64,000 nt of DNA. Source: Streptococcus cristatus AS 1.3089. Its GTDB lineage: Bacteria; Bacillota; Bacilli; Lactobacillales; Streptococcaceae. Below, piece by piece: positions 1 through 64,000 of the stretch (positions within the stretch are counted from its first letter, which is position 1; each line of letters opens with the position of its first letter). Below the pieces are notes generated by a model. The model made no database searches, was not told the origin of the DNA, and was given only the letters and a program-made list of their open reading frames with translations. The stretch lies in the NCBI RefSeq assembly GCF_000385925.1, contig NC_021175.1, positions 22,501 through 86,500 of the forward strand. The letters are read 5' to 3'. A program made the translations under genes and the position numbers.

Positions 1-1
1 C

Positions 2-334
2 TCTTCAAGTATTGTTAGTCTGCTTACAAATGAAAAGAATGATAGTTCTATTGCCATTAAAATTCAGACAAAGACTGGCTTTGCCTATGGCATTATTGTT
101 GGTTTTGACACTGATAAGTCAGCTTTTATCGTCAGTCAGCTAAATACGGTGGATGGAATTGAAGAAGGAGCAACTGTGACGACAAGTGGTCTAGGTACTT
201 ATAATGCCGAGAATGTCTTGGTTGGCCAGGTTCTATCAATATCAGCTGGCAAGGATCAATTAAACAAAGAGGTTTTAGTGAAGCCTGCTGCTGATTTGTC
301 AGATATTCAAGCGGTTCTGTTAGTGAGAAATTAG
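2..334 (+). CDS. mreC: Cell shape protein MreC, C-terminal part
   Basis: The reading frame is open from the window edge, so the N-terminus lies outside. About 110 residues are visible. They match the beta-sandwich C-terminal half of MreC, with the typical Gly-rich segments GFAYGIIVGF and VTTSGLGTYNAENVLVGQV. MreC is a membrane-anchored organiser of peripheral peptidoglycan synthesis that works with MreD, RodA and PBPs at midcell in streptococci. mreD follows after one base, as is usual. The order mreC-mreD-pcsB supports the call. Confidence 0.9.
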   Translation, partial: SSSIVSLLTNEKNDSSIAIKIQTKTGFAYGIIVGFDTDKSAFIVSQLNTVDGIEEGATVTTSGLGTYNAENVLVGQVLSISAGKDQLNKEVLVKPAADLSDIQAVLLVRN

Positions 335-335
335 T

Positions 336-836
336 ATGAAAATTCTAAGAGAAAGCTTTTTTACAACTTTGTTTCTATTTCTAATCTTCTTTATTGATGG
401 TCAGTTATCAAGAGGATTTGTAGATTTATTTGCTGAGAAGTGGCATCCAGCAAGTCATATCTTATTGTTCTTTACGGTTTTCTTGTTTCTAAACTTTTCT
501 AAGGAATACATTTTTTTCCTTTTCTTTACTCTAGGTCTTTTTTACGATGTTTATTATCTACATGTGATTGGACTTTTTACCTTTATCTTGCCCTTACTGA
601 CAGTTGTCATCTATCATTTTCTTTCTGTATTTTTGCTAAATCGTTGGACACGTGTTTTGGCTATTATTACGATTGTTTTCTTTTTTGAAATGATCAGCTT
701 TGTTTCTGCGTCGTTATTGCACCTAGCAAGCTTGACTTTCCCTGATTTTATCATCTATGCTTTGGTGCCAACTTTAGTATTTAATGCCCTTCTATTCCTA
801 CTATTACAGCCTTTGTTCGAAAAAGTCTATTTATGA
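336..836 (+). CDS. mreD: Cell shape protein MreD
   Basis: A 166-residue very hydrophobic protein with about five predicted membrane helices and many Phe and Leu residues, which is typical of streptococcal MreD. It begins one base after the mreC stop, so the two are translationally coupled. MreD is an integral membrane partner of MreC in the elongasome. Similarity between MreD proteins is low, so the call rests mainly on position between mreC and pcsB, length and topology. Confidence 0.88.
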   Translation: MKILRESFFTTLFLFLIFFIDGQLSRGFVDLFAEKWHPASHILLFFTVFLFLNFSKEYIFFLFFTLGLFYDVYYLHVIGLFTFILPLLTVVIYHFLSVFLLNRWTRVLAIITIVFFFEMISFVSASLLHLASLTFPDFIIYALVPTLVFNALLFLLLQPLFEKVYL

Positions 837-853
837 TGAATTAGAAATAGAAA

Positions 854-870
854 TGTAACGAATGCGTAAT
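854..870 (+). promoter_or_regulatory. Putative WalR (VicR) binding site upstream of pcsB
   Basis: The sequence TGTAAC-GAATG-CGTAAT matches the WalR direct repeat TGTWAH-N5-TGTWAH with one mismatch. It lies about 30 bp upstream of the -10 TATAAT at 899-904, and no good -35 box is visible, which fits an activated promoter. pcsB is a known member of the WalRK regulon in pneumococcus. Confidence 0.7.
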
Positions 871-934
871 ATATAGTCAGAATTTTTTTGATATACTATA
901 TAATGTCTTACTAAGAAGGAGTGTTAATATTTTT

Positions 935-2122
935 ATGAAGAAAAAGCTACTTACATCAGTTTTATTGAGTGCAATGATCCTTTCTCAAGGTGCTGCGCTA
1001 GTAAATGTTAAGGCTGATAGTACGGATGATAAAATTGCAGCTCAAAATAGTAAAATTAGCAGTTTAACGAATCAACAAAAAGCAGCACAAGCACAAGTTG
1101 ATGAAATTCAAGAACAAGTTTCAGCTATTCAAAAGCAACAAGAAGTGCTTCAAGCAGAAAATGAAAAATTGAATGCTGAGTCTGCTAAGCTTACTGCTGA
1201 GATTGAAGAGTTATCAAAGAATATTGTTGCTCGTAATGAGTCTCTTGCAAACCAAGCGCGTAGTGCTCAAACAAATGGTACAGCAACAAGCTACATCAAC
1301 ACTATTATCAACTCTGCTTCAATCACTGAAGCTATCTCTCGTGTAGCAGCTATGAGCGAAATCGTTTCAGCTAACAACAAAATGCTGGAACAACAAAAAG
1401 AAGATAAAGAAGCAATTGCTGAAAAACAAGTTGCTAACAATGAAGCTATCAATACTGTCATTGCAAACCAACAAAAACTTGCAGACGATGCTCAAACATT
1501 GACAACTAAGCAAGCTGAACTCAAGGTTGCTCAATTGAACCTTGCAGCTGAGAAAGCTAGTGCTGAAAATGAAAGAGATAGTCTCTTAGAACAAAAAGCA
1601 GCGGCTGAAAAAGCAGCAGCTGAGGCAGCAGCAGCAGAAGTAGCATATAGAAGCCAACAACAAGCGCAACAACAAGCTATTCTTGCTTCAGCAAATACAA
1701 GCTTTACAGCGCAAGTTCAAGCAGTAAGTAACACAGCTGAAGCTCCTGCAGCGGTTCAACCAGCAGTTGCTGCAACTCCAACATATAGCCTTTCAGCATC
1801 AACTTATCCTGTAGGTCAATGTACTTGGGGTGCTAAGACTCTGGCACCATGGGCAGGCGACTTCTGGGGTAACGGTGGCCAATGGGCAGCTAGTGCAGCA
1901 GCAGCAGGCTTCCGTACTGGTTCACAACCGCAAGTTGGAGCTATCGCATGTTGGAATGACGGTGGCTACGGACACGTTGCAGTCGTAACAGCGGTTCAAT
2001 CTGCTAATAACATTCAAGTATCAGAAGCAAACTATGCTGGTAACCAATCAATCGGTAATCACCGTGGATGGTTTGATCCAACAAATGCACAAGGATATGT
2101 AACATATATCTATCCAAACTAA
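935..2122 (+). CDS. pcsB: Peptidoglycan hydrolase PcsB (CHAP domain, cell division)
   Basis: A 395-residue secreted protein. A signal peptide covers residues 1-27 with a cleavage site after VKA. Residues about 30-255 form a long coiled coil rich in Gln, Ala, Glu and Lys, followed by an Ala-rich linker and a CHAP domain at about 285-395. The catalytic Cys is C296 in GQCTWG and the His is H347 in GYGHVAVV. These correspond to C292 and H343 of pneumococcal PcsB. PcsB is activated by FtsEX and splits septal peptidoglycan. The RBS AAGGAG precedes the start. The gene ends at a repeat-derived hairpin (2135-2160) that can act as a terminator. Confidence 0.95.
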
Positions 2123-2134
2123 TGAAATATGAAG

Positions 2135-2272
2135 GAGGCTGGGACAAAAGTCCTAGCCTCATTTTTTCTTTGGATTGTCGAGCAAGACGCAGTAGTAGAG
2201 CCCTACTCAACTGTGCGGAGGTGGAACGACGAAATCGAATTCTAACGAATTACCGATTTCTGTCCCACTCTC
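2135..2272 (+). repeat. Structured intergenic repeat, copy 1 (internally shortened)
   Basis: It begins with an 11-bp stem (GAGGCTGGGAC / GTCCTAGCCTC) around an AAAA loop followed by a T-rich run, so it probably terminates pcsB. It ends with CGAAATCG...CGATTTC and TGTCCCACTCTC. Compared with the full-length copies, the middle stem (GTTGAGTGGGCT arm) is largely deleted. Other copies lie at 6683, 16809, 23839, 48328 (inverted) and 58845. Confidence 0.85.
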
Positions 2273-2375
2273 TCTTTTATTTTTTATTGAAAAATTACTA
2301 GAAAAGCGTTACAATGGTAGGTAGGACAAATGTAATTGGTTACAATAAAAGGCGATTTAGAATCTGGAGGGAATC

Positions 2376-3341
2376 ATGTCTTTTTCTGAATTAAAGCTCT
2401 TTGCTCTTTCTTCTAACCAAGAATTAGCGAAACGTGTTGCAAAGGAGATTGGTATACCGCTTGGTAAATCAACGGTTCGTCAATTTTCTGATGGGGAAAT
2501 TCAAGTAAACATCGAAGAATCGATCCGTGGTAATCACGTTTTTATCTTGCAGTCGACTAGCTCACCTGTCAATGACAATCTGATGGAGATCTTGATCATG
2601 GTGGATGCCTTGAAGCGGGCTAGTGCAGAGTCTATCAATGTGGTGATGCCTTACTATGGCTATGCTAGACAAGACCGAAAAGCTCGTGCTCGTGAGCCAA
2701 TTACATCTAAATTAGTGGCTAATCTGATGGAAATTGCCGGGGTCGACCGCCTATTGACCATTGATTTGCATGCTGCTCAGATCCAAGGTTTCTTTGATAT
2801 TCCTGTTGACCATTTGATGGGAGCGCCTTTGATTGCTGATTATTTTGAGCGTCGGGGCATGGTCGGTAGCGACTATGTGGTGGTCAGCCCAGACCACGGT
2901 GGTGTGAGCCGCGCTCGTAAGTTGGCAGAATTTCTCAAGACTTCGATTGCGATTATTGATAAACGTCGTAGCGTTGATAAGATGAATACCAGCGAAGTCA
3001 TGAATATCATTGGTAAAGTTGAAGGTAAAACTTGTATCTTAATCGATGATATGATTGATACGGCGGGAACTATTTGTCATGCGGCAGATGCTTTGGCAGA
3101 GTCGGGCGCTGTAGAAGTCTATGCGAGCTGTACTCACCCAGTCTTGTCAGGGCCAGCTATGGAAAATATCCAGAAATCAGCTATTAAAAAATTAGTAGTT
3201 TTAGATACCATCTATCTTTCAGAGGAGAGATTAATTGATAAGATTGAGCAGATTTCTATCGCTCATCTATTGGCAGAAGCCATCGTTCGAATCCATGAAA
3301 AACGCCCACTTTCCCCCCTTTTTGAAAGACATAATATATAA
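2376..3341 (+). CDS. prs: Ribose-phosphate pyrophosphokinase (PRPP synthase)
   Basis: A 321-residue cytoplasmic enzyme, the normal length for class I PRPP synthase. It makes PRPP from ribose 5-phosphate and ATP for purine, pyrimidine, His and Trp synthesis. The signature [17 protein letters not shown] (Mg/ATP site) and the PRPP-binding loop [13 protein letters not shown] are intact. The start ATG follows CTGGAGGG. It is followed by a strong hairpin with a T-rich tail at 3357. It stands near purine genes but is transcribed on its own. Streptococci often carry two prs paralogues, and this one follows pcsB as in related species. Confidence 0.95.
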
Positions 3342-3356
3342 GTATTGTGGAGTATT

Positions 3357-3390
3357 AGAGATTTAGCAACTTGCTAAATCTCTTTCTTAT
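3357..3390 (+). terminator. Rho-independent terminator after prs
   Basis: Perfect inverted repeat AGAGATTTAGCAA / TTGCTAAATCTCT around a single C, followed by TTCTTATT. Confidence 0.8.
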
Positions 3391-3409
3391 TCCTATTTGT
3401 AATAAAATT

Positions 3410-3438
3410 TTGCTGTAGTACTGCATTTATAGTATAAT
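3410..3438 (+). promoter_or_regulatory. Promoter of the aminotransferase-recO-plsX-acpP operon
   Basis: -35 TTGCTG at 3410-3415 and -10 TATAAT at 3433-3438 with 17-bp spacing, about 28 bp before the first gene. Confidence 0.6.
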
Positions 3439-3465
3439 AGTTCTATTAGATTATCGGAGGCGGCT

Positions 3466-4638
3466 ATGGATTTGACTAAGAAGTTTAATAAGAATTTAGA
3501 TAAAATTGAAGTGTCTCTGATTCGTCAGTTTGACCAGTCTATTTCTACGATTCCAGGCGTTCTGCGGCTGACCTTGGGCGAGCCGGACTTTCCGACACCG
3601 GATCATATCAAGGAGACGGCCAAGGCCGCGATTGATGCCAACCAGAGCCACTATACAGGAATGAGCGGGCTTTTGGAGTTACGGCAGGCTGCGGCTGATT
3701 TTGTCAAGGAGAAGTACCATCTGAACTATCGCCCAGAAGATGAAGTCTTAGTTACTATTGGGGCAACCGAGGCTCTGTCTGCGACTCTGACGGCTATTCT
3801 GGAGGAGGGCGACAAGGTCTTGCTGCCAGCGCCAGCTTATCCAGGCTATGAGCCGATTGTCAATTTGGTCGGGGCAGAGATTGTCGAGATTGATACGACA
3901 GAAAACGACTTTGTCTTGACCCCTGAAATGCTGGAGCAGGCTATCTTGGAGCAGGGGGATGCGCTCAAGGCGGTTATTCTCAACTATCCAGCCAATCCGA
4001 CTGGCGTGACCTATTCACGGGCACAGATTGAGGCTTTGGCAGCAGTATTGAGCAAGTATGAAGTATTTGTCGTTTGTGATGAGGTTTATTCTGAGTTGAC
4101 TTATACGGAGCAGGGACACGTTTCTCTGGCGGAATATTTGCCTGAGCAGACCATCGTGATCAATGGCTTGTCCAAGTCTCATGCTATGACGGGCTGGCGA
4201 CTAGGCTTTATCTTTGCTCCTGCTGCTTTTACCGCTCAATTGATCAAGAGCCATCAGTATCTAGTGACAGCAGCCAACACCATGGCTCAATATGCAGCTA
4301 TTGAGGCCTTGACGGCTGGTAAGGATGATGCCCAACCCATGAAGACGGAATACATCCAGCGGCGAGATTACATTATCGAAAAGATGACAGAGCTGGGCTA
4401 TCAGATTATCAAGCCAGATGGAGCTTTCTATATTTTTGCCAAAATTCCAGAGGGCTACAATCAATATTCTTTTGCTTTTTTGCAGGATTTTGCTGAGAAG
4501 AAGGCTGTGGCCTTTATCCCAGGAGCGGCCTTTGGCCAGTACGGAGAAGGTTATGTCCGCCTGTCTTATGCAGCTAGCATGGAAACCATCAAAGAAGCTC
4601 TGAAACGGCTCAAGGAGTACATGGAAGACCATGCTTAG
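3466..4638 (+). CDS. araT: PLP-dependent aminotransferase, aromatic/AraT type
   Basis: A 390-residue class I/II aminotransferase. The PLP-binding lysine is K237 in [22 protein letters not shown] and [10 protein letters not shown] are the usual cofactor-contact motifs. It probably transfers amino groups between 2-oxoglutarate and aromatic or branched amino acids. The RBS GGAGG stands just before the ATG. The stop overlaps recO by eight bases, so it heads an operon with recO, plsX and acpP. The same neighbour is called araT in other streptococci. Substrate preference cannot be read from the sequence. Confidence 0.82.
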
Positions 4639-5428
4639 ACCGTTAACGAGTAAGAGTTTGATTCTCTATAATCGGAATTTTCGAGAAGATGATAAGCTGG
4701 TCAAGATTTTTACGGAACAGGCTGGCAAGCGAATGTTTTTCGTGAAACATGCGGGAAAATCCAAGCTGGCACCAGTCATCCAGCCTCTAACTACGGCAGA
4801 ACTCTTGATGAAAATCAATGACGACGGACTCAGCTACATCGAAGATTACCAAGCTGTGGAAAGTTACGGGCAAATCAAGAGCGATCTCTTTGTCATGGCT
4901 TATGCTAGCTATGTGGCAGCCTTAGCAGATGCCAGTATTCAGGACAATCAGCCAGATCCAGCCCTCTTTGCCTTTCTGCAGAAGACACTAGATTTGATGA
5001 ATCAAGGGCTGGATTATGAGGTTTTGACAAATATCTTTGAAATTCAGATTTTATCTCGCTTTGGCGTTTCTCTGAATTTCCATGACTGTGTTTTTTGTCA
5101 TCGGACAGGTCTGCCTTTTGACTTTTCCTTTCAATATGGCGGAGTGCTTTGTCCAGAGCATTATCACAAGGATGCTCATCGCAGTCATCTCAATCCCAAT
5201 ATTCCTTTTTTGCTCAATCAGTTTCAGGCGGTTCAGTTTAGTGAGCTGGAGACAATTTCGCTCAAGCCTGAAATCAAGCGACAGATCAGGGACTTTATAG
5301 ATCAACTTTATGATGAATACGTAGGCATTCATCTCAAATCAAAGAAATTTATCGACTCTCTGGGCGACTGGGGCAGTATTTTACAAGACAAACATGAGGA
5401 AGAACAGCATGAAAAAAATAGCTATTGA
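4631..5428 (+). CDS. recO: DNA repair protein RecO
   Basis: A 265-residue protein with an N-terminal OB-fold of about 80 residues and a helical C-terminal part. It contains a zinc-finger-like segment: CVFC near residue 155 and a later LCPEHYH. RecO works with RecR to load RecA onto SSB-coated gaps (RecFOR pathway). It overlaps araT upstream and plsX downstream (20 bases), so the operon is tightly coupled. Confidence 0.92.
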
Positions 5429-6413
5429 TGCCATGGGCGGAGACAATGCCCCTCAGGCTTTAGTCGAAGGTGCCAATCAGGCTCTGAGAGACTTCTCGGA
5501 TATTGAGATTGTTCTCTATGGGGATGAGGCCAAGATAAAACCTCTGTTGACAGCGACAGAGCGCGTTAGCATCGTTCATACGGATGAAAAGATTGATTCG
5601 GATGATGAGCCGACCAAGGCTATTCGCAAAAAGAAGCAAGCTAGCATGGTTTTGGCAGCTAAGGCAGTCAAAGACGGGGAAGCAGATGCGGTCCTGTCTG
5701 CTGGTAACACAGGGGCGCTTTTGGCAGCGGGCTTCTTTATCGTCGGACGGATCAAAAATATTGACCGACCAGGACTTTTGTCCACTTTACCGACTGGAGA
5801 TGGCCGAGGCTTTGATATGCTGGATCTGGGGGCAAATGCTGAAAATACCCCTCACCATCTGCACCAATATGCTATCCTAGGTTCTTTTTATGCGGAAAAT
5901 GTTCGTGGCATTAAGCAGCCACGGGTCGGTTTGCTCAATAATGGCACTGAAGCCAGCAAGGGAGATCCTCTGCGTAAGGAAACCTATGCACTGCTGGCGG
6001 CGGATGACAAGCTGAACTTCATCGGCAATATAGAGGCGCGTGACCTTATGAATGGAGTGGCAGATGTTGTCGTAGCAGATGGCTTTACGGGCAATGCTGT
6101 ACTCAAGTCTATCGAAGGAACGGCCATTAGCATCCTAGGTCAGCTTAAAAAGGCTGTGCTAGGTGGTGGTCTTAAGGCTAAACTAGGGGCTTTATTGCTT
6201 AAAGATAGCTTACAAGAGATGCGCAAGAGTCTGGACTACTCCAGTGCTGGCGGGGCCGTTCTCTTTGGTCTCAAGGCGCCAGTAGTCAAGACACACGGCT
6301 CTAGCGATGCAAAGGCCGTATATAGTACTATTCGTCAGATTCGGACCATGCTGGAGACAGATGTTGTCGGAAAATCTGTGGTAGAATTTTCAAAAGAGGT
6401 GGAAAGAGAATGA
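5409..6413 (+). CDS. plsX: Phosphate acyltransferase PlsX
   Basis: A 334-residue enzyme that converts acyl-ACP to acyl-phosphate for phosphatidic acid synthesis by PlsY. It has the PlsX N-terminus [13 protein letters not shown], the SAGNTGA motif and VVADGFTGN. The start at 5409 is chosen over an upstream in-frame start because the RBS GAGGAAGA lies just before it. It overlaps the end of recO, and acpP starts in its stop codon (ATGA), so the acyl-carrier partner is co-expressed. Confidence 0.95.
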
Positions 6414-6652
6414 ATCAAGAACAAATTTATCAAAAAGTAACAGAAATTATCCAAGAACGTCAGGGAGAGGACTTTGTGGTCCAGCCAACTTTGGGCTTAA
6501 AAGATGATTTAGGCGCTGATTCTGTTGACTTAATGGAATTTATCCTGACTTTGGAGGATGAGTTTGCGATTGAAATTTCAGATGAGGATGTTGATCGCTT
6601 TGAAAATGTCGCAGATATTGTCGCGTATTTGGAAAAGAAACTAGCGAAGTAA
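6410..6652 (+). CDS. acpP: Acyl carrier protein
   Basis: An 80-residue acidic protein with the phosphopantetheine attachment Ser38 in [11 protein letters not shown]. It carries growing acyl chains for fatty acid or phospholipid synthesis. It overlaps plsX by four bases. Streptococci often have a second acp in the fab cluster, and this plsX-linked copy is the one thought to serve phospholipid acylation. The gene ends shortly before a repeat whose first hairpin can terminate the operon. Confidence 0.93.
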
Positions 6653-6682
6653 GAAATCGACTTTGATTTGAATAGATGAAAA

Positions 6683-6857
6683 GAGGCTGGGACAAAAGTC
6701 CTAGCCTCTCAATTGTCTTTGGATTGTCGAGCAAGACGCAGTGGTTGAGTGGGCTCTACTACGCTGATTTCATCAGCTTTTACAGCCCTACTCAACTGTG
6801 CGGAGGTGGGACGACGAAATCGAATTCTAACGAATGACCGATTTCTATCCTACTCTC
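6683..6857 (+). repeat. Structured intergenic repeat, copy 2 (full length)
   Basis: Three consecutive stem-loops are seen: GAGGCTGGGAC/GTCCTAGCCTC; a long stem GTTGAGTGGGCT...AGCCCTACTCAAC with an inner GCTGAT/ATCAGC; and GAAATCG...CGATTTC. It lies between the convergent acpP and CHAP genes and could stop transcription from both sides. Confidence 0.85.
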
Positions 6858-6870
6858 TATTTTAGTGGAT

Positions 6871-8817
6871 TTATTTTGGATAGATATAGCTGACAGCTCC
6901 TTGACCAGCGGCGTAGGGATTGAACCAGCCGCGGAAGTTGCCAATATACTGTTTGCCCGCATAGTTGGATTCTTTGATTTGGATGCGGGTGTTGGATTCG
7001 ACATGGGTGACAACACCGACATGCCCATAACCACCATCGGTCCAGCAGATGATGGCTCCGACTTGTGGTGTGCTTCCTGTTCGGAAACCAGCTGCGCGTG
7101 CGCTAGCTGCCCATTGGCCACCGTTGCCCCAGTAAGGACCAGCCCAAGGAGCCAATACTTTTGCTCCCCAAGTACACTGACCATGAGGATAAGAGGAGGC
7201 TCCCGCATAATCAGGGGTGTAGAGGGTTGGCTCAGGCGTAGTTGGTTTTTGAACCTGATAGCTGGTGCCTGTAAGTCCAGTCATCTGACCATTGAGATTA
7301 CGGTAAACATGGGTATGGAAGAGTCCATTTCCAGCATGCTGTTGCGTATTGATGGTAAATTTATACAAGCCATCGCCCACTTTGTTAGCAGTGTACCATT
7401 TGATGTCATCCTGGCCATTGACCTCTGACCAAGTTGGTAGAGAAATGGTTCCTGGGCCAAAAGCATCGGAAACGGTCACTTCGTAATTGTAGGCAGATAT
7501 TTTATTGACAGAAACCCTGGCTTTGATATTTTCAGCAGAGAGAGTGACGCTGTCTGTCGCATAGCTATGTTCGCTGCCATCTTTATATTTGACGTAGATA
7601 TGATTGATATAATTGCCAGATAAGGCTTGGTGGTTGCGAATATTAAATTGTGCAGTAAAGGTCCCATCTCCATTATTACTTGCCTCATACCATTTGATAT
7701 TGCTTTGTTTATGGGTGCTCCAGATGGGAACGCGAACGGACTGAATTGGCTTAGATGTTGAAGTCTCACTGATTTTTACAGTATAGGTTCCCTGCTCAGG
7801 ATTGATATTTTCAACAGAGAAAAGCGGTTTTTGCTCTTCTGGGGAAGGCAGCTTTCCGACATCTATCGTAGCAGTTGTTCCTGCTAATCCTGTAAATTCA
7901 GGCTTGACATAGCTTTCACCGTAGAGATGGATATGGTAGGTTCCTGTATCGTAATTGTGTTTCTTCAGTTCTACTCTTACTCTGTAACTGCCATCAGAAT
8001 TTTTACTTGCCTCGTACCATTGCAAATCATCCTGACCTTTGTTTTCAGACCAAGTTGGCACAGTGACCTTGTACATGGTGTCAGGAAGATTTTTGATAAG
8101 GATTTCCATAATGCCAGGTTCAGGGAAGCTTGTCTGAATGGTCGGATTAGGCTTTTCGAGATGGAAAGTGGTACCTGATTGGTAAATCATTTTGCCATTT
8201 TTATTTTCATAAGTATCTACGAAATATTTTCCATATCCCTTGTGCTTAGAAAAGTTAAATTCAGTACTCTCTTGCCCAGCTTCATACCAATTAAGGTCAT
8301 CGCCACCATTTTCATCAGACCAAACTGCATGGACAATTTTTGAGTTCCCTTGGTCTTTATTTCGCGTAAAATTGATTCGGCCGATTTGTCCAGATGTTGT
8401 GACGCTTGTCTTGCTAGCAGGTTTATTAACAGTGAAGGTAGTGCCATTCAAGCCAATCATTTTCCCATTGATATTAATGTAAGTGTGCACATGTAAGGTG
8501 CCGTAGCCAGCGTGCTGCCGAAGGTCAACGGCTGTGCTGGATGTTTGAGGCGTAGTGTACCATTTCAAATCATCCTGCCCATTTTCGTCGGACCAGACCG
8601 CGTGGGAAATGGTATAGGGAACCTGAGCCTTGGAGCGGGCGTAATGAATCTGTGCCGTATCCCCAGTGACATTGACGGTTACATTGCTGGCACGATCAGT
8701 GGGACCTAGGACTTTATTCCCAGCTTCAGTCGATGCAACAGCTTGAACCGTGGAATGACTGGCAAATAGCCCAAGGACTGCTCCGGATAATAAAAACAGC
8801 TTCTGATATTTCTTCAT
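6871..8817 (-). CDS. Secreted CHAP-domain protein with five GBS Bsp-like repeats
   Basis: A 648-residue exported protein. The start at 8817 is chosen because AAAGGAGA stands just upstream. A signal peptide covers residues 1 to about 27. Five repeats of about 90 residues follow, each with a WY(T/E)A motif near the centre and a HxxxY-type end, as in group B streptococcal Bsp-like surface proteins. The last ~105 residues are a CHAP amidase/endopeptidase domain with C548 (GQCTWG) and H599 (GYGHVGVV). That domain is very close to the CHAP domain of PcsB. It is probably a cell-wall hydrolase bound to the surface by the repeats. No LPXTG anchor is present. Confidence 0.88.
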
Positions 8818-9072
8818 AAATCTCCTTTGAATAAGTAATTTGGATGATTCCATTTAGATTATTCGAGAAAAAATATAAAAAAGAAAAATTTTAAAAGATG
8901 ATGGAACTTGAGTTTCTAATTTATTTTAGTTTCATGAAATCTTTGATATTTGAAAGAAAAGTAATGAAATAGTCAAAATACAAAAAAATAATATAGGTAG
9001 ATTTTATTTGTCAGAGATGGATATTCCTAACAAAAGTGGATTATTTCTCTTCTTTTCCTGCTCATCATGGAA

Positions 9073-9085
9073 TAAAGCGAACGAT
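9073..9085 (+). promoter_or_regulatory. Weak PurR-box candidate and promoter of purD
   Basis: TAAAGCGAACGAT matches the streptococcal PurR box AWWWCCGAACWWT at about 10 of 13 positions. It lies six bases before a -10 TATAAT at 9091-9096. The rest of the 375-bp gap (8818-9192) is AT-rich and holds a small hairpin GGTGC-gtaa-GCACC at 9149-9162. I see nothing else in it. Confidence 0.35.
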
Positions 9086-9192
9086 TGTGATATAATTTAG
9101 ATAAATAATTCGTAAAAATACGATGATTTTTACGTGATGTGTTGCCTTGGTGCGTAAGCACCTGTGATGATGGATGTTGAGGTATCTTAGCT

Positions 9193-10458
9193 ATGAAGCT
9201 TTTAGTTGTTGGTTCAGGCGGTCGTGAGCATGCGATTGCCAAGAAGTTGTTGGAGTCTCAGGATGTGGAGCAGGTCTTTGTAGCACCTGGAAATGATGGC
9301 ATGATCTTGGATGGGCTAGACTTGGTGAATATTGGAATTTCCGAACATTCTAAATTGATTGAGTTCGCAAAGGCGAACAATATTGTTTGGTCTTTTATTG
9401 GGCCAGATGATGCCCTTGCTGCTGGGATTGTGGATGATTTTAACCGAGCTGGGCTCAAGGCTTTTGGTCCGACAAGATTGGCAGCGGAGCTGGAGTGGTC
9501 CAAGGATTTTGCTAAGGAAATCATGGTTAAATACGGTGTGCCGACAGCAGCCTATGGCACATTTTCCGACTTTGAGGAAGCCAAGGCTTATATCGAAAAG
9601 CAGGGAGCACCTATCGTGGTCAAGGCGGACGGCTTGGCTCTGGGCAAGGGTGTGGTCGTAGCCGAGACAGTGGAGCAGGCGGTCGAGGCAGCTCACGAGA
9701 TGCTCTTGGACAATAAATTTGGTGACAGCGGTGCGCGTGTGGTTATCGAAGAGTTCCTAGACGGTGAGGAGTTCTCTCTCTTTGCCTTTGTCAATGGCGA
9801 CAAGTTTTACATTATGCCGACCGCTCAGGATCACAAGCGTGCCTACGATGGGGACAAGGGCCCTAATACAGGCGGTATGGGAGCCTATGCGCCAGTTCCT
9901 CACTTGCCACAGAGTGTGGTTGACACAGCGGTTGACACTATTGTCAAGCCAGTCCTTGAGGGCATGATCAAGGAAAGTCGCCCTTATTTGGGTGTGCTCT
10001 ACGCGGGCTTGATTCTGACAGCAGACGGGCCTAAGGTCATCGAGTTCAACGCTCGCTTTGGGGATCCGGAAACTCAGATTATCCTGCCGCGCCTGACGTC
10101 TGACTTTGCTCAAAATATCACGGACATCCTTGATGGCAAGGAGCCAAACATCACGTGGACGGACAAGGGCGTAACTCTGGGTGTGGTTGTCGCATCTAAT
10201 GGCTACCCGCTAGATTATGAAAAGGGTGTCGAGTTGCCAGCCAAAACCGATGGCGACATCATCACCTACTATGCAGGGGCTAAGTTTGCGGAAAATAGCA
10301 GAGCACTGCTCTCAAACGGCGGACGTGTCTATATGCTCGTCACCACCGCAGATACCGTCAAAGAAGCCCAAGACACCATATACAGCGAACTTAACAAACA
10401 AAACACAGAAGGTCTCTTTTACCGAACAGATATCGGAAGCAAGGCCATAAAAGATTGA
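9193..10458 (+). CDS. purD: Phosphoribosylamine-glycine ligase PurD
   Basis: A 421-residue ATP-grasp enzyme that joins glycine to phosphoribosylamine, step two of de novo IMP synthesis. The N-terminus MKLLVVGSGGREHAI is the dinucleotide-like loop. GGMGAYAPVP and EFNARFGDPETQ are the ATP-grasp metal and substrate motifs. Length is typical. The start is preceded by GAGGTATCTTAGCT, which resembles the sequence just before purE and purB. It is followed by a 224-bp structured leader and then purE. Confidence 0.96.
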   Translation: MKLLVVGSGGREHAIAKKLLESQDVEQVFVAPGNDGMILDGLDLVNIGISEHSKLIEFAKANNIVWSFIGPDDALAAGIVDDFNRAGLKAFGPTRLAAELEWSKDFAKEIMVKYGVPTAAYGTFSDFEEAKAYIEKQGAPIVVKADGLALGKGVVVAETVEQAVEAAHEMLLDNKFGDSGARVVIEEFLDGEEFSLFAFVNGDKFYIMPTAQDHKRAYDGDKGPNTGGMGAYAPVPHLPQSVVDTAVDTIVKPVLEGMIKESRPYLGVLYAGLILTADGPKVIEFNARFGDPETQIILPRLTSDFAQNITDILDGKEPNITWTDKGVTLGVVVASNGYPLDYEKGVELPAKTDGDIITYYAGAKFAENSRALLSNGGRVYMLVTTADTVKEAQDTIYSELNKQNTEGLFYRTDIGSKAIKD

Positions 10459-10539
10459 CAGATACTATAGTTGTCATGGCGAGCGAAAGCGAACCACTAT
10501 AGGAATAATCGTCGCAGTAAAAGAAAAACTGTAAGAAAG

Positions 10540-10682
10540 GAGTATTCAGTTAGTTTCCCTAACTGAACACGGGACTAAATTCCTAGGAAAAAAGATAAAA
10601 CTGCCTAGACGTAACGTCGTCGTTAGTTTTCCTATTTTTCTACGGGATTTTTCGCAAGCGAATCGTCCCTTTGTATCTTAAT
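10540..10682 (+). other. Structured leader upstream of purE (covarying with purB leader)
   Basis: The 224-bp purD-purE gap holds an outer stem GGGAC (10571-10575) / GTCCC (10665-10669) and an inner stem TAGGAAAA (10584-10591) / TTTTCCTA (10627-10634). It is preceded by AACTGAACAC and followed by TTTGTATCTTAAT directly before the start codon. The purB leader has the same plan with different stem bases. Its function is unknown. It could be an RNA regulatory element or an intergenic repeat. Confidence 0.5.
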
Positions 10683-11171
10683 ATGAAACCAATTATTTCC
10701 ATCATCATGGGCTCTAAATCTGACTGGGCAACCATGCAAAAAACTGCCGAAGTCTTAGACCGCTTTGGTGTAGTCTACGAAAAGAAAGTCGTCTCTGCCC
10801 ACCGCACACCAGACCTCATGTTTCAACATGCGGAAGAAGCTCGCAGCCGTGGTATCAAGGTTATCATTGCAGGTGCTGGAGGCGCAGCCCATTTGCCGGG
10901 GATGGTTGCTGCTAAAACAACCCTTCCTGTCATCGGTGTGCCCGTCAAATCACGTGCTCTCAGCGGTCTGGACTCACTTTATTCGATTGTGCAGATGCCG
11001 GGTGGAGTACCAGTCGCAACCATGGCTATCGGTGAAGCAGGTGCGACAAACGCGGCTCTCTTTGCCCTCCGTCTCCTGTCAGTAGAGGATCAGGCTATCG
11101 CGACAGCTTTGGCAGATTTTGCTGAAGAACAAGGAAAAATCGCTGAGGAGTCAAGTAATGAGCTCATCTAA
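10683..11171 (+). CDS. purE: N5-carboxyaminoimidazole ribonucleotide mutase PurE
   Basis: A 162-residue class I PurE that converts N5-CAIR to CAIR. It contains the SDWATM substrate loop after MGSKSDW, the VSAHRTPD motif and [11 protein letters not shown]. No clear Shine-Dalgarno is seen; the start is fixed by homology of [19 protein letters not shown] codon at 10671 is in frame but less likely. The end overlaps purK by 14 bases, matching their consecutive steps. Confidence 0.94.
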
Positions 11172-12249
11172 AACAATTGGAATTATCGGTGGCGGTCAGC
11201 TGGGGCAGATGATGGCCATTTCTGCTATCTACATGGGGCATAGAGTTATCGCGCTGGATCCTGCGAAGGATTGCCCGGCCTCTCGCGTGGCGGAAATCAT
11301 CGTGGCACCTTATAACGATGTGGATGCCCTTCGTCAGTTGGCGGAGCGATGCGATGTCCTGACCTATGAGTTTGAGAATGTCGATGCCGACGGTTTGGAT
11401 GCTGTCATCAAGGATGGTCAGCTCCCTCAAGGGACAGACCTACTCCGCATTTCTCAAAATCGCATTTTTGAAAAGGATTTTCTCGCAAACAAGGCGCAAG
11501 TCACCGTGGCACCCTACAAGGTCGTGACTTCTAGCCAAGATTTGGCAGATATCGACCTGTCTAACAACTATGTCCTCAAGACTGCGACTGGTGGTTATGA
11601 TGGACATGGACAAAAGGTCATTCGTTCAGAAGCAGATTTGGAAGAAGCCTGTGTGCTAGCAGATTCAGCAGCCTGCGTCTTAGAAGAGTTTGTCAATTTT
11701 GACCTTGAAATTTCTGTCATCGTATCAGGAAATGGTAAGGACGTGACAGTCTTCCCAGTTCAGGAAAATATTCACCGTAACAATATCCTCTCTAAGACCA
11801 TTGTGCCAGCTCGCATTTCGGAAAGTCTAGCAGATAAGGCAAAAACCATGGCGGTGCGAATTGCAGAAAAACTGAGCCTCTCTGGAACCCTTTGTGTGGA
11901 AATGTTTGCGACAGCTGATGACATCATTGTCAACGAAATTGCCCCCCGCCCACATAACTCTGGCCACTACTCGATTGAGGCCTGCGACTTCTCACAGTTT
12001 GACACACATATCCTAGGTGTTCTCGGAGCACCATTGCCAGCCATCAAACTGCATGCCCCAGCTGTCATGCTCAACGTTCTCGGCCAGCACGTCGAGGCCG
12101 CTGAAAAATATGTCTCAGAAAATCCAAGCGCCCACCTCCACCTGTATGGTAAAATAGAAGCGAAGCACAACCGCAAGATGGGACATGTGACTTTGTTTAG
12201 TGATGCGCCGGATAGTGTGGTTGAGTTTGGTGAGGGGATTGATTTTTGA
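11158..12249 (+). CDS. purK: N5-carboxyaminoimidazole ribonucleotide synthetase PurK
   Basis: A 363-residue ATP-grasp enzyme that uses ATP and bicarbonate to carboxylate AIR. It has [12 protein letters not shown] at the N-terminus and [14 protein letters not shown] near residue 260. The start overlaps purE, and an in-frame TTG further up is less likely. Its last 90 or so bases are duplicated at 13461-13556. A tiny gene starts one base after its stop. Confidence 0.95.
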
Positions 12250-12250
12250 A

Positions 12251-12514
12251 ATGACAGAAGAATTTGATGAATTGCTAGATGATGAAATAACGACCGTAAC
12301 ACTGACTTATACGGACGATTTGATTGTTCCAGAGATTGCGGATAGAGAGGGGATTCATATTTTAGAGAGAGCTGGCAATCAGCTAGTCTTAGAATATTCT
12401 TGTTCCGTGAAGGAAGTTAAGGATTATCTGAGTAGTTACGGCCTGCCTAGACATCCTGAGAGAATTTCATTTGAATTTTCTATACATGAAGACTCAGAAA
12501 ATGATAATCTTTAA
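12251..12514 (+). CDS. Small acidic protein, copy A1 of a duplicated pair
   Basis: An 87-residue very acidic protein (many Asp and Glu at both ends) of unknown function. It begins one base after the purK stop. A paralogue lies at 13558-13824 and starts M-x-EEFD. The shared core includes TYTDDLIVPEI and GIHI. No membrane segment or signal is present. It is followed by small gene B1. Small acidic genes next to a nuclease gene could be immunity proteins; that is inference only. Confidence 0.7.
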   Translation: MTEEFDELLDDEITTVTLTYTDDLIVPEIADREGIHILERAGNQLVLEYSCSVKEVKDYLSSYGLPRHPERISFEFSIHEDSENDNL

Positions 12515-12534
12515 AGTTAAATGGAGACCAGTTT

Positions 12535-12762
12535 ATGATTCAAATTATTGTCAACGCTTTTGTGGAGGAAGGAAAAGAAATCGCTGTTGTGGAAGTGCTC
12601 TTTGCCAGTACCGACCATGAAAAAGTAAAAGTCAAATATCAGGAATTAAAGATTGAATATCCAGACAATTATCTGGCTATCTATGATTTACCATTGGATA
12701 CAAATCTAAGTAGCTTGCCACACTATCCGTCGGTGGCGATAAGCAAGGAGGAGTTTGATTAG
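12535..12762 (+). CDS. Small conserved protein, copy B1 of a duplicated pair
   Basis: A 75-residue protein of unknown function starting MIQIIVNAFVEE. A paralogue of equal length is at 13844-14071 (start MIQIIVNAFVEK, end KEEFE) and is about two-thirds identical. It shares DHEKVK, a Y-aromatic segment near 'YxAIYDxPLDT' and HYPSV. An RBS (ATGGAGA) precedes it. It always follows an A-type gene here, so A and B may form a functional unit. Confidence 0.7.
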   Translation: MIQIIVNAFVEEGKEIAVVEVLFASTDHEKVKVKYQELKIEYPDNYLAIYDLPLDTNLSSLPHYPSVAISKEEFD

Positions 12763-12765
12763 TCT

Positions 12766-13458
12766 ATGAAAACTATCGGTCTGATTGGTGGTATGAGTTG
12801 GGAAAGTACCACATCTTACTACCAAATCATCAACGAAACCATCAAAAAAGAACTGGGTGGCTTGCATTCAGCTAAGATTCTGCTTTATAGTGTTGATTTT
12901 GCAGAGGTTGAGCATTATCAAGCAGTCGGAGACTGGGAGAAAAGCGGTCAACTTTTGGCAGATATTGCTCAGCGCTTGGAGCAAGCTGGTGCAGATTTCA
13001 TCGTTATTTGCACCAACACCATGCACAAGGTTGCTCCGCAGATACAAGAAAAGATTACGATTCCAATCTTGCATATTGCACAGGCAACTGCGCAGGCCTT
13101 GTTGGCTGACGGTATTCAAAAAGTCGGCCTCCTAGGGACCAAGTACACCATGACTCAAGATTTTTACAAGGAAAAATTAATAGAGTCTGGGTTAGAAGTA
13201 CTGATTCCAGACCAAGCTGGTATTACAGAGGTCAATCGAATCATTTATGACGAGCTCTGTCTAGGAGATATCAGAGACAGTTCAAAGCAGACTTATCTTG
13301 CTGTTATAGATGATTTGAAAAAAGCGGGCGCAGAAGCTGTTATCTTGGGTTGTACCGAGATAGGCCTTCTCATCAAACAATTCGATACTGACCTGCCTCT
13401 CTACGACACAACGGTGATCCATGCAGAGAAAGCAGCGGAGTGGGCAGTAAATAAATGA
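12766..13458 (+). CDS. Aspartate/glutamate racemase family protein
   Basis: A 230-residue protein of the Asp/Glu racemase superfamily. MKTIGLIGGMSWESTTSYY is the typical start, with the catalytic cysteines in ICTNTMHK (near 84) and LGCTEIGLL (near 192). It interconverts L- and D-amino acids, probably aspartate, in the cytoplasm. It lies between the two copies of the small A/B gene pair and starts three bases after B1, so it is probably co-transcribed. The substrate is not certain. Confidence 0.85.
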   Translation: MKTIGLIGGMSWESTTSYYQIINETIKKELGGLHSAKILLYSVDFAEVEHYQAVGDWEKSGQLLADIAQRLEQAGADFIVICTNTMHKVAPQIQEKITIPILHIAQATAQALLADGIQKVGLLGTKYTMTQDFYKEKLIESGLEVLIPDQAGITEVNRIIYDELCLGDIRDSSKQTYLAVIDDLKKAGAEAVILGCTEIGLLIKQFDTDLPLYDTTVIHAEKAAEWAVNK

Positions 13459-13556
13459 TTATAGAAGTCAAGCACAACCATAGATTAGGGCATGTAACTT
13501 TGTTTAGTGATGCGCCGGATAGTGTGGTTGAATTTGGGGAAGGGATTGATTTTTAA
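13455..13556 (+). pseudogene. Duplicated 3' end of purK
   Basis: About 90 bp repeat the last 30 codons of purK ([17 protein letters not shown] and FGEGIDF) at high identity. In frame from the ATG overlapping the racemase stop it encodes 33 residues. It lacks all of the catalytic part, so it marks a duplication boundary. Small gene A2 follows after one base, exactly as A1 follows purK. Confidence 0.9.
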
Positions 13557-13557
13557 A

Positions 13558-13824
13558 ATGATAGAAGAATTCGATGATGTATTTGAAGATGATATTACTA
13601 CTCTAACATTTACTTATGCGGATGATGTAGTCATTCCAGAAATTCCAGATGCAGAAGGGATTCATATTGTAGAGAGAACAAATAATCAACTGATAATAGA
13701 GCATACGCGCGATGATGATGAGGTCTATGATTATATAAAGAGTTTTGGATTAACGAGCCGTCCTATAAAACTTTCGATTGAATTTTTTGCTTACGAAGAT
13801 CCTGAGGAAGAAGAAGATTTTTAG
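13558..13824 (+). CDS. Small acidic protein, copy A2 of a duplicated pair
   Basis: An 88-residue acidic protein, paralogue of the 87-residue gene after purK. It begins MIEEFDDVFEDDITT and ends with a run of Glu and Asp. The same upstream purK fragment precedes both copies, so the start is the same. Identity to A1 is lower in the second half, which shows that the copies have been diverging for some time. Function unknown. Confidence 0.7.
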   Translation: MIEEFDDVFEDDITTLTFTYADDVVIPEIPDAEGIHIVERTNNQLIIEHTRDDDEVYDYIKSFGLTSRPIKLSIEFFAYEDPEEEEDF

Positions 13825-13843
13825 AATTTAATGGAGAAAATCT

Positions 13844-14071
13844 ATGATTCAAATCATCGTGAATGCATTTGTTGAAAAGGATAAGACCGGAGCAGTCGTC
13901 GAAGTCTTGTATGCTAGTAGCGACCACGAAAAAGTGAAAGCTAAGTATGAAGAGCTAGTTGCACAATTTCCTGAAAACTATATAGCTATCTATGATGTCC
14001 CGTTAGATACGGATTTGAATACACCGGCCCATTATCCATCTGTTTGGATTGGGAAAGAAGAATTTGAGTAG
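13844..14071 (+). CDS. Small conserved protein, copy B2 of a duplicated pair
   Basis: A 75-residue paralogue of the protein at 12535. It is closely similar through MIQIIVNAFVEK, DHEKVKAKYEEL and HYPSV. The RBS ATGGAGA is shared with B1. It directly precedes the nuclease-like gene. No recognised domain and no signal peptide. Confidence 0.7.
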   Translation: MIQIIVNAFVEKDKTGAVVEVLYASSDHEKVKAKYEELVAQFPENYIAIYDVPLDTDLNTPAHYPSVWIGKEEFE

Positions 14072-14128
14072 TTAAATAAGACATAAATGGAAGGTTTAAT
14101 GATTTGCGTTTAGGATTGCATTCATAAA

Positions 14129-14980
14129 ATGAAAGGACAATGCCAGGTGAAAGAATCGGAATTATATATTAGGCTTGGGATTTCAGGGGAAGACGAGCTG
14201 GGTAAAATACTTGGATTCGAAGCTAAGTACTGTGAGCAGAATACTTACTTTAAAATATTGAGAAAAAAGCCTATTGTGAGTAGGTTGGTAGGTGCTAAGT
14301 CTCAAGGATGGCGTACTATGTTAGATGGAGGAATCCCGAACAGTAAGTCTCCAAATTTAAATTTAACAATGAAACTTCCGAAGGGAAATCCTCAAAAAAT
14401 AAACGGGCAGAATTTTTTTCATCAAGGACACATTCTAGCAAAAGAATTTTACAATTTCATTCCTAATAAAGACGAGGCCTATAGAAAAATTAAAAATAAT
14501 TCTAAAAATGGATTTATTCAATTTAGTGTAGCTAACATGCAACAAAGTAAAAAGAATGAAGTCTTTAGATATAGTCAAGCGTACTATGAAAATAGAGTTG
14601 CGAAATATCTTACAGATACAGGAAATAAAGTTATTTATGAAGTGAGAATTTATTTTTACAATAAGAATGATAAAATTCCAATAGGAACTAGAATATTGTT
14701 CGAAGCAGAAGATAAAAGTTTAGAAAATGAATTATGTAATGATATTTTTATTCCAAATTTTGATGAAGATTTTGACCTATCAAGGATTCAGGGATATTTA
14801 GGTAGGAAGTCTTATAGAGAATTTTATGCTTATGGGTATGATGAAAGATATAAGAAATGTTTTAAAAATATTGCTATGATAGATAATGGCGATTCATTTA
14901 GTCGAACATTTGATGAAAATCATAACCAAATTTTTTATTGTGTACAAGAGAATAAAAAATTAAACCAGGTTTATTTTTAA
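14129..14980 (+). CDS. DNA/RNA non-specific endonuclease-like protein, toxin-type
   Basis: Up to 283 residues. The segment FHQGHILAKEF with H101 resembles the DRGH catalytic motif of the NUC1/EndA-type nuclease family. It is followed by a NMxxxxxxN pattern (N136, N143) like the metal-binding Asn motif. No signal peptide, LXG or other transport domain is seen, so this may be a displaced or truncated polymorphic-toxin nuclease. GTG at 14147 is an alternative start with a better spaced AAAGGA. The gene is AT-rich compared with purK and purB. The next ORF may be its frameshifted C-terminus. Confidence 0.6.
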   Translation: MKGQCQVKESELYIRLGISGEDELGKILGFEAKYCEQNTYFKILRKKPIVSRLVGAKSQGWRTMLDGGIPNSKSPNLNLTMKLPKGNPQKINGQNFFHQGHILAKEFYNFIPNKDEAYRKIKNNSKNGFIQFSVANMQQSKKNEVFRYSQAYYENRVAKYLTDTGNKVIYEVRIYFYNKNDKIPIGTRILFEAEDKSLENELCNDIFIPNFDEDFDLSRIQGYLGRKSYREFYAYGYDERYKKCFKNIAMIDNGDSFSRTFDENHNQIFYCVQENKKLNQVYF

Positions 14981-14991
14981 CATGTAAAGAT

Positions 14992-15231
14992 GTGTATGAG
15001 ACATATCCTTTAGAACCAGAGGATATGATAATTGAAAGTTATACGAAAGAAGAGCTATTCAGTAAATATAAGCACCGAAAGTATTGTTATTATCCTGCCA
15101 AAAAGGAAAAAAGTAATTTTTCAGCAATATTCTTTGATTGGCCTACTGTAGATAGATTGTCAGGATTTTCAATGAGAGGTTTAAAAAAACAAGGCACTTT
15201 GGAAGGAGCTTTTAAACAGTTGAGTTGGTAG
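14992..15231 (+). CDS. Small ORF after the nuclease: immunity gene or frameshifted nuclease tail
   Basis: A 79-residue frame with a GTG start and no Shine-Dalgarno. The frame is open back to about 14956, reading KPGLFLTCKDV before the GTG. It is in the -1 frame relative to the nuclease gene, and a run AATAAAAAATT occurs at 14949-14958 where the frames could be joined. It may be the true C-terminus of the nuclease gene, or a partner gene. No known domain recognised. Confidence 0.4.
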   Translation: MYETYPLEPEDMIIESYTKEELFSKYKHRKYCYYPAKKEKSNFSAIFFDWPTVDRLSGFSMRGLKKQGTLEGAFKQLSW

Positions 15232-15329
15232 CCTGAAAAAATGAGATAGATTTGTTAGGCAACTATACTTACTCTAACACATCTCTTCTTTTATAAAAGG
15301 ATATATTTAAAACTATAAAAATAAAGGAA

Positions 15330-15500
15330 CAAGAGCTCACATATTCACCAAAACTGAATACGGGCTACGGACTTCCTAACTGTAAATAAAGAAAGGGAAT
15401 GGGCATCTAGTTTGCAGAACTGAACCCGGGCGGAAAGCTCGGAATTTAGATTGGTTTCCTAAAATTCAGTCGCTTTCTAGTCGCCCTTGGTATCTTAATC
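15330..15500 (+). other. Structured leader upstream of purB
   Basis: The 269-bp gap before purB has the same plan as the purE leader: AACTGAAC, then stem GGGCG (15428-15432) / CGCCC (15482-15486), an inner stem around GAATTTAG and CTAAAATTC, and TTGGTATCTTAATC directly before the start. A second AACTGAATACGGG occurs at about 15353. The stem bases differ from the purE leader but pair. Confidence 0.5.
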
Positions 15501-16796
15501 ATGATCAACCGTTACTCTCGCCCTGAGATGGCGAACATTTGGACCGAAGAAAATAAATACCGTGCTTGGCTTGAGGTGGAAATCTTGGCTGACGAGGCAT
15601 GGGCTGAGTTGGGGGAAATTCCCAAGGAAGATGTGGCTTTGATTCGCGAGAAGGCGGACTTTGACATCGACCGTATTTTGGAGATTGAGCAGGAAACACG
15701 TCACGATGTGGTAGCTTTCACGCGTGCGGTTTCTGAGACTCTTGGTGAAGAGCGCAAGTGGGTTCACTATGGGTTGACCTCTACTGACGTGGTGGATACT
15801 GCCTACGGTTACCTTTACAAACAGGCTAACGACATCATCCGTCGTGATCTTGAAAACTTCACCAACATCATTGCTGACAAGGCTAAGGAACACAAGTTCA
15901 CCATCATGATGGGTCGTACCCACGGTGTCCACGCTGAGCCGACAACTTTTGGTCTTAAATTAGCGACTTGGTACAGCGAAATGAAGCGTAATATCGAGCG
16001 TTTCGAGCATGCGGCTGCTGGAGTGGAAGCTGGTAAGATTTCTGGTGCGGTTGGGAACTTTGCCAACATCCCACCATTTGTAGAGGAATATGTCTGCGAA
16101 AAATTGGGCATCCGTGCTCAAGAAATCTCTACACAGGTGCTTCCTCGTGACCTTCATGCTGAGTACTTTGCAGTTCTTGCTAGCATTGCGACTTCCATCG
16201 AACGTATGGCAACGGAGATCCGTGGCCTGCAAAAATCGGAGCAACGCGAAGTAGAAGAGTTCTTTGCCAAGGGTCAAAAAGGATCTTCAGCAATGCCTCA
16301 CAAACGCAACCCTATCGGTTCTGAAAACATGACAGGTCTGGCGCGTGTTATCCGTGGTCACATGGTGACGGCCTATGAAAACGTCGCTCTCTGGCACGAA
16401 CGTGATATTTCTCACTCATCAGCTGAGCGTATCATCACACCGGATACGACCATTTTGATTGACTACATGCTCAACCGTTTTGGAAATATCGTCAAGAACT
16501 TGACGGTCTTCCCAGAAAACATGATCCGCAACATGAACTCTACTTTTGGTCTTATCTTTAGCCAACGTGCCATGTTGACCTTGATTGAAAAAGGCATGAC
16601 GCGTGAACAAGCCTACGACTTGGTGCAACCAAAAACAGCCCACTCTTGGGACAACCAAGTAGACTTCAAACCGCTTCTCGAAGCAGATCCAGAAGTAACC
16701 TCACGCCTCACTCAAGAAGAAATTGATGAAATCTTCAACCCGACTTACTACACTAAGCGCGTGGATGAAATCTTCAAGCGCCTGGGCTTAGATTAA
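15501..16796 (+). CDS. purB: Adenylosuccinate lyase PurB
   Basis: A 431-residue fumarase/aspartase superfamily enzyme. It cleaves SAICAR and adenylosuccinate with release of fumarate in purine synthesis. The signature [11 protein letters not shown] and the [12 protein letters not shown] catalytic region are intact. Length is typical. The start is not preceded by a good Shine-Dalgarno, only TTGGTATCTTAATC. In related streptococci purB follows purK closely; here the racemase/nuclease segment separates them. A full repeat copy follows the stop. Confidence 0.96.
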
Positions 16797-16808
16797 ACAA
16801 AAAAAGAT

Positions 16809-16983
16809 GAGGCTGGGACAAAAGTCCCAGCCTCTCAATTGTCTTTGGATTGTCGAGCAAGACGCAGTGGTTGAGTGGGCTCTGCTAGGCTGATTTCATC
16901 AGCTTTTACAGCCCTACTCAACTGTGCGGAGGTGGGATAACGACATCGAATTCTAACGAATTACCGATTTCTGTCCCACTCTC
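16809..16983 (+). repeat. Structured intergenic repeat, copy 3
   Basis: Full-length copy with a perfect first stem GAGGCTGGGAC/GTCCCAGCCTC, which other copies have with one mismatch. It sits after purB and before the convergent bgaR. The rest of the gap to 17183 is AT-rich with no gene seen. Confidence 0.85.
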
Positions 16984-17183
16984 ATTTTTATTATTCTCGA
17001 ATGTATTATAAAGTTTTGTTTTTGTTGGTTTTCAGTTCTAGAATAGTAAAAAAATATACGAAATTGAAAAATTCTGTTTATTTTCTATCATTTTTTGATT
17101 TTTATTAAACAAAAATCGTTCAAATGTATTGCAAATTGGTATAGATAGGTTTATAATAATGATAGGTTAGTTGGTCAGGAAAT

Positions 17184-17217
17184 GAAAAACGACAGCTCAT
17201 GAGAACCATCGTTTTTC
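17184..17217 (-). terminator. Terminator of bgaR
   Basis: Inverted repeat GAAAAACGA / TCGTTTTTC with a 16-base loop, ending four bases from the bgaR stop. The T run lies on the side needed for the minus strand. Confidence 0.65.
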
Positions 17218-17220
17218 AGA

Positions 17221-17937
17221 TTAATGATCGCGACTAGAAGAAATAAATTTGATTTTAAAGAAATCGCCACGCTTGTAGGTTTCGCTGTACTCTAGGATTT
17301 GTCCAGTATTTTCCAGTTTTGTGATCTTGACTTGATGCACAGTTGGGAAGTTTGGATCGATTTCTAAGGTCTTGGCAATGTCTTTTGGCGTTGGAAAGAC
17401 GATTTCGTTGATTTCTTCGAAATACTCATCATTCATGTGGATGTGATAATCCGTCTTGAAGCGATTGTAGATCGAGCTGTAGTAGTCCAGATCTGGATAG
17501 TTTGGATTGATGTACTGTTCAGGAATGTAGGTTTGGTGATAAATATAGACTTTATCGCCGGTCCTTCTGATACGGTCAATCTTGTAGTAGAACTGGGACG
17601 GAGTTAGTTCTAGTTTTTCCAAGATCCTCAATTCATTTCCACGTTCGATGGACAGAACAGTCACCTTATCCTTTTGGATAGGGAAAGTTTCGATATCAGA
17701 GAATTCCACACGCTTGTGTTTTCTTGCGCGTGAAACAAAAGTTCCCTTCCCTTGCTGACGGATGATGTAGCCATCATTCGCAAGTTCGTTCAAAGCGCGG
17801 ACAACGGTGATGGAACTGACGTTGAACATCTTGATTAATTCAGCTTCTGTGTAGAATCTATCACCGTTTTCAAAGTTACCAGAAATGATTTGTTGTTTCA
17901 AGTCATCTTTGATTTGTTGATATTTAGGAATAGCCAT
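17221..17937 (-). CDS. bgaR: GntR-family regulator of the galacto-N-biose locus
   Basis: A 238-residue regulator with an N-terminal winged helix (residues about 5-70, with AELIKMFNVSSITVVRALNEL) and a C-terminal UTRA sugar-phosphate sensing domain. The start at 17937 is chosen because the Shine-Dalgarno AGAGGTGA includes the upstream in-frame GTG. It is divergent from bgaC, which is the usual place for the repressor of this operon in pneumococcus (called bgaR). The inducer is probably a phosphorylated sugar from the locus. Confidence 0.85.
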   Translation of the reverse strand: MAIPKYQQIKDDLKQQIISGNFENGDRFYTEAELIKMFNVSSITVVRALNELANDGYIIRQQGKGTFVSRARKHKRVEFSDIETFPIQKDKVTVLSIERGNELRILEKLELTPSQFYYKIDRIRRTGDKVYIYHQTYIPEQYINPNYPDLDYYSSIYNRFKTDYHIHMNDEYFEEINEIVFPTPKDIAKTLEIDPNFPTVHQVKITKLENTGQILEYSETYKRGDFFKIKFISSSRDH

Positions 17938-17999
17938 TGTGCTCACCTCTCTTTTTTATTCCTCTCTATATTGATTTTAACATATTTTTTAAAAAAATG

Positions 18000-18057
18000 T
18001 TGACATTTATGTAAAAGTTTATTATATTAATATTATCAAGAAATGAAAGCGTTTTAA
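18000..18057 (+). promoter_or_regulatory. bgaC promoter with CcpA cre site
   Basis: -35 TTGACA (18000-18005) and -10 TATATT (18023-18028) with 17-bp spacing. A cre-like box TGAAAGCGTTTTAA (18044-18057) matches 13 of 14 positions of TGWAANCGNTNWCA and lies just downstream of the start of transcription, so glucose repression is expected. Confidence 0.75.
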
Positions 18058-18076
18058 ATCTAGGAGGAATAGGGAG

Positions 18077-19864
18077 ATGAAGAGATTTGAAATAGGCTCT
18101 TCTTTCTACTTGGATGGTCAGGAGTTTAAGATTTTATCAGGAGCGATTCACTATTTTCGGATTCAGCCGGAAGACTGGTATCACTCGCTCTATAATCTTA
18201 AAGCTCTCGGCTTCAATACAGTTGAGACCTATGTTCCTTGGAACATGCACGAGCCAAAGAAAGGCCAGTTTGACTTTCAAGGGATTTTAGATATTGAGAA
18301 GTTTCTTCAGATTGCTCAAGATTTAGGATTGTATGCCATTGTTCGCCCTTCGCCCTTTATCTGTGCGGAGTGGGAATTTGGCGGTATGCCAGCCTGGCTC
18401 TTGACTGAGGATATGAGAATCCGTTCTTCTGATGCTCCTTATCTTCAAGCTGTTGCAGACTACTATGATGAGTTGCTTCCTCGCTTGCTTCCAAGGCTCT
18501 TGGACAAGGGGGGGAATATCCTCATGATGCAAGTGGAAAATGAATATGGCTCTTACGGGGAGGATAAAGACTACCTAAGAGCGATTCGGCAGATGATGTT
18601 GGATCGAGGTGTTGATTGTCCGCTCTTTACATCGGATGGCCCTTGGCGGGCCACGCTGAGAGCTGGCACGCTGATTGAGGAAGATTTATTTGTTACAGGA
18701 AATTTCGGCTCCAAGGCAGATTATAATTTTGCCCAGATGCAGGAATTCTTTGATGAGCATGGCAAAAAATGGCCGCTCATGTGTATGGAGTTTTGGGATG
18801 GTTGGTTCAATCGTTGGAAAGAGCCAATTATCAAAAGGGATCCTGAGGAACTGGCTCAAGCTGTCCGTGAGGTTCTGGAACAAGGCTCTATCAATCTCTA
18901 TATGTTTCATGGCGGAACCAATTTTGGCTTCATGAATGGCTGCTCGGCCAGAGGTGTGACGGATTTACCACAGGTGACTTCGTATGATTATGATGCTCTG
19001 CTCGATGAACAGGGAAATCCAACTCCGAAATATTTTGCGGTGCAAAAAATGATGGAAACCTACTATCCTGAGCACCCACAAATGAAACCGCTCACAAAAG
19101 AATCTTTTGAATTGAGAGACATTGCTCTGAGTGAGAAGGTGAGTTTGTTTGAGACATTAGCTGATTTGGCTCAGCCAGTGGAGAGTCTCTATCCTGTCAA
19201 AATGGAGGATTTGGGACAGAGCTATGGTTACTTGCTTTATCGTACCGAAGCCAGCTGGGATGCGGATGAGGAAAAGATTCGGGTGATTGACGGGCGAGAC
19301 CGGATGCAGCTTTTTGTGGACGGCAAGCTTATGGCAACCCAGTATCAAGCAGAGATTGGACAAGATATCTTTGTTGCTGGGGAAAAGAAAGCCACCCACC
19401 GTATTGACATCTTGATGGAAAACATGGGGCGGGTCAATTACGGGCATAAGTTCTTGGCAGATACCCAGCGAAAAGGGATTCGGACGGGCGTTTGTAAGGA
19501 TTTGCACTTCTTGCTAAATTGGCAGCAGTATCCACTTTCCTTTGAAAATACAGAAAACATCGATTTTTCAAAAGGATGGCAGCCTAAGCAACCAGCTTTC
19601 TACGCTTTTGACTTTGAAATGAAAGCGCTTAAGGATACCTATTTAGACTTGTCTGGTTTTGGAAAGGGCCTTGCCTTTATAAACGGCGTCAACATCGGTC
19701 GTTTCTGGAATGTCGGTCCAACCTTATCGCTTTATATTCCGCATAGTCTTCTGAAAGAAGGACATAACCGAATCATCATTTTTGAAACGGAAGGGGAATA
19801 TGAAGAATCAATTAACTTAGTTAAACAACCTACATTTAAAACAATAAAGGGGGAAAATTTATGA
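18077..19864 (+). CDS. bgaC: Beta-galactosidase, GH35 (BgaC)
   Basis: A 595-residue cytoplasmic beta-galactosidase of glycoside hydrolase family 35. The acid/base is E156 in VENEYGSYG and the nucleophile is E238 in MCMEFWDGW. No signal peptide and no wall anchor, as for pneumococcal BgaC, which cleaves terminal Gal-beta-1,3-GlcNAc/GalNAc. It is the first gene of an operon with a four-gene PTS, agaS and galM. The stop overlaps the IIB start (ATGA). RBS TAGGAGG. Confidence 0.93.
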   Translation: MKRFEIGSSFYLDGQEFKILSGAIHYFRIQPEDWYHSLYNLKALGFNTVETYVPWNMHEPKKGQFDFQGILDIEKFLQIAQDLGLYAIVRPSPFICAEWEFGGMPAWLLTEDMRIRSSDAPYLQAVADYYDELLPRLLPRLLDKGGNILMMQVENEYGSYGEDKDYLRAIRQMMLDRGVDCPLFTSDGPWRATLRAGTLIEEDLFVTGNFGSKADYNFAQMQEFFDEHGKKWPLMCMEFWDGWFNRWKEPIIKRDPEELAQAVREVLEQGSINLYMFHGGTNFGFMNGCSARGVTDLPQVTSYDYDALLDEQGNPTPKYFAVQKMMETYYPEHPQMKPLTKESFELRDIALSEKVSLFETLADLAQPVESLYPVKMEDLGQSYGYLLYRTEASWDADEEKIRVIDGRDRMQLFVDGKLMATQYQAEIGQDIFVAGEKKATHRIDILMENMGRVNYGHKFLADTQRKGIRTGVCKDLHFLLNWQQYPLSFENTENIDFSKGWQPKQPAFYAFDFEMKALKDTYLDLSGFGKGLAFINGVNIGRFWNVGPTLSLYIPHSLLKEGHNRIIIFETEGEYEESINLVKQPTFKTIKGENL

Positions 19865-20337
19865 CAATAGTAGGTGCACGTATCGATGGACGTTTGATCC
19901 ATGGACAGGTAGCCAATCTCTGGACTACCAAGCTCAATATTTCACGCATTATGGTGATTGACGATGAGGTAGCTGAAAATGCTATCGAAAAGAGCGGACT
20001 TAAGCTGGCTACGCCACCAGGAGTGAAGCTCAGCATTTTGCCAATCGCTAAAGCAGCAGAAAACATTCTGGCTGGTAAGTATGACTCACAGCGACTCTTT
20101 ATCGTTGCTCGTAAACCAGATCGTTTCCTTCGTTTGGTAGAAGCTGGTGTTCCATTGGAAACACTTAACGTCGGAAATATGTCTCAGTCAGACGAAACTC
20201 GTCCAATCACTCGCTCCATCAATGTGGTTGATGCAGATGTGGAAGCTTTCCACAAGCTGCATGAAAAAGGAGTTAAGCTGACAGCTCAGATGGTTCCAAA
20301 TGATCCGATTGCGGATTTTATGAATTTGTTAAAATAA
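19861..20337 (+). CDS. PTS mannose/sorbose-family IIB component
   Basis: A 158-residue cytoplasmic protein of the mannose-class PTS. The phosphorylated residue is H14 in DGRLIHGQVANLW. It passes phosphate from IIA to the sugar during transport through IIC and IID. It overlaps bgaC by four bases. In pneumococcus this PTS imports galacto-N-biose or similar host disaccharides. The exact substrate cannot be read from the sequence. Confidence 0.92.
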   Translation: MTIVGARIDGRLIHGQVANLWTTKLNISRIMVIDDEVAENAIEKSGLKLATPPGVKLSILPIAKAAENILAGKYDSQRLFIVARKPDRFLRLVEAGVPLETLNVGNMSQSDETRPITRSINVVDADVEAFHKLHEKGVKLTAQMVPNDPIADFMNLLK

Positions 20338-20363
20338 GGAAAAATTTTTAGGAGGTCATTGTC

Positions 20364-21278
20364 ATGATACAATGGTGGCAAATTTTACTACTCACTCTGT
20401 ACTCAGCTTATCAAATCTGCGATGAGTTGACGATCGTTTCTTCAGCAGGTTCACCTGTATTTGCTGGATTTATCACAGGTCTCATCATGGGAGATATGGG
20501 TACAGGTCTTTTCATCGGTGCTTCTCTTCAATTGGTAGTACTCGGTGTTGGTACATTCGGTGGTGCGTCTCGTATTGATGCTACTTCTGGTGCGGTTCTT
20601 GCAACTGCCTTCTCAGTAGCTCAAGGGCTTGATCCAGAGCTTGCTATTGCTACAATCGCTGTGCCGGTAGCAACTTTGTTGACATACTTCGATATCCTTG
20701 GTCGTATGACTACAACTTACTTCGCTCACCGTGTGGATGCTGCGATTGAACGCTTTGACTACAAAGGCATCGAACGCAACTATCTCCTTGGTGCGATTCC
20801 TTGGGCTCTTTCTCGTGCCCTCCCAGTTTTCTTTGCTCTTGCCTTTGGTGGAGCTTTTGTAGAAACTGTTGTTACAGGTCTCGCTAATGTACAATGGTTG
20901 GCAAACGGTCTGAAACTTGCAGGTCAAATGCTTCCAGGTCTTGGATTTGCAATCTTGCTTCGTTATCTTCCAGTTAAACGCAACCTTCACTACTTGGCAC
21001 TTGGATTTGGCTTGACAGCTATGTTGACAGTGCTATACAGTAATGTTCAAAGCCTTGGTGCTGCAGTGTCTAGCATTGTTGGTTCTGAAGTGTTCTCTAA
21101 ACTTCCAAAAGAACAAGCTATTACTTTTGTTAACAACTTCAAGAGTGTATCTATGATTGGTATCGCCATCATCGGTGTCTTCCTTGCAGTACAACACTTC
21201 AAAAACAGCCAACGTACAGTCGTAGCTGCTCCAGTAACTGAATCAGAAAGCGGGGAAATTGAAGATGACGAATTCTAA
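20364..21278 (+). CDS. PTS mannose/sorbose-family IIC component
   Basis: A 304-residue integral membrane permease with multiple hydrophobic segments and Gly-rich loops (GLIMGDMGTGLFIGASLQL). A highly acidic C-terminal tail overlaps the IID start. The RBS GGAGG precedes it. It forms the sugar channel with IID. Confidence 0.92.
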   Translation: MIQWWQILLLTLYSAYQICDELTIVSSAGSPVFAGFITGLIMGDMGTGLFIGASLQLVVLGVGTFGGASRIDATSGAVLATAFSVAQGLDPELAIATIAVPVATLLTYFDILGRMTTTYFAHRVDAAIERFDYKGIERNYLLGAIPWALSRALPVFFALAFGGAFVETVVTGLANVQWLANGLKLAGQMLPGLGFAILLRYLPVKRNLHYLALGFGLTAMLTVLYSNVQSLGAAVSSIVGSEVFSKLPKEQAITFVNNFKSVSMIGIAIIGVFLAVQHFKNSQRTVVAAPVTESESGEIEDDEF

Positions 21279-22083
21279 TTACAAACTAACAAAAGAAGAT
21301 TTTAAACAGATTAACAAACGTAGCTTGTTTACCTTCCAATTGGGTTGGAACTATGAGCGTATGCAAGCTTCTGGTTACCTTTACATGATTTTGCCACAAT
21401 TGCGCAAAATGTATGGAGACGGTACACCTGAACTGAAAGAAATGATGAAATTGCATACGCAATTCTTCAATACTTCACCATTCTTCCACACCATTATTAC
21501 TGGTTTTGACCTTGCTTTGGAAGAAAAAGATGGTGTGAAATCAAAAGATGCGGTCAATGGTATCAAGACAGGTCTCATGGGACCATTCGCTCCTCTTGGA
21601 GACTCAATCTTTGGATCATTGGTACCAGCTATTATGGGTTCAATCGCAGCAACTTTGGCTGTTGCAGGAAACCCAGCCGGTATCTTCCTATGGATCGCTG
21701 TAGCAGTTGCTTACGACATTTTCCGTTGGAAACAATTGGAATTTGCTTATAAAGAAGGGGTTAACCTCATCAACAATATGCAAAGTACTTTGACAGCTTT
21801 GATTGATGCTGCATCTGTACTTGGTGTCTTCATGGTTGGTGCCTTGATTGCCAGCATGATTGGTGTTGAAGTTTCATGGGCTCCACACATCGGGGACAAA
21901 GCAATTGAAATTCAAGACATGCTTAACCTCATCTTCCCACGTTTGGTACCAGCAATCATCACAGGTGTAATCTACTGGTTGCTTGGACGTAAGGGTATGA
22001 ACTCTACAAAAGCTATCTTGCTCATCATTCTTGCAGCGATTGCATTCTCAGCATTTGGTCACTTCTTCTTTGGAATGGCATAA
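21265..22083 (+). CDS. PTS mannose/sorbose-family IID component
   Basis: A 272-residue membrane protein of the ManZ/AgaD type, with FQLGWNYERMQASGYLYMILP near the start and MGPFAPLGDSIF in the centre. The ATG at 21265 is preferred over TTG at 21259 because GGGGA lies at good distance. It overlaps the end of IIC, so the two are coupled. Confidence 0.92.
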   Translation: MTNSNYKLTKEDFKQINKRSLFTFQLGWNYERMQASGYLYMILPQLRKMYGDGTPELKEMMKLHTQFFNTSPFFHTIITGFDLALEEKDGVKSKDAVNGIKTGLMGPFAPLGDSIFGSLVPAIMGSIAATLAVAGNPAGIFLWIAVAVAYDIFRWKQLEFAYKEGVNLINNMQSTLTALIDAASVLGVFMVGALIASMIGVEVSWAPHIGDKAIEIQDMLNLIFPRLVPAIITGVIYWLLGRKGMNSTKAILLIILAAIAFSAFGHFFFGMA

Positions 22084-22094
22084 TGGTGTAAATT

Positions 22095-22499
22095 ATGAGC
22101 AAACAATTAATTTTGATTAGTCATGGTCGCTTTTGTGAAGAACTGAAAACAACTACGGAAATGATTATGGGGCCTCAAGCGGATATCCATGCCGTTGCCT
22201 TGTTACCAGAGGAGGGACCAGATGATTTCACAGCTAAGTTCTTAGACACAGTCAAGGATTTTGATGACTATATTGTCTTTGCAGATCTCTTGGGAGGCAC
22301 ACCATGTAATGTAGTCAGCCGCCTTATTTTAGAAGGTAAGGATATTGACTTGTACGCCGGCATGAATTTGCCGATGGTGATTGAGTTTCTCAATGCTTCT
22401 CTGACAGGAGCTGATGTTGACTATCCGAAAAATGCAGTCGAAAATATCGTTAAGGTTAATGATATCTTAGCAGGCTTATCAGATGATGAGGATGAGTAG
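22095..22499 (+). CDS. PTS mannose/sorbose-family IIA component
   Basis: A 134-residue cytoplasmic IIA protein. The phosphorylation site is H10 in LISHGRFCEEL, and DLLGGTPCNV is the conserved substrate loop. It starts 11 bases after IID. The acidic tail ends just before a terminator-like hairpin, so part of the transcript may stop here before agaS. Confidence 0.92.
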   Translation: MSKQLILISHGRFCEELKTTTEMIMGPQADIHAVALLPEEGPDDFTAKFLDTVKDFDDYIVFADLLGGTPCNVVSRLILEGKDIDLYAGMNLPMVIEFLNASLTGADVDYPKNAVENIVKVNDILAGLSDDEDE

Positions 22500-22528
22500 G
22501 ACTGTTTTGCAAGGAAAAAAGAAATGAA

Positions 22529-22560
22529 GGGGAGTGGGGAATTTTCCCATTCCCTCTTTT
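22529..22560 (+). terminator. Hairpin between PTS IIA and agaS
   Basis: GGAGTGGG / CCCATTCC (one G-T pair) with a loop containing AATTTT, followed by TCTTTT. It may be a partial terminator that reduces agaS and galM expression. Confidence 0.6.
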
Positions 22561-22606
22561 AAAGACAAATAACTAATATATCAATGTTTATTTTGAAAGG
22601 ACTACC

Positions 22607-23770
22607 ATGCTAGATTATTCAAAAGAGAAACTGGTTGAATTAGGCGCGGAAATCACCACGCGTGAAATCTACCAACAGCCAGATGTTTGGCAGACAGCTT
22701 TTAATCATTACAAGGCTCAAGCTGACCAAGTCGCTGCTTTTCTGAAAGGTATCGAAGAAAAGCATGATTATATAAAAGTTATCTTTACAGGTGCGGGAAC
22801 TTCGGCTTATGTAGGCGATACGCTATTACCATATTTCAGAAAGCTTTATGATGAGCGCAAATGGAATTTTAATTCGGTTGCGACGACTGATATTGTGGCT
22901 GATCCTGAGGTGCATCTGCATAAGGATATTCCAACGGTTCTCGTTTCTTTTGCCCGCAGTGGCAATTCGCCAGAAAGTGTTGCGACAGTGGACTTGGCCA
23001 AGCAGTTGGTTGATGAGCTTTACCAAGTGACCATTACCTGTGCTGCAGAAGGAAAACTAGCTCAGCAGGCACATGGCGATGAACGGAATCTCCTTTTATT
23101 GCAACCAGCTCCATCAAATGATGCTGGCTTTGCTATGACTTCCAGCTTCACCTCTATGATGTTGACAGCTCTCTTGGTCTTTGATCCAGCAGATTTGGCT
23201 CGAAAAGAAGCAAGAGTAGCTGAGTTGATTGCCTTGAGTCAAAAGGTTTTGGCAGATGTGGCTGATGTTCAGGCTTTGACAGAATTAGACTTTAACCGGG
23301 TCATCTATCTTGGAGCAGGACCATTCTTTGGTCTGGCGCACGAAGCTCAGCTGAAAATTTTGGAATTGACCGCAGGGAAGGTTGCGACCATGTATGAGAG
23401 CCCAGTCGGCTTCCGCCATGGCCCAAAATCTCTGATTAACGAAGAGACGCTTGTGCTGGTATTTGGCTCAAGAGATGAGTACACCAAACGTTACGACTTG
23501 GATTTGGTGCGTGAAGTGGCAGGAGATCAGATTGCTCGCAAGGTGGTCTTCTTTACAGAGCGCAGAGAAGACTTGGAAAATGTTGAGCAAGTGGTTCTTG
23601 AAAGTGATATCTTGGAAGATAGCTATCGAGCATTCCCTTACATCGTCTATGCTCAGCTCTTCTCTCTCTTGACTTCTTTGAAAGTGAAAAATCGACCAGA
23701 TACACCGTCTCCGACAGGTACGGTCAATCGGGTCGTTCAGGGAGTTATCATCCACCCTTTCCAGCAGTAG
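22607..23770 (+). CDS. agaS: AgaS family sugar-phosphate isomerase/deaminase
   Basis: A 387-residue protein with two SIS domains (about 45-190 and 215-350). The first contains FTGAGTSAYVGD and VSFARSGNSPES, the second ESPVGFRHGPKS. AgaS-type enzymes deaminate/isomerise galactosamine 6-phosphate to tagatose 6-phosphate. This fits an operon that takes up galacto-N-biose. An RBS GAAAGGA precedes the ATG. The same gene order occurs in the pneumococcal bgaC locus. Confidence 0.9.
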   Translation: MLDYSKEKLVELGAEITTREIYQQPDVWQTAFNHYKAQADQVAAFLKGIEEKHDYIKVIFTGAGTSAYVGDTLLPYFRKLYDERKWNFNSVATTDIVADPEVHLHKDIPTVLVSFARSGNSPESVATVDLAKQLVDELYQVTITCAAEGKLAQQAHGDERNLLLLQPAPSNDAGFAMTSSFTSMMLTALLVFDPADLARKEARVAELIALSQKVLADVADVQALTELDFNRVIYLGAGPFFGLAHEAQLKILELTAGKVATMYESPVGFRHGPKSLINEETLVLVFGSRDEYTKRYDLDLVREVAGDQIARKVVFFTERREDLENVEQVVLESDILEDSYRAFPYIVYAQLFSLLTSLKVKNRPDTPSPTGTVNRVVQGVIIHPFQQ

Positions 23771-23838
23771 AAAGCTAAATATGGAAAAGTCAAACATTAG
23801 TCATGGGAAAGCTAGTTATTAAAAGGACTTTCAGATAA

Positions 23839-24012
23839 AGAGTCTGGGACAAAAGTCCTAGCCTCTCAATTGTCTTTGGATTGTCGAGCAAAACGCAGTG
23901 GTTGAGTGGGCTCTACTACGCTGATTTCATCAGTCTTTTACAGCCCTACTCAACTGTGCGGAGGTGGGACGACGAATCGAATTCAACGATTACCGATTTC
24001 TGTCCTACTCTC
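23839..24012 (+). repeat. Structured intergenic repeat, copy 4
   Basis: Near full-length copy in the 307-bp gap between agaS and galM. Its first arm is GAGTCTGGGAC, so the first stem is less perfect, and single bases are lost in the last stem. The gap has no other feature that I can see. Confidence 0.85.
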
Positions 24013-24077
24013 GTTCCGTGACTAAGTCAAGGAAGTTTTAAAAGGATGCCTTTTAAAATGAGACAGAGGGAGATTAT

Positions 24078-25115
24078 ATGAAATCTTATCAAGAATCTAT
24101 TTTTGGTACTTTTAAAGGACAGGATGTCCTAGCCTATACCTTTGAAAATAAGCTAGGCTATCGCTTCAAGGTCATGAACTATGGCGCAACGATTTTAGAA
24201 TATCAGACGCCGGATAAAAATGGTGATTTTGCCAATATCATTCTAGGTTTTGAGCGCTTTGATGATTATGTTGGCAATAGTCCCAAGCATGGTGCCAGCG
24301 TGGGACCAGTTGCAGGGCGGATTGCCAAGGCTACTTTTGAGCTGAATGGTCAGTCCTACCAGCTGGAAGTCAATAATGGCCAGAATTGCAACCACAGTGG
24401 CTCTACCGGCTGGGATGGCGTGATTTTCCAGACAGAGAACGTCACAAACGAGGGTGTCACATTTTACACAGAGCGCCCAGATGGGACGGGCGGTTTCCCA
24501 GGAAATTTGAAGATCTGGATTTCCTATTCTTTGACAGAAAAAGGAGAGATTGAGGTTTCCTATCAAGTTCAGACAGACCAAGATAGTCTGGTCAATCCGA
24601 CCAACCACAGCTATTTCAATCTGTCAGGTGATTTTAGTCAGCCGATTGATCAGCATGTCCTCCAGCTGCATACCAAAGGGGTGTATCCGATTGCTCCTGA
24701 CGGCGTGCCAGCAAAAGAAGTGGATGAGAATCGTGGCTTTGTCAAAGGCCTGCAAACAGGTCTGGCGCTGAAAGAAATTTTTGCTGACCAAGACGAGCAA
24801 ATTCAGGTCGTGTCAGGGCTAGATCACCCCTTTGCTCTTGATAAAGAGCAGGAAGAGGCGGGTTACCTTTATGATTCGGCATCAGGTCGCTATCTGACTT
24901 TCCGTACAGATGCTCCTTGTGTCGTGACTTATTCGGCTAATTTTGTCGATGAGTCAGTCATCATCAATGGACAGCCAATGATTCAGCATAATGGTCTGGC
25001 GCTGGAAGCACAGGTCTTGCCTGATGCGATTCACAGTAATTTGAAGGATCAGGTCATTCTCAAGGCTGGCCACATTTTCACCAGCACCACCGTTTATTTC
25101 GCAGGAGTGAAATAA
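24078..25115 (+). CDS. galM: Aldose 1-epimerase (galactose mutarotase)
   Basis: A 345-residue GalM-type enzyme that interconverts the alpha and beta anomers of galactose. NPTNHSYFNLSG carries the catalytic His, and GLALEAQVLPDAIH carries the catalytic Glu near residue 313. It feeds galactose released by BgaC into the Leloir pathway. An RBS GAGGGAG precedes the ATG. The last gene of the operon, followed by a strong terminator. Confidence 0.93.
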   Translation: MKSYQESIFGTFKGQDVLAYTFENKLGYRFKVMNYGATILEYQTPDKNGDFANIILGFERFDDYVGNSPKHGASVGPVAGRIAKATFELNGQSYQLEVNNGQNCNHSGSTGWDGVIFQTENVTNEGVTFYTERPDGTGGFPGNLKIWISYSLTEKGEIEVSYQVQTDQDSLVNPTNHSYFNLSGDFSQPIDQHVLQLHTKGVYPIAPDGVPAKEVDENRGFVKGLQTGLALKEIFADQDEQIQVVSGLDHPFALDKEQEEAGYLYDSASGRYLTFRTDAPCVVTYSANFVDESVIINGQPMIQHNGLALEAQVLPDAIHSNLKDQVILKAGHIFTSTTVYFAGVK

Positions 25116-25178
25116 ACAGTAAACTTGCTTCATTGAAGTGTATCTTACATGGCGATACTAGCCTCAGATACAAGAAAG

Positions 25179-25204
25179 CGGCAGATTCCCCCTCTGCCGT
25201 TTTT
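25179..25204 (+). terminator. Terminator of the bgaC operon
   Basis: CGGCAGA / TCTGCCG with a seven-base loop followed by TTTTT. Confidence 0.8.
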
Positions 25205-25214
25205 ACTATTTATT

Positions 25215-25478
25215 TTATTGGTTGTCTAAGTCTTGTGGTTGGAAAAATTGATTGTAACGTTCTTCATCTTCTTGGTTATCACGGATAACTTTAGCAAGAG
25301 TGAATGAAGAAGAAATCAATCCGACAGAACCCATGAGATAGTATCCTTTAACCATCAAAGGCTCTTTCAAAGTATAGAGGCCAATGAGAACAAGAGTCAC
25401 AAAGAAGGCGAATGAGCCCCAAGCCATAAACATAAAGGCTGGTGTATTCCGATAAGTTTTCTTTTTAAGGTTGTTCAT
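25215..25478 (-). CDS. Small two-helix membrane protein, YiaA/YiaB-like
   Basis: An 87-residue protein with two hydrophobic helices (about 15-35 and 43-62) and a polar acidic C-terminus. It resembles the YiaAB two-helix family. The start at 25478 follows AAAAGGAGA. The function is unknown. It is convergent with galM and divergent from the small RNA next to it. Confidence 0.65.
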   Translation of the reverse strand: MNNLKKKTYRNTPAFMFMAWGSFAFFVTLVLIGLYTLKEPLMVKGYYLMGSVGLISSSFTLAKVIRDNQEDEERYNQFFQPQDLDNQ

Positions 25479-25633
25479 ATCTAAAATCTCCTTTTCGATT
25501 TTTTTTATTGTATCATGAGTTCCTGAAGCAGTCAATGAAATAGAGGTTATTTTAATCAGACTGAACAATTCGTATTAGTTTGTATCATCTTAGTAAGATG
25601 TTTAAAAGTATTTTATTTTTAAAATATGGTTTA

Positions 25634-25666
25634 TTTAAGTAAACTTTAAGATAAGGACGTTATACT
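25634..25666 (+). promoter_or_regulatory. CiaR-dependent promoter
   Basis: A perfect CiaR direct repeat TTTAAG-N5-TTTAAG (25634-25639 and 25645-25650) stands 10 bp before a -10 TATACT (25661-25666). This is exactly the spacing described for CiaR-activated promoters in streptococci. Confidence 0.85.
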
Positions 25667-25671
25667 AATAC

Positions 25672-25767
25672 CATCAAATGAAGACCTCCTAACTTTATTT
25701 GATAGAAATCCTAAAACTTTTTCATAATAATCTCCCATAAGAGCCACCAAATTCGGTGGCTTTTTTT
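25672..25767 (+). ncRNA. CiaR-controlled small RNA (csRNA)
   Basis: About 96 nt are expected from the start predicted by the -10 to the T run. A 5' hairpin is formed by ATCAAAT (25673-25679) and ATTTGAT (25697-25703), with CCTCCT in the loop complementary to Shine-Dalgarno sequences. A single-stranded AT-rich part with TCTCCC follows, and a terminator GCCACC-aaatt-GGTGGC with seven T residues ends it. This matches the csRNA family: base-pairing regulators under the CiaRH two-component system that affect competence and antibiotic tolerance. Targets cannot be named from the sequence. Confidence 0.82.
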
Positions 25768-25824
25768 GTATTCAGAAGCGGGTCGGATTACTTCCTCTGC
25801 CCTATTTTTTGCTATAATAGTTCT

Positions 25825-26823
25825 ATGAGTAGAATTTTAGATAATGAATTAATGGGGGATGAGGAGCTGGTAGAACGTACCCTCCGTCCTCAGTATTTAC
25901 GAGAATATATCGGTCAGGATAAGGTTAAGGATCAGCTGAAGATTTTTATCGAAGCGGCTAAATTGCGGGATGAGGCCTTGGATCATGCCTTGCTTTTTGG
26001 CCCTCCGGGTCTAGGAAAGACGACCATGGCCTTTGTCATTGCCAACGAACTCGGTGTGAATATCAAGCAGACTTCTGGCCCAGTCATTGAAAAGGCTGGT
26101 GATTTGGTGGCCATTCTCAATGATTTGGAGCCAGGTGACGTTCTTTTTATCGATGAGATCCACCGTTTGCCTATGGCAGTGGAGGAAGTGCTCTACAGCG
26201 CCATGGAGGACTTTTACATTGACATTATGATTGGGACTGGCGAGACCAGTCGCAGCGTCCATCTGGAATTGCCACCTTTCACGCTAATTGGGGCGACCAC
26301 TCGGGCGGGCATGCTGTCTAATCCTCTGCGGGCTCGTTTTGGGATTACTGGTCATATGGAGTATTATGAAGCCAGCGACCTGACCGAAATCGTCGAGCGG
26401 ACGGCAGAGATTTTTGAGATGGATATTACCCACGAGGCTGCTCGAGAGCTGGCTCTGCGTAGCCGGGGCACGCCGCGGATTGCCAATCGTCTGCTCAAGC
26501 GGGTGCGAGACTACGCCCAGATTATGGGGGATGGACTGGTCGATGCTCAGATCACAGACAAGGCCTTATCCATGCTGGACGTGGATCGAGAAGGGCTGGA
26601 CTATGTAGATCAGAAAATCCTACGAACCATGATTGAAGTTTATGGGGGTGGTCCAGTCGGGCTGGGGACACTTTCAGTCAATATTGCTGAGGAGCGCGAA
26701 ACGGTGGAAGACATGTATGAGCCTTACCTGATTCAGAAAGGCTTTGTTATGCGGACACGGACTGGGCGCGTGGCGACTCGTAAAGCCTATGAGCATCTGG
26801 GATATGAGTATATGGAGGAATGA
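25825..26823 (+). CDS. ruvB: Holliday junction branch migration ATPase RuvB
   Basis: A 332-residue AAA+ motor that drives Holliday junction migration with RuvA. Walker [10 protein letters not shown], Walker B FIDEIHR, sensor [18 protein letters not shown] and a C-terminal winged helix are all present. The start at 25825 (MSRILDNEL) is chosen by homology. A -10 TATAAT at 25813-25818 stands only six bases before the ATG, so the mRNA may be almost leaderless. The stop overlaps the next gene by four bases. Confidence 0.95.
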
Positions 26824-27394
26824 TGACCGATCAGGAGATTTTAGAGAGACTGGGTCAGGATCAGGCTATCCGAGAGATTTTGGAGATGATCCGCAGCCTA
26901 GAATTGAAAGATTCTTGGCTGGCTGCAGGCAGTGTCAGAAATTTTATCTGGAATATCTTGTCTAGCAAGCCGGGCTTTGATGCTGAAACGGATGTGGATG
27001 TCATATTCTTTGACCCAACTGTGTCCTATGAGAAAACTTTGCAGCTGGAGATGGAGCTGAGAAAAGCTTTTCCCGCTTATTCTTGGGAACTGAAAAATCA
27101 AGTTTATATGCACATTCATAGCCCCAACACCCAGCCCTATACTAGCTCGAAAGATGCCATGAGCAAGTATCCTGAGTGCTGCAGGCTATCGGTCTGCGAT
27201 TGCTGGGAGATGACAAGCTAGAGCTCTTTGCTCCCTATGGTTTGGCAGATATTCGGGCATTTCAGGTGCGACCAACATCACATTTTTTAGCGGATGCAGA
27301 GCGGAAGAAGCTTTATATGCAAAGAATCCGCAAGAAAAACTGGCAGGCTAAATGGCCACAATTAAGTTTTGAACATCCTTCTGAAGAAAAGTAA
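26820..27394 (+). pseudogene. Nucleotidyltransferase family protein, frameshifted
   Basis: The first frame gives an intact N-terminus (MTDQEIL, WLAAGSVRN, ETDVDVIFFDP) of the NTP_transf_6-like family and runs off frame at about 27175. A second frame from 27176 continues LQAIGLRLLG and ELFAPYGLADIRAFQVRPT, which is the normal end of this family. Restoring one base near 27174-27176 (GAG|GTG) joins them into about 191 residues. It is either a recent loss or a sequencing error. The start overlaps the ruvB stop. Confidence 0.8.
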
Positions 27395-27568
27395 AGTTGA
27401 ATCTGGTGCAAGCTAGATTGAGTGGGTGACTGCCTAAATGATCTGTACTCTGAAACTCAGACACAAAAGCTAACGGCATAATTAGCGGTTTTTCAGAGTC
27501 CGCTTCCGCTGTCACAGAATAATCAAGAAAGCTCCACTGTTTTCTTTTTATTCTGGTATAATAGATTT

Positions 27569-27991
27569 ATGAAGAAAATTGTATTTGTTTGTTTAGGAAA
27601 TATCTGCCGTAGTCCGATGGCAGAATTTGTTATGAAAAGTCTGACCGATGATATACACATTGAGAGTCGAGCGACATCTAGTTGGGAACATGGCAACCCT
27701 ATACATCAGGGGACTCAGGCTATTTTTAAGAAACATGCGATTTCTTATGATAAGAGAAAAAGTTCTCAGCAGATTTCCTCGCAAGATTTTGCAGAATTTG
27801 ACTATATCATCGGCATGGATGAAGCCAATATTCTAGATTTGAAGAAAATGGCGCCAGTGGATTTTCAGGATAAAATCTACCAGTTTGCTGATCTCGGTGT
27901 GCCAGATCCTTGGTACACGGGCGATTTCGATGAGACTTATGAACTGGTTTTAGCTGGTTGCCACAAGTGGCTAGAACGCTTAAATGGGTGA
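27569..27991 (+). CDS. Low-molecular-weight protein-tyrosine phosphatase
   Basis: A 140-residue cytoplasmic phosphatase. The P-loop VCLGNICRSP has nucleophile C8 and R14, and the general acid is D113 in VPDPWYTG. It probably dephosphorylates tyrosine on capsule or regulatory proteins. -10 TATAAT lies six bases before the ATG, so it may be leaderless, like ruvB. It is followed three bases later by the MORN protein gene. The 174-bp gap before it holds a long imperfect hairpin (ACTCTGAAA/TTTCAGAGT). Confidence 0.9.
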   Translation: MKKIVFVCLGNICRSPMAEFVMKSLTDDIHIESRATSSWEHGNPIHQGTQAIFKKHAISYDKRKSSQQISSQDFAEFDYIIGMDEANILDLKKMAPVDFQDKIYQFADLGVPDPWYTGDFDETYELVLAGCHKWLERLNG

Positions 27992-27994
27992 AAA

Positions 27995-28408
27995 ATGGAT
28001 AAAATAAAAGAATTTTACGATAAATATAAAATCTATCTGACCCGTCAGAATTTAGAAATCCTAGCAGTGACTGTGATTGCTTTGTCAGCGATTTTGGTAT
28101 TTACCTCCAATATCCCTGGTAAGGGTGTGCTGACGCTGGATCAGGGTAATATAAAATATGAGGGCAGTCTGGTTCACGGGAAAATGAACGGCGAAGGCAC
28201 CCTGACATTTAAAAATGGGGATAGCTACAAAGGCCATTTCAAAAATGGGACTTTTGATGGTAAGGGTACTTTTACATCCAAGGCTGGTTGGAAATATGAA
28301 GGTGAATTTGCCAACGGTCAGGCCGATGGTAAAGGAAAACTGACGACAGAAAGTAATGTCGTCTATGAAGGAAGGTTCAAGCAAGGAATTTATCAAAATG
28401 CGCATTAG
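27995..28408 (+). CDS. MORN-repeat membrane protein
   Basis: A 137-residue protein with one N-terminal membrane helix (about 20-40) and about four MORN repeats (YEGSLVHGKMNGEGTL, YKGHFKNGTFDGKGTF, YEGEFANGQADGKGKL, YEGRFKQG). It is probably outside the membrane or bound at the surface. It overlaps the acyltransferase start by 11 bases. MORN proteins bind lipids or act as scaffolds; the role here is not known. Confidence 0.85.
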   Translation: MDKIKEFYDKYKIYLTRQNLEILAVTVIALSAILVFTSNIPGKGVLTLDQGNIKYEGSLVHGKMNGEGTLTFKNGDSYKGHFKNGTFDGKGTFTSKAGWKYEGEFANGQADGKGKLTTESNVVYEGRFKQGIYQNAH

Positions 28409-30212
28409 ATGGTTTTCACTGGTTCGGATTACTGGACTGGTCTTGGTGTTGCTCTATCATTACTTTCAGGGAGTTTTTCCTGGAGGTTTTATTGGAGTGG
28501 ACATCTTTTTCACTTTTTCAGGATTTTTGATTACTTCATTATTGATTGATGAGTTTACAAGAAGTCGGACGATTGATATTGTAGGCTTTCTGAAACGGCG
28601 CTTTTATCGTATCGTTCCTCCGCTCGTTTTTATGATTTTGGTCAGTATGCCCTTTACTTTATTGATCCGACGGGATTTTGTGGCAGGTATTGGGACGCAG
28701 ATTGCGGCTGCTCTTGGCTTTGTGACCAATTTTTATGAAATGATGTCGGGCGGCAGTTATGAAAGTCAGTTTGTGCCGCATTTGCTGATTCACACTTGGA
28801 GTCTGGCACTGGAAGTGCATTACTATATCCTCTGGGGCTTGGCTGCTTGGGGCATTAGCAAGATTAGTAAGTCAGTTGCTCAGTATCGAGGGATGATTTC
28901 TCTGAGTTCGGCTGCTCTATTTTTGTTCAGCTTCTTGGCTATGTTTATCGGAGCCTTTTTCAGCAAGAATTACTCCAATATTTATTTCTCAAGCCTGACC
29001 CACGTCTTTCCTTTCTTTGCGGGAACAGTGCTAGCGACTTTCTCTGGAGTCGGAAATGTGGGCGTTCAGATGAAGAAACTGGAAGAAAAGGTCGAAATCA
29101 AGCAAGTCTTGATCGCTTTAGCTGGCAGTTTTGTTCTTCTTATCTTACTCAGCTTTATTTTGAAATTTGACAGCCTGTGGACTTATTTATTTGGTTTCTT
29201 GATTTCAACACTTCTGGCTTGTGTCATGATAGCAGCAACTCGCATCTTGCACGATAAATTACCAAATATTAAGGAGCCTAGTCCTCTCAACTTTATTGCA
29301 GATACTAGCTATGGTGTTTACCTCTTCCATTGGCCTTTCTATATTATTTTTACTCAGTTGATGAGCAATGGTTGGGCTGTGCTTTTGACTACAATCTTGA
29401 GTTTTGGTTTCGCGGCTCTTTCCTTCTATATTTTAGAGCCGACTTTAGCTGGACGGAAGCCTCGGATTTTTGGCAAGGAGATGAATGTAAGTTCCATCAC
29501 CAAGCCGATTTTCTACAGTTTCATTCCGCTGACTTTTATCTTGCTTATTATCACCATCACAGCTCCGTCTGTGGGTGCCTTTGAGGAAAGCCTGATTGTC
29601 AATGCTTTGAATCAAGCCGATACGAAAATGCAGACAACTCGTAAGCACGCTGACCAAAAAACTGCGACAAATTATAACGTGGCAGAGGGAACGACTGTTA
29701 TTGGTGATTCGGTTACCTTGCGCTCCGCTGAATGGATCCAAGAGGCTATACCTGACGCTCAAGTCGATGCAGTGGTTAGCCGTAATTTAGTGTCTGGTCT
29801 GGAATTTTTCAAGAACGATATTGCTAACCAAACACTGCTTCAAAACGTCGTTTTGGCATTGGGAACCAATCCGGTTGACAATTATGAAGAATTGCTGGAT
29901 CAGTATATCGAGCTCTTGCCAAAAGGCCATCGCTTAATTTTAGTCACGCCATATGATGGCCGGACAGCCAATGATCCAAGTAGTATTCCTGTTAAGATGC
30001 GACAATACGAACTTGAACTTGCTAAGAAATATGATTTTGTATATGTAGCAGACTGGTATCAGGTCGCGATTAACAATCCGCAGATTTGGATTGGAACAGA
30101 CTATGTCCATTATGGGGCAGATTCAGAGTCAATGGCAGAGGGAGGTAAACTCTACTCTAACATGATGAAAGAAGCATTGAATGCTGCTTCAAGTGGCAGT
30201 GTTAAGCCATAA
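28398..30212 (+). CDS. OatA-like acyltransferase with SGNH domain
   Basis: A 604-residue membrane protein. The first ~385 residues hold about ten to eleven helices of the acyltransferase-3 family, with VLLYHYFQGVFPGGFIGVD near the start. The C-terminal extracellular SGNH hydrolase domain contains VIGDSVTLRS (Ser in GDS), ALGTNP, and the Asp/His pair in TDYVHYG. This domain order is that of peptidoglycan O-acetyltransferase OatA (Adr in pneumococcus), which protects from lysozyme. The start at 28398 has AAGGAA at the right distance. Terminator at 30216. Confidence 0.87.
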   Translation: MRIRWFSLVRITGLVLVLLYHYFQGVFPGGFIGVDIFFTFSGFLITSLLIDEFTRSRTIDIVGFLKRRFYRIVPPLVFMILVSMPFTLLIRRDFVAGIGTQIAAALGFVTNFYEMMSGGSYESQFVPHLLIHTWSLALEVHYYILWGLAAWGISKISKSVAQYRGMISLSSAALFLFSFLAMFIGAFFSKNYSNIYFSSLTHVFPFFAGTVLATFSGVGNVGVQMKKLEEKVEIKQVLIALAGSFVLLILLSFILKFDSLWTYLFGFLISTLLACVMIAATRILHDKLPNIKEPSPLNFIADTSYGVYLFHWPFYIIFTQLMSNGWAVLLTTILSFGFAALSFYILEPTLAGRKPRIFGKEMNVSSITKPIFYSFIPLTFILLIITITAPSVGAFEESLIVNALNQADTKMQTTRKHADQKTATNYNVAEGTTVIGDSVTLRSAEWIQEAIPDAQVDAVVSRNLVSGLEFFKNDIANQTLLQNVVLALGTNPVDNYEELLDQYIELLPKGHRLILVTPYDGRTANDPSSIPVKMRQYELELAKKYDFVYVADWYQVAINNPQIWIGTDYVHYGADSESMAEGGKLYSNMMKEALNAASSGSVKP

Positions 30213-30215
30213 AAC

Positions 30216-30246
30216 TAGCTCGGTTATTTTGCCGAGCTAATTTTAT
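30216..30246 (+). terminator. Terminator after the OatA-like gene
   Basis: TAGCTCGG / CCGAGCTA with an eight-base loop, followed by ATTTTATAA. Confidence 0.7.
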
Positions 30247-30286
30247 AAACAATAAGAAAGCGCTTCCGTAAGGTTTAGAGAAAAGT

Positions 30287-30440
30287 TTGTGAAAATATTC
30301 ATAATGAAGGAAGAGTTCAGTGGAAATGCTAATATAACGGCATTTGGGAAAATAATCAAGAAAAAGTTTGTGAACTTTCATTGGAAGTGTTTACAAATTT
30401 AGGAGAATAGGGTATAATCATATTGTGAAATAATTAACAA
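30287..30440 (+). promoter_or_regulatory. adhE promoter region with two Rex boxes
   Basis: TTGTGAAAATATTCATAA (30287-30304) and TTGTGAAATAATTAACAA (30423-30440) each differ from the Rex consensus TTGTGAAWWWWTTCACAA at one position. A third weak half site is near 30367. The promoter TTTACA (30390-30395) - 17 bp - TATAAT (30413-30418) lies between them. A weak cre-like sequence (AAAGCGCTTCC) lies near 30257. This fits NADH-sensing control of adhE. Confidence 0.7.
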
Positions 30441-30490
30441 AGGTTAAAATCTTCATCTAACCTTTTGGCAGAAACCATTGGAGGATTATA

Positions 30491-33145
30491 ATGGCTGATA
30501 AGAAGAAAACTGTTGAACAAGAGGACAAAGTATTAGCGGCTGAAAAGCATGTTGACGGACTTGTACAAAAAGGTCTCCTAGCTCTTGAAGAAATGAGAAA
30601 ATTGAACCAAGAGCAAGTGGATTATATCGTAGCGAAAGCTTCTGTTGCAGCACTTGATGCACACGGTATCCTTGCTCAACACGCGATTGAAGAAACAGGT
30701 CGCGGTGTATTTGAAGACAAGGCAACGAAAAACCTTTTTGCCTGTGAGCACGTCGTCAACAATATGCGCGGTGTTAAAACTGCTGGTGTTATCGAAGATG
30801 ATCCTGTTACTGGTTTGACTAAGATTGCTGAGCCTGTCGGAGTTGTTTGTGGTATCACTCCAACGACTAACCCAACATCAACAGCAATTTTCAAAGCATT
30901 GATTGCCTTGAAGACACGTAACCCAATCGTTTTTGCCTTCCACCCATCTGCTCAAGAATCATCTGCTCACGCAGCGCAAATCGTTCGTGATGCAGCTATC
31001 GCAGCTGGAGCACCAGAAAACTGTGTGCAATGGATTACAGAACCATCTATGGAAGCAACAGCGGCTTTGATGAACCACGATGGTATTGCAACAATCCTTG
31101 CAACCGGTGGTAACGCCATGGTTAAGGCTGCCTACTCTTGCGGAAAACCAGCTCTTGGGGTTGGTGCCGGAAACGTTCCTGCTTACATCGAAAAATCTGC
31201 TGATCTTCGACAAGCAGCTCATGATATCGTGATGTCTAAATCATTTGACAACGGTATGGTCTGCGCATCTGAGCAAGCGGTGATCATTGACAAGGAAGTT
31301 TATGACGAATTTGTAGAGGAATTCAAGTCATACCACACTTATTTTGTAAACAAAAAAGAAAAAGCTCTTCTTGAAGAATTCTGCTTCGGCGCTAAAGCAA
31401 ACAGCAAAAACTGTGCGGGTGCTAAGCTCAATGCAGATATTGTTGGTAAGCCAGCTACATGGATTGCAGAACAAGCAGGCTTTAAAGTACCAGAAGGTAC
31501 AAACATCTTGGCTGCAGAATGTGCTGAAGTAGGTCCAAATGAGCCATTGACTCGCGAAAAACTTTCACCAGTTATTGCTGTCTTGAAAGCTGAAGATAGA
31601 GAAGACGGTCTTAAAAAAGCTCGCCAAATGGTTGAATTTAACGGACTTGGTCACTCAGCAGCTATCCATACAAAAGATGAAGAATTGGCTAAACGCTTTG
31701 GTACTGAAATCAAAGCTATGCGGATCATTTGGAACTCTCCATCTACTTTCGGTGGTATCGGGGACGTATATAATGCCTTCATTCCATCCTTGACACTTGG
31801 ATGTGGTTCATACGGACGCAACTCAGTTGGTGATAACGTGAGCGCTATTAACCTTCTAAACATCAAGAAAGTAGGGAAACGTAGAAATAATATGCAATGG
31901 TTTAAAGTTCCTTCAAAAATTTACTTCGAACGCAATTCTATCCAATACCTTCAAACATGTGAAGATATTGAACGCGTTATGATCGTTACTGACAAATCTA
32001 TCGAAAAACTTGGCTTTGTTCAACGTGTGATCGATCAATTGAACGCCCGTAGCAACCGTGTAACGATCCAAGTCTTCTCAGATGTTGAACCAGATCCAGA
32101 CATCACAACTGTAGAACGTGGTGCGGAAGTGATGAAAGCATTTGAACCAGATACAATCATCGCTCTTGGTGGTGGTTCTCCAATGGACGCGGCGAAAGTA
32201 ATGTGGTTCTTCTACGAACAACCAGAAATCGACTTCCGTGACTTGGTTCAAAAATTCATGGATATCCGTAAACGTGCCTTCCGCTTCCCATCACTTGGTA
32301 AGAAAGCGAAATACATTGGGATTCCAACAACATCTGGTACAGGTTCAGAAGTAACACCATTTGCCGTTATCTCTGACAAGAAAAACAACCGCAAATACCC
32401 ATTGGCTGACTACTCATTGACACCAACTATTGCGATTGTTGACCCTGCTTTGGTTGAATCAGTTCCTGACTTCATCGCTGCTGATACAGGTATGGACGTC
32501 TTGACTCACGCGACTGAGGCCTACACTTCAAACTTCGCTAATGACTATACAGACGGTATTGCGCTTCAAACTATCAAGCTTGTCTTTGAATGGTTGGAAA
32601 AATCTGTTAAGACAGCCGATCCAGAAGCACGTGAGAAAATGCATAATGCGTCTACAATGGCAGGTATGGCCTTTGCAAATGCCTTCCTTGGTATGAGCCA
32701 CTCAATGGCCCACAAGATCGGTGGTGTTCACCACACTGTTCACGGACGTACAAATGCAATCTTGCTTCCATACGTCATCCGTTACAATGGTACTCGTCCA
32801 TCTAAGACAACTACATGGCCTAAGTACAACTACTGGAAAGCTGATGAGAAATTCCAAGACATCGCGAAAATGCTTGGTTTGCCTCACTCAACTCCAGAAG
32901 AAGCAGTTGAAGCATACGCTAAAGCTGTTTACGAACTTGGTGTTGCAGTAGGTATCAAGATGAACTTCAAAGACCAAGGAATCGATGAAAAAGCTTGGAA
33001 AGATAGCTTGCATGAAATTGCTTTGCTTGCTTATGAAGACCAATGTTCACCTGCAAACCCACGCTTGCCAATGGTAGCTGACATGGAAGAAATCATGGCA
33101 GATGCTTACTATGGCTACGGAGAACGTCCAGGACGTCGTAAATAA
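30491..33145 (+). CDS. adhE: Bifunctional acetaldehyde-CoA/alcohol dehydrogenase AdhE
   Basis: An 884-residue enzyme. The N-terminal aldehyde dehydrogenase half (about 20-440) has the catalytic Cys in NGMVCASEQ. The C-terminal iron-dependent alcohol dehydrogenase half (about 465-870) has GGGSPMDAAK and the metal ligands in HSMAHKIGGVHHTVHG. It reduces acetyl-CoA to ethanol and regenerates NAD in mixed-acid fermentation, and it forms spirosome filaments. Length is typical and both halves look intact. It is a single-gene unit followed by a nested hairpin repeat. Confidence 0.96.
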   Translation: MADKKKTVEQEDKVLAAEKHVDGLVQKGLLALEEMRKLNQEQVDYIVAKASVAALDAHGILAQHAIEETGRGVFEDKATKNLFACEHVVNNMRGVKTAGVIEDDPVTGLTKIAEPVGVVCGITPTTNPTSTAIFKALIALKTRNPIVFAFHPSAQESSAHAAQIVRDAAIAAGAPENCVQWITEPSMEATAALMNHDGIATILATGGNAMVKAAYSCGKPALGVGAGNVPAYIEKSADLRQAAHDIVMSKSFDNGMVCASEQAVIIDKEVYDEFVEEFKSYHTYFVNKKEKALLEEFCFGAKANSKNCAGAKLNADIVGKPATWIAEQAGFKVPEGTNILAAECAEVGPNEPLTREKLSPVIAVLKAEDREDGLKKARQMVEFNGLGHSAAIHTKDEELAKRFGTEIKAMRIIWNSPSTFGGIGDVYNAFIPSLTLGCGSYGRNSVGDNVSAINLLNIKKVGKRRNNMQWFKVPSKIYFERNSIQYLQTCEDIERVMIVTDKSIEKLGFVQRVIDQLNARSNRVTIQVFSDVEPDPDITTVERGAEVMKAFEPDTIIALGGGSPMDAAKVMWFFYEQPEIDFRDLVQKFMDIRKRAFRFPSLGKKAKYIGIPTTSGTGSEVTPFAVISDKKNNRKYPLADYSLTPTIAIVDPALVESVPDFIAADTGMDVLTHATEAYTSNFANDYTDGIALQTIKLVFEWLEKSVKTADPEAREKMHNASTMAGMAFANAFLGMSHSMAHKIGGVHHTVHGRTNAILLPYVIRYNGTRPSKTTTWPKYNYWKADEKFQDIAKMLGLPHSTPEEAVEAYAKAVYELGVAVGIKMNFKDQGIDEKAWKDSLHEIALLAYEDQCSPANPRLPMVADMEEIMADAYYGYGERPGRRK

Positions 33146-33162
33146 TATAGTTATCAACCACA

Positions 33163-33321
33163 GAGTTTGGGACAAAAAGATTTGAATTTTTAAAAATCTT
33201 AATTATTAAGCCCTTCAAATCTATAATTAAATGTGAAAAGCGAACAAAGCAGAATTCTGATTACCAGAAAACTAGTTTTGTTCGCTTTTTATATTTGAGG
33301 TCGGACTTTTGTCCCAGCCTC
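33163..33321 (+). repeat. Diverged relative of the structured repeat, nested hairpins
   Basis: It starts GAGTTTGGGACAAAA and ends TTTTGTCCCAGCCTC like the ends of the 175-bp repeat, but the ends pair with each other. The centre contains a second stem AAAAGCGAACAAA / TTTTGTTCGCTTTT, which with its T run can terminate adhE. Confidence 0.7.
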
Positions 33322-33416
33322 TTTTTTGGCGTGATTGGAGCAATTATGATATAATAAAAAACAAAGTTTGGTGATTAAATTATTTGTTTTTCAAATAATA
33401 ATGAGGGTTCTGGTTG

Positions 33417-34337
33417 ATGAATAATGTTGGAAAAAGAATAGAAGAGTTGCGCAAACAAAAAGGTTTGAGCCGTCCGGCCTTTTGTGATGATGAGTCTGGT
33501 TTGTCTGTCCGCCAGTTGGCACGTATCGAAAAAGGAGAGTTTCATCCCACTCTGAAAACTCTGGAGCATATTGCAGAAAAATTGGAGATTCCAGCCTATA
33601 TCCTCATGCCTGACTATCAAGAGCTGCCAGAGCGTTATAAGGAAATCAAGTATTTTCTGCTTCATCACCCCGACTATGGAGATAAGAAGCTGCAAGAACA
33701 AAAAGATGCGTATTTTGATGAAATCTTTGAGGACTTTTATGAGAATCTCCCAAGAGATGAGCAGATAATGATCGATTGCTTGCAGGCGATTGACCAGGTG
33801 CGGGCAGGCCAAAATTCATTATATGGTCAAGGTGTGTTGGAGAATAGTTTTGACAGTCTAGTCGACGTAGAACCGTTTCATACTAGTACATTATTGAAAT
33901 CAAGACTTTATTTTCTCTGTGCATTAATGGATGGATTGAATTCAGGATTTATAAAAGAAACTACGCAAGAAGAAATTGTTCTTCTATTTAAAAAGCTATG
34001 TCATCAAATAGAAGAAACTGAATTAGAAGATTTATATTTATTGCGGGATGCTCTGTTTGCAGCACTGTGCTGTTTGGAGCTTGTTGGAGAGTTCTCCTAT
34101 TTCAAGATGGCAGTAGATAAGTTAAATTATATTATGAATAGAACCCGAGATTTCCAAAAGAAACCATTAATTTTAATGGTTGAGTGGAAATATTATATTC
34201 AGTGTGATTTTAATGAGGCAAATCGTAAGTATAAAGAGGCGAAAATGGTTGCTCAAATATTTGGAAATGAGGAATTGATAACGAGTCTTGATGGAGAATG
34301 GAAAGAAGATATAAAAAATATATTCAATAATTTTTGA
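33417..34337 (+). CDS. XRE-family regulator with TPR-like domain, TprA/Rgg-like
   Basis: A 306-residue regulator. The N-terminal HTH (about 5-60) includes IEELRKQKGLSR, LSVRQLARIEKGEFHPTLKTLEHIAEKLEIP. The remainder is an all-helical repeat domain like those of peptide-sensing RRNPP regulators (PlcR, TprA, Rgg). Such proteins bind a short pheromone and control adjacent peptide genes. It stands directly upstream of two peptide genes in the same direction. A -10 TATAAT is at 33350. The cognate pheromone gene was not found. The second half is AT-rich. Confidence 0.75.
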   Translation: MNNVGKRIEELRKQKGLSRPAFCDDESGLSVRQLARIEKGEFHPTLKTLEHIAEKLEIPAYILMPDYQELPERYKEIKYFLLHHPDYGDKKLQEQKDAYFDEIFEDFYENLPRDEQIMIDCLQAIDQVRAGQNSLYGQGVLENSFDSLVDVEPFHTSTLLKSRLYFLCALMDGLNSGFIKETTQEEIVLLFKKLCHQIEETELEDLYLLRDALFAALCCLELVGEFSYFKMAVDKLNYIMNRTRDFQKKPLILMVEWKYYIQCDFNEANRKYKEAKMVAQIFGNEELITSLDGEWKEDIKNIFNNF

Positions 34338-34344
34338 ATAGTGG

Positions 34345-34354
34345 CAGAAATGTC
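34345..34354 (-). promoter_or_regulatory. Inverted copy of the operator core
   Basis: CAGAAATGTC is the exact reverse complement of GACATTTCTG, which is found in the dyad at 34446-34459. Two copies in opposite orientation within 100 bp suggest a regulator-binding pair. Confidence 0.4.
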
Positions 34355-34371
34355 CTGATATACTAAAATTT

Positions 34372-34407
34372 TTGGCAAGATTTGATATTCTTGTCAATTT
34401 TTTTTAT
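34372..34407 (+). terminator. Terminator of the TprA-like gene
   Basis: TTGGCAAGA / TCTTGTCAA with an eight-base loop, followed by a run of nine T residues. Confidence 0.8.
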
Positions 34408-34445
34408 TTTGTTCGGATTTTACTATCTATTTATTAAAAAAATAG

Positions 34446-34488
34446 TGACATTTCTGTCATTGGTGATTTTTTGTTGCGCTGATATAAT
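34446..34488 (+). promoter_or_regulatory. Promoter and operator-like dyad of the peptide locus
   Basis: Dyad TGACA-TTTC-TGTCA at 34446-34459 ends just before the -35 TTGGTG (34460-34465). The -10 TATAAT is at 34483-34488 with 17-bp spacing. A site directly upstream of -35 suits an activator, possibly the neighbouring TprA-like protein. Confidence 0.6.
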
Positions 34489-34524
34489 TATTCTTGTAAA
34501 TAAGACATCAGGAAGGGAATGATA

Positions 34525-34710
34525 ATGTGTGAAAAAGTTATTGACGTACAAAATATTAGTAAAAAATTTGGAAAATCTAGTGCTTTACAAGATGTGTCCT
34601 TTTCTTTTCGATTAGTAAAGGTGAAATATTTGGATTTTTAGGTCCATCTGGTTCGGGAAAAACAACAATGATTATTTGAATATTAAGTTGATTCATGGAA
34701 AAAATAGTAA
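34525..34710 (+). pseudogene. ABC transporter ATPase remnant
   Basis: The start ATG has the RBS GGAAGGGA. The first frame reads VIDVQNISKKFGKSSALQDVSF. After a one-base loss near 34608 another frame continues ISKGEIFGFLGPSGSGKTT (Walker A), then hits TGA and later stops. Everything beyond Walker A is missing. It is the remains of an ATPase of the bacteriocin-immunity/export type with an intact promoter, so it is still transcribed as the leader of the peptide genes. Confidence 0.85.
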
Positions 34711-34726
34711 ATAAAGGAGTGAATTA

Positions 34727-34936
34727 ATGAGAGGTTTTAAAAATAGTATCAGTAACAAGCTACAAGGTGTTTTTCTAACTATCATTTTGTTAGGCGGTTT
34801 AGCAATTGCTTTGGTGGAAAGAAGATTATTGATTTCGTTAATTCTTATCGTGGCTATTATGATTTTATCATTTACAAATATGATATGGCTTAGACAATTA
34901 GATCAAAATGTACATTGGGAAAATAGGTCAAAATAG
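34727..34936 (+). CDS. Small membrane protein with two helices in the peptide locus
   Basis: A 69-residue protein with hydrophobic helices at about 14-30 and 34-53, with charged ends. Not recognised as a family. RBS AAAGGAG precedes it. Its position between an ABC remnant and two peptide genes is like that of small bacteriocin immunity or transport-accessory proteins; this is inference. Confidence 0.6.
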   Translation: MRGFKNSISNKLQGVFLTIILLGGLAIALVERRLLISLILIVAIMILSFTNMIWLRQLDQNVHWENRSK

Positions 34937-34956
34937 AAATTTAAAGGAGTAATTTT

Positions 34957-35106
34957 ATGGAAATGACAGACAAACATATGAATGAGATATTTTTCGAGGA
35001 AGTACCAGTAGATGAGCTTTATGGGAATGCTCGAGATTTCATTGAAGGTTTCGGTGTTGGAATTGGTATTGTAGCTGCTGCTGCAGGAATTGTAGCTTTA
35101 ACTTAA
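34957..35106 (+). CDS. Peptide precursor 1 (bacteriocin- or signal-like)
   Basis: A 49-residue ORF with RBS AAAGGAG. The N-terminal ~22 residues are a polar, acidic leader (MEMTDKHMNEIFFEE, then VPVDELYG). The C-terminal ~26 residues are hydrophobic and rich in Gly and Ala with GxxxG spacing (GFGVGIGIV, AAAAGIVALT). It has no Cys or Ser, so it is not a lanthipeptide. The paralogue starts 12 bases after its stop. The leader lacks a canonical Gly-Gly but resembles Glu/Leu-rich bacteriocin leaders ending near ELYG. Function unknown. Confidence 0.7.
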   Translation: MEMTDKHMNEIFFEEVPVDELYGNARDFIEGFGVGIGIVAAAAGIVALT

Positions 35107-35118
35107 AGGAGTAATTTT

Positions 35119-35265
35119 ATGGAAATGAAAGATAAACATATGAATGAACTATTTTTTGAAGAAGTAAAAACAGACGAACTTTATGGAGATGGGTGGTTTA
35201 TTGGAGGTGTTGCAGGTGGTGTTTTAGTTGGCGGAGCTATTTGGGCAGGCATAGTTTTAACTTAA
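35119..35265 (+). CDS. Peptide precursor 2, paralogue of peptide 1
   Basis: A 48-residue ORF with the same RBS and nearly the same leader (MEMKDKHMNELFFEE, then VKTDELYG). The core differs: DGWFIGGVAGGVLVGG then AIWAGIVLT, again with several GxxxG motifs and a final LT. Conservation of the leader and divergence of the core is the usual pattern of processed peptide pairs such as two-peptide bacteriocins. Confidence 0.7.
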   Translation: MEMKDKHMNELFFEEVKTDELYGDGWFIGGVAGGVLVGGAIWAGIVLT

Positions 35266-35277
35266 AGGAGGAAGTTT

Positions 35278-35307
35278 ATGGGAATGACATATAAACCATT
35301 TGAATAA
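35278..35307 (+). pseudogene. Stub of a third peptide gene
   Basis: A nine-codon ORF MGMTYKPFE with RBS AAAGGAGG, spaced like the two peptides before it. The start resembles the leader MEMTDKHMN. The rest is lost. A hairpin (GTAGTGG.TAAAT / ATTTA.CCACTAC, about 35318-35355) follows and may end the transcript. Confidence 0.55.
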
Positions 35308-35562
35308 AAATTAAGATTAGTAGTGGGTAAATCTCCTTCGGTATATTTATCCACTACAGAAATTATAGGGTCAAAAAGTTCCAGAGCCAATCAAGACTTT
35401 AGAACTTTTTCAATATACTTGGTTATCGGATATTTACGATAAAATAAAACTTTTGGCAATTATTGTCAAAAGTTTCAGATTGTAGACAAAGTCTTGAGAA
35501 AACACATTTCTCAGGGCTTTTTGTCGTTTTTAGGAGTATAATAGAGGTAAGAGGTGCAGCTG

Positions 35563-36200
35563 ATGTTTCATAAAAACCAAGTAGATTTAGAGCGGCAACA
35601 GCTGGAAATGTGCATGACAGCCAGCTTTTTCTGCTCCTCTTTGCCAAGCTGGAACTTTTTGAGCCCCAAACTATTGTCATGGACTCTGGTTTTAAGACGC
35701 CCAGTATTGCCAAGTTCCTGCTGGACCAGGAGCTAACGCCAGTTCTGCCTTACACCCGACCAAGGGGAGATAAGCACATGTTTCGCCCTAAAGATTTTGT
35801 TTATGATGAATACTATGACTGTTATCTCTGTCCGCAAAACCAGGTATTAAGCTACAGCACAACCAATCGTGACGGCTACCGAGAATACAAAAGCGATTCC
35901 TCTATTTGTCAAAACTGCCCTCTTTTGACTGTCTGCACCAGAGCTAAGAATCATCAGCGGGTCATCACCCGGCATGTTTGGAAGGATTATTTAGATAGAT
36001 GTGAAGATATTCGTCATACCTCTGTGATGAAGGAATGGTACAAGCGGCGCAAGGAGACTATTGAGCGAGACTTTGGGACCGCCAAAGAATATCACGGTAT
36101 GCGCTACACTAGACAGATTGGTAAGGCCAAAATGGAAGATCGGGTTGGTCTGACTTTTGCCTGCCTGAATCTCAAAAAACTGGTGAAAATGATTGCCTAG
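35563..36200 (+). mobile_element. IS1182-family transposase remnant
   Basis: From about 35610 a 196-residue frame gives the C-terminal half of an IS1182-type transposase: HDSQLF, IVMDSGFKTPSIAKFLLDQ, a CxxC...C zinc-like part (CQNCPLLTVC) and ERDFGTAKEYHGMRYTR with the catalytic Glu. The N-terminal half is absent, and the short upstream frame beginning at 35563 is out of phase. The element is dead and borders the peptide locus. Two hairpins (35449-35476 and about 35490-35520) precede it. Confidence 0.85.
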
Positions 36201-36490
36201 AGGGGCTTTTTATTTTGCCTGAATCGCAAGATCTTAGCTATATGACTAGTGTACAAGGAAAATCAGATAGAAATGATGAACAAAAAAAGACAAACCACTT
36301 CGAGAAAAGTAGTTTGTCTACGGTCTGAAGTTTTTTTATTTTGTTTGGAATTATAGCTAAGGAACTCATCATCAGTTGCTACTTAGAAATCAACTCTATC
36401 AAGAATTTCTATCAAATGTTCAAAAAGCAGGTTAAAAGGTGTGATTCTTTATTTACCTCGCTTGCTTTGTTTTTAGTAATGTGACATTAA

Positions 36491-36525
36491 AAAGAGGTCA
36501 GGGAATTTCTCCGACCCCTTTTTTT
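36491..36525 (+). terminator. Hairpin terminator in the gap before the sialic acid locus
   Basis: GGTC-ag-GGA...TCC-GACC followed by CCTTTTTTT. The gap 36201-36663 also has a hairpin ACAAAC..ACTT / AGT.GTTTGT near 36291 and no gene that I can see. Confidence 0.6.
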
Positions 36526-36593
36526 GAAACTAGTTTCAAAAAGAAAAAGAATCACAGCAAAAACAGAAATTAAATTCTTAATATTGCAAAGGA

Positions 36594-36622
36594 TTGAAAA
36601 AGGGAAGGCGCTGTGCTATTAT
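36594..36622 (+). promoter_or_regulatory. Promoter of the acetylesterase gene
   Basis: -35 TTGAAA (36594-36599), 17 bp, -10 TATTAT (36617-36622), about 41 bp before the start codon. Confidence 0.5.
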
Positions 36623-36663
36623 TTATGTAAGGGTTTACAAAAACAATATTGTTGGAGGATAAG

Positions 36664-37662
36664 ATGCGCAATCCAGATTTATTAGCAGAAGCAAAGGATT
36701 ACAGAGGCAGAGATGAAGTTCCAGCGGATTTTGATACTTTTTGGGATTGTCAGATTAGCAGTTTGAGTGGCTTGCCGGACTATCAGCTGATTGAAAAAGA
36801 CTTTCAAATCGCTGGGGTGACCTGCTATGAGCTAGTTTTTGAGGGAACGAATCGGGGGCGAACCTATGCCCGTATAGTTCTTCCCAGATCGAGTAAAAAA
36901 GTTCCAATTATCTTTCATTTCCATGGCTATATGGGGCGTGGCTGGGATTGGGCCGATATGCTGGCCTATACAGTGGCTGGCTATGGTGTTGTATCTATGG
37001 ATGTACGCGGCCAGTCAGGCTATTCCTTGGATGGAGGGGCGCTTGTAAGGGGCAATACGGTCAAGGGTCAGATTATCCGTGGGGCAGTGGATGGACCAGA
37101 GCGTCTCTTTTATAAGGATGTCTATCTAGATATTTACAGCTTGGTTGAGATTGTGGCGAGTTTGGACTTTGTGGACGAGGAACGTTTATCCAGTTACGGT
37201 GCTTCTCAGGGCGGAGCCTTGGCTTTGGTGGCAGCGGCTCTCAATCCGCGTATTAAGCAGACCGTGGCTATCTATCCTTTCTTGTCAGACTTCCGGCGGG
37301 TGTTGGAGATTGGTAATAGCAGCGAGGCCTATGATGAGCTCTTTCGTTATTTTAAGTTCCACGATCCTTTCCACGAAACGGAGGATGAGATTATTCAGAC
37401 CTTGTCCTATATCGATGTGAAAAATATGGCTCACCGCATTCAAGGGAGCGTGCGGATGATAACAGGACTTGCTGACGATGTTTGTTATCCGATTACCCAG
37501 TTTGCGATTTACAACCGGCTGGAGTGTACTAAGGAGCACCATCTCATGCCAGAGTACGAGCATGAAGCCATGAATGTCTATGTCAATGATAAAGTTTTCA
37601 ACTGGCTTTGCGGCTCAAAGATTGACCATCCTTCTTTGTTGGAAGCTTTTAAAGACTGGTAA
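36664..37662 (+). CDS. Acetyl xylan esterase / cephalosporin-C deacetylase family esterase
   Basis: A 332-residue alpha/beta hydrolase of the AXE1 family (CE7). It has FHGYMGRGWDW, the nucleophile Ser in GASQGGALAL near 180, and the acid and His in GLADDVC and EYEHEA. It probably removes O-acetyl groups, which fits O-acetylated sialic acids, since it stands at the head of a sialic acid locus. The ATG at 36664 is chosen as the in-frame TTG upstream overlaps the RBS GGAGG. Confidence 0.85.
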   Translation: MRNPDLLAEAKDYRGRDEVPADFDTFWDCQISSLSGLPDYQLIEKDFQIAGVTCYELVFEGTNRGRTYARIVLPRSSKKVPIIFHFHGYMGRGWDWADMLAYTVAGYGVVSMDVRGQSGYSLDGGALVRGNTVKGQIIRGAVDGPERLFYKDVYLDIYSLVEIVASLDFVDEERLSSYGASQGGALALVAAALNPRIKQTVAIYPFLSDFRRVLEIGNSSEAYDELFRYFKFHDPFHETEDEIIQTLSYIDVKNMAHRIQGSVRMITGLADDVCYPITQFAIYNRLECTKEHHLMPEYEHEAMNVYVNDKVFNWLCGSKIDHPSLLEAFKDW

Positions 37663-37690
37663 AAATAGATAGTAGTAAGAAAGAAACTAA

Positions 37691-37720
37691 GCCTGAGATT
37701 AGCATAATCTCAGGCTTTTT
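37691..37720 (+). terminator. Terminator after the esterase gene
   Basis: Perfect stem GCCTGAGATTA / TAATCTCAGGC with loop GCA and TTTTT. Confidence 0.85.
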
Positions 37721-37843
37721 ATGGTAAATTATTCAAAATCTATTACAACTTTTTTGTAGAAACACTTCTAATCCTGAAAGTAGTTTCAGCTTTTAAGAAA
37801 GGAAGTCGGTTTTTAGAAACTAAAATCTAAATCTCAAAACGTA

Positions 37844-37872
37844 TTGAAAGCGCTTTATTTTTTGTATATAAT
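37844..37872 (+). promoter_or_regulatory. nan operon promoter with cre site
   Basis: -35 TTGAAA (37844-37849), 17 bp, -10 TATAAT (37867-37872). A cre-like box TGAAAGCGCTTTAT (37845-37858, 12 of 14) covers the -35, so CcpA would block polymerase. Confidence 0.75.
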
Positions 37873-37920
37873 GACATTATAAAAAGAACGGAGAAAACAT
37901 AGAAAAAGGAGAGATTATTT

Positions 37921-38619
37921 ATGTCACAGATTAGCAAAGATCAATTAATTGCAAAAATCAAAGATGGCATTATCGTTTCCTGTCAAGCTCTGCCTCATGA
38001 GCCCCTCTATACAGAGGCTGGTGGAGTCATCCCTCTCTTGGTCAAGGCGGCTGAAGAAGGCGGGGCAGTTGGTATTCGAGCTAACAGCGTGCGAGACATC
38101 AAGGAGATTAAGGAAGTAACCGAGCTCCCGATTATTGGGATTATCAAACGGGACTATCCGCCACAGGAGCCTTTTATCACTGCGACTATGCGGGAAGTGG
38201 ATGAGCTGGCTGCCCTTGATATCGAGGTCATCGCTCTGGACTGCACCCAGCGGGAACGCTATGATGGTTTAAAGATTGAGGACTTTATCCGACAAGTCAA
38301 GGAGAAATATCCGCAGCAACTGCTGATGGCCGACATTAGTACCTTTGAGGAAGGTGTGGCAGCTGTAGCAGCTGGTGTTGACTTTGTCGGTACGACCTTA
38401 TCAGGCTACACATCCTACAGTCCTAAGGTAGACGGACCAGACTTTGAACTGGTCAAGAAGCTCTGTGATGCGGGAGTAGATGTGATTGCTGAGGGCAAGA
38501 TTCACTATCCAGATCAGGCTAAGCAAATCCATGATTTAGGTGTTCGCGGTATTGTAGTAGGCGGAGCTATTACTCGACCAAAGGAAATCACCGAGCGTTT
38601 CGTTGCAGCAGTAAAATAA
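37921..38619 (+). CDS. nanE: N-acetylmannosamine-6-phosphate 2-epimerase
   Basis: A 232-residue TIM-barrel enzyme converting ManNAc-6-P to GlcNAc-6-P. IKRDYPP carries the catalytic Lys region. [22 protein letters not shown] and [12 protein letters not shown] are NanE signatures. RBS AAAGGAGAG. The first gene of the sialic acid operon, 14 bases before the ABC ATPase gene. Confidence 0.95.
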
Positions 38620-38633
38620 AGTGAGGTAAAGCA

Positions 38634-39770
38634 ATGACGACCTTAAAGTTAAATAAGCTCTACAAAAAATATCCTAATAGTGATTTCTACTCTGTAGAAA
38701 ATTTCGACTTGCAAATCAAAGACAAAGAATTTATCGTCTTTGTTGGCCCTTCTGGATGTGGGAAATCCACAACGCTTCGTATGATTGCGGGATTGGAGGA
38801 CATCACTGAGGGCGAGCTCTATATCGATGAGACACTAGTCAATGATATTGCTCCCAAGGATCGTGATATTGCCATGGTTTTCCAGAACTATGCCCTCTAT
38901 CCACACATGACAGTCTATGACAACATGGCGTTTGGATTGAAACTGCGCAAGTACAGCAAGGAAGATATCGACAAACGGGTGCAAGAAGCAGCTGAAATCC
39001 TTGGTTTGAAAGAGTTTCTAGACCGCAAACCAGCGGACTTGTCTGGTGGTCAACGTCAACGGGTAGCTATGGGACGGGCCATCGTCCGAGATGCCAAGGT
39101 TTTCCTGATGGATGAACCTTTGTCAAACTTGGATGCGAAACTGCGGGTGTCCATGCGTGCTGAGATTGCCAAAATCCACCGCCGTATCGGAGCAACAACC
39201 ATCTACGTTACCCACGACCAAACCGAGGCAATGACCTTGGCCGACCGCATTGTTATCATGTCAGCGACGAAAAATGAAGCGGGAACGGGAACTATCGGTC
39301 GTATCGAGCAAGTCGGAACTCCGCAAGAGCTTTACAATGAACCAGCGAATAAGTTTGTTGCAGGCTTTATCGGCAGTCCAGCTATGAACTTCTTTGAAGT
39401 GATGGTATCTGGTCATCAACTGACTGATGGTGATCAACTCAATCTTACCCTGACAGGTGGTCAAGAGAAGCTTTTGACAGAAAAAGGCTACCAAGGTAAG
39501 AAAGTTATTTTGGGTATCCGACCAGAGGATATCTCAGCCGACTTGATTGTAGAGGATACTTTCCCTGGCGATGTGGTCGATGCGGAAGTTGTCGTGTCAG
39601 AGTTGCTGGGTAGTGACTCAGTGCTCTACTGTAAGGTGGGTAGCCAAGAGTTTTCAGCCAAGGTAGATGCTTCTAATTATCTGGAGCCAGGTTCGAAGCT
39701 TCGCTTCACCTTCAAACTACCTAAGAGTCATCTGTTTGATAGTGAGACTCAAAAACGAATTACTTTGTAA
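38634..39770 (+). CDS. ABC sugar importer ATPase, MsmK/UgpC-like
   Basis: A 378-residue CUT1-family ATPase. Walker A GPSGCGKST, signature LSGGQRQRVAMGRA, Walker B VFLMDEPLSNLD, and a C-terminal MalK-type regulatory domain (about 235-378). It would energise SatABC. In pneumococcus the shared ATPase MsmK is coded far from the sialic acid genes, so its position inside this operon is notable. A second general ATPase may exist elsewhere in the genome. Confidence 0.92.
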   Translation: MTTLKLNKLYKKYPNSDFYSVENFDLQIKDKEFIVFVGPSGCGKSTTLRMIAGLEDITEGELYIDETLVNDIAPKDRDIAMVFQNYALYPHMTVYDNMAFGLKLRKYSKEDIDKRVQEAAEILGLKEFLDRKPADLSGGQRQRVAMGRAIVRDAKVFLMDEPLSNLDAKLRVSMRAEIAKIHRRIGATTIYVTHDQTEAMTLADRIVIMSATKNEAGTGTIGRIEQVGTPQELYNEPANKFVAGFIGSPAMNFFEVMVSGHQLTDGDQLNLTLTGGQEKLLTEKGYQGKKVILGIRPEDISADLIVEDTFPGDVVDAEVVVSELLGSDSVLYCKVGSQEFSAKVDASNYLEPGSKLRFTFKLPKSHLFDSETQKRITL

Positions 39771-39908
39771 AACAACCTAAAATGAACTGACTGACTTTAT
39801 TTTAGGATAAAAGAAAGGTCACAGAAAAGGAGTGATTGTACTTTTAAAAGTTTAGGATTTTAATCAAATATAGGTGGACGCTTGTCCAGAGAATAACACA
39901 GGAAAAAC

Positions 39909-39949
39909 GAGGCTGGGGCGCCTAATGAAAGAGGTCTGTCCCACTCTCC
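39909..39949 (+). repeat. Minimal remnant of the structured repeat
   Basis: Only the ends are kept: GAGGCTGGG at the left and GTCCCACTCTCC at the right, with a short centre. It lies in the 240-bp ATPase-satA gap. TTGGAATCTTAAT at about 39979 resembles the 3' ends of the pur leaders. Confidence 0.55.
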
Positions 39950-39962
39950 AATAGGCAGGTAA

Positions 39963-41330
<1,368 letters not shown>

Positions 41331-41346
41331 GCAAGTTTAAAATCCG

Positions 41347-41395
41347 CCCCTTTTTCTGTTGTCAGTCTCTAAAAATAGAAAAAGGGGTATTTTGT
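41347..41395 (+). terminator. Attenuating hairpin between satA and satB
   Basis: CCCCTTTTTCT / AGAAAAAGGGG with a 19-base loop, then TATTTTGTT. Probably a partial terminator that gives more satA than satBC mRNA. Confidence 0.7.
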
Positions 41396-41425
41396 TAGAA
41401 AATCTTGAAAGAGGGGTACCTCATT

Positions 41426-42313
41426 GTGAAAGTCAATAAAATCAGAATGAAAGAAACCCTAATATCATATGCGTTTTTAGCTCCAATTCTTATATTCTTT
41501 ACAGTATTTGTTTTGGCGCCTATGATAATGGGATTTATCACTAGTTTCTTTAATTATACAATGACCTCATTTACATTCGTTGGGTTTGATAACTACATTC
41601 GGATGTTCAATGATCCAGTTTTTGTTAAGTCACTCATTAATACAGTCATTATTGTAATCGGCTCTGTGCCGGTAGTTGTGCTCTTCTCTTTGTTTGTGGC
41701 TTCACAGACCTATGAGATGAATGCTGTTTCTCGCTCCTTTTACCGTTTCGTCTTCTTCCTGCCAGTTGTTACAGGTAGTGTTGCCGTGACGGTAGTGTGG
41801 AAGTGGATATACGATCCCCTGTCTGGTATTTTGAACTTTGTTTTGAAATCTGGGCACATCATCAACCAAAACATTTCTTGGTTGGGAGACAAACACTGGG
41901 CTCTGATGGCTATCATCGTTATTTTGCTGACAACATCTGTCGGTCAGCCGATCATTCTCTACATTGCAGCTATGGGAAATATCGATAATTCTCTAGTGGA
42001 AGCTGCGCGTGTGGATGGGGCAACAGAGATGCAAGTCTTTTGGAAAATCAAATGGCCGAGTCTTTTACCAACGACACTTTATATTGCTATCATCACAACT
42101 ATTAACTCATTCCAATGTTTCGCCTTGATTCAGCTGTTGACATCAGGTGGACCAAACTATTCAACTAGTACGCTTATGTACTATCTATATGAAAAAGCCT
42201 TCAAGCTATCTGAATATGGCTATGCAAACACCATGGGAGTCTTTCTAGCGATTATGATTGCGATTATCAGTTTCGCTCAGTTCAAGATCCTCGGTAACGA
42301 TGTGGAATATTAA
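41426..42313 (+). CDS. satB: Sialic acid ABC transporter permease SatB
   Basis: A 295-residue permease with six membrane helices and the EAA loop VEAARVDGATEMQVFWKIKWP near 200-220, as in CUT1 sugar permeases (MalF type). The GTG at 41426 is chosen because GAGGGG lies just before it; an in-frame TTG at 41405 overlaps that RBS. satC follows after 16 bases. Confidence 0.9.
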   Translation: MKVNKIRMKETLISYAFLAPILIFFTVFVLAPMIMGFITSFFNYTMTSFTFVGFDNYIRMFNDPVFVKSLINTVIIVIGSVPVVVLFSLFVASQTYEMNAVSRSFYRFVFFLPVVTGSVAVTVVWKWIYDPLSGILNFVLKSGHIINQNISWLGDKHWALMAIIVILLTTSVGQPIILYIAAMGNIDNSLVEAARVDGATEMQVFWKIKWPSLLPTTLYIAIITTINSFQCFALIQLLTSGGPNYSTSTLMYYLYEKAFKLSEYGYANTMGVFLAIMIAIISFAQFKILGNDVEY

Positions 42314-42329
42314 AGAAAGGAGCAGGAAT

Positions 42330-43160
42330 ATGAAACCTCAAAAAATTAGTTCATTTAAAGTGTTCTCATCTGTGATTTTAGCACTTTTGACCGTGCTCTT
42401 TATCTTTCCATTCTATTGGATTCTGACTGGAGCATTTAAATCTCAGCCGGATACAATTATGATTCCGCCTCAATGGTGGCCACAAAACCCGACAACAGAG
42501 AACTTCCAGCAATTAGCCGTTCAAAATCCAGCTTTGCAGTGGATGTGGAACAGTGTCTTTATTTCACTGGCGACCATGTTCTTGGTTTGTGCGACATCAT
42601 CTCTAGCTGGTTACGTTTTGGCTAAGAAACGCTTTTACGGGCAACGGATTCTCTTTGCCATCTTTATCGCGGCTATGGCCTTGCCTAAGCAGGTTGTCCT
42701 AGTGCCTCTAGTGCGGATTGTCAATTTCATGGGAATCCACGATACCCTTTGGGCGGTTATTTTGCCTTTAGTTGGCTGGCCGTTCGGGGTCTTCCTCATG
42801 AAGCAGTTTAGTGAAAATATCCCGACAGAGCTTCTAGAATCAGCTAAGATCGACGGTTGTGGTGAAATCCGGACCTTCTGGAGTGTAGCCTTTCCTATCG
42901 TCAAACCAGGCTTTGCTGCTCTGGCTATCTTCACCTTTATCAACACTTGGAATGACTACTTCATGCAGCTCGTAATGTTGACCTCGCGGAACAATCTGAC
43001 GATTTCGCTAGGGGTTGCGACTATGCAGGCTGAGATGGCAACCAACTACGGTCTGATTATGGCCGGTGCTGCTTTGGCGGCAGTGCCAATCGTAGCAGTC
43101 TTCCTCATCTTCCAAAAATCCTTCACTCAAGGGATTACTATGGGAGCTGTCAAAGGATAA
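42330..43160 (+). CDS. satC: Sialic acid ABC transporter permease SatC
   Basis: A 276-residue permease of the MalG type, six helices, EAA loop ESAKIDGCGEIRTFWSVAFP near 175-195. ATG with RBS AAAGGAG. It pairs with SatB in the membrane and uses the ATPase encoded upstream. Confidence 0.9.
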   Translation: MKPQKISSFKVFSSVILALLTVLFIFPFYWILTGAFKSQPDTIMIPPQWWPQNPTTENFQQLAVQNPALQWMWNSVFISLATMFLVCATSSLAGYVLAKKRFYGQRILFAIFIAAMALPKQVVLVPLVRIVNFMGIHDTLWAVILPLVGWPFGVFLMKQFSENIPTELLESAKIDGCGEIRTFWSVAFPIVKPGFAALAIFTFINTWNDYFMQLVMLTSRNNLTISLGVATMQAEMATNYGLIMAGAALAAVPIVAVFLIFQKSFTQGITMGAVKG

Positions 43161-43185
43161 GGTACTCAATAGAGGAAATAAGACT

Positions 43186-43638
43186 ATGATTTTTGATGAT
43201 TTAAAAAATGTGACTCGTTACAAGGGTCTTCATCCCAATCTGGATAAAGCGATTGATCATCTCTATGAGCATCGCAAAGACAGCTTTGACTTGGGACGCT
43301 ATGAAGTGGATGGAGACAAGGTCTTTCTCTTGGTTCAGGAAAATATCCTCAATCAAGAGGCCAATGATCAATTTGAATATCATAAAAAATATGCAGATTT
43401 TCATCTGCTAGTAGCAGGGCATGAATATTCTGTCTATGGTAGCCAGATGGTCGATGAGGCAGTGGCTTTTGATGAAGAGGCGGATATCGGCTTTGTTCAT
43501 TGTCAAAATCGTTATCCTCTCTTGTTGGGTTACCATAATTTTGCGATTTTCTTTCCAGAAGAGGCTCATCAGCCAAATGGCTATGCGGGTCTGGAAGAAA
43601 ATGTCAGAAAGTATCTTTTTAAAGTTTTAATAGACTAG
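43186..43638 (+). CDS. YhcH/YjgK/YiaL family protein
   Basis: A 150-residue cupin-like protein of the DUF386 family, often found in sialic acid operons. KYADFHLLVAGHEYSVYG and FFPEEAHQPNGY carry conserved metal-binding residues. YhcH-like proteins are thought to act as anomerases/epimerases on sialic acid or related sugars. 25 bases after satC. Confidence 0.88.
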   Translation: MIFDDLKNVTRYKGLHPNLDKAIDHLYEHRKDSFDLGRYEVDGDKVFLLVQENILNQEANDQFEYHKKYADFHLLVAGHEYSVYGSQMVDEAVAFDEEADIGFVHCQNRYPLLLGYHNFAIFFPEEAHQPNGYAGLEENVRKYLFKVLID

Positions 43639-43693
43639 CCCCAGGTTAGCGAGATTTTTGAGTGTGCTAGGCTAGCAGAGAAAGGAGAAACTT

Positions 43694-44344
43694 ATGTCAG
43701 ATAAAGGAACAGGACTCATCAGAGCTATATTTGATACGGATAATTTTTTCATGCAAATCTGTGAGAAAATCCTAGATTTGATGACGGTCAATCTTCTCTT
43801 TCTCTTGTCTTGCCTGCCCTTGGTGACCATTGGGATTGCCAAGATCAGTCTCTATCAAACACTTTTTGAAATCAAGGGAAACCGTCGAGTAAAAGTAATC
43901 AGAACTTACACTCGAATCTTTCGAGAAAATTGGAAGCAAGGACTCAAACTGGGCTTGCTGGAATTGGCTTTAGTCGGCATTAGTCTCTTTGACCTCCTGC
44001 TTTTTCGGACGCAGGAAGCCCTGCCTTTCCAAGTTTTAAAGGCGGTTTGTTTTGGAATGATTATTTTTACAATCCTGCTTTCTCTTTGCGTCTATCCCTT
44101 GGCTGGTAAATTTCTCATGTCTTTTAGAGACGTTTTACAGACTAGCCTAGTGATTGTAAGTCTGAATTTTCCTTGGTTCTTTATTATGATGGCGGTCATA
44201 GCTGCGATCCTCGTCATCATCTATAGTTCAGGCTTTGTGTTGCTGTTAGGATTTTCCCTCTTTGCCTTTATCGGCTTTGCAGGTCTGGCTTTTTTGCAGC
44301 TTCCTATTTTGGAAAAAATCTTCGCTAAATATAGCAGTCTATAA
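43694..44344 (+). CDS. YesL-like DUF624 membrane protein
   Basis: A 216-residue membrane protein with about five to six helices and the DUF624 N-terminal pattern (motif IMTVNLLFLLSCLPLVTIG-like near 30-45). Such genes lie in many Gram-positive sugar operons and their role is unknown. RBS AAAGGAG. It lies between yhcH and nanA. Confidence 0.82.
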   Translation: MSDKGTGLIRAIFDTDNFFMQICEKILDLMTVNLLFLLSCLPLVTIGIAKISLYQTLFEIKGNRRVKVIRTYTRIFRENWKQGLKLGLLELALVGISLFDLLLFRTQEALPFQVLKAVCFGMIIFTILLSLCVYPLAGKFLMSFRDVLQTSLVIVSLNFPWFFIMMAVIAAILVIIYSSGFVLLLGFSLFAFIGFAGLAFLQLPILEKIFAKYSSL

Positions 44345-44377
44345 TCTAGAATTAGTACATTTGGAGAAAATTTGAAA

Positions 44378-45295
44378 ATGAAAGATTTAAAGAAATATCA
44401 CGGTGTCATCCCAGCTTTTTATGCTTGTTATGACGAGGAGGGTGAAATCAGCCCGGAGCGGACTCGCGCTTTGGTGGAGTATTTCATCGACAAGGGCGTG
44501 CAAGGTCTCTATGTCAACGGCTCGTCAGGCGAATGTATCTACCAGAGCGTGGCCGACAGAAAAGTAATTTTGGAAGAAGTAATGAAAGTTGCTAAGGGCA
44601 AACTGACTATTATTGCTCATGTGGCCTGCAATAATACTAAAGACAGTATCGAGTTGGCCAAACACGCTGAGGCTCTAGGAGTTGATGCCATTGCGGCTAT
44701 TCCACCGATTTATTTCCGTCTGCCAGAATACTCTGTCGCTCAGTACTGGAATGATATCAGTGCGGCTGCCCCACATACTGATTTTGTGATTTATAATATT
44801 CCGCAATTGGCTGGCGCAGCGCTGACTCCGAGTCTTTATAAGGAAATGCTGAAAAATGAGCGCGTGATTGGGGTGAAAAATTCCTCTATGCCAGTTCAGG
44901 ATATCCAAACTTTTGCAGCACTTGGAGGCAGTGACCATTTGGTCTTTAACGGTCCAGATGAGCAGTTCTTGGGCGGTCGTCTCATGGGAGCGGCAGCTGG
45001 AATTGGTGGCACCTACGGGGCTATGCCAGAGCTCTTCCTCAAGCTTAATCAACTGATTGCAGACAAGGAACTAGAAAGAGCTAAAGAGCTGCAGTTTGCC
45101 ATTAACGACATTATCGGCAAGCTAACCAGTGCTCATGGCAATATGTATGCTGTTATCAAAGAAGTTCTCAAGCTCAACGAAGGACTGACTATCGGCTCTG
45201 TCCGTGCTCCTCTGACACCAGTCGTAGATGCAGACCGTCCAGTCGTAGAAGCAGCAGCGGCCTTGATCCAAGAAACTAAGAAGCGCTTCCTCTAA
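44378..45295 (+). CDS. nanA: N-acetylneuraminate lyase
   Basis: A 305-residue DapA/NAL-family TIM barrel that splits Neu5Ac to ManNAc and pyruvate. The substrate loop NGSSGECIYQS, the Tyr in FVIYNIPQLAG and Schiff-base Lys in RVIGVKNSS (near 165) are present. The Gly-Ser-Ser-Gly-Glu motif suits a NAL rather than DapA. ATG at 44378 preferred over TTG at 44372. Followed by the kinase gene. Confidence 0.93.
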   Translation: MKDLKKYHGVIPAFYACYDEEGEISPERTRALVEYFIDKGVQGLYVNGSSGECIYQSVADRKVILEEVMKVAKGKLTIIAHVACNNTKDSIELAKHAEALGVDAIAAIPPIYFRLPEYSVAQYWNDISAAAPHTDFVIYNIPQLAGAALTPSLYKEMLKNERVIGVKNSSMPVQDIQTFAALGGSDHLVFNGPDEQFLGGRLMGAAAGIGGTYGAMPELFLKLNQLIADKELERAKELQFAINDIIGKLTSAHGNMYAVIKEVLKLNEGLTIGSVRAPLTPVVDADRPVVEAAAALIQETKKRFL

Positions 45296-45313
45296 AAAGA
45301 AAGAAGGATGCTT

Positions 45314-46198
45314 ATGGGAAATTATGTTACGATTGACATTGGCGGTACTAATATCAAATACGGCCTGATAGACGACCAAGAAACGCTAGTAGAAGCCCAT
45401 GAAATACCTACGGAAGCCCATAAGGGTGGTCCAGAGATTATGCGTAAGGTTCAAAAGATAGTTTCTGATTATGTGCAGGCTGGTTCAATTGAGGGGATTT
45501 GTATCTCCTCAGCTGGCATGGTCGATCCAGACAAGGGAGAAATCTTTTACGCTGGTCCTCAGATTCCTAACTATGCTGGGACGCAATTTAAGAAGGTCTT
45601 GGAGGAGGAATTTTCCATTCCTTGCGAGATTGAGAATGACGTCAACTGCGCCGGTCTGGCTGAGGTCATGTCTGGCCACGGTAAGGGAGCAAAAATTGCT
45701 GTCTGCCTGACAATTGGGACAGGGATTGGCGGTTGTCTAGTAGCGGATGGTCAAGTTTTTCACGGCTTTAGCAACTCAGCCTGCGAAGTAGGCTATTTAC
45801 ACCTGCCGGACGGGGCTTTTCAGGATGTAGCTTCTACCACAGCCTTGGTTCAATATGTCGCTGACTTGCACGGAGATGATCCATCTCTCTGGAATGGTCG
45901 AAGGATTTTCAAAGAAGCGACCGAGGGCAATACCTTCTGTATCAAAGGAATTGACCGCATGGTAGGCTATCTGGGGCAGGGCATTGCCAATATCTGCTAT
46001 GTCGTCAATCCGGAAATCGTCATCTTGGGCGGTGGTATTATGGGACAAGAGGCCATCCTCCGGCCGCGTATCCAAGCGGCTCTCAAGGATGCTCTGGTGC
46101 CGAGCATAGCTGAGAAGACCAAACTAGCCTTTGCCTATCACCAAAATACGGCAGGCATGTTCGGAGCCTACTACCACTTTAAAAGTAAACATCAGTAA
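45314..46198 (+). CDS. nanK: ROK-family N-acetylmannosamine kinase
   Basis: A 294-residue kinase with the phosphate loop TIDIGGTNIKYG, ENDVNCAGLAE (catalytic Asp) and LTIGTGIGGCLV. The zinc CxCGxxGC cluster of many ROK proteins is absent, as in some streptococcal relatives. It makes ManNAc-6-P for NanE. ATG at 45314 is preferred because GAAGG is seven bases before it. Last gene of the operon. Confidence 0.9.
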   Translation: MGNYVTIDIGGTNIKYGLIDDQETLVEAHEIPTEAHKGGPEIMRKVQKIVSDYVQAGSIEGICISSAGMVDPDKGEIFYAGPQIPNYAGTQFKKVLEEEFSIPCEIENDVNCAGLAEVMSGHGKGAKIAVCLTIGTGIGGCLVADGQVFHGFSNSACEVGYLHLPDGAFQDVASTTALVQYVADLHGDDPSLWNGRRIFKEATEGNTFCIKGIDRMVGYLGQGIANICYVVNPEIVILGGGIMGQEAILRPRIQAALKDALVPSIAEKTKLAFAYHQNTAGMFGAYYHFKSKHQ

Positions 46199-46205
46199 TA
46201 CAAGC

Positions 46206-46236
46206 AAACCTGGGAGTGACCTCAGGTTTCTTTTGT
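46206..46236 (+). terminator. Terminator of the nan operon
   Basis: AAACCTG / CAGGTTT with a ten-base loop, then CTTTTGTTTT. Confidence 0.65.
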
Positions 46237-46397
46237 TTTAGTAATGCTTCTTCCATCGATAGTTAGACGACTTTCAAGTGGCTGGGGTGAGTTGAGTCTG
46301 GTTTAGATTTTAAGGAGTTACGTAGAAAACCAGTACAACCAGAATCTTACTCTAAGCCAGTTTAGTCATTGTTTAGAGTAAGGCTGTAAAGAACATG

Positions 46398-46429
46398 CAA
46401 AAAATCCAACAGGTTTCTGCTGGATTTTA
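46398..46429 (-). terminator. Terminator of nanR
   Basis: On the minus strand: AATCCAGCAG ... CTGTTGGATT followed by TTTTTGC. It overlaps the nanR stop. Confidence 0.6.
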
Positions 46430-47272
46430 TTGATGTCTACGGTAATAACCGTTAAGTTTGTGGTTTTCCCAGTAACTATTGAAGATTTTTTCCTTTCTCT
46501 CTCGATCTATTTCTAGGAAAAAGGCGTAAAGTATGTCAATCATCAGCAACATTGGGAACTGAGCTGAGATTCGTTGGATGAACTGGGGTTTATTTTGAAT
46601 TGCAACTGGGATGATTTCTGAAAAATCTTCTTTAATCAAATCAGGCTGGCCAGTGATTAACACGGTCTTGGCTCCCATGCCCTTAGCATCAATCAGGCTG
46701 TCAATAATGGATGGGGTTTGACCTGAAAGAGAAAAGCCGATTACTAGGCAGTTTTTGTCTAAAATGCTCGTTGTCCAAGCAAAGCCATCCGCATCTGTCA
46801 GAGCTTCACAAATAACCCCTAAGCGCATGAAGCGCAGTTTCATATCGCGAGCGACAAGCCCCGAGCTTCCCGTGCCAAAAAAATAGACACGATCTGCTTT
46901 TTCAATCAGCTGGGCTACGCGCTCCAATCTTTTTTCGTCAATCAAGTCCTCGGTTTGTTGCCGAATTTGAATATAGTTGCGTAGCACTTGGCGGGACGAA
47001 TCATTTTTTAGATTTGTATGCTCCGTTTTGCTAATTTTTAGCTGTTGGAGATATTGGAAGTTGAACTCCCGATAGCCCTTAAAGCCACATTTTTTTGCAA
47101 AACGAGTCAAGGCCGCCTGTGAGATGTGCAAGGTTTGCGCTACTTCGAGGGAGGACAGATCCCCTCCTATATCGGTCGGATTCAAAAAATAGTCGGCAAT
47201 CCGCTTTTCGACATCGGTCATAGTGTCGTAACAGCTTTCGATGATGGCCAAGATATTTTGCTGGTGTCTCAT
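46427..47272 (-). CDS. nanR: RpiR-family regulator of sialic acid catabolism
   Basis: A 281-residue regulator. N-terminal HTH (about 1-80; SLEVAQTLHISQAALTRFAKKCGF) and C-terminal SIS domain (about 110-240; FGTGSSGLVARDMKLRF, GFSLSGQTPSI). It probably senses ManNAc-6-P or a similar phospho-sugar and activates or represses the nan genes. It is convergent with them at the end of the locus. A cre-like box covers its promoter. Confidence 0.88.
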   Translation of the reverse strand: MRHQQNILAIIESCYDTMTDVEKRIADYFLNPTDIGGDLSSLEVAQTLHISQAALTRFAKKCGFKGYREFNFQYLQQLKISKTEHTNLKNDSSRQVLRNYIQIRQQTEDLIDEKRLERVAQLIEKADRVYFFGTGSSGLVARDMKLRFMRLGVICEALTDADGFAWTTSILDKNCLVIGFSLSGQTPSIIDSLIDAKGMGAKTVLITGQPDLIKEDFSEIIPVAIQNKPQFIQRISAQFPMLLMIDILYAFFLEIDRERKEKIFNSYWENHKLNGYYRRHQ

Positions 47273-47315
47273 GGTGGGTCACTTTCTTTGGTCAAAATAA
47301 TAAAAACGTATTTTC

Positions 47316-47351
47316 ATTATAACATAGTTTAGCGGAAATAAAGCGTTTACA
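47316..47351 (-). promoter_or_regulatory. nanR promoter with cre-like site
   Basis: On the minus strand a -10 TATAAT (47321-47316). The cre-like box ATAAAGCGTTTACA (47338-47351, 12 of 14) lies at the -35 position. The rest of the 47283-47622 gap has the acetyltransferase promoter (TATAAT at 47484-47489) and a long untranslated leader. Confidence 0.6.
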
Positions 47352-47622
47352 AAACCGATAATTGTCAGATCTGGCTTTCCATTAAAGTATGAGCAGACTG
47401 TAATCTCAATATTTATAGATATTATGACCGCCTTTTTCTGAAGAGGTATTTCCTAAAGTTTGCGTCGGATGAAAAAAAAGTGATATAATTTACACAAGTA
47501 ATGTTCCAAGTTTGGATCTGAAGCAAGGGAGATAGGAGCTGATGGCAAGTGTAGCTTCCAATCTGTTCAAGCCTTTTTATCCAGCTTTTGGAAATCAGTA
47601 GAGCTAGATTGTGAGGTTTTTT

Positions 47623-48318
47623 ATGCGAATCAATGAACTAGGCCAGCCTATTGGGGAGGGGTTGCCGGACTTTAAGCCGGGAGATCTGCCCAAGCTGGAG
47701 CGAATAGAAGGTCAGTATGTCGTCATCGAGCGGTTGTCCAAGGACAAGCATGGAGTGGATTTATACGAAGTATATGGTCCGGATTCTCCTGCTGACATGT
47801 GGACCTATCTCTTTCAAAATCCTGTTCAAAGTCAGGGTGAGTGGTCGGCCTTGCTAGATCAGATGCTGGCAGCTCAGGATCGTTTCCACTATGCCATTGT
47901 GGACAAGGAGAGTGGCAAGGCGCTGGGAACCTTCGCTTTAATGAGGATTGACCGAGGCAACCGTGTCATTGAAGTGGGGTCTGTGACCTATTCGCCCAAG
48001 TTGAAGCGCACCAGACTGGCTACGGAAGCTCAATATTTACTGGCTCGCTATGTCTTTGAAGAGCTGGAGTATCGCCGCTACGAATGGAAATGCGATGCAC
48101 TCAATCAGCCCTCAAGGCGAGCGGCAGAGCGGCTTGGTTTTACCTACGAAGGCACCTTCCGTCAGGCGGTTGTCTATAAGGGGCGCAACCGAGACACTGA
48201 TTGGCTCTCCATGATTGATAAGGACTGGCCAGCTGTCAAGAGTCGTTTGGAGAAATGGCTGAGTCCAGACAATTTCGATGAAAAGGGACAGCAAATAAAA
48301 GCCTTGTCTGAGTTTTAA
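47623..48318 (+). CDS. GNAT family acetyltransferase, RimJ-like
   Basis: A 231-residue GNAT acetyltransferase. The core (about 85-200) contains GTFALMRIDRGNRVIEVGSV, ARLATEAQYLL-type acetyl-CoA loop (KRTRLATEAQ) and NQPSRRAAERLGFTYEGTFRQ, like RimJ/RimL and YnaD types. Substrate unknown. ATG at 47623 follows a weak AGGT. It lies between nanR and thrC, divergent from nanR. Confidence 0.85.
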   Translation: MRINELGQPIGEGLPDFKPGDLPKLERIEGQYVVIERLSKDKHGVDLYEVYGPDSPADMWTYLFQNPVQSQGEWSALLDQMLAAQDRFHYAIVDKESGKALGTFALMRIDRGNRVIEVGSVTYSPKLKRTRLATEAQYLLARYVFEELEYRRYEWKCDALNQPSRRAAERLGFTYEGTFRQAVVYKGRNRDTDWLSMIDKDWPAVKSRLEKWLSPDNFDEKGQQIKALSEF

Positions 48319-48327
48319 CATTTGATT

Positions 48328-48501
48328 GAGAGTGGGCCAGAAATCGGTAATTCGTTAGAATTCGAGTTCGTCGTCCCACCTCCGCACAGTTGAGTAGGGC
48401 TGTAAAAGCTGATGAAATCAGCCTAGTAGAGCCCACTCAACCACTGCGTCTTGCTCGACATCCAAAGACAATTGAGAGGCTAGGACTTTTGTCCCAGACT
48501 C
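48328..48501 (-). repeat. Structured intergenic repeat, copy 5 (inverted)
   Basis: Full-length copy in reverse orientation between the acetyltransferase and thrC. First arm (at 48501) reads GAGTCTGGGAC on the minus strand, with the large central stem GTTGAGTGGGCT intact. Confidence 0.85.
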
Positions 48502-48589
48502 TTTTTGCTTTTTAATTTTGATAAAAAGCGGGAATTTTCTGATAAATTTTGATATAATAAAACGAACTACAGATAAAGGATGAGAAAGA

Positions 48590-50074
48590 ATGACTTTAGT
48601 TTATCAATCAACGCGCGACGAGAAGAATAGAGTAACAGCCAGTCAGGCGATTCTGCAAGGTTTGGCGACAGACGGCGGTCTGTTTACGCCCATTACCTAT
48701 CCGCAGGTCGATTTGGACTTTGCCAAGCTCAAAGACGCTTCTTATCAGGAAGTAGCCAAGCTGGTTTTGTCTGCTTTTTTGGATGATTTTTCTGAAGCGG
48801 AGCTGGACCACTGTATCAACCATGCCTACGACAGCAAGTTTGATGATACGGCGATTGCTCCTTTGGTCAAGCTGGATGGTCAGTACAATCTAGAGCTTTT
48901 CCACGGAGCGACCATTGCCTTTAAGGACATGGCTTTGTCCATCTTGCCTCACTTGATGACAACCGCAGCCAAAAAGCACGGCTTGGAAAACAAAATTGTC
49001 ATTCTGACAGCAACTTCTGGCGACACAGGTAAGGCGGCTATGGCAGGCTTTGCGGACGTTCCTGGGACAGAAATTATCGTCTTTTATCCCAAAGACGGTG
49101 TCAGCAAGGTCCAAGAGCTGCAAATGACGACGCAGACAGGTGCCAATACGCATGTGGTTGCCATTGACGGCAACTTTGACGATGCCCAGACCAATGTCAA
49201 GCACATGTTCAATGACACAGACCTACGAGCTCGTCTCTTGGAGCACAAACTGCAGTTTTCATCAGCCAACTCTATGAATATCGGCCGTTTGGTGCCGCAG
49301 ATTGTTTACTATGTCTATGCCTATGCTCAGTTAGTGAAGACGGGAGAAATCACAGCAGGCGACAAGGTCAACTTTACAGTTCCGACAGGTAATTTTGGGA
49401 ATATCTTGGCGGCCTACTATGCCAAGCAAATCGGTCTGCCAGTTGGCAAGCTGATTTGTGCGTCGAATGAAAACAATGTCCTGACAGACTTCTTCAAGAC
49501 CCAGGTTTATGACAAGAAGCGGAGCTTTAAGGTGACGACTAGTCCATCCATGGATATTTTAGTTTCCTCTAACTTGGAGCGCTTGATTTTCCATCTGTCT
49601 GGTAACAGCGCTGAGAAAACAGCTGCCCTAATGGCGGCTCTCAATGAGCATGGACAGTATGAATTGACGGACTTTGACGCTGAAATTTTAGAGCTCTTTG
49701 TAGCTGACTATGCGACAGAGGCAGAGACAGCAGCTGAGATCAAGCGGGTCTATCAAACGTCTGACTATATCGAAGACCCTCATACTGCCGTTGCGTCTGC
49801 TGTCTATCAAAAATACTTGGCAGAAACAGCTGATCAGCGCAAGACTGTTATCGCATCTACCGCTAGTCCTTATAAATTCCCAGTCGTGGCTGTTGAAGCT
49901 GTGACCGGTCAGGCAGGACTCAGTGACTTTGAGGCTTTGGACCAACTGCACGAACTTTCTGGCGTAGCCCTGCCACCAGCTGTGGATGGCTTAGAAACAG
50001 CCCCAGTGCGTCATAAAACGACAGTCGCTGCAGACCAAATGCAGGCAGCAGTCGAGGATTACTTAGGATTATAA
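48590..50074 (+). CDS. thrC: Threonine synthase
   Basis: A 494-residue PLP enzyme that makes threonine from O-phosphohomoserine. FHGATIAFKDMAL carries the PLP Lys near residue 110, and TATSGDTGKAA the phosphate loop. Long ThrC form as in enterobacteria and streptococci. A -10 TATAAT is at 48553-48558. RBS AAAGGATGAG. Terminator follows. Confidence 0.95.
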   Translation: MTLVYQSTRDEKNRVTASQAILQGLATDGGLFTPITYPQVDLDFAKLKDASYQEVAKLVLSAFLDDFSEAELDHCINHAYDSKFDDTAIAPLVKLDGQYNLELFHGATIAFKDMALSILPHLMTTAAKKHGLENKIVILTATSGDTGKAAMAGFADVPGTEIIVFYPKDGVSKVQELQMTTQTGANTHVVAIDGNFDDAQTNVKHMFNDTDLRARLLEHKLQFSSANSMNIGRLVPQIVYYVYAYAQLVKTGEITAGDKVNFTVPTGNFGNILAAYYAKQIGLPVGKLICASNENNVLTDFFKTQVYDKKRSFKVTTSPSMDILVSSNLERLIFHLSGNSAEKTAALMAALNEHGQYELTDFDAEILELFVADYATEAETAAEIKRVYQTSDYIEDPHTAVASAVYQKYLAETADQRKTVIASTASPYKFPVVAVEAVTGQAGLSDFEALDQLHELSGVALPPAVDGLETAPVRHKTTVAADQMQAAVEDYLGL

Positions 50075-50092
50075 AGTTTGCTTAAAAAGACT

Positions 50093-50124
50093 AAAATCAG
50101 CTGGATATCTGGCTGATTTTTTAG
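50093..50124 (+). terminator. Terminator of thrC
   Basis: AAATCAGC / GCTGATTT with a ten-base loop and a T run. Confidence 0.8.
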
Positions 50125-50244
50125 TATCGTGGAGCCTTCAATCTTTTTGCAGTCCAAGAGCTTGGCAATCTCTAAGATAGTTCTCTCACATACAGAAGAA
50201 GTTGTCATGTTATTTATGCTATACTAGAGTTATAAAGTTAGTAA

Positions 50245-50415
50245 ACTTCGCTTGTAGTAAGCGGGTGGTTCTTACTGCTTAGTTATTTATTTGAATTTGG
50301 AGATAAAATTGATTCTGCCTACTATAATGGCCTGTATGAGCTTGATCAAGTAGGAGAGATTCCTTGTGGATATTGCAAAGGAATCGATTGGTATTCTAGA
50401 AAGGATTTGTTATGA
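50245..50415 (+). pseudogene. Remnant of a protein C-terminus before imm48
   Basis: An open frame of 56 codons without a start codon, reading SYLFEFGDKIDSAYYNG and then GEIPCGYCKGIDWYSRKDLL, with the stop overlapping the next ATG. It looks like true coding sequence, with CxxC. It may be the tail of a toxin or immunity gene left by recombination. A promoter block (50193-50241) precedes it. Confidence 0.4.
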
Positions 50416-50798
50416 ACGAAACTATCGTCAATGAAACCATTAAAATGGTCGATAAATTTTTAAGTTTGGTCACGATTGATTTGGCTGACGATCTTGACAG
50501 ACAGTTGGCGGCAGCCTATATTTTCGGGATGTTAAACGGAAAGGCGCAAAAGGATTCCATTAGTCCAGAAAATGTCCAAGCCTTGATGATTCGTATCGGT
50601 ATTGAGAAGCTTCAGTATGCTCCCGAGGTAGCCTTTGAAATGACACAGTTTGTCATCAATGCGACGGATAAGGAATTTCACCCAACGGTTCATGCGATTA
50701 TCCACAGAGGTCTAGAAGGCTACTTCCTATATTCCGACAGTCAATTTGGCGCTCTCTCAGATGATTTTGATGATATTGTTCAAGTAGTGAAAAGTTAA
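50412..50798 (+). CDS. Imm48-like immunity protein
   Basis: A 128-residue helical protein. The segments DLDRQLAAAYIFGMLNG and FVINATDKEFHPTVHAIIHR match the Imm48 family of polymorphic-toxin immunity proteins as I know it. The ATG overlaps the stop of the remnant before it. It is the first intact gene of a seven-kb immunity island. The cognate toxin is not in the window. Confidence 0.65.
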   Translation: MNETIVNETIKMVDKFLSLVTIDLADDLDRQLAAAYIFGMLNGKAQKDSISPENVQALMIRIGIEKLQYAPEVAFEMTQFVINATDKEFHPTVHAIIHRGLEGYFLYSDSQFGALSDDFDDIVQVVKS

Positions 50799-50866
50799 TA
50801 TTTACAGGGACTACATTTGATTTTATAATAGGACTTATTTCATCAGTTTTCAAATCGGAGGATAAA

Positions 50867-51577
50867 ATGGAAAAACAAATTAATGAAAAAATTGCGTTTT
50901 TAAATAAATACACGCTATCTTCTGAGAAAAAAGTAGAGTTTATAACCGATAAATCTACTATTTTGAATGCTCCTATTCCAGAATATTGGAAAAAGGCATT
51001 TGTAACGAGAGATATGAAAGAAAGAAAATCAATTATCCTCTCAGAATGGAAGAAATATGATGCACAAGAATTAAGGAATACTATTCTTTATTTGCAAACT
51101 TATTTAACTAATATTGAGTTGATGAAAATCGGAAATGAATATTCTGTTTTGTATACTATTCTTGGTTTCAAAACTAAAATGGAATTTTTCTATGAGGGGA
51201 AAAATCCAGTAACTGAACAAGAATTTAAGGAAAAGATAAAGTATCCGATAGAAAAAATTGATAATAGTATTATTGATTTCTATACGAAAATTCATAATGG
51301 TTTTTATGATTTTACTAGTAAGAGTATGGGATTGGATGCTTTGAAAGTCATTAATCCAGTTTCTGATTTTGAATGGGAATATGAAGACCAATTGGATATG
51401 GATTTGACCTCTTGCTATAACTTTTTCAGTAACGGAATGGGGACCTATGTGGTACTTGATTTAAACCAAAATCTGGAGACAGGAGCTTATCTTTGGTCCA
51501 CCAAAGAGCTTCCCCAAGGAAACTTAAATTTTTGGGATATCATTGATGAATGGATTATCATTGGACTGGATTTTTAA
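50867..51577 (+). CDS. SUKH-like immunity protein, copy 1 with shared 5' module
   Basis: A 236-residue protein. The C-terminal half has IIDFYTKIHNGFY, TYVVLDLN and GAYLWSTKELP, the style of SMI1/KNR4 (SUKH) immunity proteins. A paralogue is at 53802. The first ~42 codons and last ~75 codons are nearly identical in DNA with the paralogue, but the middle differs more. The start MEKQINEKI with leader AATCGGAGGATAAA is shared with other genes of the island. Confidence 0.65.
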   Translation: MEKQINEKIAFLNKYTLSSEKKVEFITDKSTILNAPIPEYWKKAFVTRDMKERKSIILSEWKKYDAQELRNTILYLQTYLTNIELMKIGNEYSVLYTILGFKTKMEFFYEGKNPVTEQEFKEKIKYPIEKIDNSIIDFYTKIHNGFYDFTSKSMGLDALKVINPVSDFEWEYEDQLDMDLTSCYNFFSNGMGTYVVLDLNQNLETGAYLWSTKELPQGNLNFWDIIDEWIIIGLDF

Positions 51578-51681
51578 GTTTTTGAATTAAAATTGAATGA
51601 CCAAACGAGGCAACCTGAATTAGTTGTTGATTTAGATACAAACCAAGTTGTACACTTTAACTTTACTAATAGGTAGGAAAA

Positions 51682-52279
51682 TATGTTTAAAATAATAAAA
51701 AAGAGTATAATCAGCAAGAGGAGTTAATATATAAAACAGATACAAAGGAATTAATAGCTACGCCAACAATAAATAGCGATATTACTTTTAGTTTTATATA
51801 TTTATTTTTAGGTTTTAATTCAGAAAATATGGAATCCACTCAATTTTGGGGTTATCATAACGACTTTTCTTGGATTAAAAGAAGTTTGGTGTCTCCTAAA
51901 TCTGATAAAGGTGTTATTATTACAGATAATGGCATTAATGGGGGAGATAGTTTACGCATTGACTATGCTTACAATTGGGAAACATATTATGATGAGCAAT
52001 CAGGTTGGCTTAAAATTGGCTCTGAAATTTTGAGTGAAGATCTTAGCTATGTTGAATTTTTCAGAAACACTATTGCTGGTATTGATAGGTGCGGTAATAT
52101 TCAAGAATTTTGGCTTAAACCTAAATTTAAATGATATTAAACTAATTAGTCTCTCCAAGAATATGGATTTTCCTGATACGAATAATTGGTCTTCAATTAC
52201 AGATTGGTTGACTGATTTGTCTTGGATAGAGGGAGGCAACTATACTTTTATTTTCAAAGATTATGATTTCTTTTTTTGA
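51682..52279 (+). pseudogene. Barstar-like immunity gene, frameshifted twice
   Basis: Frame 1 starts MFKIIKK and needs one more A in the A-run at 51697-51702 to continue YNQQEELIYKTDTKEL, TQFWGYHNDFSWIKR, GDSLRIDYAYNW. A second shift near 52090-52135 moves to the frame ending FPDTNNWSSITDWLTDLSWI and FIFKDYDFFF. The last part resembles the barstar family (Asn-Trp...Leu-Thr-Asp-Leu-Ser-Trp). The gene is broken. It lies directly before a barnase-like RNase fragment, its likely partner. Confidence 0.6.
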
Positions 52280-52282
52280 CTA

Positions 52283-52471
52283 ATGATGATGAGAAATAGT
52301 AAACTTTTAAATGGTGAAGAACTTCTTCCCGATGGAATCAAGTATAAAGAGTATGATGTTTATCCATATCAAAAAGGAGTGCCAAGAGGAACGGAAAGAA
52401 TTGTTATAGGTGAAGATGGATCCATATGGTATACTCAAGATCACTATCAAACTTTTATAAGAATAAAATAA
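52283..52471 (+). CDS. Orphan barnase-like RNase toxin tip
   Basis: A 62-residue fragment with the catalytic core of the microbial RNase (barnase/T1) family. E23 (KEYDV), R35 and R39 (PRGTERIV) and H54 (DHYQTF) correspond to barnase E73, R83, R87 and H102. The spacing R-4-R-15-H is the same, and DHYQTF is identical. The N-terminal helices of barnase and any delivery domain are missing, so it is probably a silent toxin tip waiting to recombine. RBS is poor. Confidence 0.7.
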   Translation: MMMRNSKLLNGEELLPDGIKYKEYDVYPYQKGVPRGTERIVIGEDGSIWYTQDHYQTFIRIK

Positions 52472-52481
52472 GGGGAATATA

Positions 52482-52976
52482 ATGTCAAAGAAATTTAATA
52501 ATAGAACATTTAGAAAGATAGAAGAAATTTATAGCGTTTATTTGCCTGACGAATTTAAAAAAGTTTATGGAAATATGGAGGAACTTCCTGAAAACTGGTA
52601 TGATTGGAGTGATTTTTCACCTCAGAATGTTAAGGTGTTGAGTAATTATATACAAGTAATAAAAGAAAATATAACAGAAGACATAGAATATGTTGATTGG
52701 AGCGATAATTGGGGAGAAGCTCCAAGCAATTTAGAACTTACAAAAGGAGAAATACTAAGTTGTTTAATGAATTCCCCAACATTATTGCCCATTTTTGGTC
52801 ATCGGTATATTGCATCATGTAATACTCCAATTTCGCCTGTATTTTCAATTGTTGGTTCAGATATCATTTATTATTCAAAAAGCCTAACTGATTATTTCCA
52901 TGGAATCACAGTCAGCAGAGAGACAAATCTATCTAATTTACCCCAAATTCCTTTTTGGTCCGATATTGCACAGTAA
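52482..52976 (+). CDS. SMI1/KNR4 (SUKH) family immunity protein
   Basis: A 164-residue protein with LPDEFKKVYGNMEELPENWYDW at the start and LPIFGHRYIASC, PVFSIVGSDIIYY at the end, typical of SUKH-family proteins next to RNase toxins. RBS AAGGGGA. It starts 11 bases after the RNase tip, so it may protect against the intact toxin. AT-rich. Confidence 0.75.
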   Translation: MSKKFNNRTFRKIEEIYSVYLPDEFKKVYGNMEELPENWYDWSDFSPQNVKVLSNYIQVIKENITEDIEYVDWSDNWGEAPSNLELTKGEILSCLMNSPTLLPIFGHRYIASCNTPISPVFSIVGSDIIYYSKSLTDYFHGITVSRETNLSNLPQIPFWSDIAQ

Positions 52977-53103
52977 ATGAAGATGTTTTTTCCGTGATTC
53001 CAGATGAAGAAATTTTTTCCGCTTCGTAGAGTTACTCGACTTGCTAGGGGATGATCAAGAGCCTGATTTATCTAATTTTCTAGGTAGCGAATTCGGAAAA
53101 TAG
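52977..53103 (+). pseudogene. Remnant of an immunity gene tail
   Basis: Two short frames join to a plausible protein end: EDVFSVIPDEEIF then FRFVELLDLLGDDQEPDLSNF, stop at 53101-53103. There is no start. The acidic end resembles SUKH-type proteins. Confidence 0.4.
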
Positions 53104-53143
53104 TATCTAATGTTCTTGTCTATAAAGTGAAATGGAGGATAAA

Positions 53144-53683
53144 ATGTTAGAAAACTTTGTAAAAGTGGCGGATATGCCCCAAGAAGTTATTGAAAAATAC
53201 AAAGATCAAGTCCCAGCTGAGTTAGTTCAAATTTGGCAGGAAGATGGTCTGGGAACTTTTCTTGATGGTTATCTAAAAGTCATCAATCCAGATGACTATC
53301 TTGAACTTCTCCAAGATAGTTATTTCAGAGGAGATGTCGCTTTTCCTATGTTCGTAACAGCATTTGGAGATATTATTACATGGGAAGAGAACGCCTACGT
53401 GGGAATTGTCCAATATAATATTCAAGATTTAGATATTATTTGTAAGGGTCTGGATTTATTCATTCGATTTTTAGATAACGAATATATTACAAAGAAATTT
53501 GAACTTGATTTATATAGACAAGCTGTAGCAAAACATGGTCCCCTGCCTTATGACCAATGTTTTGGTTTTGTACCGCTCCTAGCATTAGGAGGTTTTAAAG
53601 ATGTGGACCATATGGATAAGGTAAAAACCTTGGAGCACATTTACCTCATGTACCAGCTTACAGGCGGAGTGTTTGACGATTGA
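53144..53683 (+). CDS. GAD-like/DUF1851 family immunity protein
   Basis: A 179-residue protein. The N-terminus PAELVQIWQEDGLGTFLDGYLKV-type segment and the NPDDY motif match GAD-like domains. The end (CFGFVPLLALGG, DKVKTLEHIYLMYQLTGG) matches the T6SS Tdi1-type immunity domain. Start at 53144 with RBS TGGAGG. A strong terminator follows at 53692. Confidence 0.75.
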   Translation: MLENFVKVADMPQEVIEKYKDQVPAELVQIWQEDGLGTFLDGYLKVINPDDYLELLQDSYFRGDVAFPMFVTAFGDIITWEENAYVGIVQYNIQDLDIICKGLDLFIRFLDNEYITKKFELDLYRQAVAKHGPLPYDQCFGFVPLLALGGFKDVDHMDKVKTLEHIYLMYQLTGGVFDD

Positions 53684-53691
53684 TAATAAGT

Positions 53692-53715
53692 AACCACCCT
53701 TTGGGGTGGTTTTCT
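53692..53715 (+). terminator. Terminator after the GAD-like gene
   Basis: Perfect stem AACCACCC / GGGTGGTT with loop TTTG, then TTCTTG. Confidence 0.8.
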
Positions 53716-53801
53716 TGTAGTTTGATAAAAGCTTGTACATACGGTTTATGGTATACTTGGATTATAGTGAAACGATGTTAAAATCCAAATCGGAGGATAA
53801 A

Positions 53802-54512
53802 ATGGAAGAACAAATGAATGAAAAAATTGCGTTTTTAAATAAATACACGCTATCTTCTGAGAAAAAAGTAGAGTTTATAACCGATAAATCTACTATTTTG
53901 AATGCTCCTATTCCAGAATATTGGAAAGATGCTTTTCTAACTGATGATTTAGACGATAGAAAAGCAGTTATTCTAGGAGTTTGGAGGAAATATCTTGCAA
54001 GGGAATTGAGCAATACTATTCTTTATCTACAAACATACCTGACTGATATTGAGTTGATGAGAATTGGAGAAGAGTATTCTATTTTGTATACCATTCTTAG
54101 TTACAAGACTCAAAAGACAGCTTTCTACGAAGGGAAAAAACCACTATCTGAATCAAATTTTGGTGAAAAATTTGATTGTCCAGTTGAAAATATAGATAAA
54201 ACAATTGTAGACTTTTACACAAAAGTTCATAATGGTTTTTATTACTATCCGAGTAAAACAATGGGCTTGGATAGCACTGAAAATATCGATTCCATGGCTG
54301 ATTTTGAATGGGAATATGAAGACCAGCTGGAGATGGATTTGACCTCTTGCTATAACTTTTTCAGTAACGGGATGGGGACCTATGTGGTACTTGATTTAAA
54401 CCAAGATCTGGAGACAGGAGCCTATCTTTGGTCCGCCAAAGAGCTTCCTAAAGGAAACTTAAATTTTTGGGACTTCATTGATGAATGGATAATCATTGGT
54501 TTGGATTTTTAA
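53802..54512 (+). CDS. SUKH-like immunity protein, copy 2
   Basis: A 236-residue paralogue of the protein at 50867 with the same length. It is identical for nearly all of the first 42 residues and of the last 75. The centre is about half changed (DAFLTDDLDDRKAVIL versus KAFVTRDMKERKSIIL). The start is fixed by the shared RBS block CGGAGGATAAA. The hypervariable centre may set toxin specificity. Confidence 0.65.
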   Translation: MEEQMNEKIAFLNKYTLSSEKKVEFITDKSTILNAPIPEYWKDAFLTDDLDDRKAVILGVWRKYLARELSNTILYLQTYLTDIELMRIGEEYSILYTILSYKTQKTAFYEGKKPLSESNFGEKFDCPVENIDKTIVDFYTKVHNGFYYYPSKTMGLDSTENIDSMADFEWEYEDQLEMDLTSCYNFFSNGMGTYVVLDLNQDLETGAYLWSAKELPKGNLNFWDFIDEWIIIGLDF

Positions 54513-54589
54513 AAAGAAACGTGTCTCAACTAGGTTGAGTATGGGGAGGATTTGCCAGACACAACTTAGCAAACTAGAAAGAGGAAAAT

Positions 54590-55075
54590 ATGGAAAAACA
54601 AATTAACGAAAAAATTATTGAGATCGTGCATCAAGTAAATGATATGATTCCAGTTGAGTGGGATGATTTGTATATTGTAATCGAGATGGACAAGACCTAC
54701 AGTGGAGGAGCTTATTTCTTTTTCAAATATAAAAATCAATATCGTTACCATCTTGAAATGTCAGAAGATTTTGGTCTATCAATGGTGGAAGTTTTAAACG
54801 AAAATAAGGTTTTATTTAAAAAATCAGAAGATCTGAAAAGAGTGTTTATTGAAAATGACTTGGCAGATTGGTATATTTGTATCATTCATTTGGATGAAAA
54901 TAATAAGTTATCAGTAGACTTTGACTACGCGCCGTGGTTAGAAAGTGGTTATGGGCCAAGTGCACGTATGGATTTCTTTGAGTATAAATATTTAGGCAAG
55001 CAACCAGCGAATGAAAAAGAGCTTGAACAGTTCAAGGCCATGGAGACCTTCCAGCAGGAACATAATGGAAAATAG
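54590..55075 (+). CDS. YezG-family immunity protein, copy 1
   Basis: A 161-residue protein of the YezG/DUF600 family. IIEIVHQVNDMIPVEWDDLYI at the start and DFDYAPWLESGY, FFEYKYLGKQP at the end are the family motifs. In Bacillus YezG neutralises the LXG nuclease toxin YeeF. It begins MEKQINEKI like other genes of the island. A paralogue is at 56444. Confidence 0.8.
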   Translation: MEKQINEKIIEIVHQVNDMIPVEWDDLYIVIEMDKTYSGGAYFFFKYKNQYRYHLEMSEDFGLSMVEVLNENKVLFKKSEDLKRVFIENDLADWYICIIHLDENNKLSVDFDYAPWLESGYGPSARMDFFEYKYLGKQPANEKELEQFKAMETFQQEHNGK

Positions 55076-55133
55076 TTATTTCTAAGACGTTGGAAACGCT
55101 CTAGTCCAGTAGCAGGTGAGGTAAGTGATTGTG

Positions 55134-55586
55134 ATGTTAAATAATTTGAAATGTTTTGGTAAACTTTCTAATTTTGAGATAAATGAACTGGAACAAAGGT
55201 TAGACTTGAAGTTTCCATCGGATTATAAAGAATTTTTATCCCTTTCAAATGGTGGTCATGTAGAGAATGGATATATGGTTATTCAGGCACCTAGCTTGAC
55301 AGATGAGCTAGTCATTAATTTCTTTCTGGGCAAAAATGAGGATAAGAATATTGATCTAGTTTCCTGGAATCATGACTTTAATGATGAACTTCCAGCGTCC
55401 ACTTATATTTTTGCGGTCGAATATGGTGGAGGTATGTTTATCCATATTTTGGAAGGAGCGGATAGAGGTATTTATTTTTGGGACAGTAATTTTGGTCTTC
55501 CAGAAACATCTGATGAAGAGAATGTATTTTTATTGGCAAATACCTTCTCAGACTTTCTAGCAATGATAAAAGTTGAAAAGGAATAA
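55134..55586 (+). CDS. SMI1/KNR4 (SUKH) family immunity protein
   Basis: A 150-residue SUKH-domain protein: INELEQRLDLKFPSDYKEFL, SNGGHVENGY, IFAVEYGGGMFIHI and GIYFWD are family motifs. GTG codons at 55125 and 55131 are other possible starts; GGTGAGG lies at 55114-55120, so 55131 is also plausible. Terminator-like hairpin at 55594. Confidence 0.82.
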   Translation: MLNNLKCFGKLSNFEINELEQRLDLKFPSDYKEFLSLSNGGHVENGYMVIQAPSLTDELVINFFLGKNEDKNIDLVSWNHDFNDELPASTYIFAVEYGGGMFIHILEGADRGIYFWDSNFGLPETSDEENVFLLANTFSDFLAMIKVEKE

Positions 55587-55593
55587 GTTCAGC

Positions 55594-55618
55594 GCCACCC
55601 TCGAGGTGGTCTTCTTAT
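55594..55618 (+). terminator. Terminator after the SUKH gene
   Basis: GCCACC-ctcga-GGTGGT with one G-T pair, followed by CTTCTTATT. Confidence 0.6.
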
Positions 55619-55775
55619 TAGCAGAAGAAGTTCTCATTTTATTTATGTTATACTAGAATCATATAATTAGCAAAGGTCATTTTAAGTTTTGAAGAAGTAA
55701 GCTTGAAAGGTGGCCTCGAGCTATCAGAGAATATCAATATAAAAAGTTATCAGACCAGATTAGTGAGGTGATTGA

Positions 55776-56398
55776 ATGGTTAAGTTTTCAAAGATTGATA
55801 AACAACTGGAAAAAGAGCTTAAACAAGCAGTTCGTAATGCTGCGAAGCGATTGAAATTTAAATCAAGAAGTAAAAATGTTTTTGATAGAGTAGGAGACTA
55901 TTTCGTACGTTACATGATTAATATTAATTTCCCAGATAATAAGTTTCGTCTAATCATTCGTCCTTATATCAAACCCTATGTTATTGATGATATTTTTTGG
56001 GAAGTCTTTGATATGGCGAGTAATTCTCAAGCACCTAACCAACTAAGATCGCCGAAGAAGACTGGACGATGGAGGATCTCGACCTAGAAAAGGTTGAAAC
56101 CAAGGTTTTCGAAGTGCTCTCAGAGACCCATGAAGAAGTCTTAAAACTAATAAATAGCTTCTCAACTTTTGAAGATTCTTACGCTTATGCAGTTGAAAAT
56201 TCGCCAAATCCTGCCCGTCATGACTTGATGGGAATGCTGTTAATGATCCACCGGGAGCAGTATACAGAGGCACTCCGAATGGCCGAAGGTTTGATCGCAA
56301 AGCGTAAATTCGGAGGATCCCAAAATAAGGGTAAATGGATTAATGAATATATCGTTGATTATTGTAAAGAAAGGCTTGAGCTAGACAGTGGCATCTAA
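55776..56398 (+). pseudogene. Immunity-island gene, frameshifted
   Basis: The first frame (MVKFSKIDKQLEKELK, NVFDRVGDYFVRYMI) ends off-frame at 56087. The second frame joins just before KIAEEDWTMEDLDLEK and continues to GKWINEYIVDYCKERLELD. Adding one A near 56042 (CAAACTAAG) would give a protein of about 207 residues. The N-part recalls DUF4304-type proteins, but I do not assign it. RBS GTGAGGTGA. Confidence 0.6.
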
Positions 56399-56443
56399 GC
56401 CCAGTTTTCACTTGAAATTAACACAAGCAAATCGGAGGATAAA

Positions 56444-56929
56444 ATGGAAAGACAGATTAATGAAAAAATTCGTGAGATTGCACAGAGTGTTAATGAGACA
56501 ATACCAGTAGCATGGGATAATCTTTTTATTAACATAAGTTTAGCTTTTGATGGGGGAGAGGTATATTATTTCTTTAATGAAGAGGGGGAAAATGAGTATA
56601 TCTACAATCTCTATATTCCAAAGCGGTATGGTATTCCTAATTTAGAATTTCAGAATCAAGAAAGACGCACCTTTAGATTGGCTTGGGAGTTGAGAGAAAT
56701 CTTTGAGAAAGAAGGCCAACCTTTGTGGACTTCTTGTACGATAAAGGTAATTGGCACGAAATTATCTGCTGAATTTGACTATGCACCTTGGAATGAAAGT
56801 GATTATAGTTCAGGTCAACAAATGGACTTTTTTGAATATAAATATCTCGGAAAGCAACCAGTTAACGAAAAAGAACTTGAGCAGTTCAAGGCCATGGAAG
56901 CCTTCCAGCAGGAGTATAATGGAAAATAG
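56444..56929 (+). CDS. YezG-family immunity protein, copy 2
   Basis: A 161-residue paralogue of the gene at 54590. The C-terminal 45 residues (EFDYAPWNESDY, FFEYKYLGKQPVNEKELEQ) are almost the same, and the start MERQINEKIREIAQSVNE uses the shared module. The centre differs strongly. The RBS block CAAATCGGAGGATAAA is the same as at 50851 and 53786. Confidence 0.8.
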   Translation: MERQINEKIREIAQSVNETIPVAWDNLFINISLAFDGGEVYYFFNEEGENEYIYNLYIPKRYGIPNLEFQNQERRTFRLAWELREIFEKEGQPLWTSCTIKVIGTKLSAEFDYAPWNESDYSSGQQMDFFEYKYLGKQPVNEKELEQFKAMEAFQQEYNGK

Positions 56930-56955
56930 AATGAATTAGAATTTTTGTGTGAATA

Positions 56956-58230
56956 ATGACTTATAAAAAAATCATAAATATTGCCTTGCCAGCTATGGCA
57001 GAGAACTTTTTGCAGATGCTTATGGGAATGGTCGACAGCTATCTGGTGGCTAGTCTGGGGCTGATTGCCATTTCTGGTGTCTCGGTGGCCGGCAACATCA
57101 TTACGATTTATCAGGCGATTTTTATCGCCCTGGGTGCTGCTATTTCCAGTCTTATCTCTAAGAGTCTGGCTCAGGGAGACAAAGAGCGTCTGGCCTATCA
57201 TAGAGCTGAAGCCATCAAGTTGACGCTGCTTCTGAGTGCTTTCTTAGGCCTGCTTTCTCTGTTCTTTGGCAGGCAGATGTTGGATCTTCTGGGGACGGAA
57301 AAAGCGGTAGCCGAGGCTGGTGGTCTGTATCTAGCTCTGGTTGGTGGGACTATTGTCCTGCTGGGCTTGATGACCTCCTTTGGAGCTCTGGTGCGGGTCA
57401 CGCGCAATCCTCGATTTCCCATGTATGTCAGTCTTCTGACCAATGTCCTCAACGCCCTTTTTTCAGCTCTGGGCATTTATGTCTTTCGGCTTGGGATTGT
57501 CGGTGTAGCGCTGGGAACAGTGCTGGCTCGCTTGGTTGGGGTGATGATTCTCTGGCGGGAGCTGGATTTGTCTACAATTCGCTGGAGTTGGGGGTTAGAT
57601 GGAGAGCTCCTGCGCCTGTCTCTGCCGGCTGCTGGAGAGCGGCTCATGATGCGGGCGGGCGATGTGGTGATTATCGCCATTGTGGTCGTCTTTGGGACGG
57701 ATGCAGTAGCGGGGAATGCCATCGGTGAAGTCCTGACTCAGTTTAATTACATGCCGGCTTTCGGGGTCGCGACAGCAACCGTCATGCTGGTAGCCCATGC
57801 GGTTGGTGAGGGAGATATGCAAGCGGTCGATCTGATTCGTCAGCGGGCCTTCTGGCTGTCTTTTGCTTGCATGCTGCCCTTGGCTTTAGGGATTTTCACC
57901 CTTGGTCGACCGCTGACCTTGCTCTATACGGACAATAGCGGAGCAATCACAGCTAGTCTTTCAGTTATCCTCTTTTCCCTGCTGGGAACTCCCATGGCAG
58001 TGGGAACCATTATTTATACAGCGGTTTGGCAGGGGCTGGGCAATGCCAGACTGCCCTTTTATGCCACGACTATTGGCATGTGGCTGATTCGCATCGTTGC
58101 GGGTTATGTGCTGGGAGTGACTTGTGGCTTGGGTCTGCCGGGGGTCTGGGCTGGGACGCTCTTGGACAATGGCTTCCGCTGGCTATTTTTAAAGGTTTTA
58201 TTTGACAGAAAAATGAGGGAAATTGCATGA
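56956..58230 (+). CDS. MATE family multidrug efflux transporter
   Basis: A 424-residue membrane protein with 12 predicted helices in two MatE halves (about 10-170 and 235-395). Start MTYKKIINIALPAMAENFLQMLMGMVDSYLV is typical of the DinF/NorM superfamily. It probably exports cationic drugs with sodium or proton antiport. GC content rises here, showing the end of the immunity island. The HAD gene starts in its stop codon. Confidence 0.9.
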   Translation: MTYKKIINIALPAMAENFLQMLMGMVDSYLVASLGLIAISGVSVAGNIITIYQAIFIALGAAISSLISKSLAQGDKERLAYHRAEAIKLTLLLSAFLGLLSLFFGRQMLDLLGTEKAVAEAGGLYLALVGGTIVLLGLMTSFGALVRVTRNPRFPMYVSLLTNVLNALFSALGIYVFRLGIVGVALGTVLARLVGVMILWRELDLSTIRWSWGLDGELLRLSLPAAGERLMMRAGDVVIIAIVVVFGTDAVAGNAIGEVLTQFNYMPAFGVATATVMLVAHAVGEGDMQAVDLIRQRAFWLSFACMLPLALGIFTLGRPLTLLYTDNSGAITASLSVILFSLLGTPMAVGTIIYTAVWQGLGNARLPFYATTIGMWLIRIVAGYVLGVTCGLGLPGVWAGTLLDNGFRWLFLKVLFDRKMREIA

Positions 58231-58841
58231 CAAAAGCGTTTATTTGGGATTTGGACGGCACCTTGCTGGACTCCTATGATGCTATTTTGGCGGGGATTGA
58301 GGAAACCTATGCCCACTATGGTCTGGACTTTGACAGGGCAAGTATTCACAGCTATATCCTAAAGCACTCTGTCCAGAAGCTTTTGGAAAAAGTAGCGTCT
58401 GAGAAAGGCCTAGATGCTGCCGAGATGAATGCCTTCCGTGGAGCAAGCCTAAAGGAGAAGAATGCTCAGGTCTATCTGATGGCAGGAGCTGCGGAGATAC
58501 TGTCCTGGGCTGAAGAGCAGGGCATTGCCCAGTTCGTCTATACCCACAAGGGACTCAATGCCCATCAAATCTTGCAAGACTTGGGTATCCATGATTATTT
58601 CACAGAAATTGTCACGACAGCTAACGGCTTTGAGCGCAAGCCCCACCCAGAAGGTGTCGACTATCTACTAGAGAAGTATGGTCTGGACAAGCAGGAAACC
58701 TACTATATCGGCGACCGGACGCTGGATGTGGATGTTGCCGTCAACAGTGGCATCCAGAGCATTAACTTCTGTGACTACCGACCAGAAATTAATCAGAAGA
58801 TAGAGAAGTTGGTGGATATCAAGCAATTATTTACAAGATAA
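58227..58841 (+). CDS. HAD-superfamily phosphatase
   Basis: A 204-residue HAD hydrolase. Motif I WDLDGTLLDSYD has D8 and D10; the last motif IGDRTLDVDVAVNSG binds Mg. A helical cap is present at about 18-80, as in phosphoglycolate phosphatase-like enzymes. Substrate unknown. Overlaps the MATE gene by four bases. Confidence 0.88.
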   Translation: MTKAFIWDLDGTLLDSYDAILAGIEETYAHYGLDFDRASIHSYILKHSVQKLLEKVASEKGLDAAEMNAFRGASLKEKNAQVYLMAGAAEILSWAEEQGIAQFVYTHKGLNAHQILQDLGIHDYFTEIVTTANGFERKPHPEGVDYLLEKYGLDKQETYYIGDRTLDVDVAVNSGIQSINFCDYRPEINQKIEKLVDIKQLFTR

Positions 58842-58844
58842 AAA

Positions 58845-59017
58845 GAGGCTGGGACAAAAGTCCTAGCCTCTCAATTGTCTTTGGATTGTCGATCAAGACG
58901 CAGTGGTTGAGTGGGCTCTACTAGGCTGATTTCATCAGCTTTTACAGCCCTACTCAACTGTGCGGAGGTGAGACGACGAAATCGAATTCTAACGAATTAC
59001 CGATTTCTGTCCCACTT
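58845..59017 (+). repeat. Structured intergenic repeat, copy 6
   Basis: Full-length copy between the HAD gene and the convergent ycxB-like gene. First stem GAGGCTGGGAC/GTCCTAGCCTC probably terminates the MATE-HAD operon. Confidence 0.85.
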
Positions 59018-59030
59018 CTTCTTTTTTCTT

Positions 59031-59516
59031 TTACATATGCTCAATGTGAAGTTCTAGCAAGAACTCAAGAGCCTCGGGAGTACAGTTCTTTTTTTCAATA
59101 GGGAAGCCGACATTTGGCCCCAACATGATATAAAAATCTTCCTTGGTATTAAAAACTTTGACGATATCATTATAGCTATAAAGAAACTCTCCTCGTTTGC
59201 TTTTCACAGAAAAGTTATCTTTCTCAAATATAAGAGTTTGCTCCATATCCTTCCAGTAAGGAGTTTTTTGATAGGCTTTCTTTATCTGAAAGTCCGTGCC
59301 AAAGTACATTACTGGGAATATAATCAAAGATGCAAATAGCACGGTAAACACAGAGAATCGCTTCAGTTGCTCAGGTATAAAGGTTAGATAGAGAGCCAGA
59401 ATTCCTATCAAAATGAATAGATTCAGCAAAAATCTTTTCCCGCGTAAGAAAACAGACCATGCAAATCGTTGATACACTTCCTCAGTTACAAGAGTTGGAA
59501 TGGTTATTGGGAACAT
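59031..59516 (-). CDS. YcxB-like membrane protein
   Basis: A 161-residue protein with two membrane helices (about 29-48 and 54-74) and a C-terminal YcxB-type domain (IFEKDNFSVKSKRGEFLYSY, then IVKVFNTKEDFYIML). Function unknown. RBS AGGAGGTG before the ATG is very strong. Confidence 0.75.
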   Translation of the reverse strand: MFPITIPTLVTEEVYQRFAWSVFLRGKRFLLNLFILIGILALYLTFIPEQLKRFSVFTVLFASLIIFPVMYFGTDFQIKKAYQKTPYWKDMEQTLIFEKDNFSVKSKRGEFLYSYNDIVKVFNTKEDFYIMLGPNVGFPIEKKNCTPEALEFLLELHIEHM

Positions 59517-59718
59517 GCTTCACCTCCTAGTTTTTATTATTATACCACACAGGATTGATAAGATGTAGGGAATGTTGCGACTAAACTAGATGAAGCAAGA
59601 GACTTTTAGAAAATGGGAGTGATTTTTCGGTTTTATTTATGTATTTTATGGGAATTTGATATTTTTTATATTATAATTACGACATAACGATCATAACAAG
59701 GAGAAGTTATTATTAGTA

Positions 59719-62700
59719 ATGAAAAATAAAATAACTTGGAAAAATTTTGAATCTATACATAGCGGTGTAACAGATACTTTTGAACAATTATGTAGGATAC
59801 TATTTAAAAGGCAATTTTTAGATAATACTTCTGTCTTAACTTCAAGTCCCAATCATCCAGGAATTGAAGTTTCACCTATTTATAGTCCTAAAGAGAAAAG
59901 AATGATTTCTTTCCAGGCAAAATATTTTCTTAATAGAGTAGATTATTCTCAAATTCAAAAATCAGTAAACAAAACTATCGAAAAATATGCTGGTCAACTT
60001 AACGTCTTCTATCTATACTGTAATAAGGATTTAACATTAACAAGTAAAAGTTATAAAAGAATTGAATCAACTTTGAAGAGTGCTGATATTGAACTAAGGG
60101 TTATTAGCAATAATGAAATTCTAACTCAGGTTGCGCAGTATACCGATTTACAATCCTTCTTTTTTGAGAATCACATAATAACGAGAGATTGGTTTGAAAA
60201 CTATAATCAATTATCATTTGATTCATTAGGTATGAGGTATAATCCGGGGTTCAATGTTGAAACCGAAACGGATGAAAAACTTCATCTTTTTACTAGAAAG
60301 CAAAAAGCTATTGATAAAATTAATAGTAAAAAAATAGAACTAATCAAAGAGCTAGATACGCTTTATAACTTAAGAGAAAGTCAAATAATTCCTAAAATTA
60401 AGGAATTTATTAATAGCCTAGGAGATGTAACAATTGAAAATATTGATGAGTGTTTGGATTGGAATGCTAAGGTTAATCGAAGTTTTAAGTCAGAACTTGA
60501 AGAATTAGCTAAAAATAGGGAAGAACTAAAAATTAAAATAGGTCAAACTAGCGATTTGTCTCAGGAGAGTCGTAATAAAATCTTCAGTAAGGTACGTGAT
60601 ATAGATGGATTGATAAATTATTTATATTGGTTTGGTTGTTTAAAACAGGAAGAGGCCCTTATTAGTAATAAAATTCTTGTTGTCACTGGTGAAGCAGGTA
60701 TGGGTAAAACTCAATTACTCGCAAATTCTGTAGAGGAAACAATGAGTGAGGATGGGTATGCACTTCTTTTGTTAGGCCATCACTATTTATCTAGTAGTGA
60801 TATTTCTAAACAAATTATGGAGAAATTTGAATTAAATTATGAATTTCGTGAATTTTTAGATATATTGGATACTCTGGGAGATGTTGAGAATAAACATATT
60901 TATATTTTTATTGATGCAATCAATGAGACTCCAAATAGAAGTGTGTGGCAGACTGGTTTATCAAAAATTACTTCAGAAGTATGTAAGAGAAAACATATTA
61001 AACTTGTACTGTCTGTAAGAACAGGGTATGAAAAACTCGTTTTTGAAGAAAAAATGATAGAGCGACTAAACAGTGGGGAACTTTTAAGAATTACGCATCA
61101 TGGTTTTCAAGATGATTCTGTAGTAGCAATTAAAGAATTTCTAAATTTTCACAATATTCCATTTTCGCCATCTGAGTTATTAAACTATGAGATGACAAAT
61201 CCGTTGTTTTTAACTTTATTCTGTAAAACATATAATGGAGAAGAATTAAATCTTTTTCAAATGTTTGAGCGTTTTATTACTTTAATTGATGAAGAAATTC
61301 AGAAAGCCTTAGGTATTCCGGATTCGGGTAAAATATTAAAAAAATTATTATTAGAAATTGCCGAATGTCAACTTAGTAATAGCAATAATTATCTTGTTGA
61401 GGAAGACCTATTTCAAATGAAATTTTGGTCATATTACGGCATTCAGAATAAATCATACTTTCTTTCTTTTCTCCTGAAATCAGGTTTAATGATTGGTAAT
61501 GTACGTCAAGATAAAGAAGTGTATTCCTTTGGGTATAATCTATTAGAGGATTATCTTAAAGCTCAAAAGATTATGGAGTTTCCGTTTAATAAGAAAGAAT
61601 TAGAGTCTTATCTTGAAAAAGAGTTATTGAAAATTGAAAATGGAGAGATTCAAAATAACAATAACATAGATACTTTTTTCTTTGTATCTTGTTTCTATTT
61701 TAAAAAATATGATGAAGACTGTATAAAGTTGATTGAAAAGATTTCTAACGAATATGATTGTTATGATTTAGCCAACAGATATTTAAAGAGCTTTTCTTGG
61801 CGACCAGTAGATACAGTAAGTAGAGAGCTTTTTAGAATTATTGCAAATAATTACCCTACAAATTATCAAGATGTTTTCAATGTTTTAATCGAAAATGCGA
61901 TTAAAGAAAACAGCCCTATAAATTCTGAGTACTTACATGAAATTCTTTTTCCTAAGCAGTTAAATAAACGCGATAGTCTTTGGCTACCATTTATAAATAA
62001 TTTAACAAATGAATATGAGAGAGTTTTTCAATTGATTTGCCTTTTTGATGAAGGTAATAAAATTGATTCCCTTTCGAAAGAGAAAATTAAGTTGCTTTTA
62101 ATATTGTTCACATGGTTGCTAGCTTCTTCAAATAGAAGGTTACGTGATATAACATCAAAAGCAATGATTGAAATTTTGAAGAATAATTTTGAGTTTAGTG
62201 AATATCTATTACAAAAATTTGAAACAGTTAATGACCCTTACATTATTCAAAGATTATATGGCATTGTTCTTGGTGCCTGTACGAAAAAAGAAATTCCATA
62301 TGAAAATGAGTTTCAATCTTTAGCAGAGTTTATCTATTCAAGTATATTTGATAAAAAATTCAACTATCCAGATATTTTACTGAGGGATTATGCAAGATTG
62401 ATTATTGAAAGATATTTATTTGAATTTCCTAAAAATAGTGTCAAAATAGACCGTTTAAATATAATTCCTCCTTACAATTCTAAGCCGATTCCTATTGTTA
62501 CTCCTAGCACCTATAGTAGCTCGGATAGTAAAAGAGGAGGCTTTGACAGAATAGATACTTCTATGAGACCAGAAGGTGTCGGTATGTACGGTGATTTTGG
62601 AAGATATACTTTCCAATCAGCACTAAATCGGTTTAAGAACGTTGACATTGAGAATCTATATCATTATGCAATGCAATATATTCGAGATGAGTTAGGATAT

Positions 62701-63915
62701 TCAGATGAATTGTTCACTGAATATGACATTTCATGCGGGCACCCTCTTGATAGAGGAAGAAATCACACTATTGAGAGAATTGGAAAGAAATACCAATGGA
62801 TTGCATTTTATAATATTCTAGCAAGGGTTTCAGACCTTCATAAGTTAAAGGGTTGGAGTAACTCATCTGATGAGGAATATAAAGGTGCTTGGGAACCATA
62901 TGTTAGAGATTTTGATCCTACTTTAAATTGTCATTTCATGCTTCCTTTAGAATCACTTCCGAAATTCACTATTGAATATAATGAAAACTTTATCGAAGAT
63001 ACAGGAGTTAATAACCAACAAATTAATGAGTGGATTTTACACAAAACAAGTTTGTTTGATATGCCTTTAATTTATAAAGATAATAATGGGACAGAATGGG
63101 CATTGCTTTATCAACATAAAGAAATTAAAAACCAAAAAGATGAAGCTTCTGATACATTTTCATGGTTTTGTGAAGGTCATCAGAGAACGTGGAGAATTAT
63201 TGAAGCATATTTTGTAAAAAACAGTGAATTCGATTCTTTAAAATCTAATTTTGAAAAAAGTGAGATGTTCAAAAATGGAATACAGTCTGAAGTAACCTCT
63301 CTATATCAGATATATAACAGAGAGTTCCCATGGTCACCAGGTGTGAAAGAAATTGCAGAAGATTCTTGGTTCAACTATAATGTAGAAACTGGTGAGGAAG
63401 AAATTAAACGTCAAAAAGTTTTTGATTTCATTCAATCTGGTGAAGAGGTTGAACTTGTTGAAAAAGAAGAGTATGTTACTGTTAAAGAAAAAAAGACACT
63501 TGCCAAACTTTTACCTGCTCATATTCATTTTTGCTGGGAAGAAGAATATGATGCTTCTAAAAAAGAAACAATTTCATTCGATATCCCCTGTCCAGAATTG
63601 CTTGACAAGTTACATTTAGTTCAGAAGAAGTATGATGGATATTTTTTTAGTCAAGATGGAGACTTAGTAGCTTTTGATGGTGAACTAACAAATTCTATAA
63701 ATGGATTAATTATCAGAAAAGATTATCTTGATAAATTTTTACAAGAAAATGATTTAAGTATATTTTGGAATTTTGTTGGAGAAAAACAATACTTTACAGA
63801 ATCTCCACGAGACCAATATTACAGTCGCTGGAAGGGCTTTCTCTGGATGGTTAATTCTGAAATTCAATCAAATATTGCTTTAGATGAGCAGAAACTAGGG
63901 AGTACTGATTTTTAA
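59719..63915 (+). CDS. Avs-like STAND NTPase with PD-(D/E)XK-type N-terminus
   Basis: A 1398-residue protein. Residues ~10-130 look like a restriction-nuclease fold: FEQLCRILF with E22, PGIEV with E50 and FQAKYF with Q66-x-K68. A coiled linker follows, then a STAND/NACHT ATPase with Walker A GEAGMGKT (324-331) and Walker B YIFIDAINE (D399). The long C-terminal part (about 550-1398) is probably the sensor. This layout is that of Avs-type defence proteins, which detect phage proteins and then activate the nuclease. The RBS AAGGAG is 15 bases from the ATG. It is strongly AT-rich and stands alone. Confidence 0.8.
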   Translation: MKNKITWKNFESIHSGVTDTFEQLCRILFKRQFLDNTSVLTSSPNHPGIEVSPIYSPKEKRMISFQAKYFLNRVDYSQIQKSVNKTIEKYAGQLNVFYLYCNKDLTLTSKSYKRIESTLKSADIELRVISNNEILTQVAQYTDLQSFFFENHIITRDWFENYNQLSFDSLGMRYNPGFNVETETDEKLHLFTRKQKAIDKINSKKIELIKELDTLYNLRESQIIPKIKEFINSLGDVTIENIDECLDWNAKVNRSFKSELEELAKNREELKIKIGQTSDLSQESRNKIFSKVRDIDGLINYLYWFGCLKQEEALISNKILVVTGEAGMGKTQLLANSVEETMSEDGYALLLLGHHYLSSSDISKQIMEKFELNYEFREFLDILDTLGDVENKHIYIFIDAINETPNRSVWQTGLSKITSEVCKRKHIKLVLSVRTGYEKLVFEEKMIERLNSGELLRITHHGFQDDSVVAIKEFLNFHNIPFSPSELLNYEMTNPLFLTLFCKTYNGEELNLFQMFERFITLIDEEIQKALGIPDSGKILKKLLLEIAECQLSNSNNYLVEEDLFQMKFWSYYGIQNKSYFLSFLLKSGLMIGNVRQDKEVYSFGYNLLEDYLKAQKIMEFPFNKKELESYLEKELLKIENGEIQNNNNIDTFFFVSCFYFKKYDEDCIKLIEKISNEYDCYDLANRYLKSFSWRPVDTVSRELFRIIANNYPTNYQDVFNVLIENAIKENSPINSEYLHEILFPKQLNKRDSLWLPFINNLTNEYERVFQLICLFDEGNKIDSLSKEKIKLLLILFTWLLASSNRRLRDITSKAMIEILKNNFEFSEYLLQKFETVNDPYIIQRLYGIVLGACTKKEIPYENEFQSLAEFIYSSIFDKKFNYPDILLRDYARLIIERYLFEFPKNSVKIDRLNIIPPYNSKPIPIVTPSTYSSSDSKRGGFDRIDTSMRPEGVGMYGDFGRYTFQSALNRFKNVDIENLYHYAMQYIRDELGYSDELFTEYDISCGHPLDRGRNHTIERIGKKYQWIAFYNILARVSDLHKLKGWSNSSDEEYKGAWEPYVRDFDPTLNCHFMLPLESLPKFTIEYNENFIEDTGVNNQQINEWILHKTSLFDMPLIYKDNNGTEWALLYQHKEIKNQKDEASDTFSWFCEGHQRTWRIIEAYFVKNSEFDSLKSNFEKSEMFKNGIQSEVTSLYQIYNREFPWSPGVKEIAEDSWFNYNVETGEEEIKRQKVFDFIQSGEEVELVEKEEYVTVKEKKTLAKLLPAHIHFCWEEEYDASKKETISFDIPCPELLDKLHLVQKKYDGYFFSQDGDLVAFDGELTNSINGLIIRKDYLDKFLQENDLSIFWNFVGEKQYFTESPRDQYYSRWKGFLWMVNSEIQSNIALDEQKLGSTDF

Positions 63916-64000
63916 CCTAATTGAAACTTGATTTAATTTTATTTCATATGAAGAATGCTGAATTTATGGCTTTGGGGTGTTGCTTGATGTGTGTTATAAT

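What the first reader, a model, noticed from the sequence alone, without database searches (positions are those of the whole stretch)
34446..35307. Undescribed small-peptide family under a TprA-like regulator
Two tandem genes (49 and 48 residues) and a nine-codon stub have the same RBS and leader (MEM.DKHMNE.FFEE, DELYG) but different hydrophobic cores with several GxxxG motifs and the final LT. They follow a peptide-sensing type HTH regulator, a decayed ABC ATPase and a two-helix membrane protein. The conserved leader and variable core suggest a secreted peptide pair (two-peptide bacteriocin or signal). The cores lack Cys and Ser, so no lanthionine chemistry is expected. I know no named family with this leader.
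Basis: partly seen in the sequence, partly recalled or inferred. Interest (0 to 1): 0.85.

Follow-up and report, generated by a model that had tools for sequence, protein, structure and literature searches.

The report
Orphaned daptide precursors under ComR-like promoter
Two small genes in this Streptococcus look like the left-over raw peptides of a known class of modified peptide (daptides) whose processing enzymes are missing here but present in related species, so the family is known in kind while its use in streptococci can now be tested.

Summary
In detail: two tandem 49- and 48-codon genes sharing ribosome site and leader, plus a nine-codon stub. The family is not new in kind. In the window's own genome, DapB and the metalloprotease gave no match, and aminotransferase and methyltransferase only weak partial ones, so this is a remnant with orphan precursors. 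The regulator is ComR-like, not TprA-like; a GACA-N4-TGTC box lies 23 bp before TATAAT, as in most complete clusters. Two genomes with a 95-96% identical regulator and the same promoter carry other cargo, including a double-tryptophan ComS-like peptide. The remnant is almost identical between this genome and two others whose regulator differs by 8%, so it was exchanged recently. Whether the orphan peptides still act is open.

The parts
33417..34337 (+). ComR-like RRNPP transcription regulator (HTH + ComR_TPR), probably intact
   Evidence: PF18710 E 3.4e-61; PDB ComR 5fd4 E 7.6e-53; dN/dS 0.09 against G008; Arg pair of the recognition helix aligned with S. ferus R35/R39
34343..34354 (.). altered first ComR-type box (GGCA-N4-TGTC); the sister genome G146 has GACA-N4-TGTC at this place
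34446..34459 (+). ComR-type box TGACA-N4-TGTCA
   Evidence: only zero-mismatch box-23 bp-TATAAT match in the window; 12 such sites in 10 of 12 loci scanned, 11 with spacer 23
34483..34488 (+). -10 hexamer TATAAT, 23 bp after the box
34525..34673 (+). ABC exporter ATPase fragment, N-terminal 48 of about 281 residues, out of frame
   Evidence: tblastn of S. ferus ATPase, 67% and 83% identity in two pieces; short length differences between this genome, G008 and G040
34727..34936 (+). 69-aa two-helix membrane protein (TM2); immunity role is inferred only
   Evidence: 62% identical to the S. ferus protein beside its precursors; strong matches (E < 1e-27) in 8 of 284 genomes
34957..35106 (+). daptide precursor alpha (leader to LYG, core NARDFIEGFGVGIGIVAAAAGIVALT); cleavage site inferred
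35119..35265 (+). daptide precursor beta (leader to LYG, core DGWFIGGVAGGVLVGGAIWAGIVLT); cleavage site inferred
35278..35307 (+). nine-codon stub MGMTYKPFE, probable remnant of a third precursor
35610..36200 (+). IS1182-family transposase remnant next to the precursor remnant, also in G008 and G040
   Evidence: NF033551 E 2.6e-57, profile positions 293-487 of 488

Best explanation
The two genes are daptide-type RiPP precursors left behind when a Bacillota-type daptide cluster lost its middle part (most of the ABC ATPase, the permease and the modifying enzymes). Mechanism in the complete clusters (inferred from homology and the published daptide pathway): a ComR-like receptor with its peptide switches on the box promoter; the leader (F-x-E ... 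E-L-N/Y-G) is held by a C-terminal RRE of the DapB-like protein; an SDR oxidatively decarboxylates the final Thr; aminotransferase and methyltransferase turn the end into a dimethylated amine; the metalloprotease removes the leader near L-N/Y-G; and the ABC transporter exports alpha and beta, which probably act together on membranes. Shown here: homology of precursors and enzymes, gene neighbourhood, lack of close relatives of the tested enzymes in this genome, promoter architecture. Inferred: chemistry, cleavage site, joint action. In the window the precursors can at most be transcribed and translated, not matured.
For: Complete S. ferus cluster: best NCBIfam hits are daptide_amino E 3e-61, daptide_HExxH E 1.6e-14 and daptide_MTase E 9e-8; SDR PF13561. 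The same three families are the top hits for 8 of 8 proteins tested from three more loci. PF13561 in place of Fe-ADH is the published Bacillota pattern (PMC10036551 section 6). The S. ferus-type DapB aligns with a Priestia plasmid protein in a cluster of the same make-up: hhalign probability 99.8, E 1.4e-28. Of 18950 NCBIfam models only two daptide models match any of 29 precursors at E <= 0.1, in 9 and 1 members. Cores conserved against S. ferus, dN/dS 0.16 and 0.06 with dS above 1. Own genome: no DapB, no metalloprotease, aminotransferase hits E 0.04 or worse, methyltransferase only E 7e-4 over 75 residues.
Confidence: 0.9

Rival explanations
1. One reading: an unmodified two-peptide bacteriocin or signal pair with a new leader type.
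For: Alpha and beta occur together in the window, S. ferus, S. danieliae, G129, G246 and pSGG1 loci; GxxxG motifs; ABC genes in complete loci.
Against: Relatives lie beside daptide-type enzymes in 6 of 11 precursor-bearing genomes. Of 25 ORFs picked by leader rule or by EL[NY] plus Thr, 23 end in Thr (some were picked for it). The leader ends in L-N/Y-G, not a double glycine (sequence).
Confidence: 0.06
2. The orphan locus is kept because TM2 gives immunity to daptides of neighbours (and the peptides, unmodified, may serve as decoys); it is selected, not just decaying.
For: TM2 is in 5 of 5 precursor-bearing genomes without DapB, and in G205, which has TM2 but no precursor or DapB match. P0025, identical to the window's TM2, is on 577 contigs. 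The remnant was exchanged recently between lineages.
Against: In the orphan pair G129/G246 alpha has 4 non-synonymous and 0 synonymous changes and TM2 dN/dS is 0.79, regulator 0.18; but the numbers are small, beta at 0.38 is no higher than a precursor of a complete pair (G126/G234: 0.24 and 0.40), and alpha, beta and TM2 show much lower dS (0 to 0.13) than the regulator (0.45), so they too may have been exchanged. In 4 of 6 DapB-bearing genomes TM2 is not found by profile. Weak TM2-like ORFs occur away from daptide genes. G205 was found through TM2, which biases the count.
Confidence: 0.2
3. The precursors are matured in trans by enzymes elsewhere in the genome.
For: None found; a weak methyltransferase match (E 7e-4, 75 residues) is probably general.
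Against: No DapB in the one-contig, 99.99% complete genome; with the DapB alignment 7 of 284 genomes matched and this one did not; no metalloprotease match; aminotransferase hits E 0.04 or worse over short stretches.
Confidence: 0.02
4. The peptides are themselves the pheromone of the ComR-like regulator.
For: They lie downstream of its box promoter.
Against: G146 and G157, with a 95-96% identical regulator and the same promoter, have a short double-tryptophan ComS-like ORF at that place, and daptide precursors exist in loci whose regulators are only 26-30% identical to this one.
Confidence: 0.03

Closest known systems
Daptides, Bacillota-type clusters (PMC10036551: abstract, section 6 and passages seen)
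   Same: SDR of PF13561, class III aminotransferase, methyltransferase, DapB-like protein, short metalloprotease, ABC exporter; several precursors per cluster; final Thr
   Different: The window locus has only precursors; streptococcal members score below NCBIfam cut-offs and sit with ComR-like regulators; the text I saw does not describe such control (supplements not read)
MpaA1-3 daptides of Microbacterium paraoxydans (same paper, passages)
   Same: C-terminal Thr, hydrophobic core, several precursors, combinations more haemolytic than single peptides
   Different: Actinomycete leader ELExMEAP against F-x-E...E-L-N/Y-G; Fe-ADH type dehydrogenase there, SDR here
Hominicin (Staphylococcus hominis)
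   Same: Daptide-class terminus from a Bacillota producer (passage). A 2025 paper on a S. hominis daptide is known to me only as a title in reference lists
   Different: [quoted passage not shown] I did not search the streptococcal clusters for the enzymes that make these
ComRS and the ScuR/SarF ComR paralogues of streptococci (PMC6703854, PMC5131902, PMC5131891: passages seen)
   Same: ComR_TPR receptor, GACA/TGTC inverted-repeat box, short ORF with WW near its end in sister genomes, control of antimicrobial peptides
   Different: Here the promoter fronts a daptide remnant, and no WW peptide gene was found in the window
TprA/PhrA type regulators (recalled)
   Same: Both belong to the peptide-sensing RRNPP group (recalled)
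   Different: Best matches are ComR structures and the ComR_TPR domain

Membership tests
Daptide precursor peptide | C-terminal Thr | tested here: met
   Both window peptides. All 29 rows of A5 too, but that set was picked as Thr-ending; a leader-bearing class ending PVIL or PIIL in three loci was left out
Daptide precursor peptide | Leader motif shared with precursors encoded beside daptide enzymes | tested here: met
   F13 and E15 invariant in A5, including three annotated small genes beside the Priestia enzymes and two ORFs chosen by eye in the S. epidermidis plasmid
Daptide precursor peptide | NCBIfam daptide model above curated cut-off | tested here: not met
   alpha 15.3 of 40 and 15.0 of 25 bits; beta no hit. 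One of the two models is named for the actinomycete MpaA2, so distance is expected (inference)
Functional daptide cluster (window) | DapB-like protein present | tested here: not met
   none in own genome
Functional daptide cluster (window) | Daptide aminotransferase present | tested here: not met
   best E 0.04, short stretches, none over cut-off
Functional daptide cluster (window) | Leader metalloprotease present | tested here: not met
   no match to the S. ferus protein at E <= 1
Functional daptide cluster (window) | SDR and methyltransferase present | tested here: inconclusive
   none in window 20001-50000; methyltransferase only E 7e-4 over 75 residues in the genome; SDR not sought genome-wide
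Daptide cluster, Bacillota type (S. ferus locus) | SDR PF13561, aminotransferase PF00202, methyltransferase, metalloprotease, ABC exporter | tested here: met
   the metalloprotease by NF041824 E 1.6e-14 (below its cut-off), while its Pfam PF02163 hit is below cut-off too
Daptide cluster, Bacillota type (S. ferus locus) | RRE domain at the C-terminus of DapB | tested here: inconclusive
   [not shown]
Daptide cluster (S. ferus locus) | C-terminal Dmp on the product | not testable with these tools
   needs mass spectrometry
ComR regulator | HTH plus ComR_TPR domain | tested here: met
   PF18710 207.2 bits against cut-off 26.5
ComR regulator | DNA-contact Arg pair (R35/R39) and GACA/TGTC box | tested here: met
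   Arg pair aligned in 12 of 12 regulators; box at 34446; feature from PMC5131891 passages
ComR regulator | Cognate ComS-like gene next door | tested here: not met
   none in the window behind the box; found in G146, G157, G090, G008, G040, not found by the script in G065, G236, G001, G025; G008 gene not found elsewhere in own genome
Unmodified two-peptide bacteriocin (class IIb) | Double-glycine leader (recalled) | tested here: not met
   leader ends LYG; no GG before either core (sequence)

The most novel reading that the evidence does not exclude
The adhE-linked ComR-like regulator with its box promoter is a fixed control slot into which streptococci swap different small-peptide cassettes. 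One is a daptide operon fused to the promoter at the start codon of its first gene, where G146 and G157 have the double-tryptophan pheromone gene. After the enzymes were lost, the alpha/beta/TM2 remainder still spread between lineages because TM2 or the unmodified peptides remain useful.
Probability: 0.3. Interest if true: 0.7.

Novelty: new member of a known kind. Interest (0 to 1): 0.45.

Why it matters
It gives an 'undescribed' peptide family a chemistry that can be tested directly, and points to streptococcal daptide clusters with all expected genes (S. ferus, S. danieliae, S. ratti and others). DapB relatives with a source name (7 of 20, among them S. mutans and S. dentapri) are called only hypothetical or uncharacterized protein. 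It also ties daptides to ComR-type control and shows one regulator with different peptide cargo in different genomes, which would bear on how antimicrobial peptide production is rewired between streptococci.

Tried and rejected
A genome-contig scan with beta alone found no relative; whole-genome searches did. Pfam gave nothing for the peptides. Near-identity of the peptides in G000, G008 and G040 was first taken as possible selection; rejected because intergenic DNA and the IS remnant are equally identical. G008 and G040 are close to each other in the regulator as well (99.2%), so the exchange shown is between their lineage and the window's. Selection on orphan peptides was tested in G129/G246 with no sign for alpha, on few changes. 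Hits dropped as chance: G213, G124, and seven genomes at E 0.037-0.099 in frames of 258-303 aa. G043 has a divergent DapB hit (E 5.6e-15) but no precursor match and is not among the 11 precursor-bearing genomes. TM2-like ORFs in G192 and G116 lie near hrcA/grpE/dnaK-like genes (my reading), not daptide genes. Foldseek found no match at E <= 0.001 for DapB, and the structural second look was filled mostly by matches to residues 1-109. Left out of A5: the identical second copy in L043, two peptides of L042, the G008/G040 copies, the non-Thr class, and one odd Thr-ending ORF of pSGG1 without the leader. Literature: 'daptide' in 12 papers, 8 listed; with 'Streptococcus' 5, listing only; in PMC10036551 the stem 'streptococc' occurs twice, both in the reference list. 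Other paper searches were seen as listings, with passages of three ComR papers. Supplementary tables could not be read, so the 180 Bacillota clusters of the survey may include streptococci. S. danieliae for G206 and S. ratti for G175 rest on matching contig lengths.

Full report
What is there. The window holds, in order on the + strand: a ComR-like regulator (33417-34337), a box promoter (34446-34488), a fragment of an ABC ATPase (34525-34673), a 69-aa two-helix membrane protein here called TM2 (34727-34936), peptide genes alpha (34957-35106) and beta (35119-35265), a nine-codon stub (35278-35307) and an IS1182-family transposase remnant (35610-36200).

What the peptides are. NCBIfam gave only sub-threshold hits of alpha to two daptide precursor models (E 0.012 and 0.016) and none for beta. 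A search of 197 genus genomes gave 14 with a match at E <= 0.1, seven of them weak hits in long frames. Four 19.5-kb stretches around better hits were read. The S. ferus locus (L023; named) has regulator, ABC ATPase and permease, a 381-aa protein without Pfam or NCBIfam hit, methyltransferase, SDR, metalloprotease, class III aminotransferase, four Thr-ending precursors and TM2. The best NCBIfam models of methyltransferase, metalloprotease and aminotransferase are the daptide ones, and again for 8 of 8 proteins tested from three more loci, all below curated cut-offs and, for the aminotransferases, only a little ahead of bioA. PF13561 is what the daptide survey reports for Bacillota in place of the Fe-dependent dehydrogenase (PMC10036551 section 6). 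One search shows the same full set in five more loci: L025 (G126), L026 (S. ratti), L042 (G234), L043 (G225) and L045 (S. danieliae).

Peptide comparison. In an alignment of 29 Thr-ending peptides from 11 loci (nine streptococcal, one Priestia, one S. epidermidis), M1, F13, E15 and the final Thr are invariant. The set was picked partly by these features: 25 ORFs were picked by a leader rule or by EL[NY] plus Thr, and 23 of them end in Thr. A leader-bearing class that ends in PVIL or PIIL occurs in three loci and was left out. Only daptide models match any of the 29 at E <= 0.1 (9 and 1 members). Against S. ferus, alpha and beta cores agree at 25/26 and 22/25, leaders at 11/23 and 17/23, with dN/dS 0.16 and 0.06 and dS of 1.2 and 1.8, near saturation. 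So the product, more than the leader, was held by selection for most of the time since the common ancestor.

Distribution. Profiles of alpha and of beta each hit 12 of 284 genus genomes; after dropping one long-frame hit from each, the same 11 remain, own genome included. DapB is found in 7 of 284: six of the 11, plus G043 with a divergent protein and no precursor match. Five precursor-bearing genomes have no DapB: G000 (the window), G008, G040, G129 and G246. Plasmid pSGG1 of S. gallolyticus carries an aminotransferase end piece, precursors and TM2 next to an IS6-type element. The window's genome is one contig, 99.99% complete. It gave no match to DapB or to the metalloprotease, aminotransferase hits of E 0.04 or worse over short stretches, and a methyltransferase match of E 7e-4 over 75 residues. 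The SDR was not sought genome-wide.

History of the remnant. Between G000 and G008 or G040 the stretch from 34338 to 36200 is nearly identical feature by feature (98.7-100%, apart from short length differences and one 25-base overlap at 92%), including intergenic DNA and the IS remnant, while the regulator is 92-93% identical. The remnant was therefore exchanged recently between the two lineages, and its identity is no evidence of selection. G008 and G040 are 99.2% identical to each other in the regulator. A database protein (P0004, one member sequence, two contigs) looks like a shifted-frame version of alpha; a sequencing error is not excluded. In the orphan pair G129/G246 alpha has 4 non-synonymous and 0 synonymous changes, TM2 dN/dS is 0.79, beta 0.38 plus a five-residue difference, regulator 0.18. 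As control, precursors of the complete pair G126/G234 give 0.24 and 0.40, DapB 0.16 and aminotransferase 0.09 (all). Relaxed constraint is thus suggested for alpha and TM2 only, on small numbers.

Control. ComR binds a pseudo-palindrome with an inner GACA/TGTC repeat, contacted by R35 and R39 (PMC5131891, passages). The window has TGACA-N4-TGTCA followed after 23 bp by TATAAT, the only zero-mismatch match there. A pattern scan allowing spacers of 20-26 found 12 such sites in 10 of 12 loci, 11 with a spacer of 23 and one of 24. The Arg pair is present in 12 of 12 regulators aligned, but the window regulator is only 26-30% identical to those of the daptide loci and 95-96% to G157 and G146. Those two genomes have adhE upstream (G146 at 93%, G157 at 84% identity over that stretch) and the identical 43-bp box promoter, but other cargo: a ComS-like peptide ending in WWG or WWK, a protein of about 105 residues, a 30-aa peptide in eight tandem copies (G146) or one (G157), and ABC genes. 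WW motifs mark type II XIPs, encoded directly downstream of comR (PMC5131902, passages).

Of seven loci fetched for regulators at about 60% identity or more, three (G146, G157, G090) showed a WW peptide behind a box and four (G065, G236, G001, G025) did not by the script used; 162 of 284 genomes have some regulator match at E <= 1e-40, so the slot idea rests on few loci. The daptide ATPase can start 36 bases after TATAAT, where the pheromone ORF starts in G146 and G157; an ATG six bases earlier is also possible. In G008 and G040 a second box promoter with a WWG peptide follows the IS remnant. The window lacks it, and only its promoter part matched in the own genome beyond very short hits. I infer that the daptide operon was placed into an existing regulator slot. 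The reverse order of events is not excluded.

Verdict. The finding is real, and the family is a known kind: daptide precursors, Bacillota type, here orphaned. I file the peptides as daptide precursors by homology and neighbourhood, not the window locus as a daptide cluster. Two things raise interest above routine: streptococcal clusters with a predictable product, and one regulator with changing peptide cargo. What the orphan pair and TM2 do now is unknown; my leading view is decay, with TM2 possibly kept as immunity.

Noticed in passing
L106 (G146) reverse strand 6236-7070; L107 (G157) reverse strand 6645-6737: Eight and one copies of a 30-aa peptide MAKQIKK..NTINLGIISYTYTRGRHSI under the same regulator and promoter; no Pfam hit.
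   Followed up: partly
L027 8103-8417; relatives in L106, L107, L108, L110: A conserved protein of about 105 residues directly after the WW peptide in L027, L106, L107 and L108; no Pfam hit for the L027 copy.
   Followed up: partly
L108 (G090) 5491-5700: Two 31-aa Trp-rich peptides under the same kind of regulator; no Pfam hit for one.
   Followed up: partly
L025 10268-10405, L026 10344-10478, L022 3293-3415: Precursor-like peptides with the daptide leader whose cores end PVIL or PIIL without the C-terminal Thr.
   Followed up: no
L043 17083-17145 (- strand), L045 9891-9950, L023 1855-1896: ComS-like short ORFs behind the box promoter of complete daptide clusters; the S. ferus one is cut short by a stop codon relative to the others.
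   Followed up: partly
P0014, P0016: DapB relatives in S. mutans (149 and 25 member sequences) named only 'hypothetical protein'.
   Followed up: no
L044 (G043): Divergent daptide-like gene set (SDR 29%, aminotransferase 34%, DapB partial) with no precursor recognised.
   Followed up: partly
L090, L091 (G205): Relative of the S. danieliae type with ABC genes and TM2-like proteins but no DapB or precursor match; permease matched in two frames.
   Followed up: partly
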